This document shows positions 1 to 64,000 of a DNA stretch of 64,000 bases, piece by piece. Made by a program: the position numbers and the translations under genes. Numbering within the stretch: the first letter of the stretch is position 1; each line of letters begins with the position of its first letter. The notes beneath the pieces are model-generated. The model was not told where the DNA came from, made no database searches, and saw only the letters and a list, made by a program, of their open reading frames with translations. This stretch comes from Brachyspira alvinipulli ATCC 51933 (GTDB taxonomy: Bacteria > Spirochaetota > Brachyspiria > Brachyspirales > Brachyspiraceae): NCBI RefSeq assembly GCF_000518245.1, contig NZ_KI912403.1, positions 62,001-126,000 of the forward strand, read 5' to 3'.

Positions 1-930
1 TTCACTCAGCCGGAAGGAATTATACATTATTTCGATTTTAACGGAGATACAATATACAGCACAAATTTATCCAGAGGTGAATTAGCAACATTAAATAATG
101 AAAATTTCATTATATATAAAAGGTATGGTAATTATATAGATGCTTATAATAATATGGGTATTATTATATGGCGTACAAATACATCCGTTTATCCGGAAAT
201 AGCTCCTTATGCTAAAAGAACTATATACCATTCAAGCGACAATTCAAAAATACAAATGTTTGACTTTAACAATAATCCATTAAGCAAACATATTCAATAT
301 GGAGAAATTATAACAGATGGTGCATTTGCCCTTAATACAGGTGATTATATAGCAGGATTTTCAAGCGGAGATATTGCATATATAAATAGAAATGGAAATT
401 TAGATTTTGCTATATCTACAATACTAAGCGAAATAAATATAGTTAAATCTGTAGCCATAAGCGAATACGGAAGTTTTGCCCTATCTGTAAGCGGAATAAG
501 ACCGGAATATATTACACTTTATGACGCTAAAGGAAGCACAATATGGTATTCAGATACACAATTAAATAGAAGACGTCATGTATCATCTTATGTAAGCGAA
601 AGATCAATGACTGCATTTATGCTTGCAGATAGAGATATTGTTTTATACTCTTTAAATAAAGGAAAAGAAATAGATAGAATTAATTTAGAAAAATATAATA
701 TGCAAAATGCTATTAATATGAAATTAAACAGTGAAACTAATTCTACAATTATGAGTATATCAAAAGATTCTAAGAGTATAATTTTCATATATGATAATAA
801 ATCTAAAGAAATAATATTTGAAAAACCTGTAAGCGGATGGGTTTATTATCTTGATATATCAAGCATACAAAATGAATATATGATAGTAAGCGACAAAATG
901 ATTTATACATATAAGAGGATAAAACTATGA
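1..930 (+). CDS. Beta-propeller-like protein, 5' end outside window
   Basis: The frame is open from the first base of the window, so this is the C-terminal part (309 codons plus stop) of a longer gene; the ATG at 154 is internal. The protein is a series of short beta-rich segments that each describe a read-out, such as IAYINRNGNL, ITLYDAKGSTIWYS and IIFIYDNKSKEII, which resembles WD40/PQQ-type propeller blades. There is no catalytic motif. The stop overlaps the ATG of the M23 peptidase gene by 4 bases (ATGA), so the two are translationally coupled. Exact function unknown. The propeller assignment is inferred from repeat rhythm, not from a family match. Confidence 0.6.
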   Translation, partial: FTQPEGIIHYFDFNGDTIYSTNLSRGELATLNNENFIIYKRYGNYIDAYNNMGIIIWRTNTSVYPEIAPYAKRTIYHSSDNSKIQMFDFNNNPLSKHIQYGEIITDGAFALNTGDYIAGFSSGDIAYINRNGNLDFAISTILSEINIVKSVAISEYGSFALSVSGIRPEYITLYDAKGSTIWYSDTQLNRRRHVSSYVSERSMTAFMLADRDIVLYSLNKGKEIDRINLEKYNMQNAINMKLNSETNSTIMSISKDSKSIIFIYDNKSKEIIFEKPVSGWVYYLDISSIQNEYMIVSDKMIYTYKRIKL

Positions 931-1781
931 AAAAATATATATTTTTATTATTTATTCTATCATCAATTTTATTTGCAAGAATTCCTATAGATAATACAAG
1001 AATAAGAATAACAAGTACATTTGGAGAATTTAGAACAGATCATTTCCATAACGGTGTAGATTTTGGAGGAAACGGTATGGAAATTTATCCTATACAAGAT
1101 GGAGAAATAGTTTATTATCATGATGAATATGAAGACCCTACAAGACCTATATACGGAGTTGGAAACATACTTATGATAGAACATCCGGATAGCGTTAGAA
1201 GTTACTATTATCATATAGAACCAGGTACAATAGAAAAATCTTATGCAAAAGTAACAGAAAAAGATGTTGTAGCACTTACAGGAAACAGCGGAAGATCTGG
1301 AGGAGCTCATTTGCATTTAACTATAGAAAATATGAAGGAAGGATTAGTTGTAGATCCATTAGAATATTTAAATATATCTAAAGGCTCAGACCAAGCACCT
1401 TTAATTCATGGTATATATTTAAGAACAGAAAACAGATTAATACAAATAAAAGATCAAATGTCTATGAGATACAATGGAGAAATAAAATTATTTGTTAAAG
1501 CTTATGATTTGCTTGGAAGCATTCCTATGGGGCTAAAAAGGGTCAAAATATATATGAATGATGAATTATTGCGTGATTATGATTTTACATACTTTATAAA
1601 AAGAGATAATATTTATTATATATCTCCGAATTACACTTTTGAAGAGGTTTATGGTGTTGATTCACATTTTTATAGAGGTGGTACCTTTATCCCTAAAAGA
1701 GGAAAATATACATTCACAACAGAAGTAACTGATTTTGACAATAAATCTGTTATTTTAAGCAAAACTGTTAACTTCTATTAA
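927..1781 (+). CDS. M23-family metallopeptidase (LytM-like), secreted
   Basis: 284 residues with an N-terminal hydrophobic signal segment (about residues 2-17), so probably exported to the periplasm. The M23 zinc-peptidase core is visible: HNGVDFGG (zinc His and Asp, about residues 41-48) and AHLHLTIE (HxH motif, about residues 128-135). The family cuts peptidoglycan cross-links or serves as a non-catalytic activator; here the metal ligands look intact. The C-terminal half (about residues 150-284) is a beta-rich extension of unknown role. The start overlaps the upstream gene by 4 bases and is preceded by AGAGGATAA as ribosome binding site. Confidence 0.85.
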   Translation: MKKYIFLLFILSSILFARIPIDNTRIRITSTFGEFRTDHFHNGVDFGGNGMEIYPIQDGEIVYYHDEYEDPTRPIYGVGNILMIEHPDSVRSYYYHIEPGTIEKSYAKVTEKDVVALTGNSGRSGGAHLHLTIENMKEGLVVDPLEYLNISKGSDQAPLIHGIYLRTENRLIQIKDQMSMRYNGEIKLFVKAYDLLGSIPMGLKRVKIYMNDELLRDYDFTYFIKRDNIYYISPNYTFEEVYGVDSHFYRGGTFIPKRGKYTFTTEVTDFDNKSVILSKTVNFY

Positions 1782-1985
1782 AAATATTTATTATACATTA
1801 AATAGCATTTCCATTTATTATTGCTTTATATTAAATAACTACTTTGAAATTTATAATTTAAATAAATTTGCTAATATTTCCATTTTTAGCTTTACTCAAA
1901 GTTAGTTTCTTACTTTATTGTTCGTACTTGTTTTTTATAATTAATAAATTATCATATAAAATTATTTTGACACAAGGAGCATTTC

Positions 1986-2489
1986 ATGGAAAAAATAAAT
2001 TTGGCTAAAGTATCAAAAATAACTTCTCCAAATCCTGTTGCAATAGTATGCACTAACAAACCTGATGGAAGTACTAATCTTGCAACAGTATCTTGGTATA
2101 CTTATCTTTCTTATAATCCCAATATGATAGCTTATGCAATGGCAAAAACTTCTTATAGCGGAGAGATGGTTCGTTTAAACAAAAAAGTTATAATTACAAT
2201 TCCAAGCAAAAATATTAAAGAAGCTGTAATGGGTTGCGGAATGTATAGCGGAAAAGATACTGATAAAATAGAAAAATTTTCAATAGCAATGCAGGAAATT
2301 CCTACAAGCAATATAAAAATTCCACTCCATAGTGCGGCTGCAATACAATGCAACTTAAAAGAATTTATTGAAACAGGAGATCATTATTTATATATATGTA
2401 ATGTAGAAGAAGTATATTCCAACAGTAAAGAAGAAGCAGTATTTGCATGGGAAAGTTATAGCAAGATAGCAGCAGCTAAAGAGGCATAA
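1986..2489 (+). CDS. Flavin reductase-like FMN-binding protein
   Basis: 167 residues matching the flavin-reductase/flavoredoxin split-barrel family. The N-terminal region resembles the family's FMN-binding strand and loop (NPVAIVCT, then GSTNLATVSWYTYLSYNP), followed by the conserved order of strands. Enzymes of this family bind FMN and either supply reduced flavin or pass electrons to partners; the partner here cannot be told. The ATG follows a good ribosome binding site (AAGGAGC). The gene stands alone, 204 bases after the peptidase gene, and converges on gdhA with a shared hairpin between them. Confidence 0.75.
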   Translation: MEKINLAKVSKITSPNPVAIVCTNKPDGSTNLATVSWYTYLSYNPNMIAYAMAKTSYSGEMVRLNKKVIITIPSKNIKEAVMGCGMYSGKDTDKIEKFSIAMQEIPTSNIKIPLHSAAAIQCNLKEFIETGDHYLYICNVEEVYSNSKEEAVFAWESYSKIAAAKEA

Positions 2490-2540
2490 TTATTATAACA
2501 TTTTATGAATATTTTTTATTATTATATTGCTTAATAAATA

Positions 2541-2576
2541 TAATGCCATTAGTAATATTTCATACTAATGGCATTA
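2541..2576. terminator. Hairpin between convergent flavoprotein gene and gdhA
   Basis: A perfect 14-bp stem (2541-2554 with 2563-2576) and an 8-base loop lie between the two stop codons. The position suits a bidirectional terminator. There is no strong T-run on either side, so efficiency is uncertain. Confidence 0.65.
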
Positions 2577-2597
2577 CCTCAAAACTATATAAAGTAA

Positions 2598-3953
<1,356 letters not shown>

Positions 3954-3989
3954 TTAATCTCCTTTTTTTATTTTTTGTTTGTTGGAAAT

Positions 3990-4017
3990 ATTATATATCA
4001 AATAGTATTATTGTCAA
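3990..4017 (-). promoter_or_regulatory. Sigma-70-type promoter of gdhA
   Basis: On the minus strand TTGACA (4012-4017) and TATAAT (3990-3995) are separated by 16 bases, both hexamers perfect consensus. Transcription would start near 3983, giving a leader of about 33 bases that contains the AGGAG site. Confidence 0.7.
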
Positions 4018-4095
4018 TAGTAATATTTTAAGTTTTTTAATTGAAATATAATTAAAAACATTATAGATTTTATATATAAACAATAAGGAAATTTT

Positions 4096-5496
4096 ATGGC
4101 AAAAGAAAAATATAAACCAGAAACAAAAGATGAACTAATAGATTTGATAGAAAGAAAAATAAAGTTTAACAAAATAGATACAAGCCTTATAACAGATATG
4201 TCAAGTTTATTTGAAAATTCTATCCTAAGAAATTTCAGAGGTATTGAGACTTGGGACACATCAAAAGTAACAAATATGAAGAGTATGTTTGAAGGAGCTA
4301 AAAGTTTTAATCATGATATATCTAATTGGAATGTATCTAATGTTAAAGATATGAATAGTATATTTTGGAGTTGTAAAAAGTTTAATCAAGATTTAAATAA
4401 TTGGAATGTGTCTAATGTTGAAAATATGAGTTTTATGTTTTATGGGGCGGTATCTTTCAATCAGTCATTGAATAATTGGAATGTAGGCAATGTTAAAAAT
4501 ATGTATGGAATGTTTAATGGATGTAAGGTATTTAATCAGGATTTAAACAATTGGAATGTATCTAGTGTTGAAAATATGAGTACTATGTTTTTTGAAGCAG
4601 AAAATTTCAATCAGCCTTTAAATAACTGGAATGTAAGTAATGTTAATAAGATGTATAGTATGTTTGGAAGATGTAAGAATTTTAATCAAAGTTTGAATGA
4701 TTGGAATGTATCTAATGTTACCGATATTAATAGTATGTTTAAAGGTGCAGAAAGTTTTAATCAGCCATTAAACAATTGGGATACTTTCAATGTTGAAAAT
4801 ATGTCTGGTATGTTTGAGGAAGCAGTGAATTTTAATCAGAGTTTAAATGATTGGGATACCGGCAAAGTAAAAGATATGGCAAATATGTTTTGTAAATGTA
4901 AAAATTTTAATCAGCCATTAAATAATTGGAATACTTCAAATGTTACAAATATGCGATGTATGTTTTTTGAGGCAGAAAATTTTAATCAGGATATTAACAA
5001 ATGGAATGTAACAAATATAGAAAATATGCTTTCTATGTTTGAGAATGCTTATAGTTTTAATCAGCCTTTAGATAATTGGGATACATCTAATGTTTTATAT
5101 ATGAATCGTATGTTTTTTAATGCAAAGAATTTCAATCAGCATCTTAATAATTGGAATGTGTCTAATGTTAAAAATATGAAAGATATGTTTTCCGGCTGTG
5201 AAAGTTTTAATCAGTCAATAGGGGATTGGAAAATAAATAAAACTTGTGTTATTGATAATATATTTGAAAATGCTGTTTCTTTAAAAAATGTTGAATCAAT
5301 ACTTAATATTTATTTTCTTGCTAGAGGAAATCATAAAAAAAGACTTTTATCTATGCTTGAAGAATGTGATATTAAAGAGGTTTATACAGAATCTATAAAA
5401 TATACCAAATTAAAAGATTTTGTAAAAAAGCTTGAAAATGTATATTATGATGAATTAAAAGAATTGATTGATAAGAAAGAAGATATTATAAAATAG
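4096..5496 (+). CDS. BspA-like DUF285 repeat protein (repeat-only form)
   Basis: 466 residues. After a short head (KYKPETKDELIDLI, then DTSLITDMSSLF) come 13 consecutive 25-residue repeats of the pattern FNQxLNNWNVSNVxNMxxMF, from about residue 70 to 395. This is the BspA-like/DUF285 repeat seen in Mycoplasma, Brachyspira and oral bacteria. A 70-residue Lys/Glu-rich tail follows. Unlike its relatives at 12-26 kb it lacks the DUF4132-like C-terminus. No signal peptide, lipobox or membrane segment is visible, although the family is often called surface protein. Repeats alternate a small-residue (GA, EA) and a Cys-containing (CK) turn after the MF. Ribosome binding site AAGGAA. Function unknown; DUF285 assignment confident. 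Confidence 0.9.
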   Translation: MAKEKYKPETKDELIDLIERKIKFNKIDTSLITDMSSLFENSILRNFRGIETWDTSKVTNMKSMFEGAKSFNHDISNWNVSNVKDMNSIFWSCKKFNQDLNNWNVSNVENMSFMFYGAVSFNQSLNNWNVGNVKNMYGMFNGCKVFNQDLNNWNVSSVENMSTMFFEAENFNQPLNNWNVSNVNKMYSMFGRCKNFNQSLNDWNVSNVTDINSMFKGAESFNQPLNNWDTFNVENMSGMFEEAVNFNQSLNDWDTGKVKDMANMFCKCKNFNQPLNNWNTSNVTNMRCMFFEAENFNQDINKWNVTNIENMLSMFENAYSFNQPLDNWDTSNVLYMNRMFFNAKNFNQHLNNWNVSNVKNMKDMFSGCESFNQSIGDWKINKTCVIDNIFENAVSLKNVESILNIYFLARGNHKKRLLSMLEECDIKEVYTESIKYTKLKDFVKKLENVYYDELKELIDKKEDIIK

Positions 5497-5548
5497 CATA
5501 AACAGAAGAATAAAAAATAAATAGTTAATATATTTATTATATTATACT

Positions 5549-5583
5549 ATACTATTACAATATTTATATATTTGTAATAGTAT
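5549..5583. terminator. Hairpin between DUF285 gene and hsdR
   Basis: A 12-bp AT-rich stem (5549-5560 with 5572-5583) and an 11-base loop, between convergent genes and followed by TTGTTTTA on the plus side. Probably a bidirectional terminator. Confidence 0.55.
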
Positions 5584-5607
5584 AATTGTTTTATGTATTT
5601 AAAATAT

Positions 5608-8600
5608 TTATATTAAACCTGAATACTTTTCAAAGAAAGACATCAATTTTTCTACAACAATTTGTTTTTTCTCAATTTTATTTCCCTGCTTGCTGAATCT
5701 TGATATTGGAGGAAGTATTTTATCAATGTCTGTTCCGGAAGTTCTTATTTCTCCATATTCAAAACAGCTAGTTATAAAATCATTTGTTTCTTTTTCTTTT
5801 AAATTTTCCTCTTTAATTATTTGTATTAAATCTTTTTCTTTTTCTTCTTTTACGTATTTGTAGAATTCATCTTGAATATCTGTGTCGGAAGCATTCATTT
5901 GATTAATAAAGTTTTCAATCAATTCTCTTTTGCTTCTTAATTCAATACCTGCATTAATTAATTTTCTAACATGTTCTATTATAGTATCTTTGTCTTTATT
6001 TTCATTTTTGTATCTTGCCACTATTAGAAGTATATAATCAATATTTACTTCAACTTGTTTAATGAGTTCTATTTCAAATACAACATCATCTTGAATATTT
6101 TCTATTTCAGAATTATTTTTATCTTTTTCTTTGCTTTGAGTAATCTCTGTATATAAATCAGAATATTTTCCGCTGTAATCCTGAAAATCTATATCAGACA
6201 GTATTTTTTCTCTGTCTTCTCTAAAACTATCGAAAGCAGAAAGAGTGTTTCTTATTTTTAATAAATCACCAAATAATTTAATAAATAATTTTTTGTCTTC
6301 TTCTGTAACAATAGCTTCATTAATAGGGAATTTAGTTTTTAGTAAATCAACAATTTCTGTGTATCCTAAAACATGTTCACCGTTTTCATCGTAGCCGTTA
6401 AAATAATCTTTATAAGTTTTAAGTAATGCTATAGAGTTGGCATCTTTATCACCGAAAACAGAAAGAGCTTTGTTTGTATTTTCTTCTAAGTTCATGAAAG
6501 AAACTATATTTCCGAAAGTTTTAACAGAGTTCAAAATTCTGTTCGTTCTAGAAAAGGCCTGTATAAGTCCATGCATTTGTAGTCTCTTATCAACCCATAA
6601 AGTATTTAAAGTAGGTGCATCAAAACCAGTTAAAAACATATTTACTACTATTAAAATATCAATTTGATTATTTTTCATCTGCAATGAAACATCTTTGTAG
6701 TAATTTTCAAATTTCTCATCAGATGTATCATAATTTGTTTTGAATATTTGATTATAATCTTTTATAGCACTTTCAAGAAACTCTCTTGAATCTTCATCAA
6801 GATTTTTAGGTTCAAAATTTTCTTCTTGAATTGTATCATCATAATTGTCATTGTTATCATTTTGTACAAAACTAAATATTGTAGCAACTTTTAAATTGCT
6901 TGAAGTTTCGCTTATTTGTTTTTGAAACTCTTTATAATATTTCTTAGCTGCTTTTATTGAAGATACGGCAAAAATGGAATTAAATCCTTTAACTGTATCT
7001 TTCTTCTTTATTTCTGCAACAGTATTATGCTTTGATTTAGCCATATCCTCTACATTTACAATAATATCATGACTATAAGCGGCATTATTGGAATTTCTGT
7101 AAGTTTTCTGATCAAAATGTTCTATTATGTATTTTACTATTAATCTTATTCTTTCATCATTTAAAAGTACATCATCTGTATTTATGCCTTTAACTTTTTT
7201 ATCTTCAAAATCTTTAGCTTCTTTCACAGTATTAATATAATCTATTCTAAAAGGCAAAACATTTTTATCACGAATGGCGTCAACTATAGTATATGTGTGA
7301 AGTTTTTCTCCGAAAGCATTTTCAGTAGTTTTTAGATTCGGATATTTTTCATCGTCTTTTTCTTTTTTGAAAATAGGCGTGCCTGTAAATCCGAATATAT
7401 TATAATTTTTAAAAGCCTTTTTTATTTTTTCATTCATCTCGCCAAATTGAGAACGATGACATTCATCAAAAATCATAACAATATGCTTTTTATAAACTTC
7501 ATGATTTTCATTTTTCTGAATGAACCTTGATAATTTCTGAATGGTAGTAATAATTATTTTTACATCATCTTTTTCTAATTGCTCTTTCAATATTTTTGTA
7601 GAAGTGTTACTGTTGGCTGCACCTTTTTGAAATTTATCATATTCTTTCATAGTCTGATAATCTAGGTCTTTTCTATCAACTACAAAAAGTACTTTATCTA
7701 CAAAATGAAGCGATCTAGCTAAAGTGGCAGTTTTAAAACTTGTAAGAGTTTTTCCGCTTCCTGTGGTATGCCAAATATAACCGCCTGATTCTTTTTTTGA
7801 TCTTATTTTATGATTTTCAGATAGTATAATTTTGTTTATAATCTTCTCTGCTGCTGCAATCTGATAAGGACGCATAACTAAAAGTGCTTTGTCTGAAGTA
7901 AATACACAATATTTAGTTAATATATTTAATAGAGTAAATTTTGAAAAGAAAGTTTTAGTAAAATCCACCAAGTCTGGAATAATTTTATTTCTAGCATCAG
8001 CCCAAAAACTTGTAAACTCAAAAGTATTTGAAGTTTTTACTTGACGTTCACTATTCTTTATATGTCTATATCTTGTGGTATTTGAATAATATTTTGTATT
8101 AGTACCATTTGATATAACGAATAATTGTACATATTGATAAAGTCCAGAACCAACCCAGAAATTGTCTTCTCCGTATCTGTTTATTTGATTGAATGCCTCT
8201 CTTATATTAACGCCTCTTCTTTTCAGCTCAATATGAACCATAGGCAAGCCGTTTATTAAAATAGTAACATCGTATCTGGCTTTTTTCGCTGAACTTTCTT
8301 CTTTATATTGATTAATAACTTGTAAATTATTATTATATATATTATCAGCATCTATTAAATAAATATTTTTAGTTTCTCCATTGTCCTGTTTTAATATAAA
8401 AATGCGTTCTTCCTGTATCTTAAAAGTTTTATGTTCTATCTTCTCATTACCGTTTGCTATAGTGTTATGAAAGAAATTATCCCATTCATTTTCGGTAAAA
8501 GTATAATCGTTTAATTTTTCTAATTGCTTTCTAAGGTTTTTAATCAAATCATTTTCATTTTTTATATTTACATATTCATAACCCTGTTCGGTAAGCTGTT

Positions 8601-8730
8601 TGATAAATCCTTCTTCAAGTTCTTCTTCTGTTTGATATTTAGTTCTTGTTCTCTCTATAGGTGTATATTTAGCGACAACAGTACTTTCCTCAGACATTTT
8701 AATGATATCAATGTTTTCTTTATTTTCCAT
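5608..8730 (-). CDS. hsdR: Type I restriction enzyme, R subunit
   Basis: 1040 residues, the normal size for HsdR, the motor and nuclease subunit that translocates and cuts DNA after the complex meets an unmethylated site. The N-terminal nuclease motif shows as DVTILINGLP followed by HIELKRRG (Asp and ExK, about residues 153-171). Helicase motifs follow in order: Walker A HTTGSGKT (about 318), DECH (about 423), TGTP (about 454), FLTGFDAP and QAFSRTNR near residue 700. It is last in the order hsdM-hsdS-hsdR on the minus strand, but separated from hsdS by 418 bases of GC-rich repeat material. Reads full length without breaks. Confidence 0.95.
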   Translation of the reverse strand: MENKENIDIIKMSEESTVVAKYTPIERTRTKYQTEEELEEGFIKQLTEQGYEYVNIKNENDLIKNLRKQLEKLNDYTFTENEWDNFFHNTIANGNEKIEHKTFKIQEERIFILKQDNGETKNIYLIDADNIYNNNLQVINQYKEESSAKKARYDVTILINGLPMVHIELKRRGVNIREAFNQINRYGEDNFWVGSGLYQYVQLFVISNGTNTKYYSNTTRYRHIKNSERQVKTSNTFEFTSFWADARNKIIPDLVDFTKTFFSKFTLLNILTKYCVFTSDKALLVMRPYQIAAAEKIINKIILSENHKIRSKKESGGYIWHTTGSGKTLTSFKTATLARSLHFVDKVLFVVDRKDLDYQTMKEYDKFQKGAANSNTSTKILKEQLEKDDVKIIITTIQKLSRFIQKNENHEVYKKHIVMIFDECHRSQFGEMNEKIKKAFKNYNIFGFTGTPIFKKEKDDEKYPNLKTTENAFGEKLHTYTIVDAIRDKNVLPFRIDYINTVKEAKDFEDKKVKGINTDDVLLNDERIRLIVKYIIEHFDQKTYRNSNNAAYSHDIIVNVEDMAKSKHNTVAEIKKKDTVKGFNSIFAVSSIKAAKKYYKEFQKQISETSSNLKVATIFSFVQNDNNDNYDDTIQEENFEPKNLDEDSREFLESAIKDYNQIFKTNYDTSDEKFENYYKDVSLQMKNNQIDILIVVNMFLTGFDAPTLNTLWVDKRLQMHGLIQAFSRTNRILNSVKTFGNIVSFMNLEENTNKALSVFGDKDANSIALLKTYKDYFNGYDENGEHVLGYTEIVDLLKTKFPINEAIVTEEDKKLFIKLFGDLLKIRNTLSAFDSFREDREKILSDIDFQDYSGKYSDLYTEITQSKEKDKNNSEIENIQDDVVFEIELIKQVEVNIDYILLIVARYKNENKDKDTIIEHVRKLINAGIELRSKRELIENFINQMNASDTDIQDEFYKYVKEEKEKDLIQIIKEENLKEKETNDFITSCFEYGEIRTSGTDIDKILPPISRFSKQGNKIEKKQIVVEKLMSFFEKYSGLI

Positions 8731-8774
8731 AAAATAACCTCTTATTTGTATTTTTATTATTACAAATCTATTTA

Positions 8775-9090
8775 ATGATGTGTTCTTTTTTGCCTACACA
8801 TACGCTCTGCGGACTTCATAAAAGAACCAAAAAATTTTATTTAAATAAAAAACGCAGGCTAAAGCCTTTTGTATAGAAATAAAAGTTTTACTAATACTTT
8901 CTACTTTTAGTATATAATTAAACTTTCTTCTCCTTAAAGTATTCGCCATACGGGCTTCCCGCACGGTAACGCTTTATATTATCAAATGTCAACTATACGC
9001 GACCGAACGAAGTGAGGAAGTACCCGAAGGGTATGCGGCTGATTACTTTTCATTTTTCAAAATTAGGGTATCCCGCCCGCCCACCCTTTA
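8775..9090. repeat. GC-rich intergenic island between hsdS and hsdR
   Basis: The 418-base gap between hsdS and hsdR is clearly more GC-rich than the genes around it. It contains GTTCTTTT (8782-8789) with its inverse AAAAGAAC (8820-8827) around a GC core, then the hsdS-like tail described separately, then further GC-rich blocks (8940-9083) with no convincing gene. It resembles in style, but not base by base, the islands between the DUF285 genes. Confidence 0.5.
8918..8992 (-). pseudogene. Relic of an hsdS 3' end
   Basis: On the minus strand this reads LTF, then DNIKRYRAGSPYGEYF, then KEKKV and a stop. The intact hsdS ends LLTFKEKKV and stop, so the relic has the same ending with 16 residues placed between LTF and KEKKV. 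At the DNA level a perfect 25-base direct repeat (8914-8938 and 9145-9169) covers the shared end. The frame is closed by a TAG just upstream (8993-8995). I read it as the leftover tail of a second or earlier specificity gene, or a recombination scar. Confidence 0.55.
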
Positions 9091-9148
9091 AAGTTAAACA
9101 AACATTTTTAAAGAATAAGCCTGCAAATCTAAATTTTTTAAAAAATAA

Positions 9149-10387
9149 TTAAACTTTCTTCTCCTTAAAAGTTAATAACTTATCCCTATAATACTCATAC
9201 TGTTTTTTACGCATTTCAATTTCCGCAGGCAGCCCTGAACTAATGTCATTACATAAAGCGTCAAAACGGTCAAGTATTTTAACGATTTGTTCCTGCTCCT
9301 TTAAATCTATAATAGGAAATTCAAATTTATTAAATTTAGTCATATCAACAGAAGCAAAATTTCCTTGATTCAGGCAATTTAAACAATATTCTTTTAATTT
9401 AAAACAATAATAAAATAGAAAAAATATATTAAATTTATTTTTATATTCATCTTTTAAAATAAGATATGTAAAACGCTGATTGGCTAATGATTCACATGTT
9501 ATTAATGCATGCTCTCCAATAGTTGCTGAAGTTGAAACGATAATAGAATTTTTAGGGAATACATTTCCTTTAATAGCCGAAAAAGAAACTTTTTGTATAG
9601 CTTCTTTTAATATTCTTCCATTTTCTCTAATATCTTCCATTCTAAACCAAGAGACATCATCTGAACACCAAAATTCTGGATTACTTTTTGAAGGAGTATA
9701 ACCATTTTTTGTATAAAATAAATCTTTAAGTTGTATTTTAGGTACATTATCGCCAAAAGTAAGAATTTTATCTCTATAATACTCATACTGTTTTTTTCTT
9801 GAAATATATTCTTTATGCAAAAGATTTTGTAATTCTGCAGTCTTTAATGTGAATTCATCTAATATACGCACTATCTCTTTTTGTATTTCTATTGGAGGGA
9901 TTGGAATAATAATATCAAGAACCCTTGACATATCAGGGTGTTTAATTCCTGCTCCTCTATAAAATGAAGATATCAAATCTAATTTATTAATTAATACATA
10001 ATATAAAAATTTATTATCTAATTTATTTACATCTATTGAAGTAGCTATTCTATTATCACTTGTAATAAACTTACCTTTATAATATTGAACTATTGGGTTT
10101 CCTCCCCAAGGAATACATACTACTTCGCCATCAGTTAAAGTGTCATTAACTAATTCTTCTAAAGTAAATAAATCACTACAATTTGTAGTTAATATTTTTA
10201 CATTTCCATTTGGTACTATTAGCTGCTTTAATTCATCTGCTAAATAATATTTATATTTAATGGTATTACTTTGTTTTTCTTTATCAACTGAATTAAATTT
10301 TTTATCCCATATTGTAACTGACCATAAAGGAACATATTCCACGCCGTCGGGACAGTGTTTTTTTATCAAGTTTTCTAGGGTACTCAT
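9149..10387 (-). CDS. hsdS: Type I restriction-modification specificity subunit
   Basis: 412 residues with the two-fold HsdS plan: target-recognition domain 1 (about residues 15-165), conserved helical spacer with EIQKEIVRILDEF and RKKQYEYYRDKILTF (about 165-215), domain 2 (about 215-355), then a second spacer with EQEQIVKILDRFD and RKKQYEYYRDKLLTF. The repeated spacer is also repeated in DNA: a 23-base perfect direct repeat (9186-9208 and 9774-9796). HsdS decides which DNA sequence the methylase and nuclease recognise. The start lies 8 bases after the hsdM stop, so both come from one mRNA. The 3' end is duplicated about 230 bases downstream. Confidence 0.93.
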   Translation of the reverse strand: MSTLENLIKKHCPDGVEYVPLWSVTIWDKKFNSVDKEKQSNTIKYKYYLADELKQLIVPNGNVKILTTNCSDLFTLEELVNDTLTDGEVVCIPWGGNPIVQYYKGKFITSDNRIATSIDVNKLDNKFLYYVLINKLDLISSFYRGAGIKHPDMSRVLDIIIPIPPIEIQKEIVRILDEFTLKTAELQNLLHKEYISRKKQYEYYRDKILTFGDNVPKIQLKDLFYTKNGYTPSKSNPEFWCSDDVSWFRMEDIRENGRILKEAIQKVSFSAIKGNVFPKNSIIVSTSATIGEHALITCESLANQRFTYLILKDEYKNKFNIFFLFYYCFKLKEYCLNCLNQGNFASVDMTKFNKFEFPIIDLKEQEQIVKILDRFDALCNDISSGLPAEIEMRKKQYEYYRDKLLTFKEKKV

Positions 10388-10395
10388 AATAGTTT

Positions 10396-11985
10396 TCAGC
10401 CCTCTATTTCTTTGATAATTTTATCTATTTCTTTACGTAGTTTCTCTTCCTTCAAAACTATTTCTTCAATTTCTTTATTCAATACTTTTATATCTACTTT
10501 TTCCCTTGTGTCTTTCTGCTCTACATAAGTGGATACTGATAAATTATAGTCCTGTGCTTCTATCTCTTCCTTTTTCGCTAAATAGCATTTATGTTTTTTA
10601 GTTTCTCTTTTTGTAAAATAAGATAAAATATCTTCTATATTCTTATCGCTTAATTTGTTATTATTAGTTGCCTTTTCATAATCTTCGCTTGCATCTATAA
10701 ATAAAGTTTTGCCGTCTATCTTTGATTTTGATAATACCATTATACAAGTGGCTATTGATGTGCCGTAAAATAAATTGTCAGGAAGCTGTATAATGCATTC
10801 TATAAAATTATTGTCTATTAAATATTTTCTGATTTTCTGTTCTGCTCCGCCTCTGTACATAATGCCAGGGAAACATACTATTGCCGCAAGTGCTGCAGTA
10901 TCAAGCCAAGAAAGAGAATGAAGAATAAATGCAAAATCTGCTTTTGATTTTGGTGCCAATATTCCAGCAGGAGCATAACGCGGATCATTTATTAAAAGAG
11001 TATTGTCTTCGCCTGCCCATTTTATAGAGTAGGGAGGATTTGAAACTATTGCATCAAAAGGTTCATCGTCTACATGTTTGGGTTCTGTTAAAGTATCTCC
11101 ATGAGCTATATCAAATTTCTCATAACCTATATCATGCAGAAACATATTTATTCTGCATAGGTTGTATGTGGTGATATTTATTTCCTGTCCGAAATAAAAT
11201 ATTTCGTCCTTATCTTCTTGTAATATCTTTTTGAATTTTAAAAGTAATGAACCGCTTCCGCATGCAGGGTCGTATACTCTTCTTATTTTGCTTTTTCCAG
11301 TAACTGCAATTCTTGTGAGAAGTTCAGAAACTTCCTGAGGCGTAAAAAACTCTCCTCCGCTTTTGCCTGCATTTGATGCATACATACCCATCAAATATTC
11401 ATAAGCATCACCGAATGCATCGATTGAATGATCTTTAAAATCTCCAAGTTCTATATCAGCAATACCGTTTATAAGTTTTATTAATCTTTCATTTCTTTTT
11501 ATTACTGTAGGGCCTAATTTGTTGCTGTTTACATCTATATCATCAAAAAGCCCTGCAATTTTTGTTTCGCTTCTTGTTCCTTTAGCTGAGTTTTCTATAT
11601 CTTTAAATATTTTCTGAAGTCTTTCGTTAAGATTATGTTTATCTTTGCTGTCTTCTTTATTGATTTTATTATTAGCTTCTTTTCTTATATTTTCAAAAAG
11701 TTCGCTAGGATATATAAAAAATCCTTGTTCTTCTATAGTATATTCTTTTATATGTTCAACATCTTCATCTTTTAAATCTGCATAATTAAAATCTTTATAG
11801 CCTGCCTTCCATTCGTTTTCATTCATATAGTTGGCAAGATGTTCGGAAATATATCTGTAAAACAGCATTCCAAGTACATACTGTTTAAAATCCCAACCGT
11901 CAACGCTTCCTCTTAAGTCGTCCGCTATTTTCCATATTTTGCTGTGAAGCTCATCGCGTTCTATTATGCTTTTATTATCTGCCAT
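10396..11985 (-). CDS. hsdM: Type I restriction-modification methyltransferase subunit
   Basis: 529 residues, an adenine-N6 methyltransferase that works with HsdS to protect host DNA. Visible signatures: the N-terminal HsdM helical domain, GEFFTPQEVSELL (about residues 215-227), the AdoMet motif VYDPACGSGSLL (about 240-251) and the catalytic NPPY motif in SNPPYS (about 316-321). It is first in the hsdM-hsdS-hsdR order, has a good ribosome binding site (TTGGAG) and a promoter-like sequence upstream, divergent from the DUF285-DUF4132 gene at 12216. Confidence 0.95.
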   Translation of the reverse strand: MADNKSIIERDELHSKIWKIADDLRGSVDGWDFKQYVLGMLFYRYISEHLANYMNENEWKAGYKDFNYADLKDEDVEHIKEYTIEEQGFFIYPSELFENIRKEANNKINKEDSKDKHNLNERLQKIFKDIENSAKGTRSETKIAGLFDDIDVNSNKLGPTVIKRNERLIKLINGIADIELGDFKDHSIDAFGDAYEYLMGMYASNAGKSGGEFFTPQEVSELLTRIAVTGKSKIRRVYDPACGSGSLLLKFKKILQEDKDEIFYFGQEINITTYNLCRINMFLHDIGYEKFDIAHGDTLTEPKHVDDEPFDAIVSNPPYSIKWAGEDNTLLINDPRYAPAGILAPKSKADFAFILHSLSWLDTAALAAIVCFPGIMYRGGAEQKIRKYLIDNNFIECIIQLPDNLFYGTSIATCIMVLSKSKIDGKTLFIDASEDYEKATNNNKLSDKNIEDILSYFTKRETKKHKCYLAKKEEIEAQDYNLSVSTYVEQKDTREKVDIKVLNKEIEEIVLKEEKLRKEIDKIIKEIEG

Positions 11986-12015
11986 TTCTTACTCCAAATT
12001 ATACAAATCCATATT

Positions 12016-12043
12016 ATTTTAACATATTAAATGATTTTCTCAA
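12016..12043 (-). promoter_or_regulatory. Candidate promoter of the hsd operon
   Basis: Minus-strand TTGAGA (12038-12043) and TAAAAT (12016-12021) are separated by 16 bases, about 30 bases upstream of the hsdM start. Good match in an AT-rich background, so moderate confidence. Confidence 0.5.
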
Positions 12044-12215
12044 CATTTTTATATATTTTATTGAATTATAATTAATGTTTAATATAAATTAACAATATAA
12101 ACTTTGGTATTATAATATGAAAATAAACTTCTTTTTTATATAGAAAATTTATACGATATATATTATACTATAAATCCGTATTATAATTATGTAAACTTAT
12201 TATGAGGAGAAATTG

Positions 12216-14789
12216 ATGAAGAAGTATAAACCTGAAACAAAACAAGAATTAGAACAATTAGTGTATACTGACGGAATAAAACTCTATGATGTAGATACAA
12301 GCCTTATTACAGATATGAGCGAGCTTTTTCATAACAGTACCAGAAAAGATTTTGAAGGCATAGAAGATTGGGACGTTTCTAATGTTGAAGATATGTCATA
12401 TATGTTTGCCCATATGAGTTATGATAGTTTTGAGAACCGTTCTAAAGCTAAGTTTAATCATAATCTTAATAATTGGAATGTATCTAAAGTTAAGCATATG
12501 AGTTTTATGTTTTATTATTGTCAGGATTTTAATCAGCCTTTAGATAAATGGGACGTTTCTAATGTTCAAGATACGTTTAGAATGTTTGATAATTGTAAAA
12601 AATTCAATCAGCCTTTAAACAGCTGGAATGTATCCAATGTTACAAATATGAGCGGTATGTTTCAGGTAGCGGAAAGTTTCAATCAGCCTTTAGACAAGTG
12701 GGACGTTTCAAAGGTTACAACTATGAGGGCTATGTTTAATTATGCTAAAGCTTTTAATCAAGATATAAGTAATTGGAATGTTAGTAAAGTTGAAGATATG
12801 GGTTATATGTTTAGTATATGCGTCAATTTTAATCAGCCTCTTAATGATTGGGACGTATCTAAAGTAAAAACTATGGAAGGTATGTTTAGAAATGCTTTCA
12901 AATTCAATCAGCCTCTTGATAAATGGAATACTTCAAAGGTTGAAAATATGAATCAGATGTTTAATGAGGCTTTAAAATTTAATCAGCCTTTAAATAGCTG
13001 GAATGTTTCCAATGTAAAAACTATGGAAGCTATGTTTCAAGGCACTGAATCTTTTAATCAGCCTTTGGATAAATGGGATACAAAAAAATTAAAAACAATG
13101 TTTGGAATGTTTGACTTTGCTGAAGGTTATAATTGTTTTGACTCATTAGCAAACTGGGATTTGAATAAAGTATCAGAAATGAGTAATTTATGTTTTAAAA
13201 GGTATGAAGAACTGCCTTTAAGAATCAAAGCATATCTTCAGGCATTTTATGGTTCTTATAAAGATTATTTAACTGTTACAAAAGATAATGTCAAAGAAAT
13301 ATATGATCTTATTTCAAAAGACACAAATAAAAAAGTTTTGTCATTTAAAAAGAGATTAGAAAGCGAGTTTAGCGAAGAACTTTCATCTGTTACAGATAAT
13401 TACAATTTTAATACTATAGAAGAAGCAGAAAAGTATGTTGAAAATAATTATAATAAAAAAGATGATAAGAAAGTAAGCTTTATAAATGATTATAAGGTTT
13501 TAATAAAAGATAAATCAAGAGAAGTTGACACTAAAGTTTTAAAATATATATATTTGGAATACTTGCTACTTAAAAGAGATGTTAAAAGATTATTGCAGAT
13601 TGATAATATAGTTAATTTACTTGATAAAGAATCATTTATAAATTTTGCTAAAAATATTTATGATGAAACTAATAAAGAAACAGCTGCTTTTATTTATGGA
13701 ATATATGGAGGAGATGAGGCAGTAAAAAATATATATAAAAAAGAACATGATACAAAACTTTCGCTTTTAATAATTAAATTAAATATAGAAAGTAAATATG
13801 CCCTCAGATTATTATATGAAATATATTCAAATACAAAAAAATCTGAAGTCAGTTATGAAGCTGATAAATTGATTGATGAAGTTATTAAAAAAATGAATAT
13901 TAGCTATGAAGAGTTTGAATTAAGATTTTCCCCTGATTTCAGCTTTAATTCTAAAGGTGAAAAAGTATTAAATGAAGATTATAAATTAATTTTGAATAGC
14001 GATTATTCTTTGAGTCTTTTTGATATAAAAAATAATAAGGAACTTAAAAAAGCTCCTCAGAACCTTCCAGAAGATTTAAAAGAAGAAATAACAAAATTAA
14101 GAAAAGAAATTCCTTCCTTTATGAAAAATACTGCTTCTCTTTTAGCTGTTTTATTAGCAAGCGGAGAAAAATACAGTTACGATTTGTTCAAAGAGATTTT
14201 TATTGATAATGCCATGATGAATAGATTTGCTTCATCTTTAATATGGAATCTATATGACAAAGATGATAATTTTGTAACAACTTTCAGATATTCAGGTGAC
14301 GGAAGTTATTCAAACTGTGAAGATGAAGAAGTAAAAATAGATGATAATAGTTTTGTAAGTTTAGCGAGTCCTATAGAAATGGACGATGAAACTATCAATA
14401 AATGGAGAAAACAGCTTGAAGATTATGAAATAGCACAGCCTTTACAGCAATTAACTATTATAAAATTAGATAAAGATAATTTGAAAAGCGAAGTAGAAAA
14501 AATAGATAATTCAGAAATAGCTTATGGTACTTTCAAGGCTTTCGGTGCAAGATATGGAATGTATACTGAATATATAGGCTATGATGTAGTTTCAAGTTAT
14601 TCATTAAAATCAAAGAATGGAGATACTTTTAGTATATATGCTAATGTTAATTCAAAAACTGATTTTCATGACAGAGTAAAAATTGATATTTATTTTACTA
14701 ATGAAAATGATGATGGAGTAAGTAAAAGATTTATTTATACTTTGTTAGTATTAATGATTTGGGATTTTAGATTGACAGATTTATTTTAA
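12216..14789 (+). CDS. DUF285 repeats fused to DUF4132-like domain, paralogue A1
   Basis: 857 residues from the ATG at 12216; a TTG three bases earlier could extend it by one residue, but ATG suits the GAGGAGA site. The head KKYKPETKQELEQLV is followed by about nine full 25-residue DUF285 repeats and one degenerate copy, ending near residue 330. A helical middle follows, and from about 640 to the end a region resembles DUF4132/MolR C-termini: NLYDKDDNFVTTFRY, DGSYSNCEDEE, then LASPIEMDDETINKW and LEDYEIAQPLQQL. No export signal is seen, so it is probably cytoplasmic. Function unknown. First of four intact tandem paralogues; its last third is nearly the same in DNA as A2 (15334-17742). Confidence 0.85.
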   Translation: MKKYKPETKQELEQLVYTDGIKLYDVDTSLITDMSELFHNSTRKDFEGIEDWDVSNVEDMSYMFAHMSYDSFENRSKAKFNHNLNNWNVSKVKHMSFMFYYCQDFNQPLDKWDVSNVQDTFRMFDNCKKFNQPLNSWNVSNVTNMSGMFQVAESFNQPLDKWDVSKVTTMRAMFNYAKAFNQDISNWNVSKVEDMGYMFSICVNFNQPLNDWDVSKVKTMEGMFRNAFKFNQPLDKWNTSKVENMNQMFNEALKFNQPLNSWNVSNVKTMEAMFQGTESFNQPLDKWDTKKLKTMFGMFDFAEGYNCFDSLANWDLNKVSEMSNLCFKRYEELPLRIKAYLQAFYGSYKDYLTVTKDNVKEIYDLISKDTNKKVLSFKKRLESEFSEELSSVTDNYNFNTIEEAEKYVENNYNKKDDKKVSFINDYKVLIKDKSREVDTKVLKYIYLEYLLLKRDVKRLLQIDNIVNLLDKESFINFAKNIYDETNKETAAFIYGIYGGDEAVKNIYKKEHDTKLSLLIIKLNIESKYALRLLYEIYSNTKKSEVSYEADKLIDEVIKKMNISYEEFELRFSPDFSFNSKGEKVLNEDYKLILNSDYSLSLFDIKNNKELKKAPQNLPEDLKEEITKLRKEIPSFMKNTASLLAVLLASGEKYSYDLFKEIFIDNAMMNRFASSLIWNLYDKDDNFVTTFRYSGDGSYSNCEDEEVKIDDNSFVSLASPIEMDDETINKWRKQLEDYEIAQPLQQLTIIKLDKDNLKSEVEKIDNSEIAYGTFKAFGARYGMYTEYIGYDVVSSYSLKSKNGDTFSIYANVNSKTDFHDRVKIDIYFTNENDDGVSKRFIYTLLVLMIWDFRLTDLF

Positions 14790-14820
14790 TTAAACTAAAA
14801 ATTTTTAAGTTTGTCAATGT

Positions 14821-14890
14821 TTTTGTTGTTCTTTTTCCCGCCGCACGCCACAGGCGGACAGCGTCAAAGAACCATACGAAGTACGCCTGC
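14821..14890. repeat. GC-rich block with inverted CGCCGCA/TGCGGCG arms
   Basis: Short GC-rich block downstream of paralogue A1, with CCGCCGCACGCC near 14839 and GCCTGCGGCG near 14886 as rough inverse of each other. No gene visible. It is part of a 544-base gap that also holds the two repeat units at 14971 and 15122. Confidence 0.4.
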
Positions 14891-14970
14891 GGCGAAAGTG
14901 CAAGTGTAAAATTAGTACTAAATAATACTAAAGTTGTCTTACATGTAAGATAACTTTATTAAATTAAAGC

Positions 14971-15095
14971 CCAAATGTAGCTTTTTTGCTTCTTTGTGGC
15001 AATACCACAGGTACTTCCTTCGGTCGCAAAAGAAGTAGGGTTGCCGAAGGCACGCACAGCGGGGGCAAAGCCCCAGATATCAAAACAAAAATATA
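14971..15095 (+). repeat. Dispersed GC-rich repeat, unit 1
   Basis: Begins AAATGTAGCTTTTTTGCTTC, carries a GC-rich core, and ends with GGGGGCAAAGCCCC (a small stem-loop) and a run of CAAAACAAAAATATAA. The ending closely matches unit 4 (21841-21950). The 98-codon minus-strand frame through units 1 and 2 (14959-15255) follows the repeat rather than a gene. Confidence 0.55.
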
Positions 15096-15121
15096 ACTTT
15101 ACTTTTGACAAAATATAATTG

Positions 15122-15263
15122 TTTAGGTATAACCTAAAATTTATACTAAAAAATGTAGTTTTTTTGGTTATTTTATACCAATACCGAAAGGTACCTTGCC
15201 TACGGCACGCAGAGCATCGGTAAAAGAACTGGGGGGCGGGGGCTAGTCCCCGCAAATAATTAA
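15122..15263 (+). repeat. Dispersed GC-rich repeat, unit 2
   Basis: Starts with a 7-bp inverted repeat, TTTAGGT/ACCTAAA (15122-15138), then CTAAAAAATGTAGTTTTTTT, a GC-rich core, AAAAGAACTGGGGGG, the stem-loop GGGGGCTAGTCCCC, and ends AATAATTAA. Start and end match unit 3 (21607-21718) in the same order. Confidence 0.6.
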
Positions 15264-15333
15264 GATAAAAAACGAATTTTTGACGGAACGTAAAATTTTC
15301 AATGTATATCAGTATTAAAATCAGGAGGAATTA

Positions 15334-17742
15334 ATGGAGAAACACAAGCCATCAACAAAAGAAGAATTAAAAAATTTAGTATTTACAGACGGTATAAAAC
15401 TTAGCGATGTAGATACAAGCCTTATTACAGATATGAGCGAGCTTTTTCAGAAAAGCCAAAGAAAAGATTTTGAAGGCATAGAAGATTGGGATACTTCTAA
15501 TGTTGAGAATATGTCATGGATGTTTAGAGAATGTTTTAGTTTTAATCAGCCTTTAGATAAATGGGATACTTCTAATGTTATAAATATGAAAGGTATGTTT
15601 AGTCTTGCTAAAGCTTTTAATCAGAATATAAATAATTGGAATGTTAGTAAAGTTGAAGATATGAGTTATATGTTTAATGCATGTGATTTATTTAATCAGC
15701 CTATTAATGATTGGGATGTATCCAATGTAAAAACTATGGAAGCAATGTTTCATTCTGCACTTTCTTTTAATCAGCCTTTGGATAAATGGAATACTTCAAA
15801 AGTTGAAAACATGCATGAAATGTTTTGCCGATGTAAACAATTTAATCAGCCTTTAAATAGTTGGAATGTATCTAATGTAAAAACTATGGAATCTATGTTT
15901 TATTCTGCCGATTCTTTTAATCAGCCTTTAGATAAATGGAATACAAAAAAATTAAGTAAAATGTACTCAATGTTTAAATATACTGACAGCTATGATTGTT
16001 ATGACTCATTAGCAAATTGGGATTTAAATAAAGTATCAGATATTAGTGATTTCTGTGCTAACTATGAAAGATTCTATGAAAAATTACCTTTGAGATTTAG
16101 AGTATATATGCAGGCATTTTATGGTCCTCACAAAGTTTATGTACCTATCGAAAATAATGAAGAATATGATGATGATGATTTTATATCAGAAGAATATGAT
16201 TTAGTATCAAGAGATTATATAACTATTACAAAAGAAAATGTCAAAGAAGTATATAATGCAATATCAAAAGACACAAATAAAAAAGTTATGGCATTAAAAA
16301 AGAAATTAGAAACAGAGTATAGCAAAGAGCTTTCATCTGTTACTGATGATTATAATTTCAAAACTATAGAAGAAGCAGAAAAGTATGTTGAAAATAATTA
16401 CAATAAAAAAGATGATAAGAAAGTAAGCTTTATAAATGATAATTATAAGGTGTTGATAAAAGATAAATCTAGAGAAGTTGACACTAAAGTTTTAAAATAT
16501 ATATATTTAGAGTATTTGGTTCTTAAAAGAGATATTAAAATATTAACACAAGTTGATAATATAGTTAATTTACTTGATAAAGAATCATTCATAGAGTTTA
16601 TTAAAAATATTTATAATGAAACTAATAAAGAAACAGCCGCTTTCATTTACGGTATATATGGAGGAGATAAGGCTATAAAAAATATATATAAAAAAGAAAA
16701 AGATACTAAACTTTCACTTTTAATAATCAAATTAAATATAGAAAGTAAATATGCACTTAGAATATTACATGAAATATATTCAAATACAAAAAAATCTGAA
16801 GTACGTTATGAAGCTTATAATTTGATTGATGAAGTTATTAAAAAAATGAATATTAGCTATGAAGAGTTTGAATTAAGATTTTCTCCTGATTTTAGCTTTA
16901 ATTCTAAAGGCGAAAAAGTATTAAATGAAGATTATAAATTAATTTTGAATAGTGATTATTCTTTGAGTCTTTTTGATATAAAAAATAATAAGGAACTTAA
17001 AAAAGCTCCTCAAAATCTTTCGGAAGATTTAAAAGATGAAATAACAAAATTAAGAAAAGAAATTCCTTCATTTATGAAAAATACTGCTTCTCTTTTGGCT
17101 GTTTTACTAGCAAGCGGAGAGAAATACAGCTATGATATATTCAAAGATATTTTCATTAATAATGCTATTATGAATAGATTTGCTTCATCTTTGATATGGA
17201 ATCTATATGATAAAGATGATAATTTTGTAACAACTTTCAGATATTCAGGTGACGGAAGTTATTCAAACTGTGAAGATGAAGAAGTAAAAATAGATGATAA
17301 TACTTTTATAGGTTTGGCAAGCCCTGTAGAAATGGACGATGAAACTATCAATAAATGGAGAAAACAGCTTGAAGATTATGAAATAGCACAGCCTTTACAG
17401 CAATTAACTATTATAAAATTAGATAAAGATAATTTGAAAAGCGAAGTAGAAAAAATAGATAATTTAGAAATAGCTTATGGTACTTTCAAAGCTTTCGGTG
17501 ATAGATACGAAATGTATAGTGAGTATGTAGGATATGATGTTGTAAAAAGTTATTCGTTAAAATCAAAGAACGGAGATACTTTTACTATAGATGCAGATGT
17601 TAATTCAAAAACTGATTTTCATGACAGAGTAAAAATAGATATTTATTTTACTAATGAAAATGGTGAGGAAGTAAGTAAAAGATTTATTTATACTTTATTG
17701 GTATTAATGATTTGGGATTTTAGATTGACAGATTTATTTTAA
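15334..17742 (+). CDS. DUF285 repeats fused to DUF4132-like domain, paralogue A2
   Basis: 802 residues, closest relative of A1 (12216-14789). The same head (EKHKPSTKEELKNLV, DVDTSLITDMSELF) leads into six full 25-residue repeats plus a degenerate one, so three fewer than A1. After the repeats it has an acidic insert (EEYDDDDFISEEYD, about residues 275-290) that A1 lacks. From about residue 300 onwards it is almost identical to A1, including FVTTFRYSGDGSYSN, LASPVEMDDETINKW and the ending IWDFRLTDLF. The ribosome binding site is AGGAGGAA. Differences concentrated in the repeat block against a near-constant C-terminus suggest repeat turnover and gene conversion. Function unknown. Confidence 0.85.
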   Translation: MEKHKPSTKEELKNLVFTDGIKLSDVDTSLITDMSELFQKSQRKDFEGIEDWDTSNVENMSWMFRECFSFNQPLDKWDTSNVINMKGMFSLAKAFNQNINNWNVSKVEDMSYMFNACDLFNQPINDWDVSNVKTMEAMFHSALSFNQPLDKWNTSKVENMHEMFCRCKQFNQPLNSWNVSNVKTMESMFYSADSFNQPLDKWNTKKLSKMYSMFKYTDSYDCYDSLANWDLNKVSDISDFCANYERFYEKLPLRFRVYMQAFYGPHKVYVPIENNEEYDDDDFISEEYDLVSRDYITITKENVKEVYNAISKDTNKKVMALKKKLETEYSKELSSVTDDYNFKTIEEAEKYVENNYNKKDDKKVSFINDNYKVLIKDKSREVDTKVLKYIYLEYLVLKRDIKILTQVDNIVNLLDKESFIEFIKNIYNETNKETAAFIYGIYGGDKAIKNIYKKEKDTKLSLLIIKLNIESKYALRILHEIYSNTKKSEVRYEAYNLIDEVIKKMNISYEEFELRFSPDFSFNSKGEKVLNEDYKLILNSDYSLSLFDIKNNKELKKAPQNLSEDLKDEITKLRKEIPSFMKNTASLLAVLLASGEKYSYDIFKDIFINNAIMNRFASSLIWNLYDKDDNFVTTFRYSGDGSYSNCEDEEVKIDDNTFIGLASPVEMDDETINKWRKQLEDYEIAQPLQQLTIIKLDKDNLKSEVEKIDNLEIAYGTFKAFGDRYEMYSEYVGYDVVKSYSLKSKNGDTFTIDADVNSKTDFHDRVKIDIYFTNENGEEVSKRFIYTLLVLMIWDFRLTDLF

Positions 17743-17811
17743 TTAAATCAAATAATATTTTAATTAAGATGCTTTCTTAATAATATAGATAATAGTAAAA
17801 ATAATTTAATT

Positions 17812-17840
17812 TTGACAATTTATATTTATTTTAGTATAAT
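17812..17840 (+). promoter_or_regulatory. Perfect consensus promoter, predicts leaderless mRNA
   Basis: TTGACA (17812-17817), 17 bases, TATAAT (17835-17840): both hexamers and the spacing are ideal. The ATG of the nuclease gene is at 17847, six bases after the -10 box, which is about where transcription should begin. No Shine-Dalgarno sequence is present. Confidence 0.8.
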
Positions 17841-17846
17841 ATATTT

Positions 17847-18731
17847 ATGAGAAAAAAAATTAATACTAAGAAAATAAAATATTTTAATCCTTTGAATGAC
17901 TATTTTATACGTTACCTTTTTACTGATAAAGGAAGCAGTGAAACTATACTTTTAGATTTTATCAATTCTATAATGCTCAATGCTAATATGAAAACTTTTC
18001 GTTCCGTTGAGATTTTAACACCTTTTAACTTGAAAAAAAACAGAAATTTAAAGGAAACTATTGTTGATGTAAAATGTATTACTCAAAATGGTTCAGTAGT
18101 CATAATAGAAATACAATTGCAAGGCAATTCAAGATTTCCAGAGCGTATATTATATTACTGGGCAGCTAATTATAGCAAGTTATTAAAACATGGTGAAAGA
18201 TATGATGAACTAACTCCAGTTATAAGCATCAATCTATTAAATTTCAATTTAGATAAAACAAGAAATATACATTCTTGTTATATGCTTTATGAGATGAATA
18301 ATAAAAAATTACTCACTGACCATTTGCAAATACATATAATAGAGTTAAAAAAATTCAAAAAAAATATATTAACTAAAGATTTAAATTGCTGGTTAAAAAT
18401 ATTTACAAGCAAAAATTTGGAGGTTTCTATGTCTGAAATAGTAAAAGAAAAACCTATAATGGAAGAAGTACAGAAAAAATATAATAATTTTGTAAAAAGT
18501 AAGTTAATGATGATGGAATATGAAAAGAAAGAGGCATATTTATATGGCAATCAAATAATGCTTGATGAGGAAAGAAGATTAGGCAAAGAAGAAGGTATAA
18601 AAGAAGGTATAAAAGAAGGTATAGAGCAAGAAAAATACTTATTAGCTAAAAATATGAAAAAGGAAAAGATAGATGTTAATGTTATAAGTAAAGTAACAGG
18701 GTTAACTAAGGAAGAAATAAATAAATTATAA
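17847..18731 (+). CDS. Rpn-family PD-(D/E)XK nuclease/putative transposase
   Basis: 294 residues. The N-terminal NPLNDYFIRYLFTDKGSSE and the core IVDVKC followed by VVIIEIQLQ (Asp, then ExQ/K-type motif, about residues 72-92) identify the Rpn/PDDEXK_2 family, and FPERILYYWAANYSKLL fits the same fold. E. coli RpnA-type members are DNA nucleases that promote RecA-independent recombination. The tail has the typical repeated GIKEGIKEGIEQE stretch and a final helix, VISKVTGLTKEEINKL. It sits alone among the DUF285-DUF4132 paralogues, with its own consensus promoter and an apparently leaderless start. Confidence 0.85.
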   Translation: MRKKINTKKIKYFNPLNDYFIRYLFTDKGSSETILLDFINSIMLNANMKTFRSVEILTPFNLKKNRNLKETIVDVKCITQNGSVVIIEIQLQGNSRFPERILYYWAANYSKLLKHGERYDELTPVISINLLNFNLDKTRNIHSCYMLYEMNNKKLLTDHLQIHIIELKKFKKNILTKDLNCWLKIFTSKNLEVSMSEIVKEKPIMEEVQKKYNNFVKSKLMMMEYEKKEAYLYGNQIMLDEERRLGKEEGIKEGIKEGIEQEKYLLAKNMKKEKIDVNVISKVTGLTKEEINKL

Positions 18732-18893
18732 TAAAGATTTGCAGAATCTGACATTACTAAAAATCTATAAACTATTTGGAACAAATTTATTTTTAATAAA
18801 ATATTTAATTTAATAAATTTGCATTCATTTTTAGTTTTCTAGAATTATTTTTGATATTTTTTATAATTGTAAACTTTATGCTAGGAGAAATTG

Positions 18894-21488
18894 ATGAAAA
18901 AATATAAACCAACAACAAAAGAAGAATTAAAAAGATTAGTATTCACCAACAATGGTATAAAACTTGGTGATATTGATACAAGTCTTATTACAGATATGAG
19001 CGACCTTTTTAATAAAAGTGAAAGAAAAGATTTTGATGGCATAGAAGAGTGGGATACTTCTAATGTTGAGAATATGGCTTATATGTTTGCATATATGGAC
19101 TACAATGTTTTGGGACAATATTCAATGACAGAGTTTAATTCTAATTTAAATAATTGGAATGTATCAAAAGTGAAAAACATGATTTATATGTTTGCTTGTT
19201 GTACATATTTTAATCAGCCTTTAAATAAATGGGACGTTTCAAATGTGGAAAATATGTCTGGCATGTTTTTGGGTGCTAAAAAGTTTAATCAGCCTTTAAA
19301 TAATTGGAATGTATCTAAAGTGAAAGATATGAGCGATATGTTTCATAGCTGTGAAGCATTTAATAGACCTTTGGACAAATGGGATGTTTCTAATGTTAAA
19401 GATATGTCTAATATGTTTAATGTGGCTTTGAAATTTAATCAGAATATAAATAATTGGAATGTATCTAATGTTGAAGATTTATCAAAGACGTTTCGTTATT
19501 GTAAAGCTTTTGATCAGCCTCTTAATGATTGGGACGTATCTAATGTGAAAAATATGCAACATATATTTGCGGACTGTGAAAATTTTAATCAGCCTTTAGA
19601 TAAATGGGATACTTCTAATGTTGAAAGTATGGAATTTGCATTTAGAGCATGCGGTAAATTTAATCAGCCTTTAAATAGCTGGAATATGTCTAAAGTAACA
19701 AATATAGAGCATATGTTTGCTTTTACAGAAGAATTTAATCAGCCTCTTGATAAATGGGATACAAGAAATGTCATTAGTGTAATGTTGTTGTTTTCCTATG
19801 CACGCAAGTTTGATCATTATGAATCTTTAGCAAATTGGAATTTAGACAGTTTACAAGCTATAAATATAATTTGTGATGATAAGGATATGGATAAATTACC
19901 TACAAGAATTCAAGTATATAGGCAGGCATTTTTTCCTAAGGCCGATATTATAAGTATAACAAAATTTAATGTTAAAGAAATATATGAGCTTATTGCAGAT
20001 GATAAAAATAAAAAAGTTGTAAGATTGAAAAAAAGACTTGAAAGTGATTTCTCATCAGAGCTTTCATTTGTTACAAATAATTATAATTTCAAAACTATAG
20101 AAAAAGCAGAAAAGTATGCTGAAAGAAATTACAATGCTAAAAAATATGATAAGAAACTTGAATTTATACAGAATTGCCATGTATTAATAAAAGATAAATC
20201 AAGAGAAGTAAATATCAATCTTATAAAGTATATATATTCAGAATATTTGTCTTTAAAGAAAACTATTAAAAAATTAGAAAAAATTGATAATATGGTTAAT
20301 TTACTTGATTTAAAATCATTTGTAAATTTTACTAAGGAAATTTATTTAAAAAATCAAGATGAAGTTATCACTGCTTTTGTTTATGCTATGTACGGAGGAG
20401 ATGAAGCTTTAAAGAAAATAGAAGAATTAATTTATACTATTGAATCAAAAAATCTACTTACAATGATAAGCTTCAATATAGAAAGCAGATATGCTCAGAG
20501 TTTATTATATAAAATATATATAAATTCAACTAAAAGTGCAATTCGTAAAGAAGCAGAGGAAATGATTAATGAGTTACTTGAAAAAATTAATATAGGTTAT
20601 ACTGAATTTAGATTAAGATGTATGCCTAATTTGGAATTCAATTCTAAAGGTGAAAAAGAGTTGAATGAAGATTATAAATTAATTGTCAATAATGATTATA
20701 CTTTAACTTTATTCGATATAAAAAATAATAAAGAATTAAAGAAAGTACCTCAAAGTATTGATAAAAAATTAAAAGATAAAATAAAAGAATTGGGTAAAGA
20801 AGCAGATAAGTTTATTAATCATAGTTCACATATTTTAGGTATTATGTTAATAGACGGTGATATATTGAGTTATGACTTGTTTAAAGAAGTTTTTATTGAT
20901 AATTATTTGATGAATAAATTTGGTTCTGGTTTAATATGGAATTTGTATGATAAAGATAAAAACTTTATAACAACTTTCAGATATACAAGCGATGGAAAAT
21001 ATTTAAACTGTGATGATGAAGAAGTAAAAATTAATGCTGATAATTTTATGAGTTTGGCAACTCCTATAGAAATGGACGATGAAACTATAGATAAATGGGT
21101 AAAACAGATTGAAGATAATCAATTATCACAGCCTATAAATCAATTTACAGTTATAAAATTAAATAAAGATAATCTAAAAAAAGATATAAAGAAAATAAAA
21201 AATATAGATACAAGCTATGGAGCTTTTAAATTCTTTGCTCAAAAATATGATATGCATACCAATGATGTATTAGGAGATAATGACACTATAACATATACAT
21301 TCACATCAAATGACGGAGATATTTTTACTATGTCTGCAAAAGTTGATGAGGAAGTAGAATATGATGATTTAATCAATATTAGTATTGATTTCAAAAAGGG
21401 TGAAAATAAAAAAGAGATAAGTAACAGATTTATTTATACTTTATTAGTATTTATAATTTTGGATTTTAGGTTGACGGATTTATTTTAA
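18894..21488 (+). CDS. DUF285 repeats fused to DUF4132-like domain, paralogue B1
   Basis: 864 residues from the ATG at 18894; the TTG at 18891 is in frame, but AGGAG (18883-18887) is better spaced from the ATG. Head, about nine full repeats and one degenerate repeat, helical middle and DUF4132-like C-terminus are arranged as in A1. The middle and end differ clearly from A1/A2 (for example FVNFTKEIYLKNQDE and LATPIEMDDETIDKW), making this a second subgroup with B2 and the broken B3. The last residues LDFRLTDLF are shared by the whole family. No signal peptide. Function unknown. Confidence 0.85.
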   Translation: MKKYKPTTKEELKRLVFTNNGIKLGDIDTSLITDMSDLFNKSERKDFDGIEEWDTSNVENMAYMFAYMDYNVLGQYSMTEFNSNLNNWNVSKVKNMIYMFACCTYFNQPLNKWDVSNVENMSGMFLGAKKFNQPLNNWNVSKVKDMSDMFHSCEAFNRPLDKWDVSNVKDMSNMFNVALKFNQNINNWNVSNVEDLSKTFRYCKAFDQPLNDWDVSNVKNMQHIFADCENFNQPLDKWDTSNVESMEFAFRACGKFNQPLNSWNMSKVTNIEHMFAFTEEFNQPLDKWDTRNVISVMLLFSYARKFDHYESLANWNLDSLQAINIICDDKDMDKLPTRIQVYRQAFFPKADIISITKFNVKEIYELIADDKNKKVVRLKKRLESDFSSELSFVTNNYNFKTIEKAEKYAERNYNAKKYDKKLEFIQNCHVLIKDKSREVNINLIKYIYSEYLSLKKTIKKLEKIDNMVNLLDLKSFVNFTKEIYLKNQDEVITAFVYAMYGGDEALKKIEELIYTIESKNLLTMISFNIESRYAQSLLYKIYINSTKSAIRKEAEEMINELLEKINIGYTEFRLRCMPNLEFNSKGEKELNEDYKLIVNNDYTLTLFDIKNNKELKKVPQSIDKKLKDKIKELGKEADKFINHSSHILGIMLIDGDILSYDLFKEVFIDNYLMNKFGSGLIWNLYDKDKNFITTFRYTSDGKYLNCDDEEVKINADNFMSLATPIEMDDETIDKWVKQIEDNQLSQPINQFTVIKLNKDNLKKDIKKIKNIDTSYGAFKFFAQKYDMHTNDVLGDNDTITYTFTSNDGDIFTMSAKVDEEVEYDDLINISIDFKKGENKKEISNRFIYTLLVFIILDFRLTDLF

Positions 21489-21606
21489 ATAAACTGAAAT
21501 AATTTTATACTTACATTTTCTTAAAGTGTATTCGAGTTTATTGAGGATATAGGTTATTTGATGAAGTTTTTAGAGTGTATGGTCAGAAAAATAACAACAT
21601 GTAAAA

Positions 21607-21718
21607 TATAACCTAAATTAGACTAAAAAATGCAGTCTTTCGCCGTAGGCGGACTTTGTCTGCTTCTTTTGGTCACAAAAAGAACTGGTGGTTCGGGGCT
21701 AGTCCCGAAAATAATTAA
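21607..21718 (+). repeat. Dispersed GC-rich repeat, unit 3
   Basis: TATAACCTAAA, then CTAAAAAATGCAGTCTTT, a core with CGCCGTAGGCGG, AAAAAGAACTGG, the stem-loop GGGGCTAGTCCC, then AATAATTAA. It aligns from end to end with unit 2. It lies in the 625-base gap between paralogues B1 and B2. Confidence 0.6.
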
Positions 21719-21840
21719 AAAAATTAGTATTTGATTTTGTCATATAATTTTTTTATTCAACTTTTTCCCGCCGCAAAAAGTTGCAAAAAATGCAAGTTTT
21801 TTAGCTTTATATGTATATAATATGTATTATATATAATAAA

Positions 21841-21950
21841 ATCTAAATTTAGATTAAAAATGCAGTCCTTTTGCTTCGCCTGTGGCAACAAAAGAAGTGG
21901 TGGCTTACCCTACGGATACGCAAAGCCCCAGTTATTAAAACAAAATATAG
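21841..21950 (+). repeat. Dispersed GC-rich repeat, unit 4
   Basis: Starts TTAAAAATGCAGTCCTTTT near 21854, has a GC-rich core with GCCTGTGGCAACAAAAGAAG, and ends GCAAAGCCCCAGTTAT then AAAACAAAATATA, the same ending as unit 1. Confidence 0.55.
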
Positions 21951-21961
21951 TTGTTTAGGTA

Positions 21962-22015
21962 TATACTTTTTTAGTATTTATAATTTAGGATTTTAGATTG
22001 ACAGATTTATTTTGA
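21962..22015 (+). pseudogene. Relic 3' tail of a DUF285-DUF4132 gene
   Basis: Reads YTFLVFII, stop, DFRLTDLF, stop. This is the last 17 codons of the paralogue family (B2 ends YTFLVFMIFDFRLTDLF) with one codon turned into TAG. No matching upstream part is present, so this is what remains of a deleted copy, about 100 bases before B2. Confidence 0.75.
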
Positions 22016-22113
22016 TTATATAAAATAATATAAGTTACTCAGTTGCCTACATTAAATCTAATGATTAAAATAAGCTATAGTAAATTAGCAGTGTAGATAT
22101 TTGGGAGAAAATT

Positions 22114-24702
22114 ATGAGAAAATATAAACCAGCAACAAAAAAAGAATTAAAAAAATTGGTATTTACTGACGGAATAAAACTTTATGATGTTGATACAAGT
22201 CTTATCACAGATATGAGCAAACTTTTTCATGAAAGTAAAAGAAAAGATTTTGAAGGTATAGAAGATTGGGACGTTTCTAATGTTACCAATATGGATATGA
22301 TGTTTGCATATATGGACTATCATATGATGGGAAGATACTCAAGGACAGATTTTGATCCAGATTTAAGTAATTGGAATGTATCCAAAGTTAAAAGTATGAA
22401 TAATATGTTTGCTTACTGTTCCAATTTTGATCAGCCTTTGGATAATTGGGACGTTTCAAATGTTGAAGATATGGCATTTATGTTTTATGGTGCGAAAGAA
22501 TTTAATCAGCCTTTAAATAGTTGGAATGTATCAAAAGTTAAAGATATGAGAGGTATGTTTCAGCATTGTGAATTTTTTAATCAGCCTTTAGATAAATGGG
22601 ATACTTCTAATGTTGAAGATATGTCTTGTATGTTTGCTTGGGCAAAAAGGTTTAATAAGTCTTTAAATACTTGGAATACATCTAAAGTTAAAGATTTATC
22701 AACTATGTTTCGTTATTGTCATGCTTTTAATCAGCCTCTCAATGATTGGGACGTATCTAATGTTACAAATATGGAAGATTTATTTAGAGAATGTGAAAAA
22801 TTTAATCAGCCTTTAGATAAATGGGACACTTCTAATGTTGTAAATATGGAAAATACATTTTTCTCATGCGGTAAATTTAATCAGCCTTTAAATAATTGGA
22901 ATGTATCTAATGTGGAAAATATGGACTGTATGTTTTATTTGGCTGAAAAATTTAATCAGCCTCTTGATAAATGGAATACAGAAAAACTAAACACTGCAGC
23001 AGGATTATTTAGATTTGCCTACGGATTTGATAATTACGAATCTTTAGAACATTGGAATTTAGATAATTTGCAGGAAGTTGGCACTTTTTGTGATGATGAG
23101 GAGAAATTGCATACAAGGCTTAAAGTATATATGCAGGCATTTTATCCTAAAGAAGATTATATAACTATAACAAAATTTAATGTTAAAGAAATATACGAGC
23201 TTATTGCAAAAGATAAAAATAGAAGAATTGTAAGATTAAGAAAAAAACTTGAAAGTGATTTTTCATCAGAACTTTCATTCGTTACAAAAGATTATAATTT
23301 TAAAACTATAGAAAAAGCAGAAAAGTATGCTCAAAAAAAATACAATGCTGAAAAAGAAGATGAAAAACTTACATTTATAAAAGACTGCCATGTTTTAATA
23401 AAAGATAAATCAAGAGAAGTAGATATTACGGTTATAAAATATATATATTCAGAGTATTTATCTTTGAAAAGAGACATTAAAAGATTAGGAAAAATTGATA
23501 ATATAGTTAATTTGCTTGATTTTGAATCATTTTTAAAGTTTATTAGAGAAATTTATTTAGAAAATCAAAACATGGAAATTGCTAATTTTGTTTATGCTAT
23601 TTATGGAGGAGAAGAAGCTTTAAAAGAAATATCTGAATTAATATTATTAGGTATTGATTCACAACTTTTCCTTATAATAATAAAACTCAATATAGAAAGC
23701 AGATATGCACAGTATTTATTATATAAAATATATTTAGAGACAACTATATATGAAATTCAGCAGGAAGCAGGAAGAATGATTAATGAAATACTTGAAAAAA
23801 CGAAAATTGGTTATACTGAATTTAGATTAAGATGCACGCCTAATTATGGATTTAATTCTAAAGGTGAAAAAATATTAAATGATGATTATAAACTCATTGT
23901 TAATGAAGATTATTCTTTGAGTTTATTTGATATAAAAAGTAACAAAGAATTAAAAAAGATTCCTCAAAACTTTGATGAAAATTTAAAAGAAGAAATAAAA
24001 GAATTAAGAAAAGAAGTACAAAAGTTTATTAATCATAATGCTCATCTTTTAGGTATAACATTAATAGACGGAGATATTTATAGTTATGATTTGTTCAAAG
24101 AAGTTTTTATTGATAATTATTTAATGAATAAATTTGCTTCTTCTTTAGTCTGGAATTTATATGATAAAGATAAAAACTTTATAACAACTTTTAGATATTC
24201 AAGTGATGGAAGATATTTAAATTGTGAAGATAAAAAAGTAAAAATTAATGCTGATAATTTTATCTCTTTGGCAACCCCTGCTGAAATGGACGATGAGATT
24301 ATAGATAAATGGATAAAACAGCTTGAAGATCATAAGTTAGTACAGCCTATAAATCAATTAACAGTTACAAAATTAGATAAAAATAATTTGGAAAAAGAAA
24401 TAAATAAATTAAATAATATAGAAGCAAGTTACGGAGCTTTTAAGTTTTTTGCTGAAAAATATGATATGGATACTGATGATGTATTAGTAGATAACGGTAC
24501 TGTAACATATACATTTCCAGCAAATGATGGAGATATTTTTACTATCTCTGCAAAAGTTTATGCTGATATAGAGTATGATGAGCCTGTAAACATTACTATT
24601 GATTTTAAAAAAGCTGAAAATAAAGAAGAAATAAGTAAAAGATTTGTTTATACTTTTTTAGTATTTATGATTTTTGATTTTAGATTGACTGATTTATTTT
24701 AA
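22114..24702 (+). CDS. DUF285 repeats fused to DUF4132-like domain, paralogue B2
   Basis: 862 residues, close to B1 over the whole length. Head RKYKPATKKELKKLV, about nine 25-residue repeats plus a degenerate copy (ending near residue 330), the helical middle, then FITTFRYSSDGRYLN and LATPAEMDDEIIDKW in the DUF4132-like part. Repeats alternate LDKWDTSNV-type and LNSWNVSKV-type units, so the real period is often 50 residues. Ribosome binding site GGGAGAAA. No export signal. A hairpin follows the stop. Function unknown. Confidence 0.85.
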   Translation: MRKYKPATKKELKKLVFTDGIKLYDVDTSLITDMSKLFHESKRKDFEGIEDWDVSNVTNMDMMFAYMDYHMMGRYSRTDFDPDLSNWNVSKVKSMNNMFAYCSNFDQPLDNWDVSNVEDMAFMFYGAKEFNQPLNSWNVSKVKDMRGMFQHCEFFNQPLDKWDTSNVEDMSCMFAWAKRFNKSLNTWNTSKVKDLSTMFRYCHAFNQPLNDWDVSNVTNMEDLFRECEKFNQPLDKWDTSNVVNMENTFFSCGKFNQPLNNWNVSNVENMDCMFYLAEKFNQPLDKWNTEKLNTAAGLFRFAYGFDNYESLEHWNLDNLQEVGTFCDDEEKLHTRLKVYMQAFYPKEDYITITKFNVKEIYELIAKDKNRRIVRLRKKLESDFSSELSFVTKDYNFKTIEKAEKYAQKKYNAEKEDEKLTFIKDCHVLIKDKSREVDITVIKYIYSEYLSLKRDIKRLGKIDNIVNLLDFESFLKFIREIYLENQNMEIANFVYAIYGGEEALKEISELILLGIDSQLFLIIIKLNIESRYAQYLLYKIYLETTIYEIQQEAGRMINEILEKTKIGYTEFRLRCTPNYGFNSKGEKILNDDYKLIVNEDYSLSLFDIKSNKELKKIPQNFDENLKEEIKELRKEVQKFINHNAHLLGITLIDGDIYSYDLFKEVFIDNYLMNKFASSLVWNLYDKDKNFITTFRYSSDGRYLNCEDKKVKINADNFISLATPAEMDDEIIDKWIKQLEDHKLVQPINQLTVTKLDKNNLEKEINKLNNIEASYGAFKFFAEKYDMDTDDVLVDNGTVTYTFPANDGDIFTISAKVYADIEYDEPVNITIDFKKAENKEEISKRFVYTFLVFMIFDFRLTDLF

Positions 24703-24714
24703 TTATATATAAAT

Positions 24715-24751
24715 AATAGAGTAGATATCATTTTTTGTTATCTACTCTATT
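24715..24751 (+). terminator. Hairpin after paralogue B2
   Basis: A perfect 13-bp stem (24715-24727 with 24739-24751) and an 11-base loop, 13 bases after the stop. It is followed by A rather than T, so it may end transcription weakly or protect the mRNA 3' end. Confidence 0.5.
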
Positions 24752-24840
24752 AAAAAATAATAAATTTTAGAAATTGTATTTAATGTGGTATATGATGAAA
24801 ATTTTTAAGTTTGTCAAAATTTAGATTTTTAATTTTATTC

Positions 24841-24960
24841 TTTGTGGTGGCTTTGCCCCCACACCCCCAGTTCTTTTGCCGATTAGGCACCTACTCGGTG
24901 TTGACACAGGCGAAGCCCGCCTGCGGCGAGAACCAAAAAGACTGTATTTTTTAGGTATAT
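24841..24960 (-). repeat. Dispersed GC-rich repeat, unit 5 (inverted)
   Basis: Read on the minus strand it starts ATATACCTAAAAAATACAGT and CTTTTTGGTT, has CGCCGCAGGCGGGC in the core, then GCAAAAGAACTGGGGG and GGGGGCAAAGCC. It is therefore the same element as units 2 and 3, in opposite orientation. Confidence 0.6.
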
Positions 24961-25007
24961 CTTATATTTAATATGAATGTTTTTAATATAAAGTTATAGC
25001 AATTGCG

Positions 25008-25052
25008 TTTTTTGCCACTTTGACGAAGTCGCAGAGCGTGTGCGGCAAAAAA
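25008..25052. repeat. GC-rich block with TTTTTTGCC/GGCAAAAAA arms
   Basis: Perfect 9-bp inverted arms (25008-25016 and 25044-25052) enclose a GC-rich core. It lies in the 439-base gap before paralogue B3 and could form a hairpin. No gene is visible here. Confidence 0.45.
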
Positions 25053-25141
25053 GTAGATAAAATTTATATAAAGTGAATCAGTTGACAAAGTTAAAAATTT
25101 TTAGTATATATAATCTACATAATTGAAATTAGGATAAAATT

Positions 25142-26469
25142 ATGAAAAAATACAAACCAGCAACTAAAGAAGAATTGAAAGAATTAGTATTTACTGATGG
25201 TATAAAGCTTGATTGTGTTGATACAAGTCTTATAACTGATATGAGTTATCTTTTTCATGAAAGTAAAAGAAAAGATTTTGAAGGCATAGAAGATTGGGAT
25301 GTTTCTAATGTTGAGGATATGTCTTATATGTTTGCATATATGGATTTTAATTTTATTTTAGATTTATCAAGAATAGATTTTAATCCTAATTTAAATAATT
25401 GGAATGTATCTAAAGTTAAAAAGATGAATAATATGTTTGCATATTGTTCTCATTTTAATAAGCCTTTGGATAAGTGGGACACTTCTAATGTTGAAGATAT
25501 GTCATTTATGTTTTTGCAGGCAAAAGTTTTTAATCAATCTTTAAATGATTGGAATGTATCTAAAGTAAAAGATATGAGAGGTATGTTTAAGTTAGCAGAA
25601 AGTTTTAATCAGCCTTTGGATAAATGGGATACTTCTAATGTTGAAGATATGTCCTTTATGTTTAATCTGGTAAAAAACTTTAATCAGCCTTTAAATAATT
25701 GGAATATTAATAAAGTTGAAGATTTATCAAATATGTTTAGTTATTGTACATTTTTTAATCAGCCTCTTAATGACTGGGACGTATCTAATGTAAAAAATAT
25801 GGAATCTTTGTTTAATAGTTGTGAGAATTTTAATCAGCCTTTAGATAAATGGGAGACTTCTAATGTTGAAAATATGTCATTTATGTTTGATGATTGCAAA
25901 AAATTTAATCAGTCTTTAAATAGCTGGAATGTATCTAATGTAAACTATATGAACTGTATGTTTCTTTCAGCAGAAAGTTTTAATCAGCCGCTTGATAAAT
26001 GGAATACAAAAAAAGTAACTAACATAGAGTTTATGTTTAGATATGCAGAAAAGTTTGATCATTATGAATCTTTAGAAAATTGGAATTTAGATAAATTAAA
26101 AGATATAACTTTAATTTGTGATGATGAAAATAAATTGCATACAAGACTTAAAATATATATGCAAGTTTTTTATCCTAAAGAAGATTATATAACTATAACA
26201 AAAGATAATGTCAAAGAAATATATGATCTTATTGCAAAAGATAAAAATAGAAGAGTTGTAAGATTAAGGAAAAAACTTGAAGAAGAATTTTCATCAGAGC
26301 TTTAATTCGTTACAAATGATTATATTATGTTAATAGAGGTGGGTCGTTAGATGGAAGTCATTCAAACGCAGATGATGTATAATATGATAATTTAGTAAAT
26401 ATTAATTTTGATTTCAAAAAAGGTAAAAATAAAGAGAAAATCAGCAAAGGATTCGTTTATAATTTTTGA
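25142..26469 (+). pseudogene. Broken DUF285-DUF4132 paralogue B3
   Basis: The first 387 codons match B1/B2: head, about nine full repeats and one degenerate repeat, then the start of the helical middle. The frame stops at 26303-26305 where B2 has TCA (Ser) and this copy has TAA, a single-base change within otherwise matching DNA (CTTTAATTCGTTACAAA against CTTTCATTCGTTACAAA). After about 20 more matching bases, about 1.3 kb of the family sequence is missing. Near 26370-26469 the far C-terminus reappears in another frame: ADDV, stop, YDNLVNINFDFKKGKNKEK and GFVYNF, and it ends early. A truncated 387-residue repeat protein could still be made. Ribosome binding site weak. Confidence 0.8.
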
Positions 26470-26492
26470 TTGTCTTAGAAAATTATAATAAA

Positions 26493-26534
26493 AAGCATTT
26501 GCACATAAAATATGATGCTTATATGCAAATGCTT
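26493..26534 (-). terminator. Hairpin after hom
   Basis: An 11-bp stem (26493-26503 with 26524-26534) with a 20-base loop just past the hom stop on the minus strand. It could also end transcription from the broken DUF285 copy. Confidence 0.5.
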
Positions 26535-26544
26535 ATTAATATAT

Positions 26545-27798
26545 TTATTTAATTTTAGCTATAAATATATTGTCTATTTTTTCAACTTTTTCTATAGACT
26601 CTAAAATAGCATTAATGTTTGAATCCTTTAATATAAACATAAAGTTTCCGTTTCTTTCAATACTCTTCTCAATATTAATATCATAAAAAGCCTCATTAAA
26701 AGTAAGCAGATCATTTTTTTCTGATTTAAACCTTACATAGAAAGTTTCATTCTTTTCTTTAAAATCTTTTACTTTAACATTTTTATTTTCATTAACAAAT
26801 CCAAGTATAGGTACTCTAAGTTCATCTGTAATAAGAGTATTTCTAGCCAAAGTAACAGCATCTGAAACTATAGCACTGCTTGTAGGTCTTCCACCTGCTC
26901 CTGAACCATAAAATACAGTATCACCTGATCTGTCTCCAACAACTGTTATAGCATTGAAAGCATAATCAACTTTTGAAAGCATATTATTTGAATTAAGCAT
27001 TGTAGGTATAACATATATATATGCATTATCATTCTCATCCAAAACAGCCTCAGCTATTAACTTAATAGTAAGCTCAAGCTCTGAAGCAAATACAATATCA
27101 TCCAATATAATATTTCTTATACCTCTAATAAATATTTTATCAAAACTTATAACATTACAAAAAGCTATAGAAGAAAGTATGCAAAGTTTATGTGCAGTGT
27201 CTATTCCGTCAATATCAAATGTAGGGTCAGCCTCAGCATAACCTTTATCCTGAGCATCTTTAAGCACAACATTAAAATCTAAATTATTTTTAGTCATATT
27301 AGTTAAAATATAATTACAAGTACCATTTAATATACCATAAACACCTTCCATTCTATCAGAAACTAAACTTTCTTTCATAGCCTTTATTATAGGTATAGCA
27401 CCTGCCACAGAAGCCTCAAAAGCTATATCGGATTTTCTATTCTTTATAAGCTCGCCAAAACAATTAGCAAGCAGAGCCTTATTTGCTGTAACTACAGGCT
27501 TTTTTGTTTTCATAAGTAATTCTTTAGCAGTATCCATTCCTCCTAAAACTTCTATTACTATATCTATATCATCATCATTTAATATATCATTTAAATCTTT
27601 AGTTTTTACTTTTACAGTTTCCAAAAATTTATCATCTTTCACTTTATCAATATTTCTGCTAAAAATGGTTTTAACGGTTAATTTTATTCCTGTTCTGCTT
27701 TCCATAATAGAATTATTTTCTATAATAGTTTTTAATGTGTCCTTACCAACATGACCATAACCTGCTATTGCGACTTTAAATTCTTTTTTCTTATCCAT
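26545..27798 (-). CDS. hom: Homoserine dehydrogenase
   Basis: 417 residues, the usual monofunctional length. It reduces aspartate semialdehyde to homoserine in threonine/methionine synthesis. The NAD(P) motif VAIAGYGHVGKDTLKTI is at the N-terminus, EVLGGMD and ANKALLA follow, and the substrate region GYAEADPTFDIDGIDTAHK (about residues 187-205) is intact. The last 75 residues look like a divergent ACT-type regulatory region. The ribosome binding site is AAGGAG. A promoter-like sequence is about 70 bases upstream. The gene marks the right edge of the accessory island. Confidence 0.95.
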   Translation of the reverse strand: MDKKKEFKVAIAGYGHVGKDTLKTIIENNSIMESRTGIKLTVKTIFSRNIDKVKDDKFLETVKVKTKDLNDILNDDDIDIVIEVLGGMDTAKELLMKTKKPVVTANKALLANCFGELIKNRKSDIAFEASVAGAIPIIKAMKESLVSDRMEGVYGILNGTCNYILTNMTKNNLDFNVVLKDAQDKGYAEADPTFDIDGIDTAHKLCILSSIAFCNVISFDKIFIRGIRNIILDDIVFASELELTIKLIAEAVLDENDNAYIYVIPTMLNSNNMLSKVDYAFNAITVVGDRSGDTVFYGSGAGGRPTSSAIVSDAVTLARNTLITDELRVPILGFVNENKNVKVKDFKEKNETFYVRFKSEKNDLLTFNEAFYDINIEKSIERNGNFMFILKDSNINAILESIEKVEKIDNIFIAKIK

Positions 27799-27865
27799 TT
27801 TTAACTCCTTAAAAAATATAAAATTAACCTAAAAATTATTACAAAAGTTAGTAATATTCCAGTAT

Positions 27866-27894
27866 ATTTTAACATTTATCAAAAAAATTTACAA
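27866..27894 (-). promoter_or_regulatory. Candidate promoter of hom
   Basis: Minus-strand TTGTAA (27889-27894), 17 bases, TAAAAT (27866-27871). The leader would be about 60 bases. The rest of the 278-base gap up to the ferredoxin shows only that gene's own promoter. Confidence 0.5.
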
Positions 27895-28014
27895 GATAAT
27901 AGTTTTTTATAACATATATAGAAATCACTTTATTTTAACAAATAAAACATATTATAGTACAAATTAATCATTAATATATACTTATACATAACAAATAAAT
28001 ATAAATAATAGATA

Positions 28015-28043
28015 TTGATTTCATTATTTATTTATGTTATAAT
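28015..28043 (+). promoter_or_regulatory. Promoter of ferredoxin gene
   Basis: TTGATT (28015-28020), 17 bases, TATAAT (28038-28043), about 34 bases before the ATG. Confidence 0.65.
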
Positions 28044-28076
28044 TATAATACAGTTTATTTTTTATGGAGGTCAATT

Positions 28077-28244
28077 ATGCCACGTGTTATAAATGATGAT
28101 TGTGTAGCTTGCGGATCATGTCTTCCTGAGTGCGCATTCGATGCTATTAGTGAAGGAGATATCTACAAAATCGATCCAGACAAATGCACTGATTGCGGTG
28201 CTTGTGAAGCTGTTTGTCCAAGCAACGCTATACATCAAGCTTAA
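28077..28244 (+). CDS. Small 2[4Fe-4S] ferredoxin
   Basis: 55 residues. The two cluster motifs are complete: CVACGSCLPEC (Cys 9, 12, 15, 19) and CTDCGACEAVC (Cys 37, 40, 43, 47), the latter followed by Pro, as in clostridial-type ferredoxins. It carries electrons for low-potential enzymes such as pyruvate:ferredoxin oxidoreductase or hydrogenase; the partner is not next to it. The start follows a strong site (TGGAGG). With its own promoter and a strong terminator it is a single-gene transcript, as expected for an abundant small protein. Confidence 0.95.
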   Translation: MPRVINDDCVACGSCLPECAFDAISEGDIYKIDPDKCTDCGACEAVCPSNAIHQA

Positions 28245-28265
28245 TTGCTACTGATGGCATAGCAG

Positions 28266-28304
28266 GGGCAGGTTATACAATATAGCCTGCCCTATTAATT
28301 TTTT
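28266..28304 (+). terminator. Rho-independent terminator of ferredoxin gene
   Basis: A 12-bp GC-containing stem (28266-28277 with 28281-28292, one G-T pair) and a 3-base loop, followed by TATTAATTTTTT. Confidence 0.85.
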
Positions 28305-28320
28305 ATTATAAGGAATAATA

Positions 28321-29103
28321 TTGATAAAAAATAATAAAGCATTTTTACTTTCATATAATCAATATAAAACCTCTTCAATAATAGCATCATTTCTAACAGA
28401 TAATTCAATACTTCAGGCTATATGTTATAAAGCTAAAAAAGATTCAAAAGCATTCGGTTCAGATTTAGAAAGTATATCCAAGCTAAGCATAAGTATTTAT
28501 GAAAAAAAACAGCCTCAATTATCAATATTAAAAGAATCATCAATTATAAAAAATTATTCAATATTAGAAAAATCCATATATTCATCTCTAGCTGTATTCT
28601 ATATAAGAGAAATTATGCTTTATTGCGGCAAAGATTTTGACAGCAGATATTTTATTTTAATGGAAAAGATTTTAGATGCATTAGAAAATTTAGAAGAAAC
28701 ATTTAATAGCGATGAAGGAAGAAAAAAAAAATATATTGATATTTTAATTACAGCATTTGAAATGAAAATTCTTTATATAGCAGGAATATCTCCTCATTTA
28801 GATAAATGTGTTTTATGTGAAAGTGATAATGCTTTATTTTATTCTATAAGTGAAGGAGGACTAATATGCAATAAATGCAAAAACATAATAAGAGACTCTA
28901 TAAATATAACAGAAAATGATAGAAATTTTATGAGAATTATAAAGCATACTGCATTAATAGAGCTATTTCATAATAATGAGATAGAAAATATATATGACAA
29001 TTCAAAAGATAATGTTAAAGATATAATGAATAAATCATTGTTTAATCATATAAATAGAAATATAAAAAGTAAAAAAGTATTGGAAGAAATTTTATTTAGT
29101 TAA
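28321..29103 (+). CDS. recO: DNA repair protein RecO
   Basis: 260 residues. The N-terminal OB-fold region (FLLSYNQYKTSSIIASFLTD) fits RecO, and the zinc site is visible as CVLCESDNAL and CNKCK with four cysteines (about residues 161-182). RecO loads RecA onto gapped DNA together with RecR. The start is TTG at 28321 after AAGGAA (28310-28315); no in-frame ATG is better placed. The 3' end overlaps the convergent HAD gene by 12 bases. Confidence 0.85.
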   Translation: MIKNNKAFLLSYNQYKTSSIIASFLTDNSILQAICYKAKKDSKAFGSDLESISKLSISIYEKKQPQLSILKESSIIKNYSILEKSIYSSLAVFYIREIMLYCGKDFDSRYFILMEKILDALENLEETFNSDEGRKKKYIDILITAFEMKILYIAGISPHLDKCVLCESDNALFYSISEGGLICNKCKNIIRDSINITENDRNFMRIIKHTALIELFHNNEIENIYDNSKDNVKDIMNKSLFNHINRNIKSKKVLEEILFS

Positions 29104-29757
29104 TATGCTCAAAATTTCTTCAGAATTATTAACTATATAAACAGCATTTTCAAACTCTTCTTCACTTCCGAATCCATATCTTACAGCTATAGAATCTATA
29201 CCAACATTTTTGGCAGCATCAATATCATCAATTCTATCCCCTATCATAATTGTTTTACTCTTATCAAAATCTTCTTTTTCAATGGCTTCTTTTAATACAT
29301 CCAATTTATTTTTTATTTGTCCGCCTATAACAGGAGCATAAAAACCGCTAAAAAATTTTATAATATCAAAATGATCTATTATTTTTAATGCTAATTCTTT
29401 AGGCTTAGCAGTTGCTAAAAATATTTTATAATCATTTTCAAAAAGTGTTTTAATTAAATCATATATTCCATCATAAAGAGTGCAGTTGAATAATCCTCCA
29501 TTATCATTATAATCTTCTCTATAAAATTTAATAAACTCAATAGATAATTTTTCATCATTATAGCAATATTTTATAAAACTATCGCTAAGAGAAGGTCCTA
29601 TAAATTTTCTAAGTGTATCATTACTTGGAATATTAATATTTAATTTATATAATTCATTAAGTTTTTTAATAGAATATACAACAGCATTGGTTATGGATAA
29701 AGCCGAATTTGTAATTGTGCCATCAAGATCGAAAAGTATATTATTATATTTACTCAT
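29092..29757 (-). CDS. HAD-family hydrolase (phosphoglycolate phosphatase-like)
   Basis: 221 residues. HAD motif I FDLDGTITNS is at residues 9-18, motif II Thr in LATAKP (about 115), motif III Lys nearby, and motif IV IGDRIDDIDAA (about 172-182). The cap lies between motifs I and II, as in Gph/PgpB-like phosphatases. The substrate cannot be told. The start lies 2 bases after the NIF3-like gene, so it is the last gene of the long minus-strand operon that starts with fliP. Confidence 0.85.
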   Translation of the reverse strand: MSKYNNILFDLDGTITNSALSITNAVVYSIKKLNELYKLNINIPSNDTLRKFIGPSLSDSFIKYCYNDEKLSIEFIKFYREDYNDNGGLFNCTLYDGIYDLIKTLFENDYKIFLATAKPKELALKIIDHFDIIKFFSGFYAPVIGGQIKNKLDVLKEAIEKEDFDKSKTIMIGDRIDDIDAAKNVGIDSIAVRYGFGSEEEFENAVYIVNNSEEILSILTK

Positions 29758-29759
29758 AA

Positions 29760-30725
29760 TTATTTGTTAACAAATATGTACCCAGAAGCAGGAATTATTT
29801 TGAAATCTTCTTTCGTTTTTTCTTTCACAGCTTTAAATAATAAATTAATACCTAAACTATCGCTTGACATGTGACCAGCACATACTACATTAATATAATA
29901 TTTTCTGCATTCATCAAGAAGTTTATCAGATATATTCATTACAATTATAGTTCCTACACCCGCTTTAGATAGAGCTTCTATCATAGTAAAATCAAAAGAA
30001 GCACCTCCTGTCATATCTACAATAATTTTACCAACTTTAGAATTATTAGATCCATTGAATATTTTAGGAGGATTATAACGCATAGCAGATATTTTATATT
30101 CTTCTATTGTATATAAAATATCAATTATATCAGATAATTTATTTGGTTTTTCTATTTTCATTTTTTCAGTTAAAAAACTTTCAACAAAATTATCAGCAAC
30201 AGTATGCATGCACATATAATTTAATTTAAGAAGTTTCGCAGCATCAACATCCCTAAAATGATTTGCACCGAAAACTGAACGGCTTACTTCATTAAGTCTT
30301 TTATTACTTAAAGCCTCAGATACATTTATAGGCACATCATGTAAAGCATTCTTATCCGACTGCATAGATATAACATCATAAAAATTAACAAAACCATAAC
30401 CGTTAGGATGATGACTAATAACCAAATCTATATTAGTGTTTTTTTCATTAAGCCTATCAGCAAGTAAAAGCTCCGGCGTCTGCATGTCTATACCGCATAA
30501 AATATTATTGATATTTTTATCTTCTGCAATATTTAATACTCTAGTATCAGAATATGGATTAAAAAGCTTATCTTTATCAAAGTATTCCTTTTTCTTATCA
30601 TCTAATCTGTCATATTCTTTTTTTACACTTTCTAATTCTTTTTCTACTAAATTTCTTCCTCTAGGATCAGCATCAATACCGCATTCAATTACCGAAATAT
30701 AAAATTCTTTTATACTTAAAGACAT
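29760..30725 (-). CDS. NIF3-like protein
   Basis: 321 residues. The stretch LVISHHPNGYG (about residues 101-111, paired His) and the late CAGHMSSDSLGINLL (His and Asp near the C-terminus) match the metal-binding ends of the NIF3/YqfO fold. The beginning is longer than usual and contains a charged helical stretch (about residues 22-50). Biochemical role of the family is not settled. It is downstream of fapA by 13 bases and so part of the flagellar transcript, though no flagellar role is known. Family assignment moderate. Confidence 0.65.
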   Translation of the reverse strand: MSLSIKEFYISVIECGIDADPRGRNLVEKELESVKKEYDRLDDKKKEYFDKDKLFNPYSDTRVLNIAEDKNINNILCGIDMQTPELLLADRLNEKNTNIDLVISHHPNGYGFVNFYDVISMQSDKNALHDVPINVSEALSNKRLNEVSRSVFGANHFRDVDAAKLLKLNYMCMHTVADNFVESFLTEKMKIEKPNKLSDIIDILYTIEEYKISAMRYNPPKIFNGSNNSKVGKIIVDMTGGASFDFTMIEALSKAGVGTIIVMNISDKLLDECRKYYINVVCAGHMSSDSLGINLLFKAVKEKTKEDFKIIPASGYIFVNK

Positions 30726-30738
30726 ATAAACCTCTTAA

Positions 30739-32727
30739 TTATTCCTCTCCATCAACTTTTTTATCATTTTTAGGTTCGCCTCTATATTTTTCTGTTTGAA
30801 TCATTCCGCCTTCTTCAAAGAAAGTAATAGATTTATAGCTTTGTCTTATAGAAAACTCAGCACTTCCTATAGTTAATTGTACTCCAGGAAGCATCTCTTT
30901 ACCCGCACTTACAGTAGATTCAACTTTTTCAACTTCCATTTCCTGAACCAAAGCCTCTCTATTTAATACAACTTCTTCTCTTCTGCTTATAGCCTGTTCT
31001 AACTGCTCTTTGTAACTTTGTAATTGTTCTTTTTTCTCATCGTCCAATTTCTTGAGTTTAGCAGCTTGTTCTATAGACTTAATATTTCTTTCCGTTTCTT
31101 CAATAGAAATATCAAGTTCTTCTTTTTCTTTATCTAAATCATCAACAGCACGTCTTTTAGCAGGACTAATACCTGTTTCAATTAAAGTTTTAGCACCGGC
31201 TTGGGAACCTAATACCTTACCATTAACCTCAACTAAAGCTCTAAGTCTTCCGCCGCTTGCAGAAGCTCTCTTACCTATAAGTATTATTCTATTATCAGAA
31301 TCAATATTAGAATTAAGTATCGCCTCAGTAACAACAACATTATTTCCAGCTTGAACATTAGAGAATTGTATAAATTTGGCAATAACATCTCCTCCAGCTT
31401 TTACGAAACTATTTTCATTACCTTGTATACCAAGTTTAACCATAATGTCACCCTTAGCTTCCAAGTCACATTTTCCAACTGTTCCATGAACATCTATATT
31501 TCCTTCTGCTTTAACAGAATAATTATCACTTACACTTCCTTTAACAACAACACTTCCTATAAAATTGATGTTTCCTGTTTCAGGTCCAACATCTCCAGAT
31601 ACTTCAAATATAGGTTCAACACTAAGAAGTTTTCCTTTTAGAACAACCTGACCGTTTATAGAAGAAATTATAAACTCTTTATCATCTGATAATTCAACAT
31701 TATCACCTAAAACTTCTTTAATATCTATATCTTTACCAGGTTTTGTCTCTATTTTTAGACCAAGTACTGTTCTTCCTGTTTCTCCGTCTGTTGCAGGTAA
31801 TTTTCTAGCTAATTTTTGTCCCTGCTCAACATTTTCAACTATACTTAAATCTTTATAGTCAATACTTTGATCCTCAGCTATATATTTAGGTATAACTTTC
31901 TTATTTACATTAACTAAATATTCTATCTTAGCATTCTGACCATTAACAGGAGGACGTCCTTCAGCAGCAAGTATTGGTACATTAAAAGTTCCTTCTTCTA
32001 AACATCTTGCAACATTTTCTTCTTGGAATCCAAAAGTAATACTGCTGTTTTCCAACAATTCTTTTACATCCTGCAAATCCATTTCCCTTCCGCCTCTGGT
32101 AGGTTTTGTAACTGTAACATAAGCACGCATTTTATCATCACTGATAGTATAACTTATCTTAGCATTGTTGGCAGACTTTGATACATCCCATTCAGCAATT
32201 TTTTCATATACCCCAGTTTGTTCATGAAGCATTTTTTTGGCAAGATGTGAGTCATATTCTTTTATACCAGCATCTATCAATTTTCTTTCCAAGTCCATCA
32301 TATCCTCAACTCTTTTGCCTTCAGCAACCGGAGGTACAACTTTTAAGAATACTCCATCTCTCTTAACTCTTACAACTATTTCTGTATCTTTATTAAATAC
32401 CATTTTCTCCTGAGTATTCTCTCCAACATCTCCTGTTGTATAATCAACTCCTGAACCAAAAGCAATATTGGATCTTTCATATATAATATGAGTATATCTT
32501 ACAAGGAAAGGTTTAGCCCCTATATTAAAAAATCCTTTGCTTCCCTCTTCAAGTACTTTATAGCTTAATTCATATATAGGGCATTGAAATATAGCAGCTG
32601 CTTCCTGCATACCTCTCTCTAAAGAACTAACATATAAATCAACAGAACGTGTATTTTTATTATTATAAACTTTCTTATAAAAATCACTTTCCAATATTTT
32701 TCTTTTTAATTCATTCATAAAAATCAC
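30739..32727 (-). CDS. FapA-family (DUF342) protein
   Basis: 662 residues. The central part is the glycine-rich beta-helix of DUF342/FapA: GSVVVKGSVSDNYSVKAEG, then IDVHGTVGKCDLEAKGDI (about residues 390-450). It is followed by a coiled coil (about 540-600) and a short C-terminal beta segment. The N-terminal 100 residues resemble a Jag-like domain (ISSLERGMQEAAAIF... type helix, YELSYKVLEEGSKGFFNIG). Members accompany flagellar genes and FapA controls FlhF-dependent polar placement in Vibrio. Located directly downstream of the flagellar sigma factor. Confidence 0.8.
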   Translation of the reverse strand: MIFMNELKRKILESDFYKKVYNNKNTRSVDLYVSSLERGMQEAAAIFQCPIYELSYKVLEEGSKGFFNIGAKPFLVRYTHIIYERSNIAFGSGVDYTTGDVGENTQEKMVFNKDTEIVVRVKRDGVFLKVVPPVAEGKRVEDMMDLERKLIDAGIKEYDSHLAKKMLHEQTGVYEKIAEWDVSKSANNAKISYTISDDKMRAYVTVTKPTRGGREMDLQDVKELLENSSITFGFQEENVARCLEEGTFNVPILAAEGRPPVNGQNAKIEYLVNVNKKVIPKYIAEDQSIDYKDLSIVENVEQGQKLARKLPATDGETGRTVLGLKIETKPGKDIDIKEVLGDNVELSDDKEFIISSINGQVVLKGKLLSVEPIFEVSGDVGPETGNINFIGSVVVKGSVSDNYSVKAEGNIDVHGTVGKCDLEAKGDIMVKLGIQGNENSFVKAGGDVIAKFIQFSNVQAGNNVVVTEAILNSNIDSDNRIILIGKRASASGGRLRALVEVNGKVLGSQAGAKTLIETGISPAKRRAVDDLDKEKEELDISIEETERNIKSIEQAAKLKKLDDEKKEQLQSYKEQLEQAISRREEVVLNREALVQEMEVEKVESTVSAGKEMLPGVQLTIGSAEFSIRQSYKSITFFEEGGMIQTEKYRGEPKNDKKVDGEE

Positions 32728-32732
32728 CTATA

Positions 32733-33551
32733 TTATAATAATTGTTTTTTTATCTCTGAAAGAGAGCATCTTAATTCCTGTATAGCTTTAGTATGCAGTT
32801 GTGATATTCTACTCTCTGAAACCTCTAAAACTCTGCCTATTTCTTTTAATGTAAGATCATCATAATAATATAATATCAAAACCTGCTTTTCTTTTTCAGG
32901 CAGTCTCTTTAATGCAGCAACTATCTTATTTTTAACATCTTCTCTTTCTGCTAAATATTCAGGATTAGTTTTATCATTAGATTTCAAAGTATCTATAACA
33001 GATATTTCATCGGAATCATCTCCTACATACCAAACATCGCTTAAAGAAGTAGGAGAAGCCTCTATATATCTTTTCATAGTTTCATTATATTTACTCATAG
33101 TAATGCCTAACATATCTGCTATCTCCTGCGGTTTTATATTTCTGCTAAGTCTAGCTTCAAGTATTTCTCTTGCTTTTTCTATTTCTTTTACATCTTTACG
33201 TATAGATCTAGGGAGATAATCTAATTTTCTAAGCTCATCATATATAGCTCCCCTAATCCTAGTAACAGCATAAGTTTTAAATTTAATATCCCTATTGGGA
33301 TTATATTTATCAATAGCATCCATCAAACCAAAAGTACCAAATCCTACTAAATCTTCAAATTCAATATGTTTATGAGAGCCCATCTTTACAGATACCTTGC
33401 TAGCAACATACTTTACCAATGGAGAATACTTAATGATCAATGCTTCCCGTATAAAAGGTGACTGAGTTTTTTTAAACTCCACCCAGTGTTCCTGCTCATT
33501 TTCATTAGTAATATTTGGTATTTTATCTTTGTCTTTCTTATTCATTTTCAT
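32733..33551 (-). CDS. fliA: Sigma-28-type RNA polymerase sigma factor (WhiG/FliA)
   Basis: 272 residues. Region 2 shows as FEDLVGFGTFGLMDAIDKY and FKTYAVTRIRGAIYDELR, followed by LDYLPRSIRK; region 3 by IKPQEIADMLGITMSKYNE; region 4 by LPEKEKQVLILYYYDDLTL, then the helix-turn-helix LKEIGRVLEVSESRISQLH. This is the sigma factor for late flagellar and chemotaxis genes. Its position after fleN and before fapA is the usual spirochaete arrangement. No anti-sigma FlgM gene is seen in the window. Confidence 0.92.
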   Translation of the reverse strand: MKMNKKDKDKIPNITNENEQEHWVEFKKTQSPFIREALIIKYSPLVKYVASKVSVKMGSHKHIEFEDLVGFGTFGLMDAIDKYNPNRDIKFKTYAVTRIRGAIYDELRKLDYLPRSIRKDVKEIEKAREILEARLSRNIKPQEIADMLGITMSKYNETMKRYIEASPTSLSDVWYVGDDSDEISVIDTLKSNDKTNPEYLAEREDVKNKIVAALKRLPEKEKQVLILYYYDDLTLKEIGRVLEVSESRISQLHTKAIQELRCSLSEIKKQLL

Positions 33552-33577
33552 AATAATTCACTCTATTATCAATTAAT

Positions 33578-34207
33578 TTACTTATTCTCTTTCTCATCTT
33601 TCGCTATCATAGTTCTAACAGCTTTAGCTACTTTTTCAGGATCCTCATGAACTTCTTTAATTATTTCACTATCTTTTACCTTTTTATCTGGGAACATACT
33701 GCTGCTTGAAGAACTATAACTTGTTGGTGAAGTATTTGTGTTTGAACTTCCAAAAACAATACTTCCTATATCATCAGTGGAATTATGATAATCCACTTTC
33801 TGATTTTTATCAATATTAGGAACAGTATTTGATATAGGGTCAGTATTAATGTTTATATCACTGTTACTTGAAGCATCATTTGGCAAAATAGTATCATTAG
33901 GATTTTCATATCCTGCCATAGTATTATCATCTATAGCACCATAATCTATATCTGAATTTGATGAAGGAGCTGCTGATTCATTTATAACATCTCCTAAATA
34001 CTTTTTTAATACCATTCCAATTAAAAATAATATTCCTGATGTTATAATAGCAGAAATAATAGCTTTCACAATAGAAATATCCACTCTATTTTTATAAAGA
34101 ATAGAAAGTATAAGTGTTATTATAAATGATAAACCTATTATTATTCCAGCCAATTTACCAAAATTAGTAGAAAAATACTGTTTAACCTTTTCAACTATAT
34201 TATTCAT
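33578..34207 (-). CDS. Membrane protein of the flagellar operon, unknown function
   Basis: 209 residues. Two membrane segments (LAGIIIGLSFIITLILSILY, about residues 18-38, and IVKAIISAIITSGILFLIGM, about 46-66) are followed by a low-complexity Ser/Asn/Asp-rich tail and a charged end (EKVAKAVRTMIAKDEKENK). Spirochaete flagellar operons often hold an unassigned membrane protein between fleN and the sigma factor, and this one occupies that place. No family motif recognised. Spacing of 33 and 26 bases to its neighbours suggests co-transcription. Confidence 0.7.
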   Translation of the reverse strand: MNNIVEKVKQYFSTNFGKLAGIIIGLSFIITLILSILYKNRVDISIVKAIISAIITSGILFLIGMVLKKYLGDVINESAAPSSNSDIDYGAIDDNTMAGYENPNDTILPNDASSNSDININTDPISNTVPNIDKNQKVDYHNSTDDIGSIVFGSSNTNTSPTSYSSSSSSMFPDKKVKDSEIIKEVHEDPEKVAKAVRTMIAKDEKENK

Positions 34208-34240
34208 GATTACCTCTAATATTTTATAACAATTGCATTA

Positions 34241-35104
34241 TTATTTTTTACTAACAAATGATAATAAAGATTCAACAAAACCGCCAAAACCTTTTATATC
34301 TCTGCCGTCATCATACTCCATATCTATTATCTTTTTAGCAATATTATATATAGATATAGATGCATGACATTTATTATCATATTGATAAAAAGGAAGCTGC
34401 TGCGAAACAGCATAAGGTATAGTTTTATCCTCTAAAATATGTCCTAAATATTTAATATCCATATCTAAATATTTTTTGCTAGTCATTATAATTTTATCAC
34501 CAACTTCCTTACCTTCAGAAGCCTTAGTAACTCTATTAACTAATATTTTTATATCAGCATTGGCATTTTCAGGAGCTATTGATTTTATAACTCCATAGGC
34601 ATCCAATATAGCTGTAAGCTCAGGAGTTGTAACAACAATACTTTCATCTGATGAAAGTAAAAAGTACAAAACTGTATCCGATATTCCAGCTCCTGTATCC
34701 ACTATAACTATATCAGCATCATTCAAAGAATCCATACTATTAACTAATTTGCTTAAAGCTCTTCCAGAAAGATTGGCTAAAGAAGAAAATCCCGAAGCAC
34801 CAGCAATATATCTTATTCCATAATTAGTTTCAAGTATAACTTCATGCAGTTTTTTTACACCTTTTATCACATGATATAAATTATATTCAGGCATATTTCC
34901 AAGTATTACATTAACATTACCTAGTCCAAGATCTGCATCTATTAAAAGCACATTTTGTCCCAATTGCTGCAATGCTATTGATAAATTAATTGCAATATTT
35001 GTTTTACCAACACCGCCTTTGCCGCTGGCTATACTAATGATACGCTGAGGACGTTTATCTTTAACACCCATCATCTTTCTTAATTCATCTGCTTGATCTT
35101 TCAT
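34241..35104 (-). CDS. flhG: FleN/FlhG (YlxH) MinD-like ATPase
   Basis: 287 residues. The deviant Walker A SGKGGVGKTNIAINLS (about residues 27-42), switch segment LIDADLGLGNVNVILG and VDTGAGISD (about 145) identify a ParA/MinD ATPase of the FlhG type. It controls flagellar number and placement together with FlhF, whose gene is just upstream (43-base gap). The N-terminal ADELRKMMG is similar to the FlhG activation helix that stimulates FlhF GTPase. Complete. Confidence 0.9.
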   Translation of the reverse strand: MKDQADELRKMMGVKDKRPQRIISIASGKGGVGKTNIAINLSIALQQLGQNVLLIDADLGLGNVNVILGNMPEYNLYHVIKGVKKLHEVILETNYGIRYIAGASGFSSLANLSGRALSKLVNSMDSLNDADIVIVDTGAGISDTVLYFLLSSDESIVVTTPELTAILDAYGVIKSIAPENANADIKILVNRVTKASEGKEVGDKIIMTSKKYLDMDIKYLGHILEDKTIPYAVSQQLPFYQYDNKCHASISIYNIAKKIIDMEYDDGRDIKGFGGFVESLLSFVSKK

Positions 35105-35147
35105 AACATACCCTTAATGTTGTTTATCATTTTTTAATAAAATCATT

Positions 35148-37151
35148 TTATATTTTTCCAAATAATCCTTCAATTAACTTATATCCATATTTCTTAGCAG
35201 TAGATATATCTTTAGGAACACCCTGACCATGTGTAATATAAGTAATAGGCAATTTCTTTTTAATTATAGCACATATCGATGAAGCCAAATAATCTGTTTC
35301 ATCAACTTTTGTTAATATAACACCTTTATAATTTGTAGGTTTAAATGCATTCAATATTTTTACCGCATCTTTATATTTAGCTGTAGAACTCATAACAAGC
35401 TGAATATCCATGTCAAATCTTCCTACTGTAGTAAAATATTTTGACATAGCAACTATATCCTCAGCACCTTTAGGAGAACGTCCCATAGTGTCTATAAATA
35501 ATAAAGATGAATTGTCCATTTTTCTAATTTCAGCCCTTAATGCTTCAGGAGTACTTGCACTTGTAAATGGAACTTTCATTATGCTGGCATACCTTTGAAG
35601 CTGATCAACAGCAGCTATTCTGTAATTATCTATAGTTACAAATGAAACTTTTTTACCAGATTTCATATGCTGAGCTGCTATTTTAGGTATTGTTGTAGTT
35701 TTTCCAACTCCTGTAGGTCCTACAAATACTATAATTTTCTTTTTTACTCCTATGTCTATACCATTTGATAATATCAATCTCTCAGAAAAATATTTTTCAA
35801 CCTCTTCTAAAATTACATCTTTTGATTGAAAAAATCTGGCATTGCTTGAAGTTAATAAATATTCTCTTAAGTCTAATAAAATCTCTTCAGGGAATTCTCT
35901 ATTTCTTAAATAGTTAAAACTCTCTTCCATTCCATCAGCAACATTAACTTCAGAATCATTTTCCATATTATTTTCAAAATAATTTCTTATTCTATTGCTG
36001 CTTTTTTTATCTCTAGGTTCTCTAGTTAAATTATTTTCTTCTCTAAACTCTTTTATCTCATCTATAGAATCTTGTATATCATTTTCTTCATCGTTGAATG
36101 CATTGTCATTATATTCTGTTTTCTGATGATATGCATTATCATTAAATCTATCATTTATATTATTGGAGTTATAATTTTTGTTTAAATTTATATTTGGTAT
36201 ACTATTTTCCAAATATTCTTTTACCATATCTTTTATTTGTTCTTGAACTAATCTCTTAACATTTTCATCTATAGAACTATTAAGCTGAGAATTATTATAT
36301 GTATTATTCACAGCATTATTAATATTACTATGAACATTAGTATTCATACTGTTCATAAAACTATTGCTAGAAAAATTACTGTAATTATTGATTGGAGAAA
36401 AGCTATTATTAGTATTATTGGAAGTATAAGCAGAATCAGCCGACATTCCATTTCCCATATTTGCAAATATAGAATTTGAAAATGCAGAATTAGAATATTG
36501 AGAATTATTAAAGTTAGGCAAAGGAGTAAAATTATCATTACTTCTTTCAATACTGCTTCTTTCTATATTATTGTTATTTCTATCTAAATTATTAGCACTA
36601 TTAATATTAAAACTTGTATTATTATTTTCTGTATATGCAGAAGTATTGCTAATATCTGTATTATCATTTTTATTAGAAAACTCATCAGCAAAACCTAATT
36701 CCTCTGCATTTTCTTCTTTGTTATTAAAAGCAGGTGTATCCAATGCAGGAGAAGTATTTGTATTTACCTTGTTTGCATTTCTCTTTTTTAAATCCTCTTT
36801 TAATCTTCTGCTTATTGAAGCTATTCTATCAGCCATTTCACTTGCATCAATAGCTTCTGTACCATGCTTTTTCATCTCTATTCTATCACTTAAAAGTTTG
36901 CTTCTATGCATACCATCATCTTCTTCGTCATAAGAAGATCTATTTTCATCAGAATTGTTATTTTTTCTATCATATATAGAGTTGTTAAGCATTATTCTAA
37001 GTTCATGCTCTGTTTTCATTCCTAAACCCAAAAAACCGCCCACTTTAATATCTCTGCTTGTCAATATAACAAAATTACCGCCATACTCTACCCTAGCTTT
37101 AGCAAAAGCATCAGTTTTATCCTTCCCTCTAATAGTGCGTATGTCTACCAT
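35148..37151 (-). CDS. flhF: Flagellar GTPase FlhF
   Basis: 667 residues, far longer than the usual 370-450. The N-terminal domain (residues 1-53, YGGNFVILTSRDIKVGGFLG) is followed by a charged stretch, an Asn/Ser-rich low-complexity segment (about residues 115-345), an acidic/Arg stretch, then the SRP-type GTPase: VGPTGVGKTTTIPKIAAQH (G1, about 481-499), FIDTMGRSP (G3) and ILTKVDETDYL (G4). FlhF directs where flagella are built at the pole. Its neighbours flhA, the mini FlhF-N protein and flhG fit. The long Asn-rich insert is unusual; the frame is intact. Confidence 0.93.
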   Translation of the reverse strand: MVDIRTIRGKDKTDAFAKARVEYGGNFVILTSRDIKVGGFLGLGMKTEHELRIMLNNSIYDRKNNNSDENRSSYDEEDDGMHRSKLLSDRIEMKKHGTEAIDASEMADRIASISRRLKEDLKKRNANKVNTNTSPALDTPAFNNKEENAEELGFADEFSNKNDNTDISNTSAYTENNNTSFNINSANNLDRNNNNIERSSIERSNDNFTPLPNFNNSQYSNSAFSNSIFANMGNGMSADSAYTSNNTNNSFSPINNYSNFSSNSFMNSMNTNVHSNINNAVNNTYNNSQLNSSIDENVKRLVQEQIKDMVKEYLENSIPNINLNKNYNSNNINDRFNDNAYHQKTEYNDNAFNDEENDIQDSIDEIKEFREENNLTREPRDKKSSNRIRNYFENNMENDSEVNVADGMEESFNYLRNREFPEEILLDLREYLLTSSNARFFQSKDVILEEVEKYFSERLILSNGIDIGVKKKIIVFVGPTGVGKTTTIPKIAAQHMKSGKKVSFVTIDNYRIAAVDQLQRYASIMKVPFTSASTPEALRAEIRKMDNSSLLFIDTMGRSPKGAEDIVAMSKYFTTVGRFDMDIQLVMSSTAKYKDAVKILNAFKPTNYKGVILTKVDETDYLASSICAIIKKKLPITYITHGQGVPKDISTAKKYGYKLIEGLFGKI

Positions 37152-37212
37152 TTTTTTACTCCTGTAATCATCTTATAAAATTTTATATCTTAATAATTTA
37201 TCTTAATAATAT

Positions 37213-37386
37213 TTAATACTGTTCCAATACGCCGATAGATACTTCAAACTCTTTTTTAATCATGCCGAAAATATTTTTTCTTTTGCTTTCTCTCACGCTA
37301 ATGATAAAATAACTTTCACCATATTTATCTCTAGCCTGTTTTTCAATTTCTTCTCTGTTTTTTCCAAATATTTTAATAGTTTTCAT
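37213..37386 (-). CDS. Stand-alone FlhF/Jag-type N-terminal domain protein
   Basis: 57 residues, between flhA and flhF on the same strand, with GGAG seven bases before the ATG. The sequence follows the N-terminal domain of the neighbouring FlhF: IFGKNREEIEKQARDKYGES against IRGKDKTDAFAKARVEYGGN, then YFIISVRESKRKNIFGMIKK against FVILTSRDIKVGGFLGLGMK. This is the Jag-N-like fold that also precedes GTPase or KH domains elsewhere. There is no GTPase part. Gaps of 56 and 61 bases place it in the operon. Probably a real gene that routine calling would miss; role unknown. Confidence 0.75.
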   Translation of the reverse strand: MKTIKIFGKNREEIEKQARDKYGESYFIISVRESKRKNIFGMIKKEFEVSIGVLEQY

Positions 37387-37442
37387 AGTTATAACTCCAA
37401 ATATTAATATTTATATCTTAATTACTCTTTAAAAGAGATATT

Positions 37443-39563
37443 TTATTTTATACTTGCAATTCCCTCTACTTTATACCCTTGTGCTATTTCAGTAGTAGCT
37501 ATAACCTTATACTTTCCAACATTCTTAGATATAAATTGGAATAAAGGTCTTCTGATTATAGGAGAAGTTAAAAATACTATATCATCAACTCCATTATCAT
37601 TAACAAGTTTAACTGCATCTTTTATATTTTTAATCAAGTTCTGCATACTTTCAAAACTCATAGCAATCATTTGAGAACCCTGTATATTTCCAGTATTTGC
37701 CAAATTTTGTGCTATATTATTTTGAAGCTGCTGACTCAATGTAATAACTCTTATATTTTTATTTTGGTCTGCAACCATCTGCGATATCTGAGGAGCTAAC
37801 CTGCTTCTTACAAGTTCTGTAGCCTGTTCACTACCCATCATAGATATAGCATCAGCAACACCTTCTAATATTGCAACGCTGTTCTTAATAGGAACTTCCT
37901 CTTGAAGAAGATTCTGCAATACTTTCTGTATGTATCCAAGAGGACTTTCATTATGAGGCTTAGCAGCAAGTACTTCAGATACAAGAGCTTTGTGATCATC
38001 TTTAATACGATCAAGCATATTCTGAACTTCTTCACGGCCGATAAGAAGATTAGCATTTCTCTTAATTGTTTCACTAAAATGAGTTGCTATAACTGCTGTT
38101 GGGTCAAATAACATAAATCCTTTCTTAGCAGCCATATCCCTCTCATCAACATGTATCCAATAAGCAGGAAGTCCGAATGAAGGATCTTTAACCTTTTCAC
38201 AATCTGGAGATGGTTCTTCCTGTAAATTAGAGTTCAAAGCTAAAAGCATCTTAGGTCTTACGAAACCTTTAGCCACTTCTGTACCGTTAATACTGATAGT
38301 ATATTCATCTTGATCTATTACTGTGTTATCAAGAATTCTTACTGGAGGAACAGCCAAACCAATCTCTAATGCCAATTCTCTTCTAACCTGAGTTATTCTA
38401 TGTATTAAATCGCCGCCTTGATCCTCTAATGCCAAAGGTACCAATGATGTAGCTATAGAAAGTTCTATCTTCTCAACTTTCAAATACTGACTTACATCTA
38501 AAGGACCTCTCTGTGTCTGTTCAGCATCTGCAGTTTTAGTACCATCTTCATTAAGACCAAGCTCCTGCTGTTCTTTTCTTAAAGCATAACCTGCTAGGAA
38601 TAATGCCAATGCTATAACAAATAATGCTATTTTTGGGAATCCAGGTAAAAGCATTAAGAAGAATGCAAAACCTGCACCTATAAATAAGTTTTTAGGCTTA
38701 GCAAAAACCTGTACAGCAATCTGAGTAGACAAATTATCCTCACTGCTGCTTCTAGTTACAAGCAAACCAGTAGCAAAACTCATAAAGAATGAAGGTATCT
38801 GACTTACCAAACCATCACCAACAGTAAAACGAGTATAAGCATCAGCAGCCTGAGCAAAAGGCTCACCTCTCATAGTCATACCAATAACAAGTCCGCCTAC
38901 TATATTTATAACTGTGATTATGATACCGGCTATAACGTCACCTTGTACAAACTTTGAAGCACCGTCCATAGTACCATAAAAATCACTTTCGCTTCTTATC
39001 TTTTTTCTTTTATCTTCAGCTTCTTTATCTGTAATAGCTCCCGCCTGCAATTCGCTTTCAACTGCCATCATCTTTGAAGGCATACTATCCAATGCGAATC
39101 TTGCTGCAACTTCTGATACCCTTGTTGCACCTTTTGTGATAACAACAAACTGTACTATTATAAGTATTATAAATATTACAACACCTACAACTATATTATT
39201 ACCAACTACAAACTCAGCAAATGATGTAATAACTTTACCATTAAAATTAGCACCTTGTGTTAGAATTGCTCTAGTTGTAGATACGTTTAATGCTAATCTG
39301 AATGCCGTCATAACAAGCAGAACAGAAGGGAATACACTAAACTCACTGGCACTTTTCAAACTTAATACCATAAGAAGTATTAAAAGAGATATTACGATAT
39401 TTACTATAAGCAAAAAGTCCAAAATCATTGAAGGTAATGGTATAATGAGCATCATTATTACCATAACCGCACCAACTGCAAACATTATATCGCTATGTCT
39501 GCTTATATTAGCAGGCAGTTTTATCGAATCCAAAATTGATTTAGCACCATTCATTGTTGCCAC
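37443..39563 (-). CDS. flhA: Flagellar export gate protein FlhA
   Basis: 706 residues. Eight membrane segments in the N-terminal half include the family signature RVSEVAARFALDSMPSKMMA (about residues 148-167), followed by the cytoplasmic ring domain from about residue 350. FlhA forms the export gate that docks substrate-chaperone complexes. Starts 12 bases after flhB. Good length and no breaks. Confidence 0.97.
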   Translation of the reverse strand: MATMNGAKSILDSIKLPANISRHSDIMFAVGAVMVIMMLIIPLPSMILDFLLIVNIVISLLILLMVLSLKSASEFSVFPSVLLVMTAFRLALNVSTTRAILTQGANFNGKVITSFAEFVVGNNIVVGVVIFIILIIVQFVVITKGATRVSEVAARFALDSMPSKMMAVESELQAGAITDKEAEDKRKKIRSESDFYGTMDGASKFVQGDVIAGIIITVINIVGGLVIGMTMRGEPFAQAADAYTRFTVGDGLVSQIPSFFMSFATGLLVTRSSSEDNLSTQIAVQVFAKPKNLFIGAGFAFFLMLLPGFPKIALFVIALALFLAGYALRKEQQELGLNEDGTKTADAEQTQRGPLDVSQYLKVEKIELSIATSLVPLALEDQGGDLIHRITQVRRELALEIGLAVPPVRILDNTVIDQDEYTISINGTEVAKGFVRPKMLLALNSNLQEEPSPDCEKVKDPSFGLPAYWIHVDERDMAAKKGFMLFDPTAVIATHFSETIKRNANLLIGREEVQNMLDRIKDDHKALVSEVLAAKPHNESPLGYIQKVLQNLLQEEVPIKNSVAILEGVADAISMMGSEQATELVRSRLAPQISQMVADQNKNIRVITLSQQLQNNIAQNLANTGNIQGSQMIAMSFESMQNLIKNIKDAVKLVNDNGVDDIVFLTSPIIRRPLFQFISKNVGKYKVIATTEIAQGYKVEGIASIK

Positions 39564-39575
39564 TGTTTATTCCTC

Positions 39576-40775
39576 CTATATAGCCCTTGCCATTTTTTCA
39601 TTACGCATTCTATATACCTCTCCAAGTATTTTTGAAACAACATGAAATAATTTTTCAGGTATATACTGCCCTATTTCAACATTATAAAATAGCTCGCGGG
39701 CTAAAGGTTTATTCTCTACTATTTGAACATCATTATTCTTAGCTATTTCTTTTATCTTTAAAGCTATATTATCAGCTCCCTTAGCTGTTACTATAGGAGC
39801 ATAATCACCATTTTCATATTTCAAAGCAACTGCAAAGTGAGTCGGGTTTGTAATAACTACATCCGCCTCAGGAACAGATTTTAACATTGTTCTGCTTACT
39901 ATTTTTCTAGCCATATCCTGCAATTGGCTTTTTACCAAAGGATCTCCTTCCATCTCTTTGAACTCTTCTTTCATCTCATGCTTTGTCATTTTCAAACTAT
40001 TAATATACTGTCTTCTTTGAAAGAAATAATCGAAGGCAGAAACTATTATCATAAATATAATAACCTTAGCTAGCATTTCTAAGACTATAAAGAAAAATAC
40101 ATGCATTGCCTGTGCCAATTCCATATTGGTCATATTAAATAATTCAGTACTTTTACCATATATAGTGGTAAAAGTTAATAATGATATTACAATCATTTTG
40201 AAAAGTATTTTTGCTAAGTTCATTAAATTCTGAGGTGAAATAAATACTCTTTCTTTAAAGTTTGACCAGCTTGGAGCTATTCTTTTAAAATTAGGCTTTA
40301 ATTTTTTAGTTGTAAATAAGAATTTAGTTTGTGCTAAATTAACCCCTACACCAACTATTAAAGCAACTGCTAAAACTATTCCTGCTGTTTTAGCAATCAA
40401 TTCAAATATTTCAAGCATCATATCAGGCATAGCATTCATATTCATAGTAGTATCAGCTGCAGAAATCTTATTCAATATTTTAATAAAAAATTGAGAAACT
40501 GTATGAGTTAAATATGTTGTAAGCAATGCTATAACTGCTATTGTTACCGCTAATACTAATGTTTGATTTATTTCAACTGAGTTTACAACACGACCCTCTT
40601 CTTCTCTTGCCTTTCTTTTCTTTCTCTCTGTAGGAAGTTCTGTTCTTCCTTCATCTTCAGGAGATGCAAATAATGTTAATATGTAACCCTTACCTGTTAT
40701 ATGTAAATATTTTCTGTAAACTCTTGCTTTTAATATAATTAATATTTCTAATATTGAAGATATTATATTTTTCAT
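39576..40775 (-). CDS. flhB: Flagellar export switch protein FlhB
   Basis: 399 residues. Four membrane segments, then the cytoplasmic domain with the self-cleavage site NPTH (in VVITNPTHFAVALKY, about residues 305-319) that changes export from rod/hook to filament substrates. The family's usual beginning (LFASPEDEGRTELPTERKKR) starts only at residue 35, so there is an N-terminal extension of about 34 residues, starting at an ATG that overlaps the fliR stop (ATGA). That overlap supports this start. Confidence 0.95.
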   Translation of the reverse strand: MKNIISSILEILIILKARVYRKYLHITGKGYILTLFASPEDEGRTELPTERKKRKAREEEGRVVNSVEINQTLVLAVTIAVIALLTTYLTHTVSQFFIKILNKISAADTTMNMNAMPDMMLEIFELIAKTAGIVLAVALIVGVGVNLAQTKFLFTTKKLKPNFKRIAPSWSNFKERVFISPQNLMNLAKILFKMIVISLLTFTTIYGKSTELFNMTNMELAQAMHVFFFIVLEMLAKVIIFMIIVSAFDYFFQRRQYINSLKMTKHEMKEEFKEMEGDPLVKSQLQDMARKIVSRTMLKSVPEADVVITNPTHFAVALKYENGDYAPIVTAKGADNIALKIKEIAKNNDVQIVENKPLARELFYNVEIGQYIPEKLFHVVSKILGEVYRMRNEKMARAI

Positions 40776-41575
40776 ATAGTACCTCCGGATAAGAAAGTAA
40801 TTACATTATTTACATCAGATATAGTGTATTCCAATATTTTCATAAAATTAGATACTAAAACCGGTATTAATATATAATAAGTTATTATTCCAACAGCTAT
40901 CTGCATAGGAAAACCAAGCATCAAAATATTCATTTGAGGTGCAGCCTTTGCCAATAATCCCAAACTTAATGATAATAAAAACAATGTAAGCATTATAGGC
41001 AAAGCAAGTGAAAGTGCTATAGAAAATAAAGAACTCATATAATATATCATTTTATCTATAACTCCATTAAACGATGACATAAAAACAGCTTTAGAAGCAT
41101 CGCTTAATACCGGAACAGATTTGAAACTATAAAACAAAGTTCTTACAACCCAACTAGGTCCGTCTATAGCTATAAATATTAATATTACTATTAAAGACTG
41201 AAGCTGTCCCAATACAGGAACAGTTACTTGGGATATAGGATCAACAGTTTCTGATATACCAAATCCCATTTGTATTTCAAAAAAATTCGCCATAACTTGA
41301 TAAGCAGCAAATATTATTGACATTAAGAATCCAATCAATATACCAATAAGAGCCTCATTTACAAGAGTTAAGAAATACTCAACAAATGTAGGAGCAGCCT
41401 GAACTGTGATGTCAGCAACCAATGGAAATATAGTAGCTGTAGCTATAAATGCCAATCCCATCTTTATACTATTAGGTATAACATTAGAAGAGAATAATGG
41501 AGCTACCATAAGAATAGCTATGAATCTTACCATGATGAGCAGGTAAATCTGAAAGAAATTAACAAAATTATCCAT
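40772..41575 (-). CDS. fliR: Flagellar export protein FliR
   Basis: 267 residues with five to six hydrophobic segments and the FliR-like core (FLMSIIFAAYQVMANFFEI, then MGFGISETVDPISQVTVPVL, about residues 83-122). It belongs to the FliPQR core of the export gate. It lies 25 bases after fliQ and overlaps flhB by 4 bases. Confidence 0.95.
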   Translation of the reverse strand: MDNFVNFFQIYLLIMVRFIAILMVAPLFSSNVIPNSIKMGLAFIATATIFPLVADITVQAAPTFVEYFLTLVNEALIGILIGFLMSIIFAAYQVMANFFEIQMGFGISETVDPISQVTVPVLGQLQSLIVILIFIAIDGPSWVVRTLFYSFKSVPVLSDASKAVFMSSFNGVIDKMIYYMSSLFSIALSLALPIMLTLFLLSLSLGLLAKAAPQMNILMLGFPMQIAVGIITYYILIPVLVSNFMKILEYTISDVNNVITFLSGGTI

Positions 41576-41600
41576 TATCCTTAACCTAATATGTTTATAA

Positions 41601-41870
41601 TTATCTTGCTATAGTTGGCAATATACTAAATAATCTTACCGTAAATGCACTAGTATAATTAAGCATCCAAGAAGCCAATACATATATTACAGCAAGCATC
41701 GCTATCATTTTTGGAACAAAAGTTAATGTTTGTTCCTGAATACTTGTAGTAGCCTGAAGTATTGATATTATCAAACCTACTATTATTGATATTCCTAAAA
41801 CAGGAGCAGAAAGCAGCATAAACACCCATAAAGTTTCCTGAACCAAAACTATAATCGAAGTATCACTCAT
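41601..41870 (-). CDS. fliQ: Flagellar export protein FliQ
   Basis: 89 residues, the normal size, with two membrane hairpin helices (LWVFMLLSAPVLGISIIVGL and FVPKMIAMLAVIYVLASWML) and the conserved middle ILQATTSIQEQTLTFVPK. Part of the FliPQR gate. It lies between fliP (47-base gap) and fliR. Confidence 0.96.
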   Translation of the reverse strand: MSDTSIIVLVQETLWVFMLLSAPVLGISIIVGLIISILQATTSIQEQTLTFVPKMIAMLAVIYVLASWMLNYTSAFTVRLFSILPTIAR

Positions 41871-41917
41871 AATATTTCCTTACAATATATTACCCATATA
41901 AAATTGCCAAATAATTT

Positions 41918-42706
41918 TTATCTAAAACTTTGTACTATTTGAAGTATCAAAAGTTTCCATCCATCAACTGCCACAAACAATATTATTTTAAGCGGCAAAG
42001 ATATCATAATAGGCGGAAGCATTATCATACCCATAGCCATAAGAACAGAAGCAACAACCAAGTCTATAACAATAAATGGGATAAACAAATATATACCCAT
42101 CTTAAATGCTATAGTAAGTTCATTTATAATAAATGCAGGTATGACGACTATTGTTGGAATTCTGTTCAAATCATCAACTGTTTGAATCTCTCTTAGTCTT
42201 ATATCAGTATTACTTATACTTAAAAATAAATCCAAACTCTTCATACCATTCTCACCTCTTAAAGAGTTGAACATAAACATTCTTATAGGCTGTATTCCTC
42301 TACTATATAATTCATTAACACCTATAGATCCATTTAAATAAGGCTGAAGTGCTTCATTATTTACCTGCGTCAAAGTGGGCATCATTATAAAAAATGTTAG
42401 AAATAAAGATAACCCCATTATTAATGCCCTTGGAGGAGTCTCCTGTAACGACAATGCTCTTTGTACAAAACTTAATACTATCGATACTCTTATAAAACTT
42501 GTTGTCATTATTATAATAGATGGAGACAACGACAATATAGTCAAAAGAAATAATATCTGAAGTCCTAAACTCACCTGCTGAGGAGTCTGTGCCTGAGCCA
42601 CATTTAAACCTATAGTTGGTATCGGTATCTGAGTATTATCTTGAGCATAAGCTACTACAGGCATAAGTAAACATAATACCAAAAATACCGTAATAAACTT
42701 TCGCAT
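41918..42706 (-). CDS. fliP: Flagellar export protein FliP
   Basis: 262 residues with a cleavable signal peptide (residues 1-21, ending VVAYAQ) and four membrane segments. The family motif LSLFLTFFIMMPT (about residues 98-110) and the periplasmic loop are present. First gene of this export-gate cluster. Genes usually found just before it in spirochaetes (fliL, fliM, fliN, fliO/fliZ, motA, motB) are not upstream here; a FliO-like gene is at 61017. Confidence 0.95.
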   Translation of the reverse strand: MRKFITVFLVLCLLMPVVAYAQDNTQIPIPTIGLNVAQAQTPQQVSLGLQILFLLTILSLSPSIIIMTTSFIRVSIVLSFVQRALSLQETPPRALIMGLSLFLTFFIMMPTLTQVNNEALQPYLNGSIGVNELYSRGIQPIRMFMFNSLRGENGMKSLDLFLSISNTDIRLREIQTVDDLNRIPTIVVIPAFIINELTIAFKMGIYLFIPFIVIDLVVASVLMAMGMIMLPPIMISLPLKIILFVAVDGWKLLILQIVQSFR

Positions 42707-42780
42707 TTGAGAACTCCAATCTTATAATTTTTTTCTAATCTTTTTTCTTCTAAAAACGATAATCCTTATAACTGGAAATA

Positions 42781-42809
42781 AAGTTAACATATTATCATAA
42801 AATAGTCAA
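42781..42809 (-). promoter_or_regulatory. Candidate promoter and palindrome upstream of fliP
   Basis: Minus-strand TTGACT (42804-42809), 17 bases, TAACTT (42781-42786, weak). A perfect 9-bp inverted repeat GTTAACATA/TATGTTAAC (42783-42791 and 42814-42822) covers most of the -10 and the region before the -35, as an operator would. The rest of the 197-base gap shows nothing else. Confidence 0.4.
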
Positions 42810-42903
42810 GTATTATGTTAACTAATTTATATTCCAAATATCAAAATTAACATCCTTTACAGTAACAATACAGTATACAAAAATTTTTTATACAGCATTT
42901 ATT

Positions 42904-43483
42904 TCAAATAAACAAAGCCATCATATAACAATTATAATAAACTCCATCTATACAAAAAAAATCTTTTAACTCACCTTCTGTTACAAATCCGATATTTTTA
43001 TACAGTTTAATTGCTCTTTCGTTATCAGTTCTAACAGTTAATTCTATTTTTTTTATAGAATTCTTTTTACAATAGTCCGCAGCATTAAGAATTAATTTCT
43101 TAGCAATACCTCTTCCCAATATTTTTTTAATACGCTTATGCCAAGATTACTCTAACCTTATCAATACCTCTTAAATTACATATTGCCGCTATTTGAGTAT
43201 CAATTTCATACAAAAACATCTTTGTAGTTATGCTTTTTTGTATACTTTGTAAAAATTCCTCCTCTTTTTTTACATCTAACTCTCTTTCATCAGATCCTGA
43301 TAGCATAAAATTGGTTTCATCAGATACTTTTATTATATATTCTATTACTTTTTCAGCATCTTCTATATGAGCCTCTCTTATGTTATCCATAAACTTAAAC
43401 CTGCAATATAAATTATCGGATTTTATTATGTAAACTGTAATATGATAACTTATTTTTTCTTTTTTGCAAATAATTTTTTTCAT
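42904..43483 (-). pseudogene. GNAT acetyltransferase, frameshifted
   Basis: Two adjoining frames make up one GNAT N-acetyltransferase. The first part (43136-43483) contains IREAHIEDAEKVIEYI and ICNLRGIDKVRV and then leaves frame. Between them a third frame encodes LGISVLKKYW (about 43104-43132), and the last part (from 43119 down) gives GRGIAKKLIL, DNERAIKLYKNIGF and the C-terminus. So at least two single-base losses separate the pieces, one in a GGG run at the YWG-GRG junction and one before LGISV, where some codons may also be missing. Expected substrate unknown. Sequencing error at both places is possible but less likely. Confidence 0.8.
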
Positions 43484-43588
43484 ATTTTTTTAATATTAAT
43501 ACACACGTAATAAATTTTATATTTTACCATTAAACTTCTTAACTAGTTTATTATAAAAATAAATATTATTCAGGATAACATTTGATAG

Positions 43589-44308
43589 ATGATAAAAAAA
43601 TTACTATTGATTAACATTATTTTTTTATTTATTACTTCTATAATGTATGCAAATAACGGACATAAAGAACACTATATAGATATACTAGATAAAAAAATAT
43701 ATGTTTTAGATAATCTATTCAAAAATGAAAACATAACTATTATATTTGAAAAAAACACAATAAGCGGAAAAAGCACCGTAAATAAATATAATGCATCTTT
43801 TTCTTTAAATGACAAAGATATACAAATAAAAAATGTTTCAACTACTAAAATGGCTGGTCCTGATAATTTAATGAAAATAGAAAATGAATATTTAAATATG
43901 CTGTCAAATGCTAAAAATATTGATATCAAAGGAAATATTTTAAGTATAAAAACAAAAGACCATAAAGAATTAATATTTAGGGAGAAAATTGATTTATCAA
44001 TACATTATTTAAATGGCAAAGAATTTACATTAAAAAATGCATTTAATGATTCAAATATAACTATTTGTTTTACTAAAAATCATATATATGGTTATAATAA
44101 TAGTAATAGATATTATTCTTCATACACAATAAATGATGACAAAATATCTATTAAAGATTTAAAAATAGAAAACGGTAATGAAAATATTGAAGAGGATAAA
44201 TATATAAACTTATTTAATGATGTATACAAAATAAATTTGGAGGGTGATAATCTAATTTTAATTACTAGGGATAAAAAGAAAAGGTTAATTTATAAAATGA
44301 AATTTTGA
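43589..44308 (+). CDS. META-domain (HslJ-like) protein with two domain copies
   Basis: 239 residues with an N-terminal signal segment (about residues 1-21) and two META/HslJ-like units. The first keeps the hallmark TTKMAGPDNLMKIENEYLNM; the second (from about residue 135) follows the same strand order but has lost the MAGP motif. META domains occur in secreted or envelope proteins including heat-inducible HslJ; biochemical role unsettled. A related four-unit lipoprotein follows at 44433. The ribosome binding site is weak. Confidence 0.75.
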   Translation: MIKKLLLINIIFLFITSIMYANNGHKEHYIDILDKKIYVLDNLFKNENITIIFEKNTISGKSTVNKYNASFSLNDKDIQIKNVSTTKMAGPDNLMKIENEYLNMLSNAKNIDIKGNILSIKTKDHKELIFREKIDLSIHYLNGKEFTLKNAFNDSNITICFTKNHIYGYNNSNRYYSSYTINDDKISIKDLKIENGNENIEEDKYINLFNDVYKINLEGDNLILITRDKKKRLIYKMKF

Positions 44309-44363
44309 TGTTTAATTAAGAAAGCAATTATTCATTATTATCAGACTCCTAACACTATTATTG

Positions 44364-44392
44364 ATGGGCTTGTGATTTAATCATAAGCCCAT
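44364..44392 (+). terminator. Hairpin between META genes
   Basis: A 12-bp stem with one G-T pair (44364-44375 with 44381-44392) and a 5-base loop, followed by TTGTTTATA. Probably terminates the first META gene. Confidence 0.7.
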
Positions 44393-44432
44393 TGTTTATA
44401 ATACAACATATTTAAATAGGAAAGGAAATAAA

Positions 44433-45815
44433 ATGAAAAAAACACTATTATTAATTCTATCTACACTAACATTTTTTATATCATGCTCTACGGCAAAAAC
44501 ACAGACCCAGAATAATATTTTTGAAGCTATTAACGGCAAAGGATACTATTTGGTAAGCAATCCAAAAATACAAATTAATTTTGAAAATGGGAATGTATAC
44601 GGACATTCAGGCGTGAACAGATATTTTACAACATTTATAGTCACTAATAACAATATAGTTATAGGAACTAATATAGGATCAACTTTAATGGCAGGTCCTG
44701 AAGAAGATATGAAAAATGAACAAACTTTTTTAAATGATTTAGTAACAATTGATTCTGTATCTATTAATAATGGAGAAATAATTATGAAAACATCAGAAAA
44801 TAAAGAATTGGTATTTAAAGAAAAAGATATAACTTATGCTGATCTATACGGCAGAGAATTTATACTTGAAAATAAGTATACAAACATTGGAATAACAATA
44901 GGTTTTGATACCAACAGTATTTATGGATTTTCCGGTGTTAATAGATATTTTGGAGGATACACTCTTACCAATGGAAATACTATAACAATAGGAACATTGG
45001 GATCAACAATGATGGCAGGTCCTGAGGAAAATATGAATGCTGAAAGAGATTTTACAGCATTGCTTTCTGAAGCATCCAATATAACATTATCTATAACAAA
45101 TTTAGAGATAACAACAAAATCCGGAGAAAAATTGATATTTAAAGATAATTCTATTTCTGACAATAAACTGCTTGGAAAAAGTTTTATACTTCATAATTTT
45201 TACAAATACCCAAATGTACAGATAACTAAGTCTTTTTATGGTACAAATAATAATGTTAATGGATTTTCAGGAGTTAACACATATAGAAGCTCTTATACTA
45301 ATATAAACGGATGCGAAGTTAAATTTAATGGTTTGGCAATGACTAGAATGGCTGGTCCTGAAGAAAATATGAGAGCTGAAGCTGAATTTGCTAATTATAT
45401 AGAAAATGCAAAATATATGTATCTTAAAGGAAAAGAATTACACATAATAGCTAATGACTCCACAATATTAAAATTTATAGAAAATTATTTTGATGTTAAT
45501 GAGCATGCAGGAAAAAAATTCAAATTATCAAATATGTTTGAAGGTACGGAAATAACTTTATCTATAACTAATAATTCATTTGTAGGAAAATCAGGAGTTA
45601 ATAATTACAGTATACCGTTTGAAATAAAAGATAATAAATTAATAATAAGTAAAAAAGGAATATCAACATTAATGGCAGGTCCTGAAGAAGATATGAAAGC
45701 TGAAGATAAGTATATGGAACTTCTTAATAAAGCTAATTACATATCTTATAATAAAAATACTTTATGTATAAAAACGTCAGATAATGAGGTATTACTTTTT
45801 AATTTAGTAGATTAA
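44433..45815 (+). CDS. Lipoprotein with four tandem META domains
   Basis: 460 residues. The signal peptide ends in a lipobox (FFISC, Cys at about residue 19), so it is probably a lipoprotein. Four META-like units of about 105-110 residues follow, each with a GVNxY motif (SGVNRYF, SGVNRYFGGY, SGVNTYRSSY, SGVNNYSIPF) and a MAGPEExM motif. The regular copies suggest duplication from one ancestral domain. The ribosome binding site is AGGAAAG. Function unknown. Confidence 0.8.
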   Translation: MKKTLLLILSTLTFFISCSTAKTQTQNNIFEAINGKGYYLVSNPKIQINFENGNVYGHSGVNRYFTTFIVTNNNIVIGTNIGSTLMAGPEEDMKNEQTFLNDLVTIDSVSINNGEIIMKTSENKELVFKEKDITYADLYGREFILENKYTNIGITIGFDTNSIYGFSGVNRYFGGYTLTNGNTITIGTLGSTMMAGPEENMNAERDFTALLSEASNITLSITNLEITTKSGEKLIFKDNSISDNKLLGKSFILHNFYKYPNVQITKSFYGTNNNVNGFSGVNTYRSSYTNINGCEVKFNGLAMTRMAGPEENMRAEAEFANYIENAKYMYLKGKELHIIANDSTILKFIENYFDVNEHAGKKFKLSNMFEGTEITLSITNNSFVGKSGVNNYSIPFEIKDNKLIISKKGISTLMAGPEEDMKAEDKYMELLNKANYISYNKNTLCIKTSDNEVLLFNLVD

Positions 45816-45832
45816 TATATTTTACAGTTTTT

Positions 45833-45859
45833 GCTATACTATGTTATATATAGTATAGC
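45833..45859 (+). terminator. Short hairpin after the META lipoprotein
   Basis: A 9-bp stem (45833-45841 with 45851-45859) with no T-run. A stronger terminator follows at 45912. Confidence 0.4.
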
Positions 45860-45911
45860 TACAAACGTCATTTGTTGCACTCTTAAGATATATATACAAA
45901 CCCATTACTTT

Positions 45912-45948
45912 CACTCTATGAAATATCCTAATTTCATAGAGTGTTTTT
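45912..45948 (+). terminator. Rho-independent terminator
   Basis: A 13-bp perfect stem (45912-45924 with 45931-45943), a 6-base loop and five T. It separates the META lipoprotein gene from the penicillin-binding-protein gene. Confidence 0.85.
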
Positions 45949-45992
45949 GTATATAGAGGAATTCAAACATTCACAAAAATAAAAAAAATATA

Positions 45993-46021
45993 TTGATTAA
46001 TTAAATGATTGTTTGTATAAT
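45993..46021 (+). promoter_or_regulatory. Promoter of the penicillin-binding-protein gene
   Basis: TTGATT (45993-45998), 17 bases, TATAAT (46016-46021). It overlaps the upstream in-frame TTG at 46013, which therefore cannot be the start. Confidence 0.7.
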
Positions 46022-46054
46022 ATAAAAAAATATATAGTATATAGGATAAATAAA

Positions 46055-48454
46055 TTGAAATTTTTAAAAACAATCTCAGAAAAATACAATAAAATAAATA
46101 TAGAACAATTCAAAAAATTTTATATAATAGTAATAGCTGTAATATTTGTAATCAATACATTTGTATTGGCATTTCTAGTATCAGATATTATAATTCAGCC
46201 TGATGTACAAGCTGTTGAATTATACAAACCAACAATACCTACAAAAATATATGATATAAAAGGTGAAGTTATATCTGAATTTTTCACAGAACAAAGATCT
46301 TTAGTAGAATATAAAGATTTGCCTCCTCATCTAATAGAAGCAATAATATCTATGGAAGATAATAATTTCATGAAACATTTTGGAATTGATATTATTGGTA
46401 TATTTAGAGGAACTTTAGGTAATATGATTACAGGCAGAAGAGTTAGGGGGGCAAGTACATTAACTCAGCAGGTAGCAAGAAATATAGTATTGAAATCAAG
46501 TGAAAGAACTATAATGAGAAAATTAAAAGAAATATGGGTTACTTTTCAGATAGAAAAAAGACTTACAAAAGAAGAAATAGTAACTTTATATTTTAACCAA
46601 ATATATTTCGGGCATTCTGTTTATGGGGTACAGGCAGCAAGCAGATTTTACTTCAATAAAGATGTTCAAAATTTAGATTTGGCAGAATGTGCTATGCTTG
46701 CTACACTTCCGCCAGCACCTAATGCCTATTCTCCTATAAATAACCCTAATATATCAATAGCTAGACATAAAGTTGTACTTAATAGAATGGCTGATTTAAA
46801 ATTTATAAGCAGAGATGAAGCTCAAGAAGCTCATAAAGAATTTTGGGAAACATACACTGGAAAGATAGGAAGAAGAGGATCAACTGCATACAGTGCATCA
46901 ATAGATAGAGCACCTTATGTAACTGAATATGTAAGAAGACAGCTTGTAGATATATACGGAGAAAAAGCATTAAAAGAAGACGGACTTAAAATATACACCA
47001 CTATAGATATAGATAAACAGGAAGCAGCACAAAAATTATTAACTGAAGCATTAGAAGAATATAATAACAAATATGAAGGCGGATCTATGGATGTAATAAA
47101 GATCTATGATAGAGCAACCATAGATAAAGTGGAAATGCTTTCTATATTATTTAATTTGCCAGAAGACAGTGCATATAATAAATTTAATATTGCTGTAAGA
47201 GATATATTGAATAAACATACTACCCCTCCTTTAGCATTATTCTCAGATATATTCGGTATGGAAGAAGTTAATGATATAACTATGGATGTTATGAGAGCTG
47301 ATGAAGCAGAACTTTCAAGACAAATAGAAGGAGCATTAGTAGCAATAGATCCTAGAAACGGATATATAGTTTCTATGGTAGGAGGTTCCGGATTTACAGC
47401 AAGGAATCAGTTTAACAGAGCAACTCAAGCTAGAAGACAGGCTGGAAGCTCATTTAAGCCTTTTGTATATGCAGCATCTATGGATGTTACTAATTATAGC
47501 CCATCAACTATAGTAAGCGATGCACCTATTGGATTTGTTCCTGAAGAAGGAGAAGAAGGAGATGTTTGGATACCTAAAAACTATTCCGGAAATTTTAAAG
47601 GAGATGTTACTTTAAGATATGCATTATCAGCATCATTAAATATAGCAACAGTAAATGTTTTAAATTATGTTGGTATTACAAATGCCATACGATATATAGA
47701 ACCAATATTCAAGGCGGAACCAGATTCTGAAAAATCTAAAAGAATGTTTAACCCTGATTTGACATTAGGGCTTGGTACTGGATTATTTACTCCTCTTGAA
47801 CTTACAACAGGTTTTGCTGAATTTGCCAATGAAGGAAAAGAAGTTGAACCTATACTTGTAAGATATGTTACTGACAGATACGGAATAGTTATTGATAATT
47901 TTGAAGATGAATTAAAAAAGAAAATAACATTAAGAGGCGGCCCGAAACAAGTTATTAGTAAAGAAGTTGCCTATATGATAAGCGATATATTAACAGGAGT
48001 TTTAAGAGGTGGTACAGCCACAAGTGCAATGTATGAGGCAAAATTTACTAGAATGGGTGCTGGAAAAACTGGAACATCAAATGATTGGAAAGATGCTTGG
48101 TTCGTAGGATATACTCCAGAACTTACAACTGGTATATGGATTGGTTTTGACTCATTCAAATATTCTTTAGGTAATAATCAAGTTGGAGGAAGAGTTGCAG
48201 CTCCTATATGGGGTAAATATATGGTGGAAGCATTAAAAGAAGTTAAGCCTACTTGGTATAAAAGACCCGAAAATGTTATAAATGTGAGAGTATGTGCTAT
48301 TAGCGGAAAACTTCCTGGACCATCATGTTATTCATTTACAACTGATTTATTTATTAAAGGAAAAATACCTTCTGAAACTTGTGAAGTATGTTCTCATTAT
48401 TTACAAGATTCAACCGATCTTGATAATATAATAGACTCATTCCTTAACTATTAA
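46055..48454 (+). CDS. Class A penicillin-binding protein (PBP1A type)
   Basis: 799 residues from the TTG at 46055, which follows AGGA (46043-46046); an earlier TTG at 46013 lies inside the promoter. After a membrane anchor (about residues 20-42) come the glycosyltransferase domain (MEDNNFMKHFGIDIIGIFRG, TLTQQVARN, KLKEIWVTFQIEKRLTKEEI) and the transpeptidase domain with SxxK in AGSSFKPF, SxN in SASLN and KTGTSNDWKDAW. It polymerises and cross-links peptidoglycan. The downstream gene follows after 13 bases. Confidence 0.93.
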   Translation: MKFLKTISEKYNKINIEQFKKFYIIVIAVIFVINTFVLAFLVSDIIIQPDVQAVELYKPTIPTKIYDIKGEVISEFFTEQRSLVEYKDLPPHLIEAIISMEDNNFMKHFGIDIIGIFRGTLGNMITGRRVRGASTLTQQVARNIVLKSSERTIMRKLKEIWVTFQIEKRLTKEEIVTLYFNQIYFGHSVYGVQAASRFYFNKDVQNLDLAECAMLATLPPAPNAYSPINNPNISIARHKVVLNRMADLKFISRDEAQEAHKEFWETYTGKIGRRGSTAYSASIDRAPYVTEYVRRQLVDIYGEKALKEDGLKIYTTIDIDKQEAAQKLLTEALEEYNNKYEGGSMDVIKIYDRATIDKVEMLSILFNLPEDSAYNKFNIAVRDILNKHTTPPLALFSDIFGMEEVNDITMDVMRADEAELSRQIEGALVAIDPRNGYIVSMVGGSGFTARNQFNRATQARRQAGSSFKPFVYAASMDVTNYSPSTIVSDAPIGFVPEEGEEGDVWIPKNYSGNFKGDVTLRYALSASLNIATVNVLNYVGITNAIRYIEPIFKAEPDSEKSKRMFNPDLTLGLGTGLFTPLELTTGFAEFANEGKEVEPILVRYVTDRYGIVIDNFEDELKKKITLRGGPKQVISKEVAYMISDILTGVLRGGTATSAMYEAKFTRMGAGKTGTSNDWKDAWFVGYTPELTTGIWIGFDSFKYSLGNNQVGGRVAAPIWGKYMVEALKEVKPTWYKRPENVINVRVCAISGKLPGPSCYSFTTDLFIKGKIPSETCEVCSHYLQDSTDLDNIIDSFLNY

Positions 48455-48467
48455 AGGAATTAAAATA

Positions 48468-50336
48468 ATGAATAAACCAATAGCGGTGGATATAAATTCA
48501 AATATTTTAAGATATAAAAATATATTAGCTATTCCATCAATACATTCAAGAGTATATTTTTCTATGGCTGTAAGGGAAGCTTTTGAGAAGTTTAAACCGG
48601 ATATTATAGCAGTTGAGCATCCTGCTAATTTTACAGATTCATTGCGTGAAGCTGTAAGCAGACTGCCTCTTATAAGTCTAATTATAAGAGAAATCAATAA
48701 TGAAGCTGTTTATATTCCAATAGATCCATGCGATTCAATAATAGAAGCTGTAAGACTTGCAATAGATGAAGAAATCCCTTTTTTTCCTATTGATAAAGAT
48801 ATTACATCTATTAATTCCAATTCTCACTATCTTATGCCTGATGATTATATTATGAAAAATATTGGGCTTGAAAAATTTTATACAGAAGTAAAATCAAAAT
48901 ACATATTCCATAAAGATTATACCGATGAAGAAAGAGAGATTTATATGGCTAGAAACCTACATGAACTCTCAAAAAAATACAATAAAATTCTTTTAGTTAT
49001 AGGTATGTCTCATTGGGAGAATATGGTTTCTATTTTGAAAAAATTAGATGAAAATAAAGAAATTAAAGAATATATAAATAATAATGATGAAGAATATGCA
49101 GACCCTAAAATATATAATGTACATAAAGAATCACTAAACAAAATGCTTGGAGAATTTCCATTTACAACCTATATGTATGAATTATACAGAAACGGCGAAT
49201 TAGAAAATTTTGATAAAGTGCATATTATAGAAACAATATTTAAAGAAGCAAAATTAAGATACAAACTTCCTATATCAATGCTGCAGCAAAAAAATATGAT
49301 GAAATATCTAAGGAATTTATGCCTAATTGACAATTATATAATACCAGATTATATAGATATGCTCACAGCAGCTAAATGCATGATAAATAATGATTATGCT
49401 TTGGAAGTAATGGAAGGCATGGAATATTATCCCCATTATATAGAGGAAGATGAAAACTATCCTACCATTAAATTAAACAGAGATCCAAGCACCAATGGTA
49501 TGGAAGGATTATTAAAAGATAAAAAAATTAAACTTCATCAATATGATAATGTATGGAGAACATCTTTTAAAAAAGTCCATGTAACTACACGCCCAAGTGA
49601 AAAATATGAAGGTGAATGGGAAGATGTTTGGAATAAAAGAACAAATTTACTTTCTCATATACCTGAAGATATACTTATGGAAAAGCATATGAATATCTTA
49701 AGAGATAAAATAAGAAATATGCTTACAGAAGATAAAGCAAAAATTGAACCTTTCACAGTAAGCATAAAAGATGGTATTGATATGCGTGAAACTATAAGAA
49801 ATTATTATAAAAATGAAATATATGTCAAAGAGATACCTAAAATTAAAGGCAATATAGGCCACATGGTAGTTATTTTTGATGATTCCCATGATGAAGAATA
49901 TGATTGGAATATAGTATGGTATAGTGAAGCACATGATGACAGCGATTTAATATTATATTCAACAGAACCTGGAAATACGCTTGTAGGACCTGGAATATCA
50001 AAATGCTATTTTGGAGGATATGCTTCTTTAATGCCTCCTCAGGCTCCGCATGATGTTTGGAGAATATATCCTCAATTAAAAAGAGAAGGAACCGTTAGAA
50101 ACTATGCTGACTTACTCTTATATACAGCTATAATATATTCTGTTGATAAGTATTTAGGTTATGTTGCTCCTACTCCTCCTTCATCTATATTGAAAGAATT
50201 TGCAAAACAAAACTCTGTTGAAATAGTTTATGTTCCTCTAACAACATTTTCAAGCGAAACTTTAAGAAAATTAAGACATTTTCATGTACTTGGTAATAAA
50301 AGACTTAGAAAAATTGCTGATGATTATATAATATAA
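48468..50336 (+). CDS. Uncharacterised protein downstream of the PBP gene
   Basis: 622 residues, no signal peptide or membrane segment. The N-terminal 200 residues have alternating strands and helices with FKPDIIAVEHPANFTDSLRE (about residues 44-63), YIPIDPCDS, and IGMSHWENM (about 180), which looks like a TraB/ChaN-type fold, but that is only a resemblance. The C-terminal half contains IYPQLKREGTVRNYADLLLY and several acidic/aromatic runs. Not recognised as a known family. Starts 13 bases after the PBP stop with AAAGGAA, so probably co-transcribed. Confidence 0.6.
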   Translation: MNKPIAVDINSNILRYKNILAIPSIHSRVYFSMAVREAFEKFKPDIIAVEHPANFTDSLREAVSRLPLISLIIREINNEAVYIPIDPCDSIIEAVRLAIDEEIPFFPIDKDITSINSNSHYLMPDDYIMKNIGLEKFYTEVKSKYIFHKDYTDEEREIYMARNLHELSKKYNKILLVIGMSHWENMVSILKKLDENKEIKEYINNNDEEYADPKIYNVHKESLNKMLGEFPFTTYMYELYRNGELENFDKVHIIETIFKEAKLRYKLPISMLQQKNMMKYLRNLCLIDNYIIPDYIDMLTAAKCMINNDYALEVMEGMEYYPHYIEEDENYPTIKLNRDPSTNGMEGLLKDKKIKLHQYDNVWRTSFKKVHVTTRPSEKYEGEWEDVWNKRTNLLSHIPEDILMEKHMNILRDKIRNMLTEDKAKIEPFTVSIKDGIDMRETIRNYYKNEIYVKEIPKIKGNIGHMVVIFDDSHDEEYDWNIVWYSEAHDDSDLILYSTEPGNTLVGPGISKCYFGGYASLMPPQAPHDVWRIYPQLKREGTVRNYADLLLYTAIIYSVDKYLGYVAPTPPSSILKEFAKQNSVEIVYVPLTTFSSETLRKLRHFHVLGNKRLRKIADDYII

Positions 50337-50413
50337 TATTTTATTTGATAAAAAACAAATTTATATATTAAAAAATAAAGTATACTTATACTAATCAAAA
50401 TTATCTAATATTA

Positions 50414-52168
50414 TTAACCTATAGTAACTTCGCTCGTAGGTAAATCTATTATTCCATATTTGCCTTGATCTATAGAACCTACACTCATAAATAATGTAAG
50501 ATATCCAACACGTCCTATAAACATTAAAACTATAAGTATTAATTTACTCCATATAGTAACCGTAGGCGTTATTCCAAGAGAAAGTCCTACAGTACTTATA
50601 GCAGATACAGCTTCAAACAATATAGGAAGCATACTTGGAGATTTTTCTATATAAAACATTATAAATGAAGCTAATACAGAAATAGATATTGCAAGAGTAA
50701 CTATGGCAACAGATTTATTAACAGTATTATCTTTTATTTTTCTTCCATTAACAACAATATACGGTCTATTAAAAACAGCTGTAATAACTGAGAAGAAGAA
50801 TACGAATAATGTAGTAGTCTTTACTCCTCCTCCTGTACTGTTAGGAGAAGCCCCTACAAACATTAAAAATATTACAACACCTATAGTAACACTGCTCATA
50901 GAATTATAAGCTATTGTTTCAAAACCGGCTGTTCTAGGACTTACACTTTGAAATAATGAAACTAATATCTTTTCTTTCAATGTTAAATCCTTTAATGCAT
51001 TTGAATATTCATTAAAAAATATAAATACACTTCCAACAATAATAAGCAAAACACTTGTATATATAACTATTCTAGCCTGAACATCGAATACATATCTTTT
51101 ACCTTTTATTTTATTTATAAAAGCTCTTGATATAGTAAGCATTACAGGATAACCTATACCGCCTAATGTTATAAGAAGCATAACAGTTACATTAACTGTA
51201 ATATTTCCATAATATCCATGAAGATTATCAGTATAAAGTGAAAATCCTGCATTACAGAATGCACTTATAGAATGGAATATCGAAGAAAATATACGCATTG
51301 ATAATTTAGAATCAGTATCCATTACTGTAAATAAAGAAACTGCCCCTAAAAGTTCTATAATAAATGTGGATAAAAAAATGACTTTTACAGTGGATTGTAT
51401 AATATCTTTATTTTGAGTATTAAACATTTCCAAAGTTCTAACTCTATCCTGTACACTTCCCTTATTAACAGAAAATAATAGTACGATAGCAGAAATGGAC
51501 ATAATACCGAGCCCGCCTATTTGTATAAGCGTTATCAAAACTATTTGTCCGAATAAAGTAAACTCTTTAGATATATCTATAACACTAAGCCCTGTAACAC
51601 ATACAGCACTTGTAGCTGTAAATAAAGCATCAACAAAAGGCAGTCTCCCGCTTACTGTACTTAAAGGCAAATACAAAAGCAAACTTCCTAATGTTATTAC
51701 AAATATAAATGAAGCTATAATCATTTGATATAATGTAAATTTAGAATATGACAATCTAAGCCAATTTATAACTATAATAAGGAAGAAAAGTACCGATCCT
51801 GCTATTGTCCATATTACCCTATTAGAATATAAATCATAATATTTTTTACTGAAAAAATTAAGCAGCAATAATCCAATTATTTGTATGATTGGAACTATTA
51901 TATATAACCTTCTTGGTGCTATCCTTATTTGATCTATAAGAATAAGCACAAAACATACAGTAATTACATTGATTATCTTATCATAATTGTATATATAAAA
52001 ATTGTATATACTTATTTGTCTTACCTGCATAAGTAAAACAAATATTGCAAATATTGATCCTGTTATAGCAACTAAATTTGATATCCTTCTAAGTAATTCA
52101 TCTATAGATTGTATAATTGATTTATTAGGATTATTTTTTGTGTTATCTTTATTAAAAATATTTTTCAT
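50414..52168 (-). CDS. ktrB: KtrB/TrkH-type potassium transporter membrane subunit
   Basis: 584 residues. The four pore segments show as SAVCVTGLSVIDISKEF, SAFCNAGFSLYTDN, SPRTAGFETIAYNS and SAISTVGLSLGI, each with the selectivity-filter Gly. Residues 1-130 give extra membrane helices ahead of the usual KtrB start. The protein needs a cytoplasmic KtrA/TrkA ring; no such gene is in the window. It ends convergent with the upstream gene. Confidence 0.88.
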   Translation of the reverse strand: MKNIFNKDNTKNNPNKSIIQSIDELLRRISNLVAITGSIFAIFVLLMQVRQISIYNFYIYNYDKIINVITVCFVLILIDQIRIAPRRLYIIVPIIQIIGLLLLNFFSKKYYDLYSNRVIWTIAGSVLFFLIIVINWLRLSYSKFTLYQMIIASFIFVITLGSLLLYLPLSTVSGRLPFVDALFTATSAVCVTGLSVIDISKEFTLFGQIVLITLIQIGGLGIMSISAIVLLFSVNKGSVQDRVRTLEMFNTQNKDIIQSTVKVIFLSTFIIELLGAVSLFTVMDTDSKLSMRIFSSIFHSISAFCNAGFSLYTDNLHGYYGNITVNVTVMLLITLGGIGYPVMLTISRAFINKIKGKRYVFDVQARIVIYTSVLLIIVGSVFIFFNEYSNALKDLTLKEKILVSLFQSVSPRTAGFETIAYNSMSSVTIGVVIFLMFVGASPNSTGGGVKTTTLFVFFFSVITAVFNRPYIVVNGRKIKDNTVNKSVAIVTLAISISVLASFIMFYIEKSPSMLPILFEAVSAISTVGLSLGITPTVTIWSKLILIVLMFIGRVGYLTLFMSVGSIDQGKYGIIDLPTSEVTIG

Positions 52169-52351
52169 AATTAATCTTACCCCTAGTATCTTAATATTTT
52201 AATATAAATTAGAGTATATGTAAATATATAATTTTATTTTTATAAATATATGTTATTATTTATTAATAAAGCAAAAATATTTTTTATTACTGTATTTTTT
52301 AATATTTCCGTTAATAATAATAAGGATTATAATATATGGCGGGTACTTTAT

Positions 52352-53941
52352 ATGGCAGTAAAAAAAACAAAAAAAGATGATAAAAAGTCTAAAATAACTT
52401 CAAAAACGGATGATACTAAAATGGGAAGAATATCATACAAGGAATTATCTGAAGAATTAAAATTAAAATTAAAGCAATCTGAAGAAAAAATAGCTGAACT
52501 CAATCAAAAATATAAAAAAGTAGTAGATATACAAAAGAAAAAAATAGAAGATAAATATAAAAAAATAATAGAAGATTTAGAATCAAAAAAATCTATCCCT
52601 GCTAAAACATCATCTGCTTCTAATAATGCTGAAATTAATAAACTTCAAAAAAGATTAGAAAAACTAGAAAAAACTAATCAAAAATTAGAAGAAGAAAAGA
52701 GAAAAATAGAATTAAAAAATGAAGAGTTAAAACAAAAGGCAAAAGAAGCATTAAAATCAAAAGCTGAAACTGCATCAAAAACTGTAAAAACAGATAAAGA
52801 ATCATTAAAAGAAATTAAAGCATTAAAACAGCAATTACTTGAATCAGAACAAGAGAAAAAAGAATTAAAAGCGAAATTAAAAGAAGCTGTAACAGATTTA
52901 AAAAATGCTAAGAAAAATACAAATAAATTATCAAAAGAAGATAAAGAACAATATAAAGAAAATCTAAAAATATTAAAACAAATAGAAAAAGAATCTAAAG
53001 CATTAGATAGAAAAAGAGAACTTATAAAAAAAGAAGAAGAAAAGTTAAAAGAAATAAGAGGAGATATAAAAAGTTCAGCTAAAGATATAGCATCAACAAT
53101 GAAAAAAAGCCATGTTTCTGATGACTATGAAGATGATGAATTATCCTCAAAAGAAAGCGGAAATTTATTATCAAATATGGATTCTTCAACAGAAGAAGGA
53201 ATAACAAAATTAGCTACCCTCTTATGTGCTGCTATGGACGATTACAGAGAACAAAAAGAGAAAGAGAGAGAAGAATTAGAAAAAGCTAATGAAGAAATAG
53301 AACCTGAAGTAAGACCTATAATATCAGAGGGAGAAGATAGATTAAATAAAGCATCAGAACAATTAGAAAATCTTGTTGAAAACAGATTAGAAGATTCTGA
53401 CAGTACAAAAGATGAAAATTTGGGCAAAAGACCTTTTACTATTATTGATAAAATAGAAAACAGCCGTGTAGAAATCAATGAAGGATATGCTCCTCCTGCA
53501 GGCGGACAAACTATAGTAGCAGCTCCTCAGGATGCTCAAGCAGCTCAAACAGCACCTACACAGCAGCCTAACATAACAGTAAAAGTAGAGGCTCCTAAAG
53601 AAAGTGCAAAATTAGCTAAACCGGAAACTCAATTAAAACCAGCAAGCGAAACTCCTACTATGAGAATGAAATTGTTGGATGACATAGATGATTATGAAAA
53701 AAAATTAGTTATTACTTACGGTTTTGACAATATGCCTGAAAATACTTATTACTCTAAATATAAAAAGATATTAAGAAATGCTGCTAGAATAAGTTTATTC
53801 GGTAATTTACAAGAAGGTTTAGAAATGTTTAAACTTATAAGAGATCAAAATATACCGGATGAATATAAACAGATGATAGATAAAAATATACAAGATATTA
53901 CTTATTATTTAAGAGGCTTGCATAGAGTTAGAATGGAATAA
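52352..53941 (+). CDS. Coiled-coil protein, unknown function
   Basis: 529 residues from ATG 52352, whose product starts MAVKKTKKDDKKSK; a start at 52250 would give an N-terminus unlike the rest. Residues 20-250 are a long Lys/Glu-rich coiled coil, followed by an acidic stretch, a Pro/Ala/Gln-rich linker (about residues 400-455) and a compact C-terminal domain of about 90 residues (DIDDYEKKLVITYGFDNMPE). No signal peptide or enzyme motif. An out-of-frame ATG at 52336 with a better AAGGA site reads only 14 codons across the start. Function unknown; structural role possible. Confidence 0.7.
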   Translation: MAVKKTKKDDKKSKITSKTDDTKMGRISYKELSEELKLKLKQSEEKIAELNQKYKKVVDIQKKKIEDKYKKIIEDLESKKSIPAKTSSASNNAEINKLQKRLEKLEKTNQKLEEEKRKIELKNEELKQKAKEALKSKAETASKTVKTDKESLKEIKALKQQLLESEQEKKELKAKLKEAVTDLKNAKKNTNKLSKEDKEQYKENLKILKQIEKESKALDRKRELIKKEEEKLKEIRGDIKSSAKDIASTMKKSHVSDDYEDDELSSKESGNLLSNMDSSTEEGITKLATLLCAAMDDYREQKEKEREELEKANEEIEPEVRPIISEGEDRLNKASEQLENLVENRLEDSDSTKDENLGKRPFTIIDKIENSRVEINEGYAPPAGGQTIVAAPQDAQAAQTAPTQQPNITVKVEAPKESAKLAKPETQLKPASETPTMRMKLLDDIDDYEKKLVITYGFDNMPENTYYSKYKKILRNAARISLFGNLQEGLEMFKLIRDQNIPDEYKQMIDKNIQDITYYLRGLHRVRME

Positions 53942-53969
53942 AAATTATTTTAAGAAGCAAATAAGTATA

Positions 53970-56723
53970 ATGAAAAGTTTTATAAAAATACTATACCTAT
54001 TAATGATAATATCTATTTTATCATGTTCTCAGAAAAAAGTAAAAGATATAGAAATTGAAGCTGTTTATGATAAAAAAGATAATTCATATACAATTTTATA
54101 TCCTGAATATAATAAAGAGTACCCTAAATTTATAAAACTTAAATATGGTAAAGCTGTAAAAATAGATAATGGAATGTCTCTTACATACAATATTGATACA
54201 GATAATATACCAATAAAATTAAATATAGAAACAGAAGAAAATAATGTAACAAAAAGATTATCAATAGAAAATCCATTAGTTAATAGAAATATAAATCTTA
54301 CATTATATGCTACAAACTTTAATCCTCCTTTAGAGAAAAATAAAATAAGAGAATTATCTATAAGCCTAGAAACAATAGGAGATGTAGATACAAAAGATAC
54401 TGTAAAGGTGGCAATCTCAGAATATACTGAAAAAAATAAAGTTAGAGAAAATATATCATTAATATTTCCTGAAAGCGGACATACAGCAAAAAGTAATCCT
54501 CCTTTCATAATGATTAATAAAAAATCTCCATTAGTAAGAGTATCTGTATCAAAAGAACCATCTTTTACAACAAGATATGAATATACTCTAAGAAACAACA
54601 CTTTTTTCTCTATGACAAATGAATTAGAAAACGGTAAATGGTATATTGCTTTTGATGAAAATGGAGACACAAATTTAAGAAGAATATTTAGTTTCTTTAT
54701 AAATAATTCTAGCACAAAAATAACACCTATAACTAATAAAACATTTAATATACCAAGACCTTTTGTATTTATAGATCAGCAAACATTAAACGTATTAAAT
54801 GTATTAAACAGTTCAGAAAGACTTCAGCCATCAACCTTATTAAGGAATTTAAATGCCTTCAAATTATATACAAAAGAAAATATGGGCAAATGGTCTATAA
54901 ATAATATATCATATACTAATAATGGAGATACTAATCAATTACATTTTGAAAATTTGCCTTCTCACAGCATGCTTATGTCTTTAAAAGCAGCATTTGAACC
55001 TAATAATAATTTATTAAAATATGAAATAAAACAAATGATAAGAGACATAATTGATTTAGATGAAGCAAATATAGAAAATTACAGTCATATTGAAGCAGTT
55101 AATATACTTGCCAACTCTTTGCTCATGCCTTTTGATGTAATGTATGATGATTTTTCCCCAGAAGAAATAGTACTTATGAAACAAAAATTTATAAAGTATG
55201 GAGAAACTTTATATAATTACATAATAGAAAATCCTTCAGAATACAGATCAAAAAACAATATTAAATATATTACAACATTGGGATTGATAGCAATTAATAT
55301 GCTTAATGAAAATGTTAATCAGGAACAAATATTAAATTGGCATTATTTCTCAATGCACTATGCAAACGGAATGATATTTTCTATGTTTGATAAAGACGGA
55401 AGTTTTAAATCTTCTATAAGCGAAGCATTTGATACTATACTTCCAATTATGACTTATGCTTTATCTTTAAGAAATGTAGGAATATTTGATGCATTTAGTT
55501 TGGAATCATTTGCAAATATAGGAAAATATTTATCAATAGTTGGATACCCTTCAGGATACACTTTGTCTATAGGATACACTGCAATAGATAACAGAAGCAA
55601 ATTAAGATTTGATACAGGTGCTAGAAATGCTGTCATGGAATTATTAAGTAAAATTTATATGAATCCATTATATAAAAATTATGCTGTATTTGCTCAAAGC
55701 GAAGCCGTTAATCTAAAATACTTGCCTTATGTTATAATGTGGAATAATTATGAGTTTAGAGATAATGTACCTTCTAATCCGGTTTTCCAATATGAAACAT
55801 ATTTCTTTAATAAAATACAAACAGCAATTTATAATGAAAATATAAAGGCTTTAAATGAACCTTATCTTGCAGTATATGCTAAGGGAATAAATACTCATCC
55901 TTCTTTCGGACTAAATCATAATGATAGAATGAGTTTTGTTTATTATAATTACGGTGATTTTATTATAGATGAACTTGGATATAATTTTGATACAAACGAA
56001 TATAATGAATTTGCAAATGCTGACTTTCATAACAATATATCTATAGATGATTATAAAATAGAAGAAAATACAGGAAGTTATTCATATATTGCAAACACAA
56101 CAAATTATTACAAAATGTTTTATGTACATTCTAAAGCAGATCAAAAATATATATATCCTGTAACATTAAAAAATTATGATAGAAGATTTTACTATCTAAA
56201 ACCTAATATTTTAGTAATAAAAGAAGATATAGAAGCTTTGCCTGATATAACTAAAGAATATCATATTCACGGATATAAATACAAATGGAATATAAACTCA
56301 AAACTTCCAATTTCATTTGATAATGAAAACAATCAATTTATAATCGATGGTAATTATTCATATACGTATATAAATGTTATATCAAAAGATGAGATATATT
56401 ATAATATAATTCAAACAAATATAGGACAAGTTACTTTATACAGTGCGGAAGTTACAACAAAAGAAAATATCAAAAAATTTGAACCTTGGGTTATAATCAG
56501 CACTATGCCTAAAAATAATGTTCCTCCTGCTATGAGAAGAAATATTATAAATACTAATATATCCGTTAATAATTTCACAAGCACTAATTTAAATTTCACA
56601 TCAGGATATAAACAATACTACATCAATATATACAATGATTATAATTTTGAAAACGATACTAATAAAACAGATAATATAGTATATACAGAAAATAGGGAAA
56701 ATGTTATAATAAGTTCAGATTAA
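53970..56723 (+). CDS. Heparinase II/III-like lipoprotein (polysaccharide lyase family)
   Basis: 917 residues with lipobox ISILSC (Cys at about residue 19). The N-terminal 230 residues are beta-rich; about 260-560 is an all-helical toroid-like domain (IEAVNILANSLLMPFD, GSFKSSISEAFDTIL, YPSGYTLSIGYT). The C-terminal beta-sandwich includes GLNHNDRMSFVYYNYGDFII (about residues 648-667), matching the His-Asp-Ser/Phe motif of heparinase II/III-type lyases. Such enzymes cut uronic-acid polysaccharides; the substrate here is unknown. Two NagB-like genes follow within 24 bases, suggesting amino-sugar use. Confidence 0.7.
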   Translation: MKSFIKILYLLMIISILSCSQKKVKDIEIEAVYDKKDNSYTILYPEYNKEYPKFIKLKYGKAVKIDNGMSLTYNIDTDNIPIKLNIETEENNVTKRLSIENPLVNRNINLTLYATNFNPPLEKNKIRELSISLETIGDVDTKDTVKVAISEYTEKNKVRENISLIFPESGHTAKSNPPFIMINKKSPLVRVSVSKEPSFTTRYEYTLRNNTFFSMTNELENGKWYIAFDENGDTNLRRIFSFFINNSSTKITPITNKTFNIPRPFVFIDQQTLNVLNVLNSSERLQPSTLLRNLNAFKLYTKENMGKWSINNISYTNNGDTNQLHFENLPSHSMLMSLKAAFEPNNNLLKYEIKQMIRDIIDLDEANIENYSHIEAVNILANSLLMPFDVMYDDFSPEEIVLMKQKFIKYGETLYNYIIENPSEYRSKNNIKYITTLGLIAINMLNENVNQEQILNWHYFSMHYANGMIFSMFDKDGSFKSSISEAFDTILPIMTYALSLRNVGIFDAFSLESFANIGKYLSIVGYPSGYTLSIGYTAIDNRSKLRFDTGARNAVMELLSKIYMNPLYKNYAVFAQSEAVNLKYLPYVIMWNNYEFRDNVPSNPVFQYETYFFNKIQTAIYNENIKALNEPYLAVYAKGINTHPSFGLNHNDRMSFVYYNYGDFIIDELGYNFDTNEYNEFANADFHNNISIDDYKIEENTGSYSYIANTTNYYKMFYVHSKADQKYIYPVTLKNYDRRFYYLKPNILVIKEDIEALPDITKEYHIHGYKYKWNINSKLPISFDNENNQFIIDGNYSYTYINVISKDEIYYNIIQTNIGQVTLYSAEVTTKENIKKFEPWVIISTMPKNNVPPAMRRNIINTNISVNNFTSTNLNFTSGYKQYYINIYNDYNFENDTNKTDNIVYTENRENVIISSD

Positions 56724-56746
56724 TGTTATCTTAAGGACTTATTATA

Positions 56747-57520
56747 ATGAATATATATATTGCAGATTCATATAAAGATTATACATCATTTACAGCTAAG
56801 CATATTCTTCATTTCTTAGAAAAAAAGCAGGAAATGAAAGAAAAATTATATATATCTGTTTCAAGTGAATATGATACAAAAGACATATATAAAGCCATAA
56901 TAGAAAATATTAAAAATTATAAAATAAACTTTAAAAACATATTCATATTTCAGCAATCAGAATATATAGGCTTATCTCAAAATAATATTAACAGCAAGGC
57001 ATATTTTTTAAGAGAAAATTTACTTTCTAAAGTTGATATACCAGAAGAAAATATATTTTTATTTGACGGAAGTAAGGATGAATCTCAAATGCAGAAACAA
57101 AATGAGATTATAAATAAAATAGGAAGATTCGATGTTATATGGTACTCGCTCACTGCTGACTCTACTTCTGCGGGTAATGAAAGAATGTCATCATTATCAT
57201 CACTATTTAGGATAAAAACATTAAGCGAACATACAATAAGTGAAATAAAAAGCAGATTTGAAAGTAATAATGAGGAAGTACCAACAACTGTATTCAGCAT
57301 GGGAATGGGATTTATAAACATAGTTGATACCGTTTTATTAACATCATCTGGAATAGAAAAATCTTGTTCATTGAGAGATTGTTTAGAAAGAGGTATAAGC
57401 AATTCATCACCTTTAAGCAAATTACAAAAACACAGCGATGTTACAGTAATAGCAGATTATGAATCTTCTTTAAGACTATCAAGTCAAACAGTATTTATGA
57501 AAATAGAAAAGAATATATAA
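56747..57520 (+). CDS. NagB-like domain protein, catalytic residues altered
   Basis: 257 residues with the fold and order of glucosamine-6-phosphate isomerase/deaminase: VDIPEENIFLFDGS matches the family's VDIPAENINLLNG. The active-site residues are not kept. Where E. coli NagB has MDEYVGL this has QSEYIGL, so Asp72 is lost; where it has GVDGHIAFNEP this has TADSTSAGNER, so His143 is lost. Probably not a deaminase; a binding or regulatory role is inferred. Starts 23 bases after the lyase gene and ends 20 bases before the fusion gene. Confidence 0.7.
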   Translation: MNIYIADSYKDYTSFTAKHILHFLEKKQEMKEKLYISVSSEYDTKDIYKAIIENIKNYKINFKNIFIFQQSEYIGLSQNNINSKAYFLRENLLSKVDIPEENIFLFDGSKDESQMQKQNEIINKIGRFDVIWYSLTADSTSAGNERMSSLSSLFRIKTLSEHTISEIKSRFESNNEEVPTTVFSMGMGFINIVDTVLLTSSGIEKSCSLRDCLERGISNSSPLSKLQKHSDVTVIADYESSLRLSSQTVFMKIEKNI

Positions 57521-57540
57521 AATATAGGAGGAGAATATAC

Positions 57541-59502
57541 ATGAGAATAATTATTACAAATGAAAGCGTTTATGAATGGGCAGCATATTATACAGTAAAA
57601 TGCATACTAGATTATTCAGATAATAAACCATTTGTATTGTCTTTTCCTTTAAGACATGTCAATAAAACATATTATCAAAAATTACTTTCATTTTATAATG
57701 ATAATATAGTATCATTTAAAAATATACATATAGTATCATCCGGGGAATATATAGATTCAAATATATCTCAAAAATATTTAGAGGATAATTTCTTAAAATA
57801 TATAGATATACCAAAAGAAAATATACATCTATTTGACAGCAAAGTTTCAAATAGAAAACAAGAAGCTAAGAGGATGGCTAATACAATAAAGGAATTAGGA
57901 AATATTACATTACTAATAGATACATTAGCCGAAGATGGAAGTTTTCTTCTTAATACTCCAAGTTCATCATTGGAAGGAAGTGTAAGAGATAAAAAGATAA
58001 GCGAAATTATAAGAAGCTATGAATCTAGAAAATTTAATATGCCTATAGAGATGTTTCCAAGAGAAGGATTTACATTAGGTTTTGAAGAGGCTTTCAACGC
58101 TAAATATGTTCTTGTCATGGCTAATGGTTATGACGTATCGGATGCTTTAGCCCATTGTGTAGAAGGTGCAATAAGTCAATTCTACCCTACTTCAGCACTT
58201 CAGGAACATAAAAAACTTATAATAGTAGCTGATGAAGAATCAAGCAGCGATTTAAAAGTAAAAACTTATAAATATGCTAAGAGTTTGGAAAGCAAAAGTC
58301 TTCATCCTAAAGAACTTATCAAAGGTCTTTATAAATCTTATTATGCACTTACAAATATTAGAATATTTGACGGTGAAAAGTTTATAGACGGACACTGTAT
58401 CGTAATAGAAAATAATGTTATTAAAAGTGTAGAAAAAGAAATAGATGTGGATGCTGTTATTACAAGAATAGATTTGGGAGGAAAAATAGTAGCTCCGGGA
58501 TATATCGATTTGCAGGTTAATGGTATAGGAGGTTATGATATTAATGCTTCACCTACAGTTGAAACATTAAAAAATATGAATGAAGTATGCCAAAGATACG
58601 GATGTACTTCATATTTGCCTACTATTATTACAAATGGCGATGAATATATGTTAAAAATCATAGATTTATTTAATAATATAGAAGATTTATCTATAATAGG
58701 AGTTCTTGGAATACATTTTGAAGGTCCTTATATATCACATGAAAAAAGAGGTATTCATAATGAGAAATTCATAAGAGAACCAAATATGGAAATGATTGAA
58801 AAAATAAATGCCTCTAAATGTGTAATGGTTACAGTTGCACCTGAAATGGTTGATGGAAAAGTTATAGAAGCTTTTGCTATGGGCGGAAAAATCGTATCTG
58901 TTGGTCATACTAATGGAACATATAATGAAATAAAAGAAAAAATACCTTATGGAATAACTTTCGCTACTCATTTATTTAATGCTATGCGTCCTTGGGGTTC
59001 AAGAGAACCTGGTGCTGTTGGTGCTGTACTTGAAACAAAAGATATGTATGCAGGACTAATATGCGATGGAGTACATTGTGATTTTGCATCTGTAGAACTT
59101 GCATACAAATTAAAAACAGGTCATATATGTATAGTAACTGATGCTATAGCTCCTGCTGCTGCTCCTGAGATAAAAGAATATATTTGGGCTGGAAAGAAAA
59201 TACATAGAGACGGCAACAGACTTATAGATGATAATGGTACTTTAGGAGGTTCATCTATAACTATGAGTCAGTCTGTTAGAAATGTAGTTAATGAAGTTGG
59301 TGCTGCAGTAGAAGAGGCTTTAAAAATGGCTTCACTCTACCCTGCTCAAGTTATGGGCATAGATGATAAATACGGTAGAATCAAAGAAGGCTACATTGCT
59401 GATTTAGTTATACTAGATGAAAAGTTAGTAGTAAAAGGTGTTGTATTCAAAGGTAATTACAAAGAATATGATTATGACCATGAATGGGTAACCCATGCTT
59501 AA
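57541..59502 (+). CDS. nagA: Fusion of NagB-like domain and N-acetylglucosamine-6-phosphate deacetylase
   Basis: 653 residues. Residues 1-255 are NagB-like (YIDIPKENIHLFDS, then SSLEGSVRDKKI) but the catalytic string reads AEDGSFLLNTP instead of VDGHIAFNEP, so His and Glu are lost. Residues 270-653 are NagA, with metal and catalytic positions in place: IHFEGPYIS, VSVGHTNGT, FATHLFNAMRP, CDGVHCD and VTDAIAPA. It should remove acetyl from GlcNAc-6-phosphate. The ribosome binding site is AGGAGGAG, one of the strongest here. A true NagB is not seen in this window. Confidence 0.88.
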   Translation: MRIIITNESVYEWAAYYTVKCILDYSDNKPFVLSFPLRHVNKTYYQKLLSFYNDNIVSFKNIHIVSSGEYIDSNISQKYLEDNFLKYIDIPKENIHLFDSKVSNRKQEAKRMANTIKELGNITLLIDTLAEDGSFLLNTPSSSLEGSVRDKKISEIIRSYESRKFNMPIEMFPREGFTLGFEEAFNAKYVLVMANGYDVSDALAHCVEGAISQFYPTSALQEHKKLIIVADEESSSDLKVKTYKYAKSLESKSLHPKELIKGLYKSYYALTNIRIFDGEKFIDGHCIVIENNVIKSVEKEIDVDAVITRIDLGGKIVAPGYIDLQVNGIGGYDINASPTVETLKNMNEVCQRYGCTSYLPTIITNGDEYMLKIIDLFNNIEDLSIIGVLGIHFEGPYISHEKRGIHNEKFIREPNMEMIEKINASKCVMVTVAPEMVDGKVIEAFAMGGKIVSVGHTNGTYNEIKEKIPYGITFATHLFNAMRPWGSREPGAVGAVLETKDMYAGLICDGVHCDFASVELAYKLKTGHICIVTDAIAPAAAPEIKEYIWAGKKIHRDGNRLIDDNGTLGGSSITMSQSVRNVVNEVGAAVEEALKMASLYPAQVMGIDDKYGRIKEGYIADLVILDEKLVVKGVVFKGNYKEYDYDHEWVTHA

Positions 59503-59522
59503 TTTTTTAAATTAAAAATAAC

Positions 59523-59555
59523 AAAGGCTTTACTTGATCAACAGGTAAAGCTTTT
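59523..59555. terminator. Terminator between nagA fusion and dpaL
   Basis: An 11-bp stem (59523-59533 with 59545-59555, one G-T pair) followed by ATTTATTAAT on the plus side. Shared by two convergent genes. Confidence 0.65.
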
Positions 59556-59560
59556 ATTTA

Positions 59561-60769
59561 TTAATCAAAATAATTCATTGATTTTTTGCCATACCATAAT
59601 ATATCTTCATACATTTTTCTATCAGTATCACCTTCCGTACTTATAAATAAAAGTATAGAATCTTCTGTAATATTCATCTCTTTTCTAATAGATTCAAAAT
59701 TTTTATTTACACATATACAATAGGCAATACCTAAACAAACAGCACCGGATTCTCCAGATATAATTCTAGCATCATTTTTTATAGGATTTCCTAATATACG
59801 CATGCCTAAAGCAGAATATTCATCCGGACATGTTATATAATAGTCTACTATATCTTTTAATACATTATATGCAAAAATATTAGGCTCCCCTACTGAAAGA
59901 CCTGCCATAATAGTATTTAAATCTCCGCCTACAGTTGAAAAACAATTATTAACAGCAGATTTCATATAACATCCTGCAGTATCTGCTTCAATAATAGTCA
60001 TATGAGGCTTATTATCTTTAAATAAATTAGTGTAATATGCCATTATTCCAAGTGCAAAAGTTCCAGCACCTGCCTGCAGTATAATATGTGTAGGCTTAAT
60101 ATCCAGCATCTTATTTTTTATCTCTTCTGCTATTGCTGTATATCCTTGAGATATATAATTGGCAGTGTCTATATAACCATCCCAAGCCTGATCTTGAATA
60201 TGATACCAGCCCATTTCCTTTGATTTTTCTATGACTAATTTTAATGTGTCATCATAATTATATTCGCTTACAATAACATCTGCTCCTAAATCTCTTATAG
60301 CATTAATACGTGATTTTGATGTTTGTTTAGGAACATAGATAATGCATTTACATCCCAACAACTTAGCTGTATATGCCAAACCTCTGCCATGATTTCCATC
60401 TGTAACAGAAGAAAAAACAATATCTTTTATTTTATCTTGAACATTTGCATTCAAAAAATAATTAAAACTTATATCTTTTATAGATACGCCTAATATTTTG
60501 CAAAGAACCTTAGAAACTCCGTAAATAACGCCTACAGCTTTAAAAGAATTTAATCCCATTCTATATGATTCATCTTTAACAAAAACTTTTTTTACTTTCA
60601 TCTTTTTAGCTAAATTTTTAAGCTCTACTAATGGGGTTTCATTATATTCTTTTACAGTTTTTAAATAATTCAAAGATTCTGATGCAATTTCTAAATTAAA
60701 TAAATCACAGTCTGTTTTTCCAATGCAATTAGAATTAAAAAAACAGCATCCTAATATTTCTTTTTTCAT
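59561..60769 (-). CDS. dpaL: Diaminopropionate ammonia-lyase
   Basis: 402 residues, the typical length. PLP lysine lies in RMGLNSFKAVG (about residues 69-79), and the phosphate loop SSVTDGNHGRGLAYTAKLLG (about residues 121-140) and LQAGAGTFALG (about 235) are present. The N-terminal CCFFNSNCIGKTDCD carries several Cys. It converts 2,3-diaminopropionate to pyruvate and ammonia. Single gene, convergent with nagA and divergent from the tRNA. Confidence 0.9.
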   Translation of the reverse strand: MKKEILGCCFFNSNCIGKTDCDLFNLEIASESLNYLKTVKEYNETPLVELKNLAKKMKVKKVFVKDESYRMGLNSFKAVGVIYGVSKVLCKILGVSIKDISFNYFLNANVQDKIKDIVFSSVTDGNHGRGLAYTAKLLGCKCIIYVPKQTSKSRINAIRDLGADVIVSEYNYDDTLKLVIEKSKEMGWYHIQDQAWDGYIDTANYISQGYTAIAEEIKNKMLDIKPTHIILQAGAGTFALGIMAYYTNLFKDNKPHMTIIEADTAGCYMKSAVNNCFSTVGGDLNTIMAGLSVGEPNIFAYNVLKDIVDYYITCPDEYSALGMRILGNPIKNDARIISGESGAVCLGIAYCICVNKNFESIRKEMNITEDSILLFISTEGDTDRKMYEDILWYGKKSMNYFD

Positions 60770-60857
60770 ATTTAATCCTCACAGATTCTATTATATTCAT
60801 TTTATTTTGATTGTAAATACAAAAAATATCTTTATTCACAAAAAATTAAATATGAAC

Positions 60858-60886
60858 TTGACTAAAAATCATATTTATGTTATCAT
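60858..60886 (+). promoter_or_regulatory. Promoter of tRNA-Ser
   Basis: TTGACT (60858-60863), 17 bases, TATCAT (60881-60886), about 30 bases before the tRNA. Confidence 0.65.
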
Positions 60887-60916
60887 AATTGAACTATTTG
60901 AAAAAATATATAATGT

Positions 60917-61002
60917 GGAGAGATGCCCGAGAGGCCGAAGGGAGCAGTTTGCTAAACTGTCGTAGGTAACCCCTACCGCGGGTTCGAATCCCGCTCTCTC
61001 CG
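60917..61002 (+). tRNA. tRNA-Ser, anticodon GCT
   Basis: 86 bases. Acceptor arms GGAGAGA (60917-60923) and TCTCTCC (60995-61001) pair, discriminator G at 61002; long class II variable arm; the anticodon loop TTGCTAA gives GCT at 60951-60953, so it reads AGC/AGT Ser codons. CCA is not encoded. The next gene starts 15 bases downstream with no terminator between. Confidence 0.95.
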
Positions 61003-61016
61003 TATTCGGTTTATAT

Positions 61017-61715
61017 ATGATAAAAAAACTTTTTCTTATATCTTTAATTATTTTCAATATAGCTTTTAGCCAAGAAACTAATAATACAGAATTAACTAAT
61101 CAAACAGATAATACAGAAAATATCACTAATGAAGAAAATACAGCAACTAATTTCTTTAATGCTACATTAGATAATACAAATAATGTGCAAGAACCTGCTA
61201 TACTTCAAGATATAAGAAATATTGAAAATAGAGCCCAAATAAGTAATGGCTGGATGTTTTTTAAGGCTATTATAGGCTTTATTATTACATTAGTGGGCAT
61301 ATATTTGGTATTTATGTATTTAAAAAATAAATCAAGAAAAGTATCTGGTTCAAGTGAGATTATAAATGTACTTGCTACTACTCCGGTTGCAACTAACAGA
61401 TATATATCAATAATAGAAATTGTTGATGATATGTATTTAGTTTCTATATCAGATCATAATATTAATTTACTTTCAAAAATAGAAGATAAAGAAACTAAAG
61501 ATCAAATAAAAATGATGTATATTAATTCTAAAAATAATATAGTAGATGATAGCTTCAAAAATATTTTAAATCAAACATTATCAGTATTTAAGCAGCCTAA
61601 AATGAAAGAAAAAGATCCATTGAAAACAACTTCAGAAATTAGAGAAAGACTGCATGAATTAAATAATCCAAACAACAGTAATAATAACAATAATAAAGAA
61701 AATGACAATCAATAA
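61017..61715 (+). CDS. fliO: FliO-like flagellar export protein
   Basis: 232 residues. Signal segment (residues 1-18, ending AFSQ), Asn/Thr-rich periplasmic stretch to about 78, one membrane helix (AIIGFIITLVGIYLVFMYLK), then a small beta-rich cytoplasmic domain with VATNRYISIIEIVDDMYLVS (about residues 124-143), the pattern of FliO/FliZ. FliO assists assembly of FliP. Normally next to fliP, here it lies about 18 kb away and directly after tRNA-Ser. No clear Shine-Dalgarno. The tail is Asn-rich. Family assignment from topology and core pattern. Confidence 0.7.
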   Translation: MIKKLFLISLIIFNIAFSQETNNTELTNQTDNTENITNEENTATNFFNATLDNTNNVQEPAILQDIRNIENRAQISNGWMFFKAIIGFIITLVGIYLVFMYLKNKSRKVSGSSEIINVLATTPVATNRYISIIEIVDDMYLVSISDHNINLLSKIEDKETKDQIKMMYINSKNNIVDDSFKNILNQTLSVFKQPKMKEKDPLKTTSEIRERLHELNNPNNSNNNNNKENDNQ

Positions 61716-61720
61716 AAATA

Positions 61721-61754
61721 AAAAAGAGATACTTTTATTAAGTATCTCTTTTTT
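61721..61754. terminator. Strong bidirectional terminator
   Basis: A 14-bp perfect stem (61721-61734 with 61740-61753), a 5-base loop, with A-run on the left and T-run on the right. It serves fliO (plus) and the CBM48-like gene (minus). Confidence 0.85.
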
Positions 61755-61774
61755 GTGGTTATATGTTTATTTTA

Positions 61775-62521
61775 TTAATATTTTACTCTATTAGTTTGAT
61801 TATAATTTATCATAGTATATGAGTGAAGTCTGCCATCATTTCCTTTATAAACATTCATATTAAGCGGGTCAACTTCCCATATTCTATCTACAACAAAGTT
61901 ATAATAATAATTTCCCTCTTCAGCTCTCAAAGTAATAACCCATAAATTATTTGAATATGTCATAGGGTATCTTAAGCTATCAAATCCTAATTTATCAGAA
62001 GTGAACATTACCTCTTTAGCTGTATTATTGCTGTAAAAGAAAGTAACTGTACCATCAGAATTATATATAGGATTTTTCTCATAAAAACCAATATCATTAG
62101 TAAGTACAAAATAACTTACAGCCTGATTATTATTATCATATTCAACATTCAAATTTAATGGATCATTAATCCATACTCCATTAACTCTGTATCTATATGA
62201 ATATTTTCCAGACTTTAGAGGAGCTTGCCATAAATAGTAAAAAACTCCATAAGAACTTTTAATCAAAGGTATACTGTCTTCCCAATTATTAAAATCACCA
62301 GAAACTTCTACTGAATCATAATTTTCAGCAAATGTAAATAATACACCGTCATCTACTACACGAGGAGGCATTACATCTTGTATATTATAATAATTAAGAA
62401 TTTCTAAGCTATTCATTCTAGCTTCATATTGTTCTATAGTTTCATAATCTTTATCTCTACATGATACAAGAGCAATAAAAGAAACTGCAAAAAATAATAT
62501 TAATTTACTCATCTTTCTCAT
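61775..62521 (-). CDS. Lipoprotein with two CBM48/AMPK-beta-like domains
   Basis: 248 residues with lipobox ALVSC (Cys about residue 21). Two immunoglobulin-like carbohydrate-binding units follow: VEVSGDFNNWEDSIPLIKS, YSYRYRVNGVWINDPLN (about residues 70-125), and a second with YNFVVDRIWEVDPLNMN (about residues 206-222). This is the glycogen-binding or starch-enzyme accessory fold, here without an enzyme. Starts 11 bases after fliS, so they share an mRNA. Its role beside a flagellar chaperone gene is unclear. Confidence 0.8.
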   Translation of the reverse strand: MRKMSKLILFFAVSFIALVSCRDKDYETIEQYEARMNSLEILNYYNIQDVMPPRVVDDGVLFTFAENYDSVEVSGDFNNWEDSIPLIKSSYGVFYYLWQAPLKSGKYSYRYRVNGVWINDPLNLNVEYDNNNQAVSYFVLTNDIGFYEKNPIYNSDGTVTFFYSNNTAKEVMFTSDKLGFDSLRYPMTYSNNLWVITLRAEEGNYYYNFVVDRIWEVDPLNMNVYKGNDGRLHSYTMINYNQTNRVKY

Positions 62522-62532
62522 TTTATAATCAT

Positions 62533-62985
62533 TTAACCTGTTATATTTAATTTGCTTTCTGTATTAGAAGAATCGTCATCTTTTTTGGCAGCTGATGAAA
62601 CATTGCCTTTGCTTAGCTGTTCTTCTACACCTTCCCAAGCTGTTTTAAGCTCTTTAAGATATCTTATAACTTCTAATAAAGGCGGTTTTGTTTTAGATAT
62701 ATTACCTTCTGTAAGTTTCTGATTCATATATGTGTATATGGATGCTAATCTATCAGCTATTTCTCCAGCTTCATAATTTAATGAAGATAAAAGCTCATAT
62801 ATTATTTCTTGCGCTTTTAATATATTATTATGAGCCTCTTCTACTCCATGCTTTTTATCCATAGCAGCACAAGCTGTTTCTAAAAATTTAATAGCACCGT
62901 CATACAGCATAATAATAAGTTTATTTTGTGAGGCTGTGCTTACATCAACCTTTTTATACTTTTCGTAACCATTGCTAATAGCCAA
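62533..62985 (-). CDS. fliS: Flagellin export chaperone FliS
   Basis: 150 residues. The beginning (YEKYKKVDVSTASQNKLIIM) and helix LYDGAIKFLETACAAMD match FliS, a helical-bundle chaperone that holds flagellin before export. The start is TTG (62983-62985), with GGGGG a few bases upstream as a possible site. C-terminal 20 residues are charged and low complexity. No flagellin gene lies in the window. Confidence 0.9.
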   Translation of the reverse strand: MAISNGYEKYKKVDVSTASQNKLIIMLYDGAIKFLETACAAMDKKHGVEEAHNNILKAQEIIYELLSSLNYEAGEIADRLASIYTYMNQKLTEGNISKTKPPLLEVIRYLKELKTAWEGVEEQLSKGNVSSAAKKDDDSSNTESKLNITG

Positions 62986-63192
62986 TTGAAACCCCCAAAT
63001 ATAATATTATGTTAATATATAAATATTATCGGAAAATGATAAAAACAATAAAACATTTTTTGTAATCACTATAACTATATTATACATCATATAAAATAAA
63101 AAAATAGTATAATAATACTAAAATTTTTTATAAATTTCATATATAATCAATATCATAGTATATTATATATAATAAACAAAGGATAAATTTAT

Positions 63193-64000
63193 ATGATTAA
63201 TCTCAAATTAAATAACTCTATAGAAATGCCTATATTTGGTCTCGGTATATACAAAATGACTAATCAAGAAGAACTAGAAAATGCCGTACAATGGGCTATA
63301 GATGCCGGATATAGAAAATTTGATACAGCACAATTTTATAATAATGAAGAAGAACTTGGTAAAGCCATAAGAAAAACAGGAATTAAAAGAGAAGAAGTGT
63401 TTATAACAACAAAAATATGGAATACTCAACAGGGATATAATTCTACAAGAAAATCATTTGAAGAAAGTTTAAAAAAACTTAATATGGATTATGTTGATTT
63501 GCTTCTTATCCATTGGCCTGGTCAAAATAAAGAAAGATATCTAGACACATACAGAGCATTGGAAAATATTTGTCAAAGTAAAAAGGCTGTATCTATAGGA
63601 TTAAGTAATTTTGAAATAAAACATTTAAATGATATATTTGCTCATTGTAATATAGCACCTGTTTTAAATCAAATAGAAAGACATCCTAACTTAATCAGAA
63701 ATGAATTGGTAGAATTCTGTAAAAAACATAATATAGTTGTAGAGGCTTGGTCTCCTTTAGCAAGAGGAAAACTATTAAATAATGATACAATAAATAAAAT
63801 TGCTAAAAAATATAATAAAACTCCTTCACAAATCATATTAAGATGGGATATTGAAAGCAATATATCAGTTATACCAAAATCTGTTACTAAAGAAAGAATA
63901 GAAGAAAATATTAATATATTTGATTTCAAACTAGATAAAGAGGATATTGAAAGTATAAATAAGTTAGAAAATGGTGACAGAATAGGAGAAGATCCATTAA
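63193..64000 (+). CDS. Aldo/keto reductase, 3' end outside window
   Basis: At least 269 codons, running off the window. The catalytic set of the family is present: FDTAQFYNNEEELG (Asp and Tyr, about residues 45-58), TTKIW (Lys), LLLIHWPG (His). Later WSPLARGKL, PKSVTKERIEEN fit NADPH binding. Reduces aldehydes or ketones; substrate not known. The ATG follows AAAGGATAA. The 207 bases between this gene and fliS show AT-rich promoter-like sequence only. Confidence 0.9.
   Translation, partial: MINLKLNNSIEMPIFGLGIYKMTNQEELENAVQWAIDAGYRKFDTAQFYNNEEELGKAIRKTGIKREEVFITTKIWNTQQGYNSTRKSFEESLKKLNMDYVDLLLIHWPGQNKERYLDTYRALENICQSKKAVSIGLSNFEIKHLNDIFAHCNIAPVLNQIERHPNLIRNELVEFCKKHNIVVEAWSPLARGKLLNNDTINKIAKKYNKTPSQIILRWDIESNISVIPKSVTKERIEENINIFDFKLDKEDIESINKLENGDRIGEDPL

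Follow-up and report, generated by a model that had tools for sequence, protein, structure and literature searches.

A frame of 57 codons with an ATG start lies between flhA and flhF in the flagellar operon of Brachyspira alvinipulli ATCC 51933, and raises the questions of whether it is a real gene, where it came from and what its product might bind. A preliminary description of the locus had presented it as a stand-alone copy of the N-terminal domain of FlhF devoid of the GTPase; that domain, defined in 2024 inside FlhF, is named the FliG interaction domain (FID) in PMC11236974. The analysis concerned a 64,000-nt stretch of DNA (the window) and the corresponding loci of other Spirochaetota.

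A small frame between flhA and flhF

The features of the window that matter here, all on the reverse strand, are as follows.

37213..37386 (-): small gene, encoding a 57-aa stand-alone FlhF N-terminal (FID-type) domain protein (TIGR03499, hhalign, fold, dN/dS, 31/31 Brachyspirales)
37395..37398 (-): GGAG, Shine-Dalgarno-like, 8 nt upstream of the small-gene ATG (read from the sequence)
37443..39563 (-): flhA, upstream neighbour (open reading frame, product recognised from sequence)
35148..37151 (-): flhF, full-length SRP-type GTPase with an Asn-rich linker (Pfam SRP54, NCBIfam TIGR03499/PRK12723)
36984..37151 (-): FlhF FID-type N-terminal domain (FlhF-N), residues 1-56, paralogue of the small gene (AlphaFold2/9en1, BLASTP)
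34241..35104 (-): flhG, MinD-type ATPase (open reading frame, Pfam ParA/CbiA)
32497..32622 (-): Jag_N domain within FapA, residues 36-77 (Pfam PF14804, E = 1.1e-10, 42.2 bits versus a cut-off of 25)

The small gene is separated by 56 nt from flhA and by 61 nt from flhF, and a GGAG-like element precedes the ATG in most of its other copies as well. When the genome was searched with its own small protein, the small gene was the sole full match and FlhF a weak second. The promoter scan was uninformative, since its 33 matches were near the shuffled background (25.6, sd 5.9). Within the interval separating the small gene from the co-directional flhF, the terminator scan gave no terminator-like signal on the coding strand; the terminator-like sites detected at 39496-39518 belong to the other strand. 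No published description of the small gene was found.

The N-terminus of FlhG (MKDQADELRK) fits, by eye, the FlhF-activating motif DQAxxLR as defined in PMC12826062. A single gene with a FliG_C domain was present in each of the five Brachyspirales genomes searched; together with the retained DQAxxLR, this suggests that the FlhF-FlhG circuit is intact. Two FliG proteins are known in some spirochaetes, and the possibility of two FliG targets in Brachyspirales was rejected on the basis of the same five genomes.

Two features of this region were noted in passing. Brachyspira FlhF carries a very long Asn/Ser-rich linker (residues about 60-400) between the N-domain and the GTPase, its frame being about 600-680 aa long as against about 380-610 aa for most other spirochaetes. 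The 209-aa protein encoded at 33578-34207 (-), for which a membrane segment is probable and Pfam gave no match, lies after flhG and before a sigma-28-like gene, the position of flgV in Borrelia; it is possibly a FlgV homologue.

Relationship to the FlhF N-terminal domain and to Jag_N

Residues 1-54 of the small protein matched positions 1-52 of the FlhF profile TIGR03499 (E = 1.7e-4), with a score of 21.7 bits against an equivalog cut-off of 174 bits. There was no Pfam match to SRP54, the NG GTPase domain: the protein ends after the N domain and, lacking the GTPase, is not an FlhF. The Pfam YdgH_BhsA-like match (E = 0.05) was rejected as being below the family cut-off. Sequence identity to the FlhF FID is low (32% over 47 aa with the FlhF N-terminus of the same genome, by BLASTP). 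A stronger test compared the profiles of two mutually exclusive families: eight Brachyspirales small proteins and 20 FlhF N-termini taken from spirochaetes of other orders. The hhalign probability was 98.1% (E = 7.6e-14, score 63.6 over 56 columns), and 100 column shuffles of that pair gave far lower scores (mean 10.1, sd 2.4, maximum 19.7). On the canonical FlhF-N profile, the scores of the small proteins (28-42 bits) fell in the range of those of Brachyspirales FlhF-N (32-53 bits); Jag and FapA reached 7-8 bits.

Structure prediction led to the same domain. The AlphaFold2 model of the small protein, made with 12 related sequences, has a pLDDT of 87 and consists of strand 2-8, helix 11-22, strand 26-37 and strand 43-53, an arrangement of one helix and three antiparallel strands that the FID crystal structure also shows. 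Its top PDB match in Foldseek was 9en1 (probability 1.00, TM up to 0.66/0.78), the entry for the 'FliG interacting domain of SpFlhF' from Shewanella putrefaciens (PMC11236974); the Foldseek E-value is weak (0.06), as is to be expected of a 57-residue chain. A sequence search of the PDB with the small-protein profile again put 9en1 first (E = 0.08). FlhF's own N-domain was modelled with the same layout (pLDDT 77.5) and the same best match (probability 1.00). Despite the weak E-values, two methods, sequence profile and fold, agree on 9en1.

Compared with the Shewanella FID (PMC11236974), the small protein has a similar size (about 45-60 aa), the same strand-helix-strand-strand order and the same location at the flhF locus; it differs in being encoded on its own, with neither linker nor GTPase, while an intact FlhF is also present, and in lacking the GG that in FlhF-N typically precedes the FLG turn. 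In its case FliG binding is a prediction. In the tree the small proteins form one group (93/92), distinct from FlhF and on a long branch; with 62 columns only, the tree is unable to date the duplication.

The preliminary description had also supposed that FapA starts with a Jag-like region and that FapA, FlhF and the small protein share one domain type. The first part was borne out by the Pfam Jag_N match listed above, and the genome also encodes Jag, itself with a Jag_N match. The second part was supported only in part: FapA carries Jag_N, whereas sequence comparison did not demonstrate it for FlhF-N or the small protein. Pfam listed no Jag_N match for the small protein at E up to 10, and Jag_N was absent among the best 25 families listed for FlhF at the same limit. 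The hhalign probability was 66% for FapA-N versus Jag-N, and only 12% for FlhF-N versus Jag-N, 32% for FlhF-N versus FapA-N, and 5% and 6.5% for the small protein versus Jag-N and FapA-N, respectively. The scores for FlhF-N and the small protein, though above all 100 shuffles, are low and too weak for membership; that for FapA-N versus Jag-N also exceeded the shuffles. A distant kinship is possible, because the strand-helix-strand-strand layout with its glycine turn is shared with Jag_N (as in Jag/EloR and FapA) and FlhF-N has weak matches, in sequence and in fold, that include the Jag structure 3gku.

Distribution, selection and origin

Absence or breakage of the frame in related species had been named as what would speak against a gene. 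The small gene was found in all 31 Brachyspirales genomes (five genera, two families; 26 of 26 in the genus Brachyspira), a class-level search giving the same 31, and is intact in 30. In the Brachyspirales loci read, flhA is directly upstream and flhF directly downstream. The exception is Brachyspira sp. G79, where two single-base deletions, both in runs of A, break the frame. Almost all other sites at which it differs from a close relative look like synonymous changes; this, together with the location of the deletions, makes sequencing error the probable, if not certain, explanation.

Within Brachyspira the variable sites were distributed as 16/16/50 over the first, second and third positions of the 57 codons. 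The mean dN/dS, calculated over the less saturated pairs (pS below 0.6), was 0.06 for the small gene and 0.063 for FlhF-N, and the small gene of the window differed from that of one other locus (L010) by 23 synonymous and one non-synonymous changes. The small gene is under strong purifying selection. It is a real gene, a class-restricted stand-alone FID paralogue, and the description of it as an FlhF N-terminal domain without GTPase between flhA and flhF withstood the profile searches, hhalign and the conservation analysis. A frame due to chance, or a decaying duplicate of the 5' end of flhF, to which the G79 deletions and the relaxed extra copies described below could lend some colour, is very improbable and was rejected in view of 30 intact copies of 31 over two families, the codon-position bias, the dN/dS and the profile homology, the G79 deletions themselves fitting sequencing error.

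Conservation of the small gene between flhA and flhF, which had been proposed as a check in other spirochaetes, did not extend beyond the Brachyspirales in the genomes searched. The search with the small-protein profile covered 198 Spirochaetota genomes, and among the 167 outside Brachyspirales there was no stand-alone copy: the matches were FlhF frames (376-613 aa) and a few unrelated frames, of which two, one nuclease-like (G060) and one encoding an RND pump (G095), were inspected and taken as chance. Where the junction of flhA and flhF was read in other spirochaete families, flhA abuts or precedes flhF with no small frame. A general spirochaete gene was rejected on these two grounds and, within Spirochaetota, the small gene is found only in Brachyspirales. 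It therefore appears to be a novelty of this class that most likely originated within the Brachyspirales, probably by one copying of the 5' end of flhF in their ancestor, the copy being kept beside the intact flhF.

Extra copies have since been gained in two sub-lineages.

L044:4193-4360: second stand-alone FID-like frame of 56 aa, directly after the first (the same stretch in L054, genome G019)
L034:4216-4467: extra frame of 83-84 aa between the small gene and flhF in B. hampsonii 30446 (also in L011 and L012)

The second copy of G019 forms a long branch within the small-protein clade. The extra frames of the B. hampsonii group (three genomes) cluster with FlhF-N, lack a short stretch of the helix and are under weaker constraint (pN/pS about 0.5).

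Candidate partners and roles

Since the domain is an FID, FliG is the first candidate partner. In Shewanella, FliG binding requires the first 60 aa of FlhF, which also suffice for it; the FID contacts mainly the middle and C-terminal domains of FliG, and FlhF-bound FliG can bind FliF but not FliM/FliN (PMC11236974). Such binding by an FID is known to us from Shewanella FlhF alone. According to a 2025 review, it is unclear whether flagellation patterns beyond the single polar one use the FlhF-FliG contact (PMC12826062). Because the FID alone suffices in Shewanella, the small protein is proposed to bind FliG in trans. By analogy with that system, we put at about even the chances that the free FID binds FliG in trans, competes with FlhF and affects motor number.

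The mechanism could be as follows. In full-length FlhF the domain is tied by the long linker to the GTPase; the free strand-helix-strand-strand FID would grip the single FliG at its middle and C-terminal domains, like the Shewanella FID. Such a grip would involve no link to the pole and no control by GTP hydrolysis or by FlhG, and for this reason the small protein would compete with FlhF for FliG. It could hold or stabilise new FliG, delaying the joining of FliM/FliN until FlhF delivers FliG, and the likely effect would be on the number of motors started per cell end. FipA of gamma-proteobacteria (PMC11620751, PMC12826062) is a precedent for modulation of the FlhF pathway by a separate protein: it is described as conserved and located in the membrane, and its interaction with FlhF places FlhF at the pole (PMC12826062); the small protein, for which such modulation is proposed, differs from FipA in copying FlhF's own domain. 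In its strongest and rather doubtful form, the proposal would make the free FID a natural, class-wide and dose-dependent antagonist of FlhF that occupies FliG and sets the number of periplasmic flagella per cell end. If that were true, a flagellar counting device would have been built by copying one domain, the copying being repeated at the same locus in sub-lineages.

The grouping of the small proteins on their own long branch also means that the partner may have changed. The small protein might be an FlhF-N paralogue that no longer binds FliG and contacts FlhF, FlhG, FapA, FlhA or a spirochaete-specific motor protein instead, for instance as a subunit pairing with the N-domain of FlhF. Loss of the GG turn is consistent with this, and so is the pattern of divergence, which fits a shifted function: within the genus the small protein diverges less than FlhF-N does (for example, 84% versus 60% identity between the window and G001), and across the order it diverges more (33-35% versus 46%). 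However, the small protein still scores well on the canonical FlhF-N profile and has the FID as its best fold match, and the data point to no particular partner. We regard a change of partner as somewhat unlikely, while taking it seriously.

Binding to FliG could also support FlhF rather than oppose it, the small protein acting as a helper that boosts FliG or makes it more stable. In E. coli, the stability of mVenus-FliG depended on the presence of FlhF (PMC11236974), and co-production of the small protein with FlhF is likely, given that the two genes are co-directional with no terminator-like signal between them on the coding strand. Yet placing FliG at the pole is beyond a protein that lacks the GTPase, and the stabilisation reported is that seen with FlhF; a helper role seems improbable.

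With competition for FliG as the preferred reading, a likely function is offered for a 57-residue protein easily dismissed as hypothetical. Brachyspirales separated the FID from the GTPase and kept it as a conserved gene of its own; in these bacteria, which have many periplasmic flagella, the FliG-binding role can thus be tested independently of that of the GTPase.

Two observations concern the window beyond the flagellar genes. At 42904-43483 (-), a GNAT acetyltransferase is apparently split into the frames 43136-43483 and 42904-43119; the latter matches Acetyltransf_1 (Pfam) from position 73 on, and the gene therefore looks frame-broken. At 43589-45815 (+), two adjacent proteins are made of repeated META domains, with two and four matched stretches.
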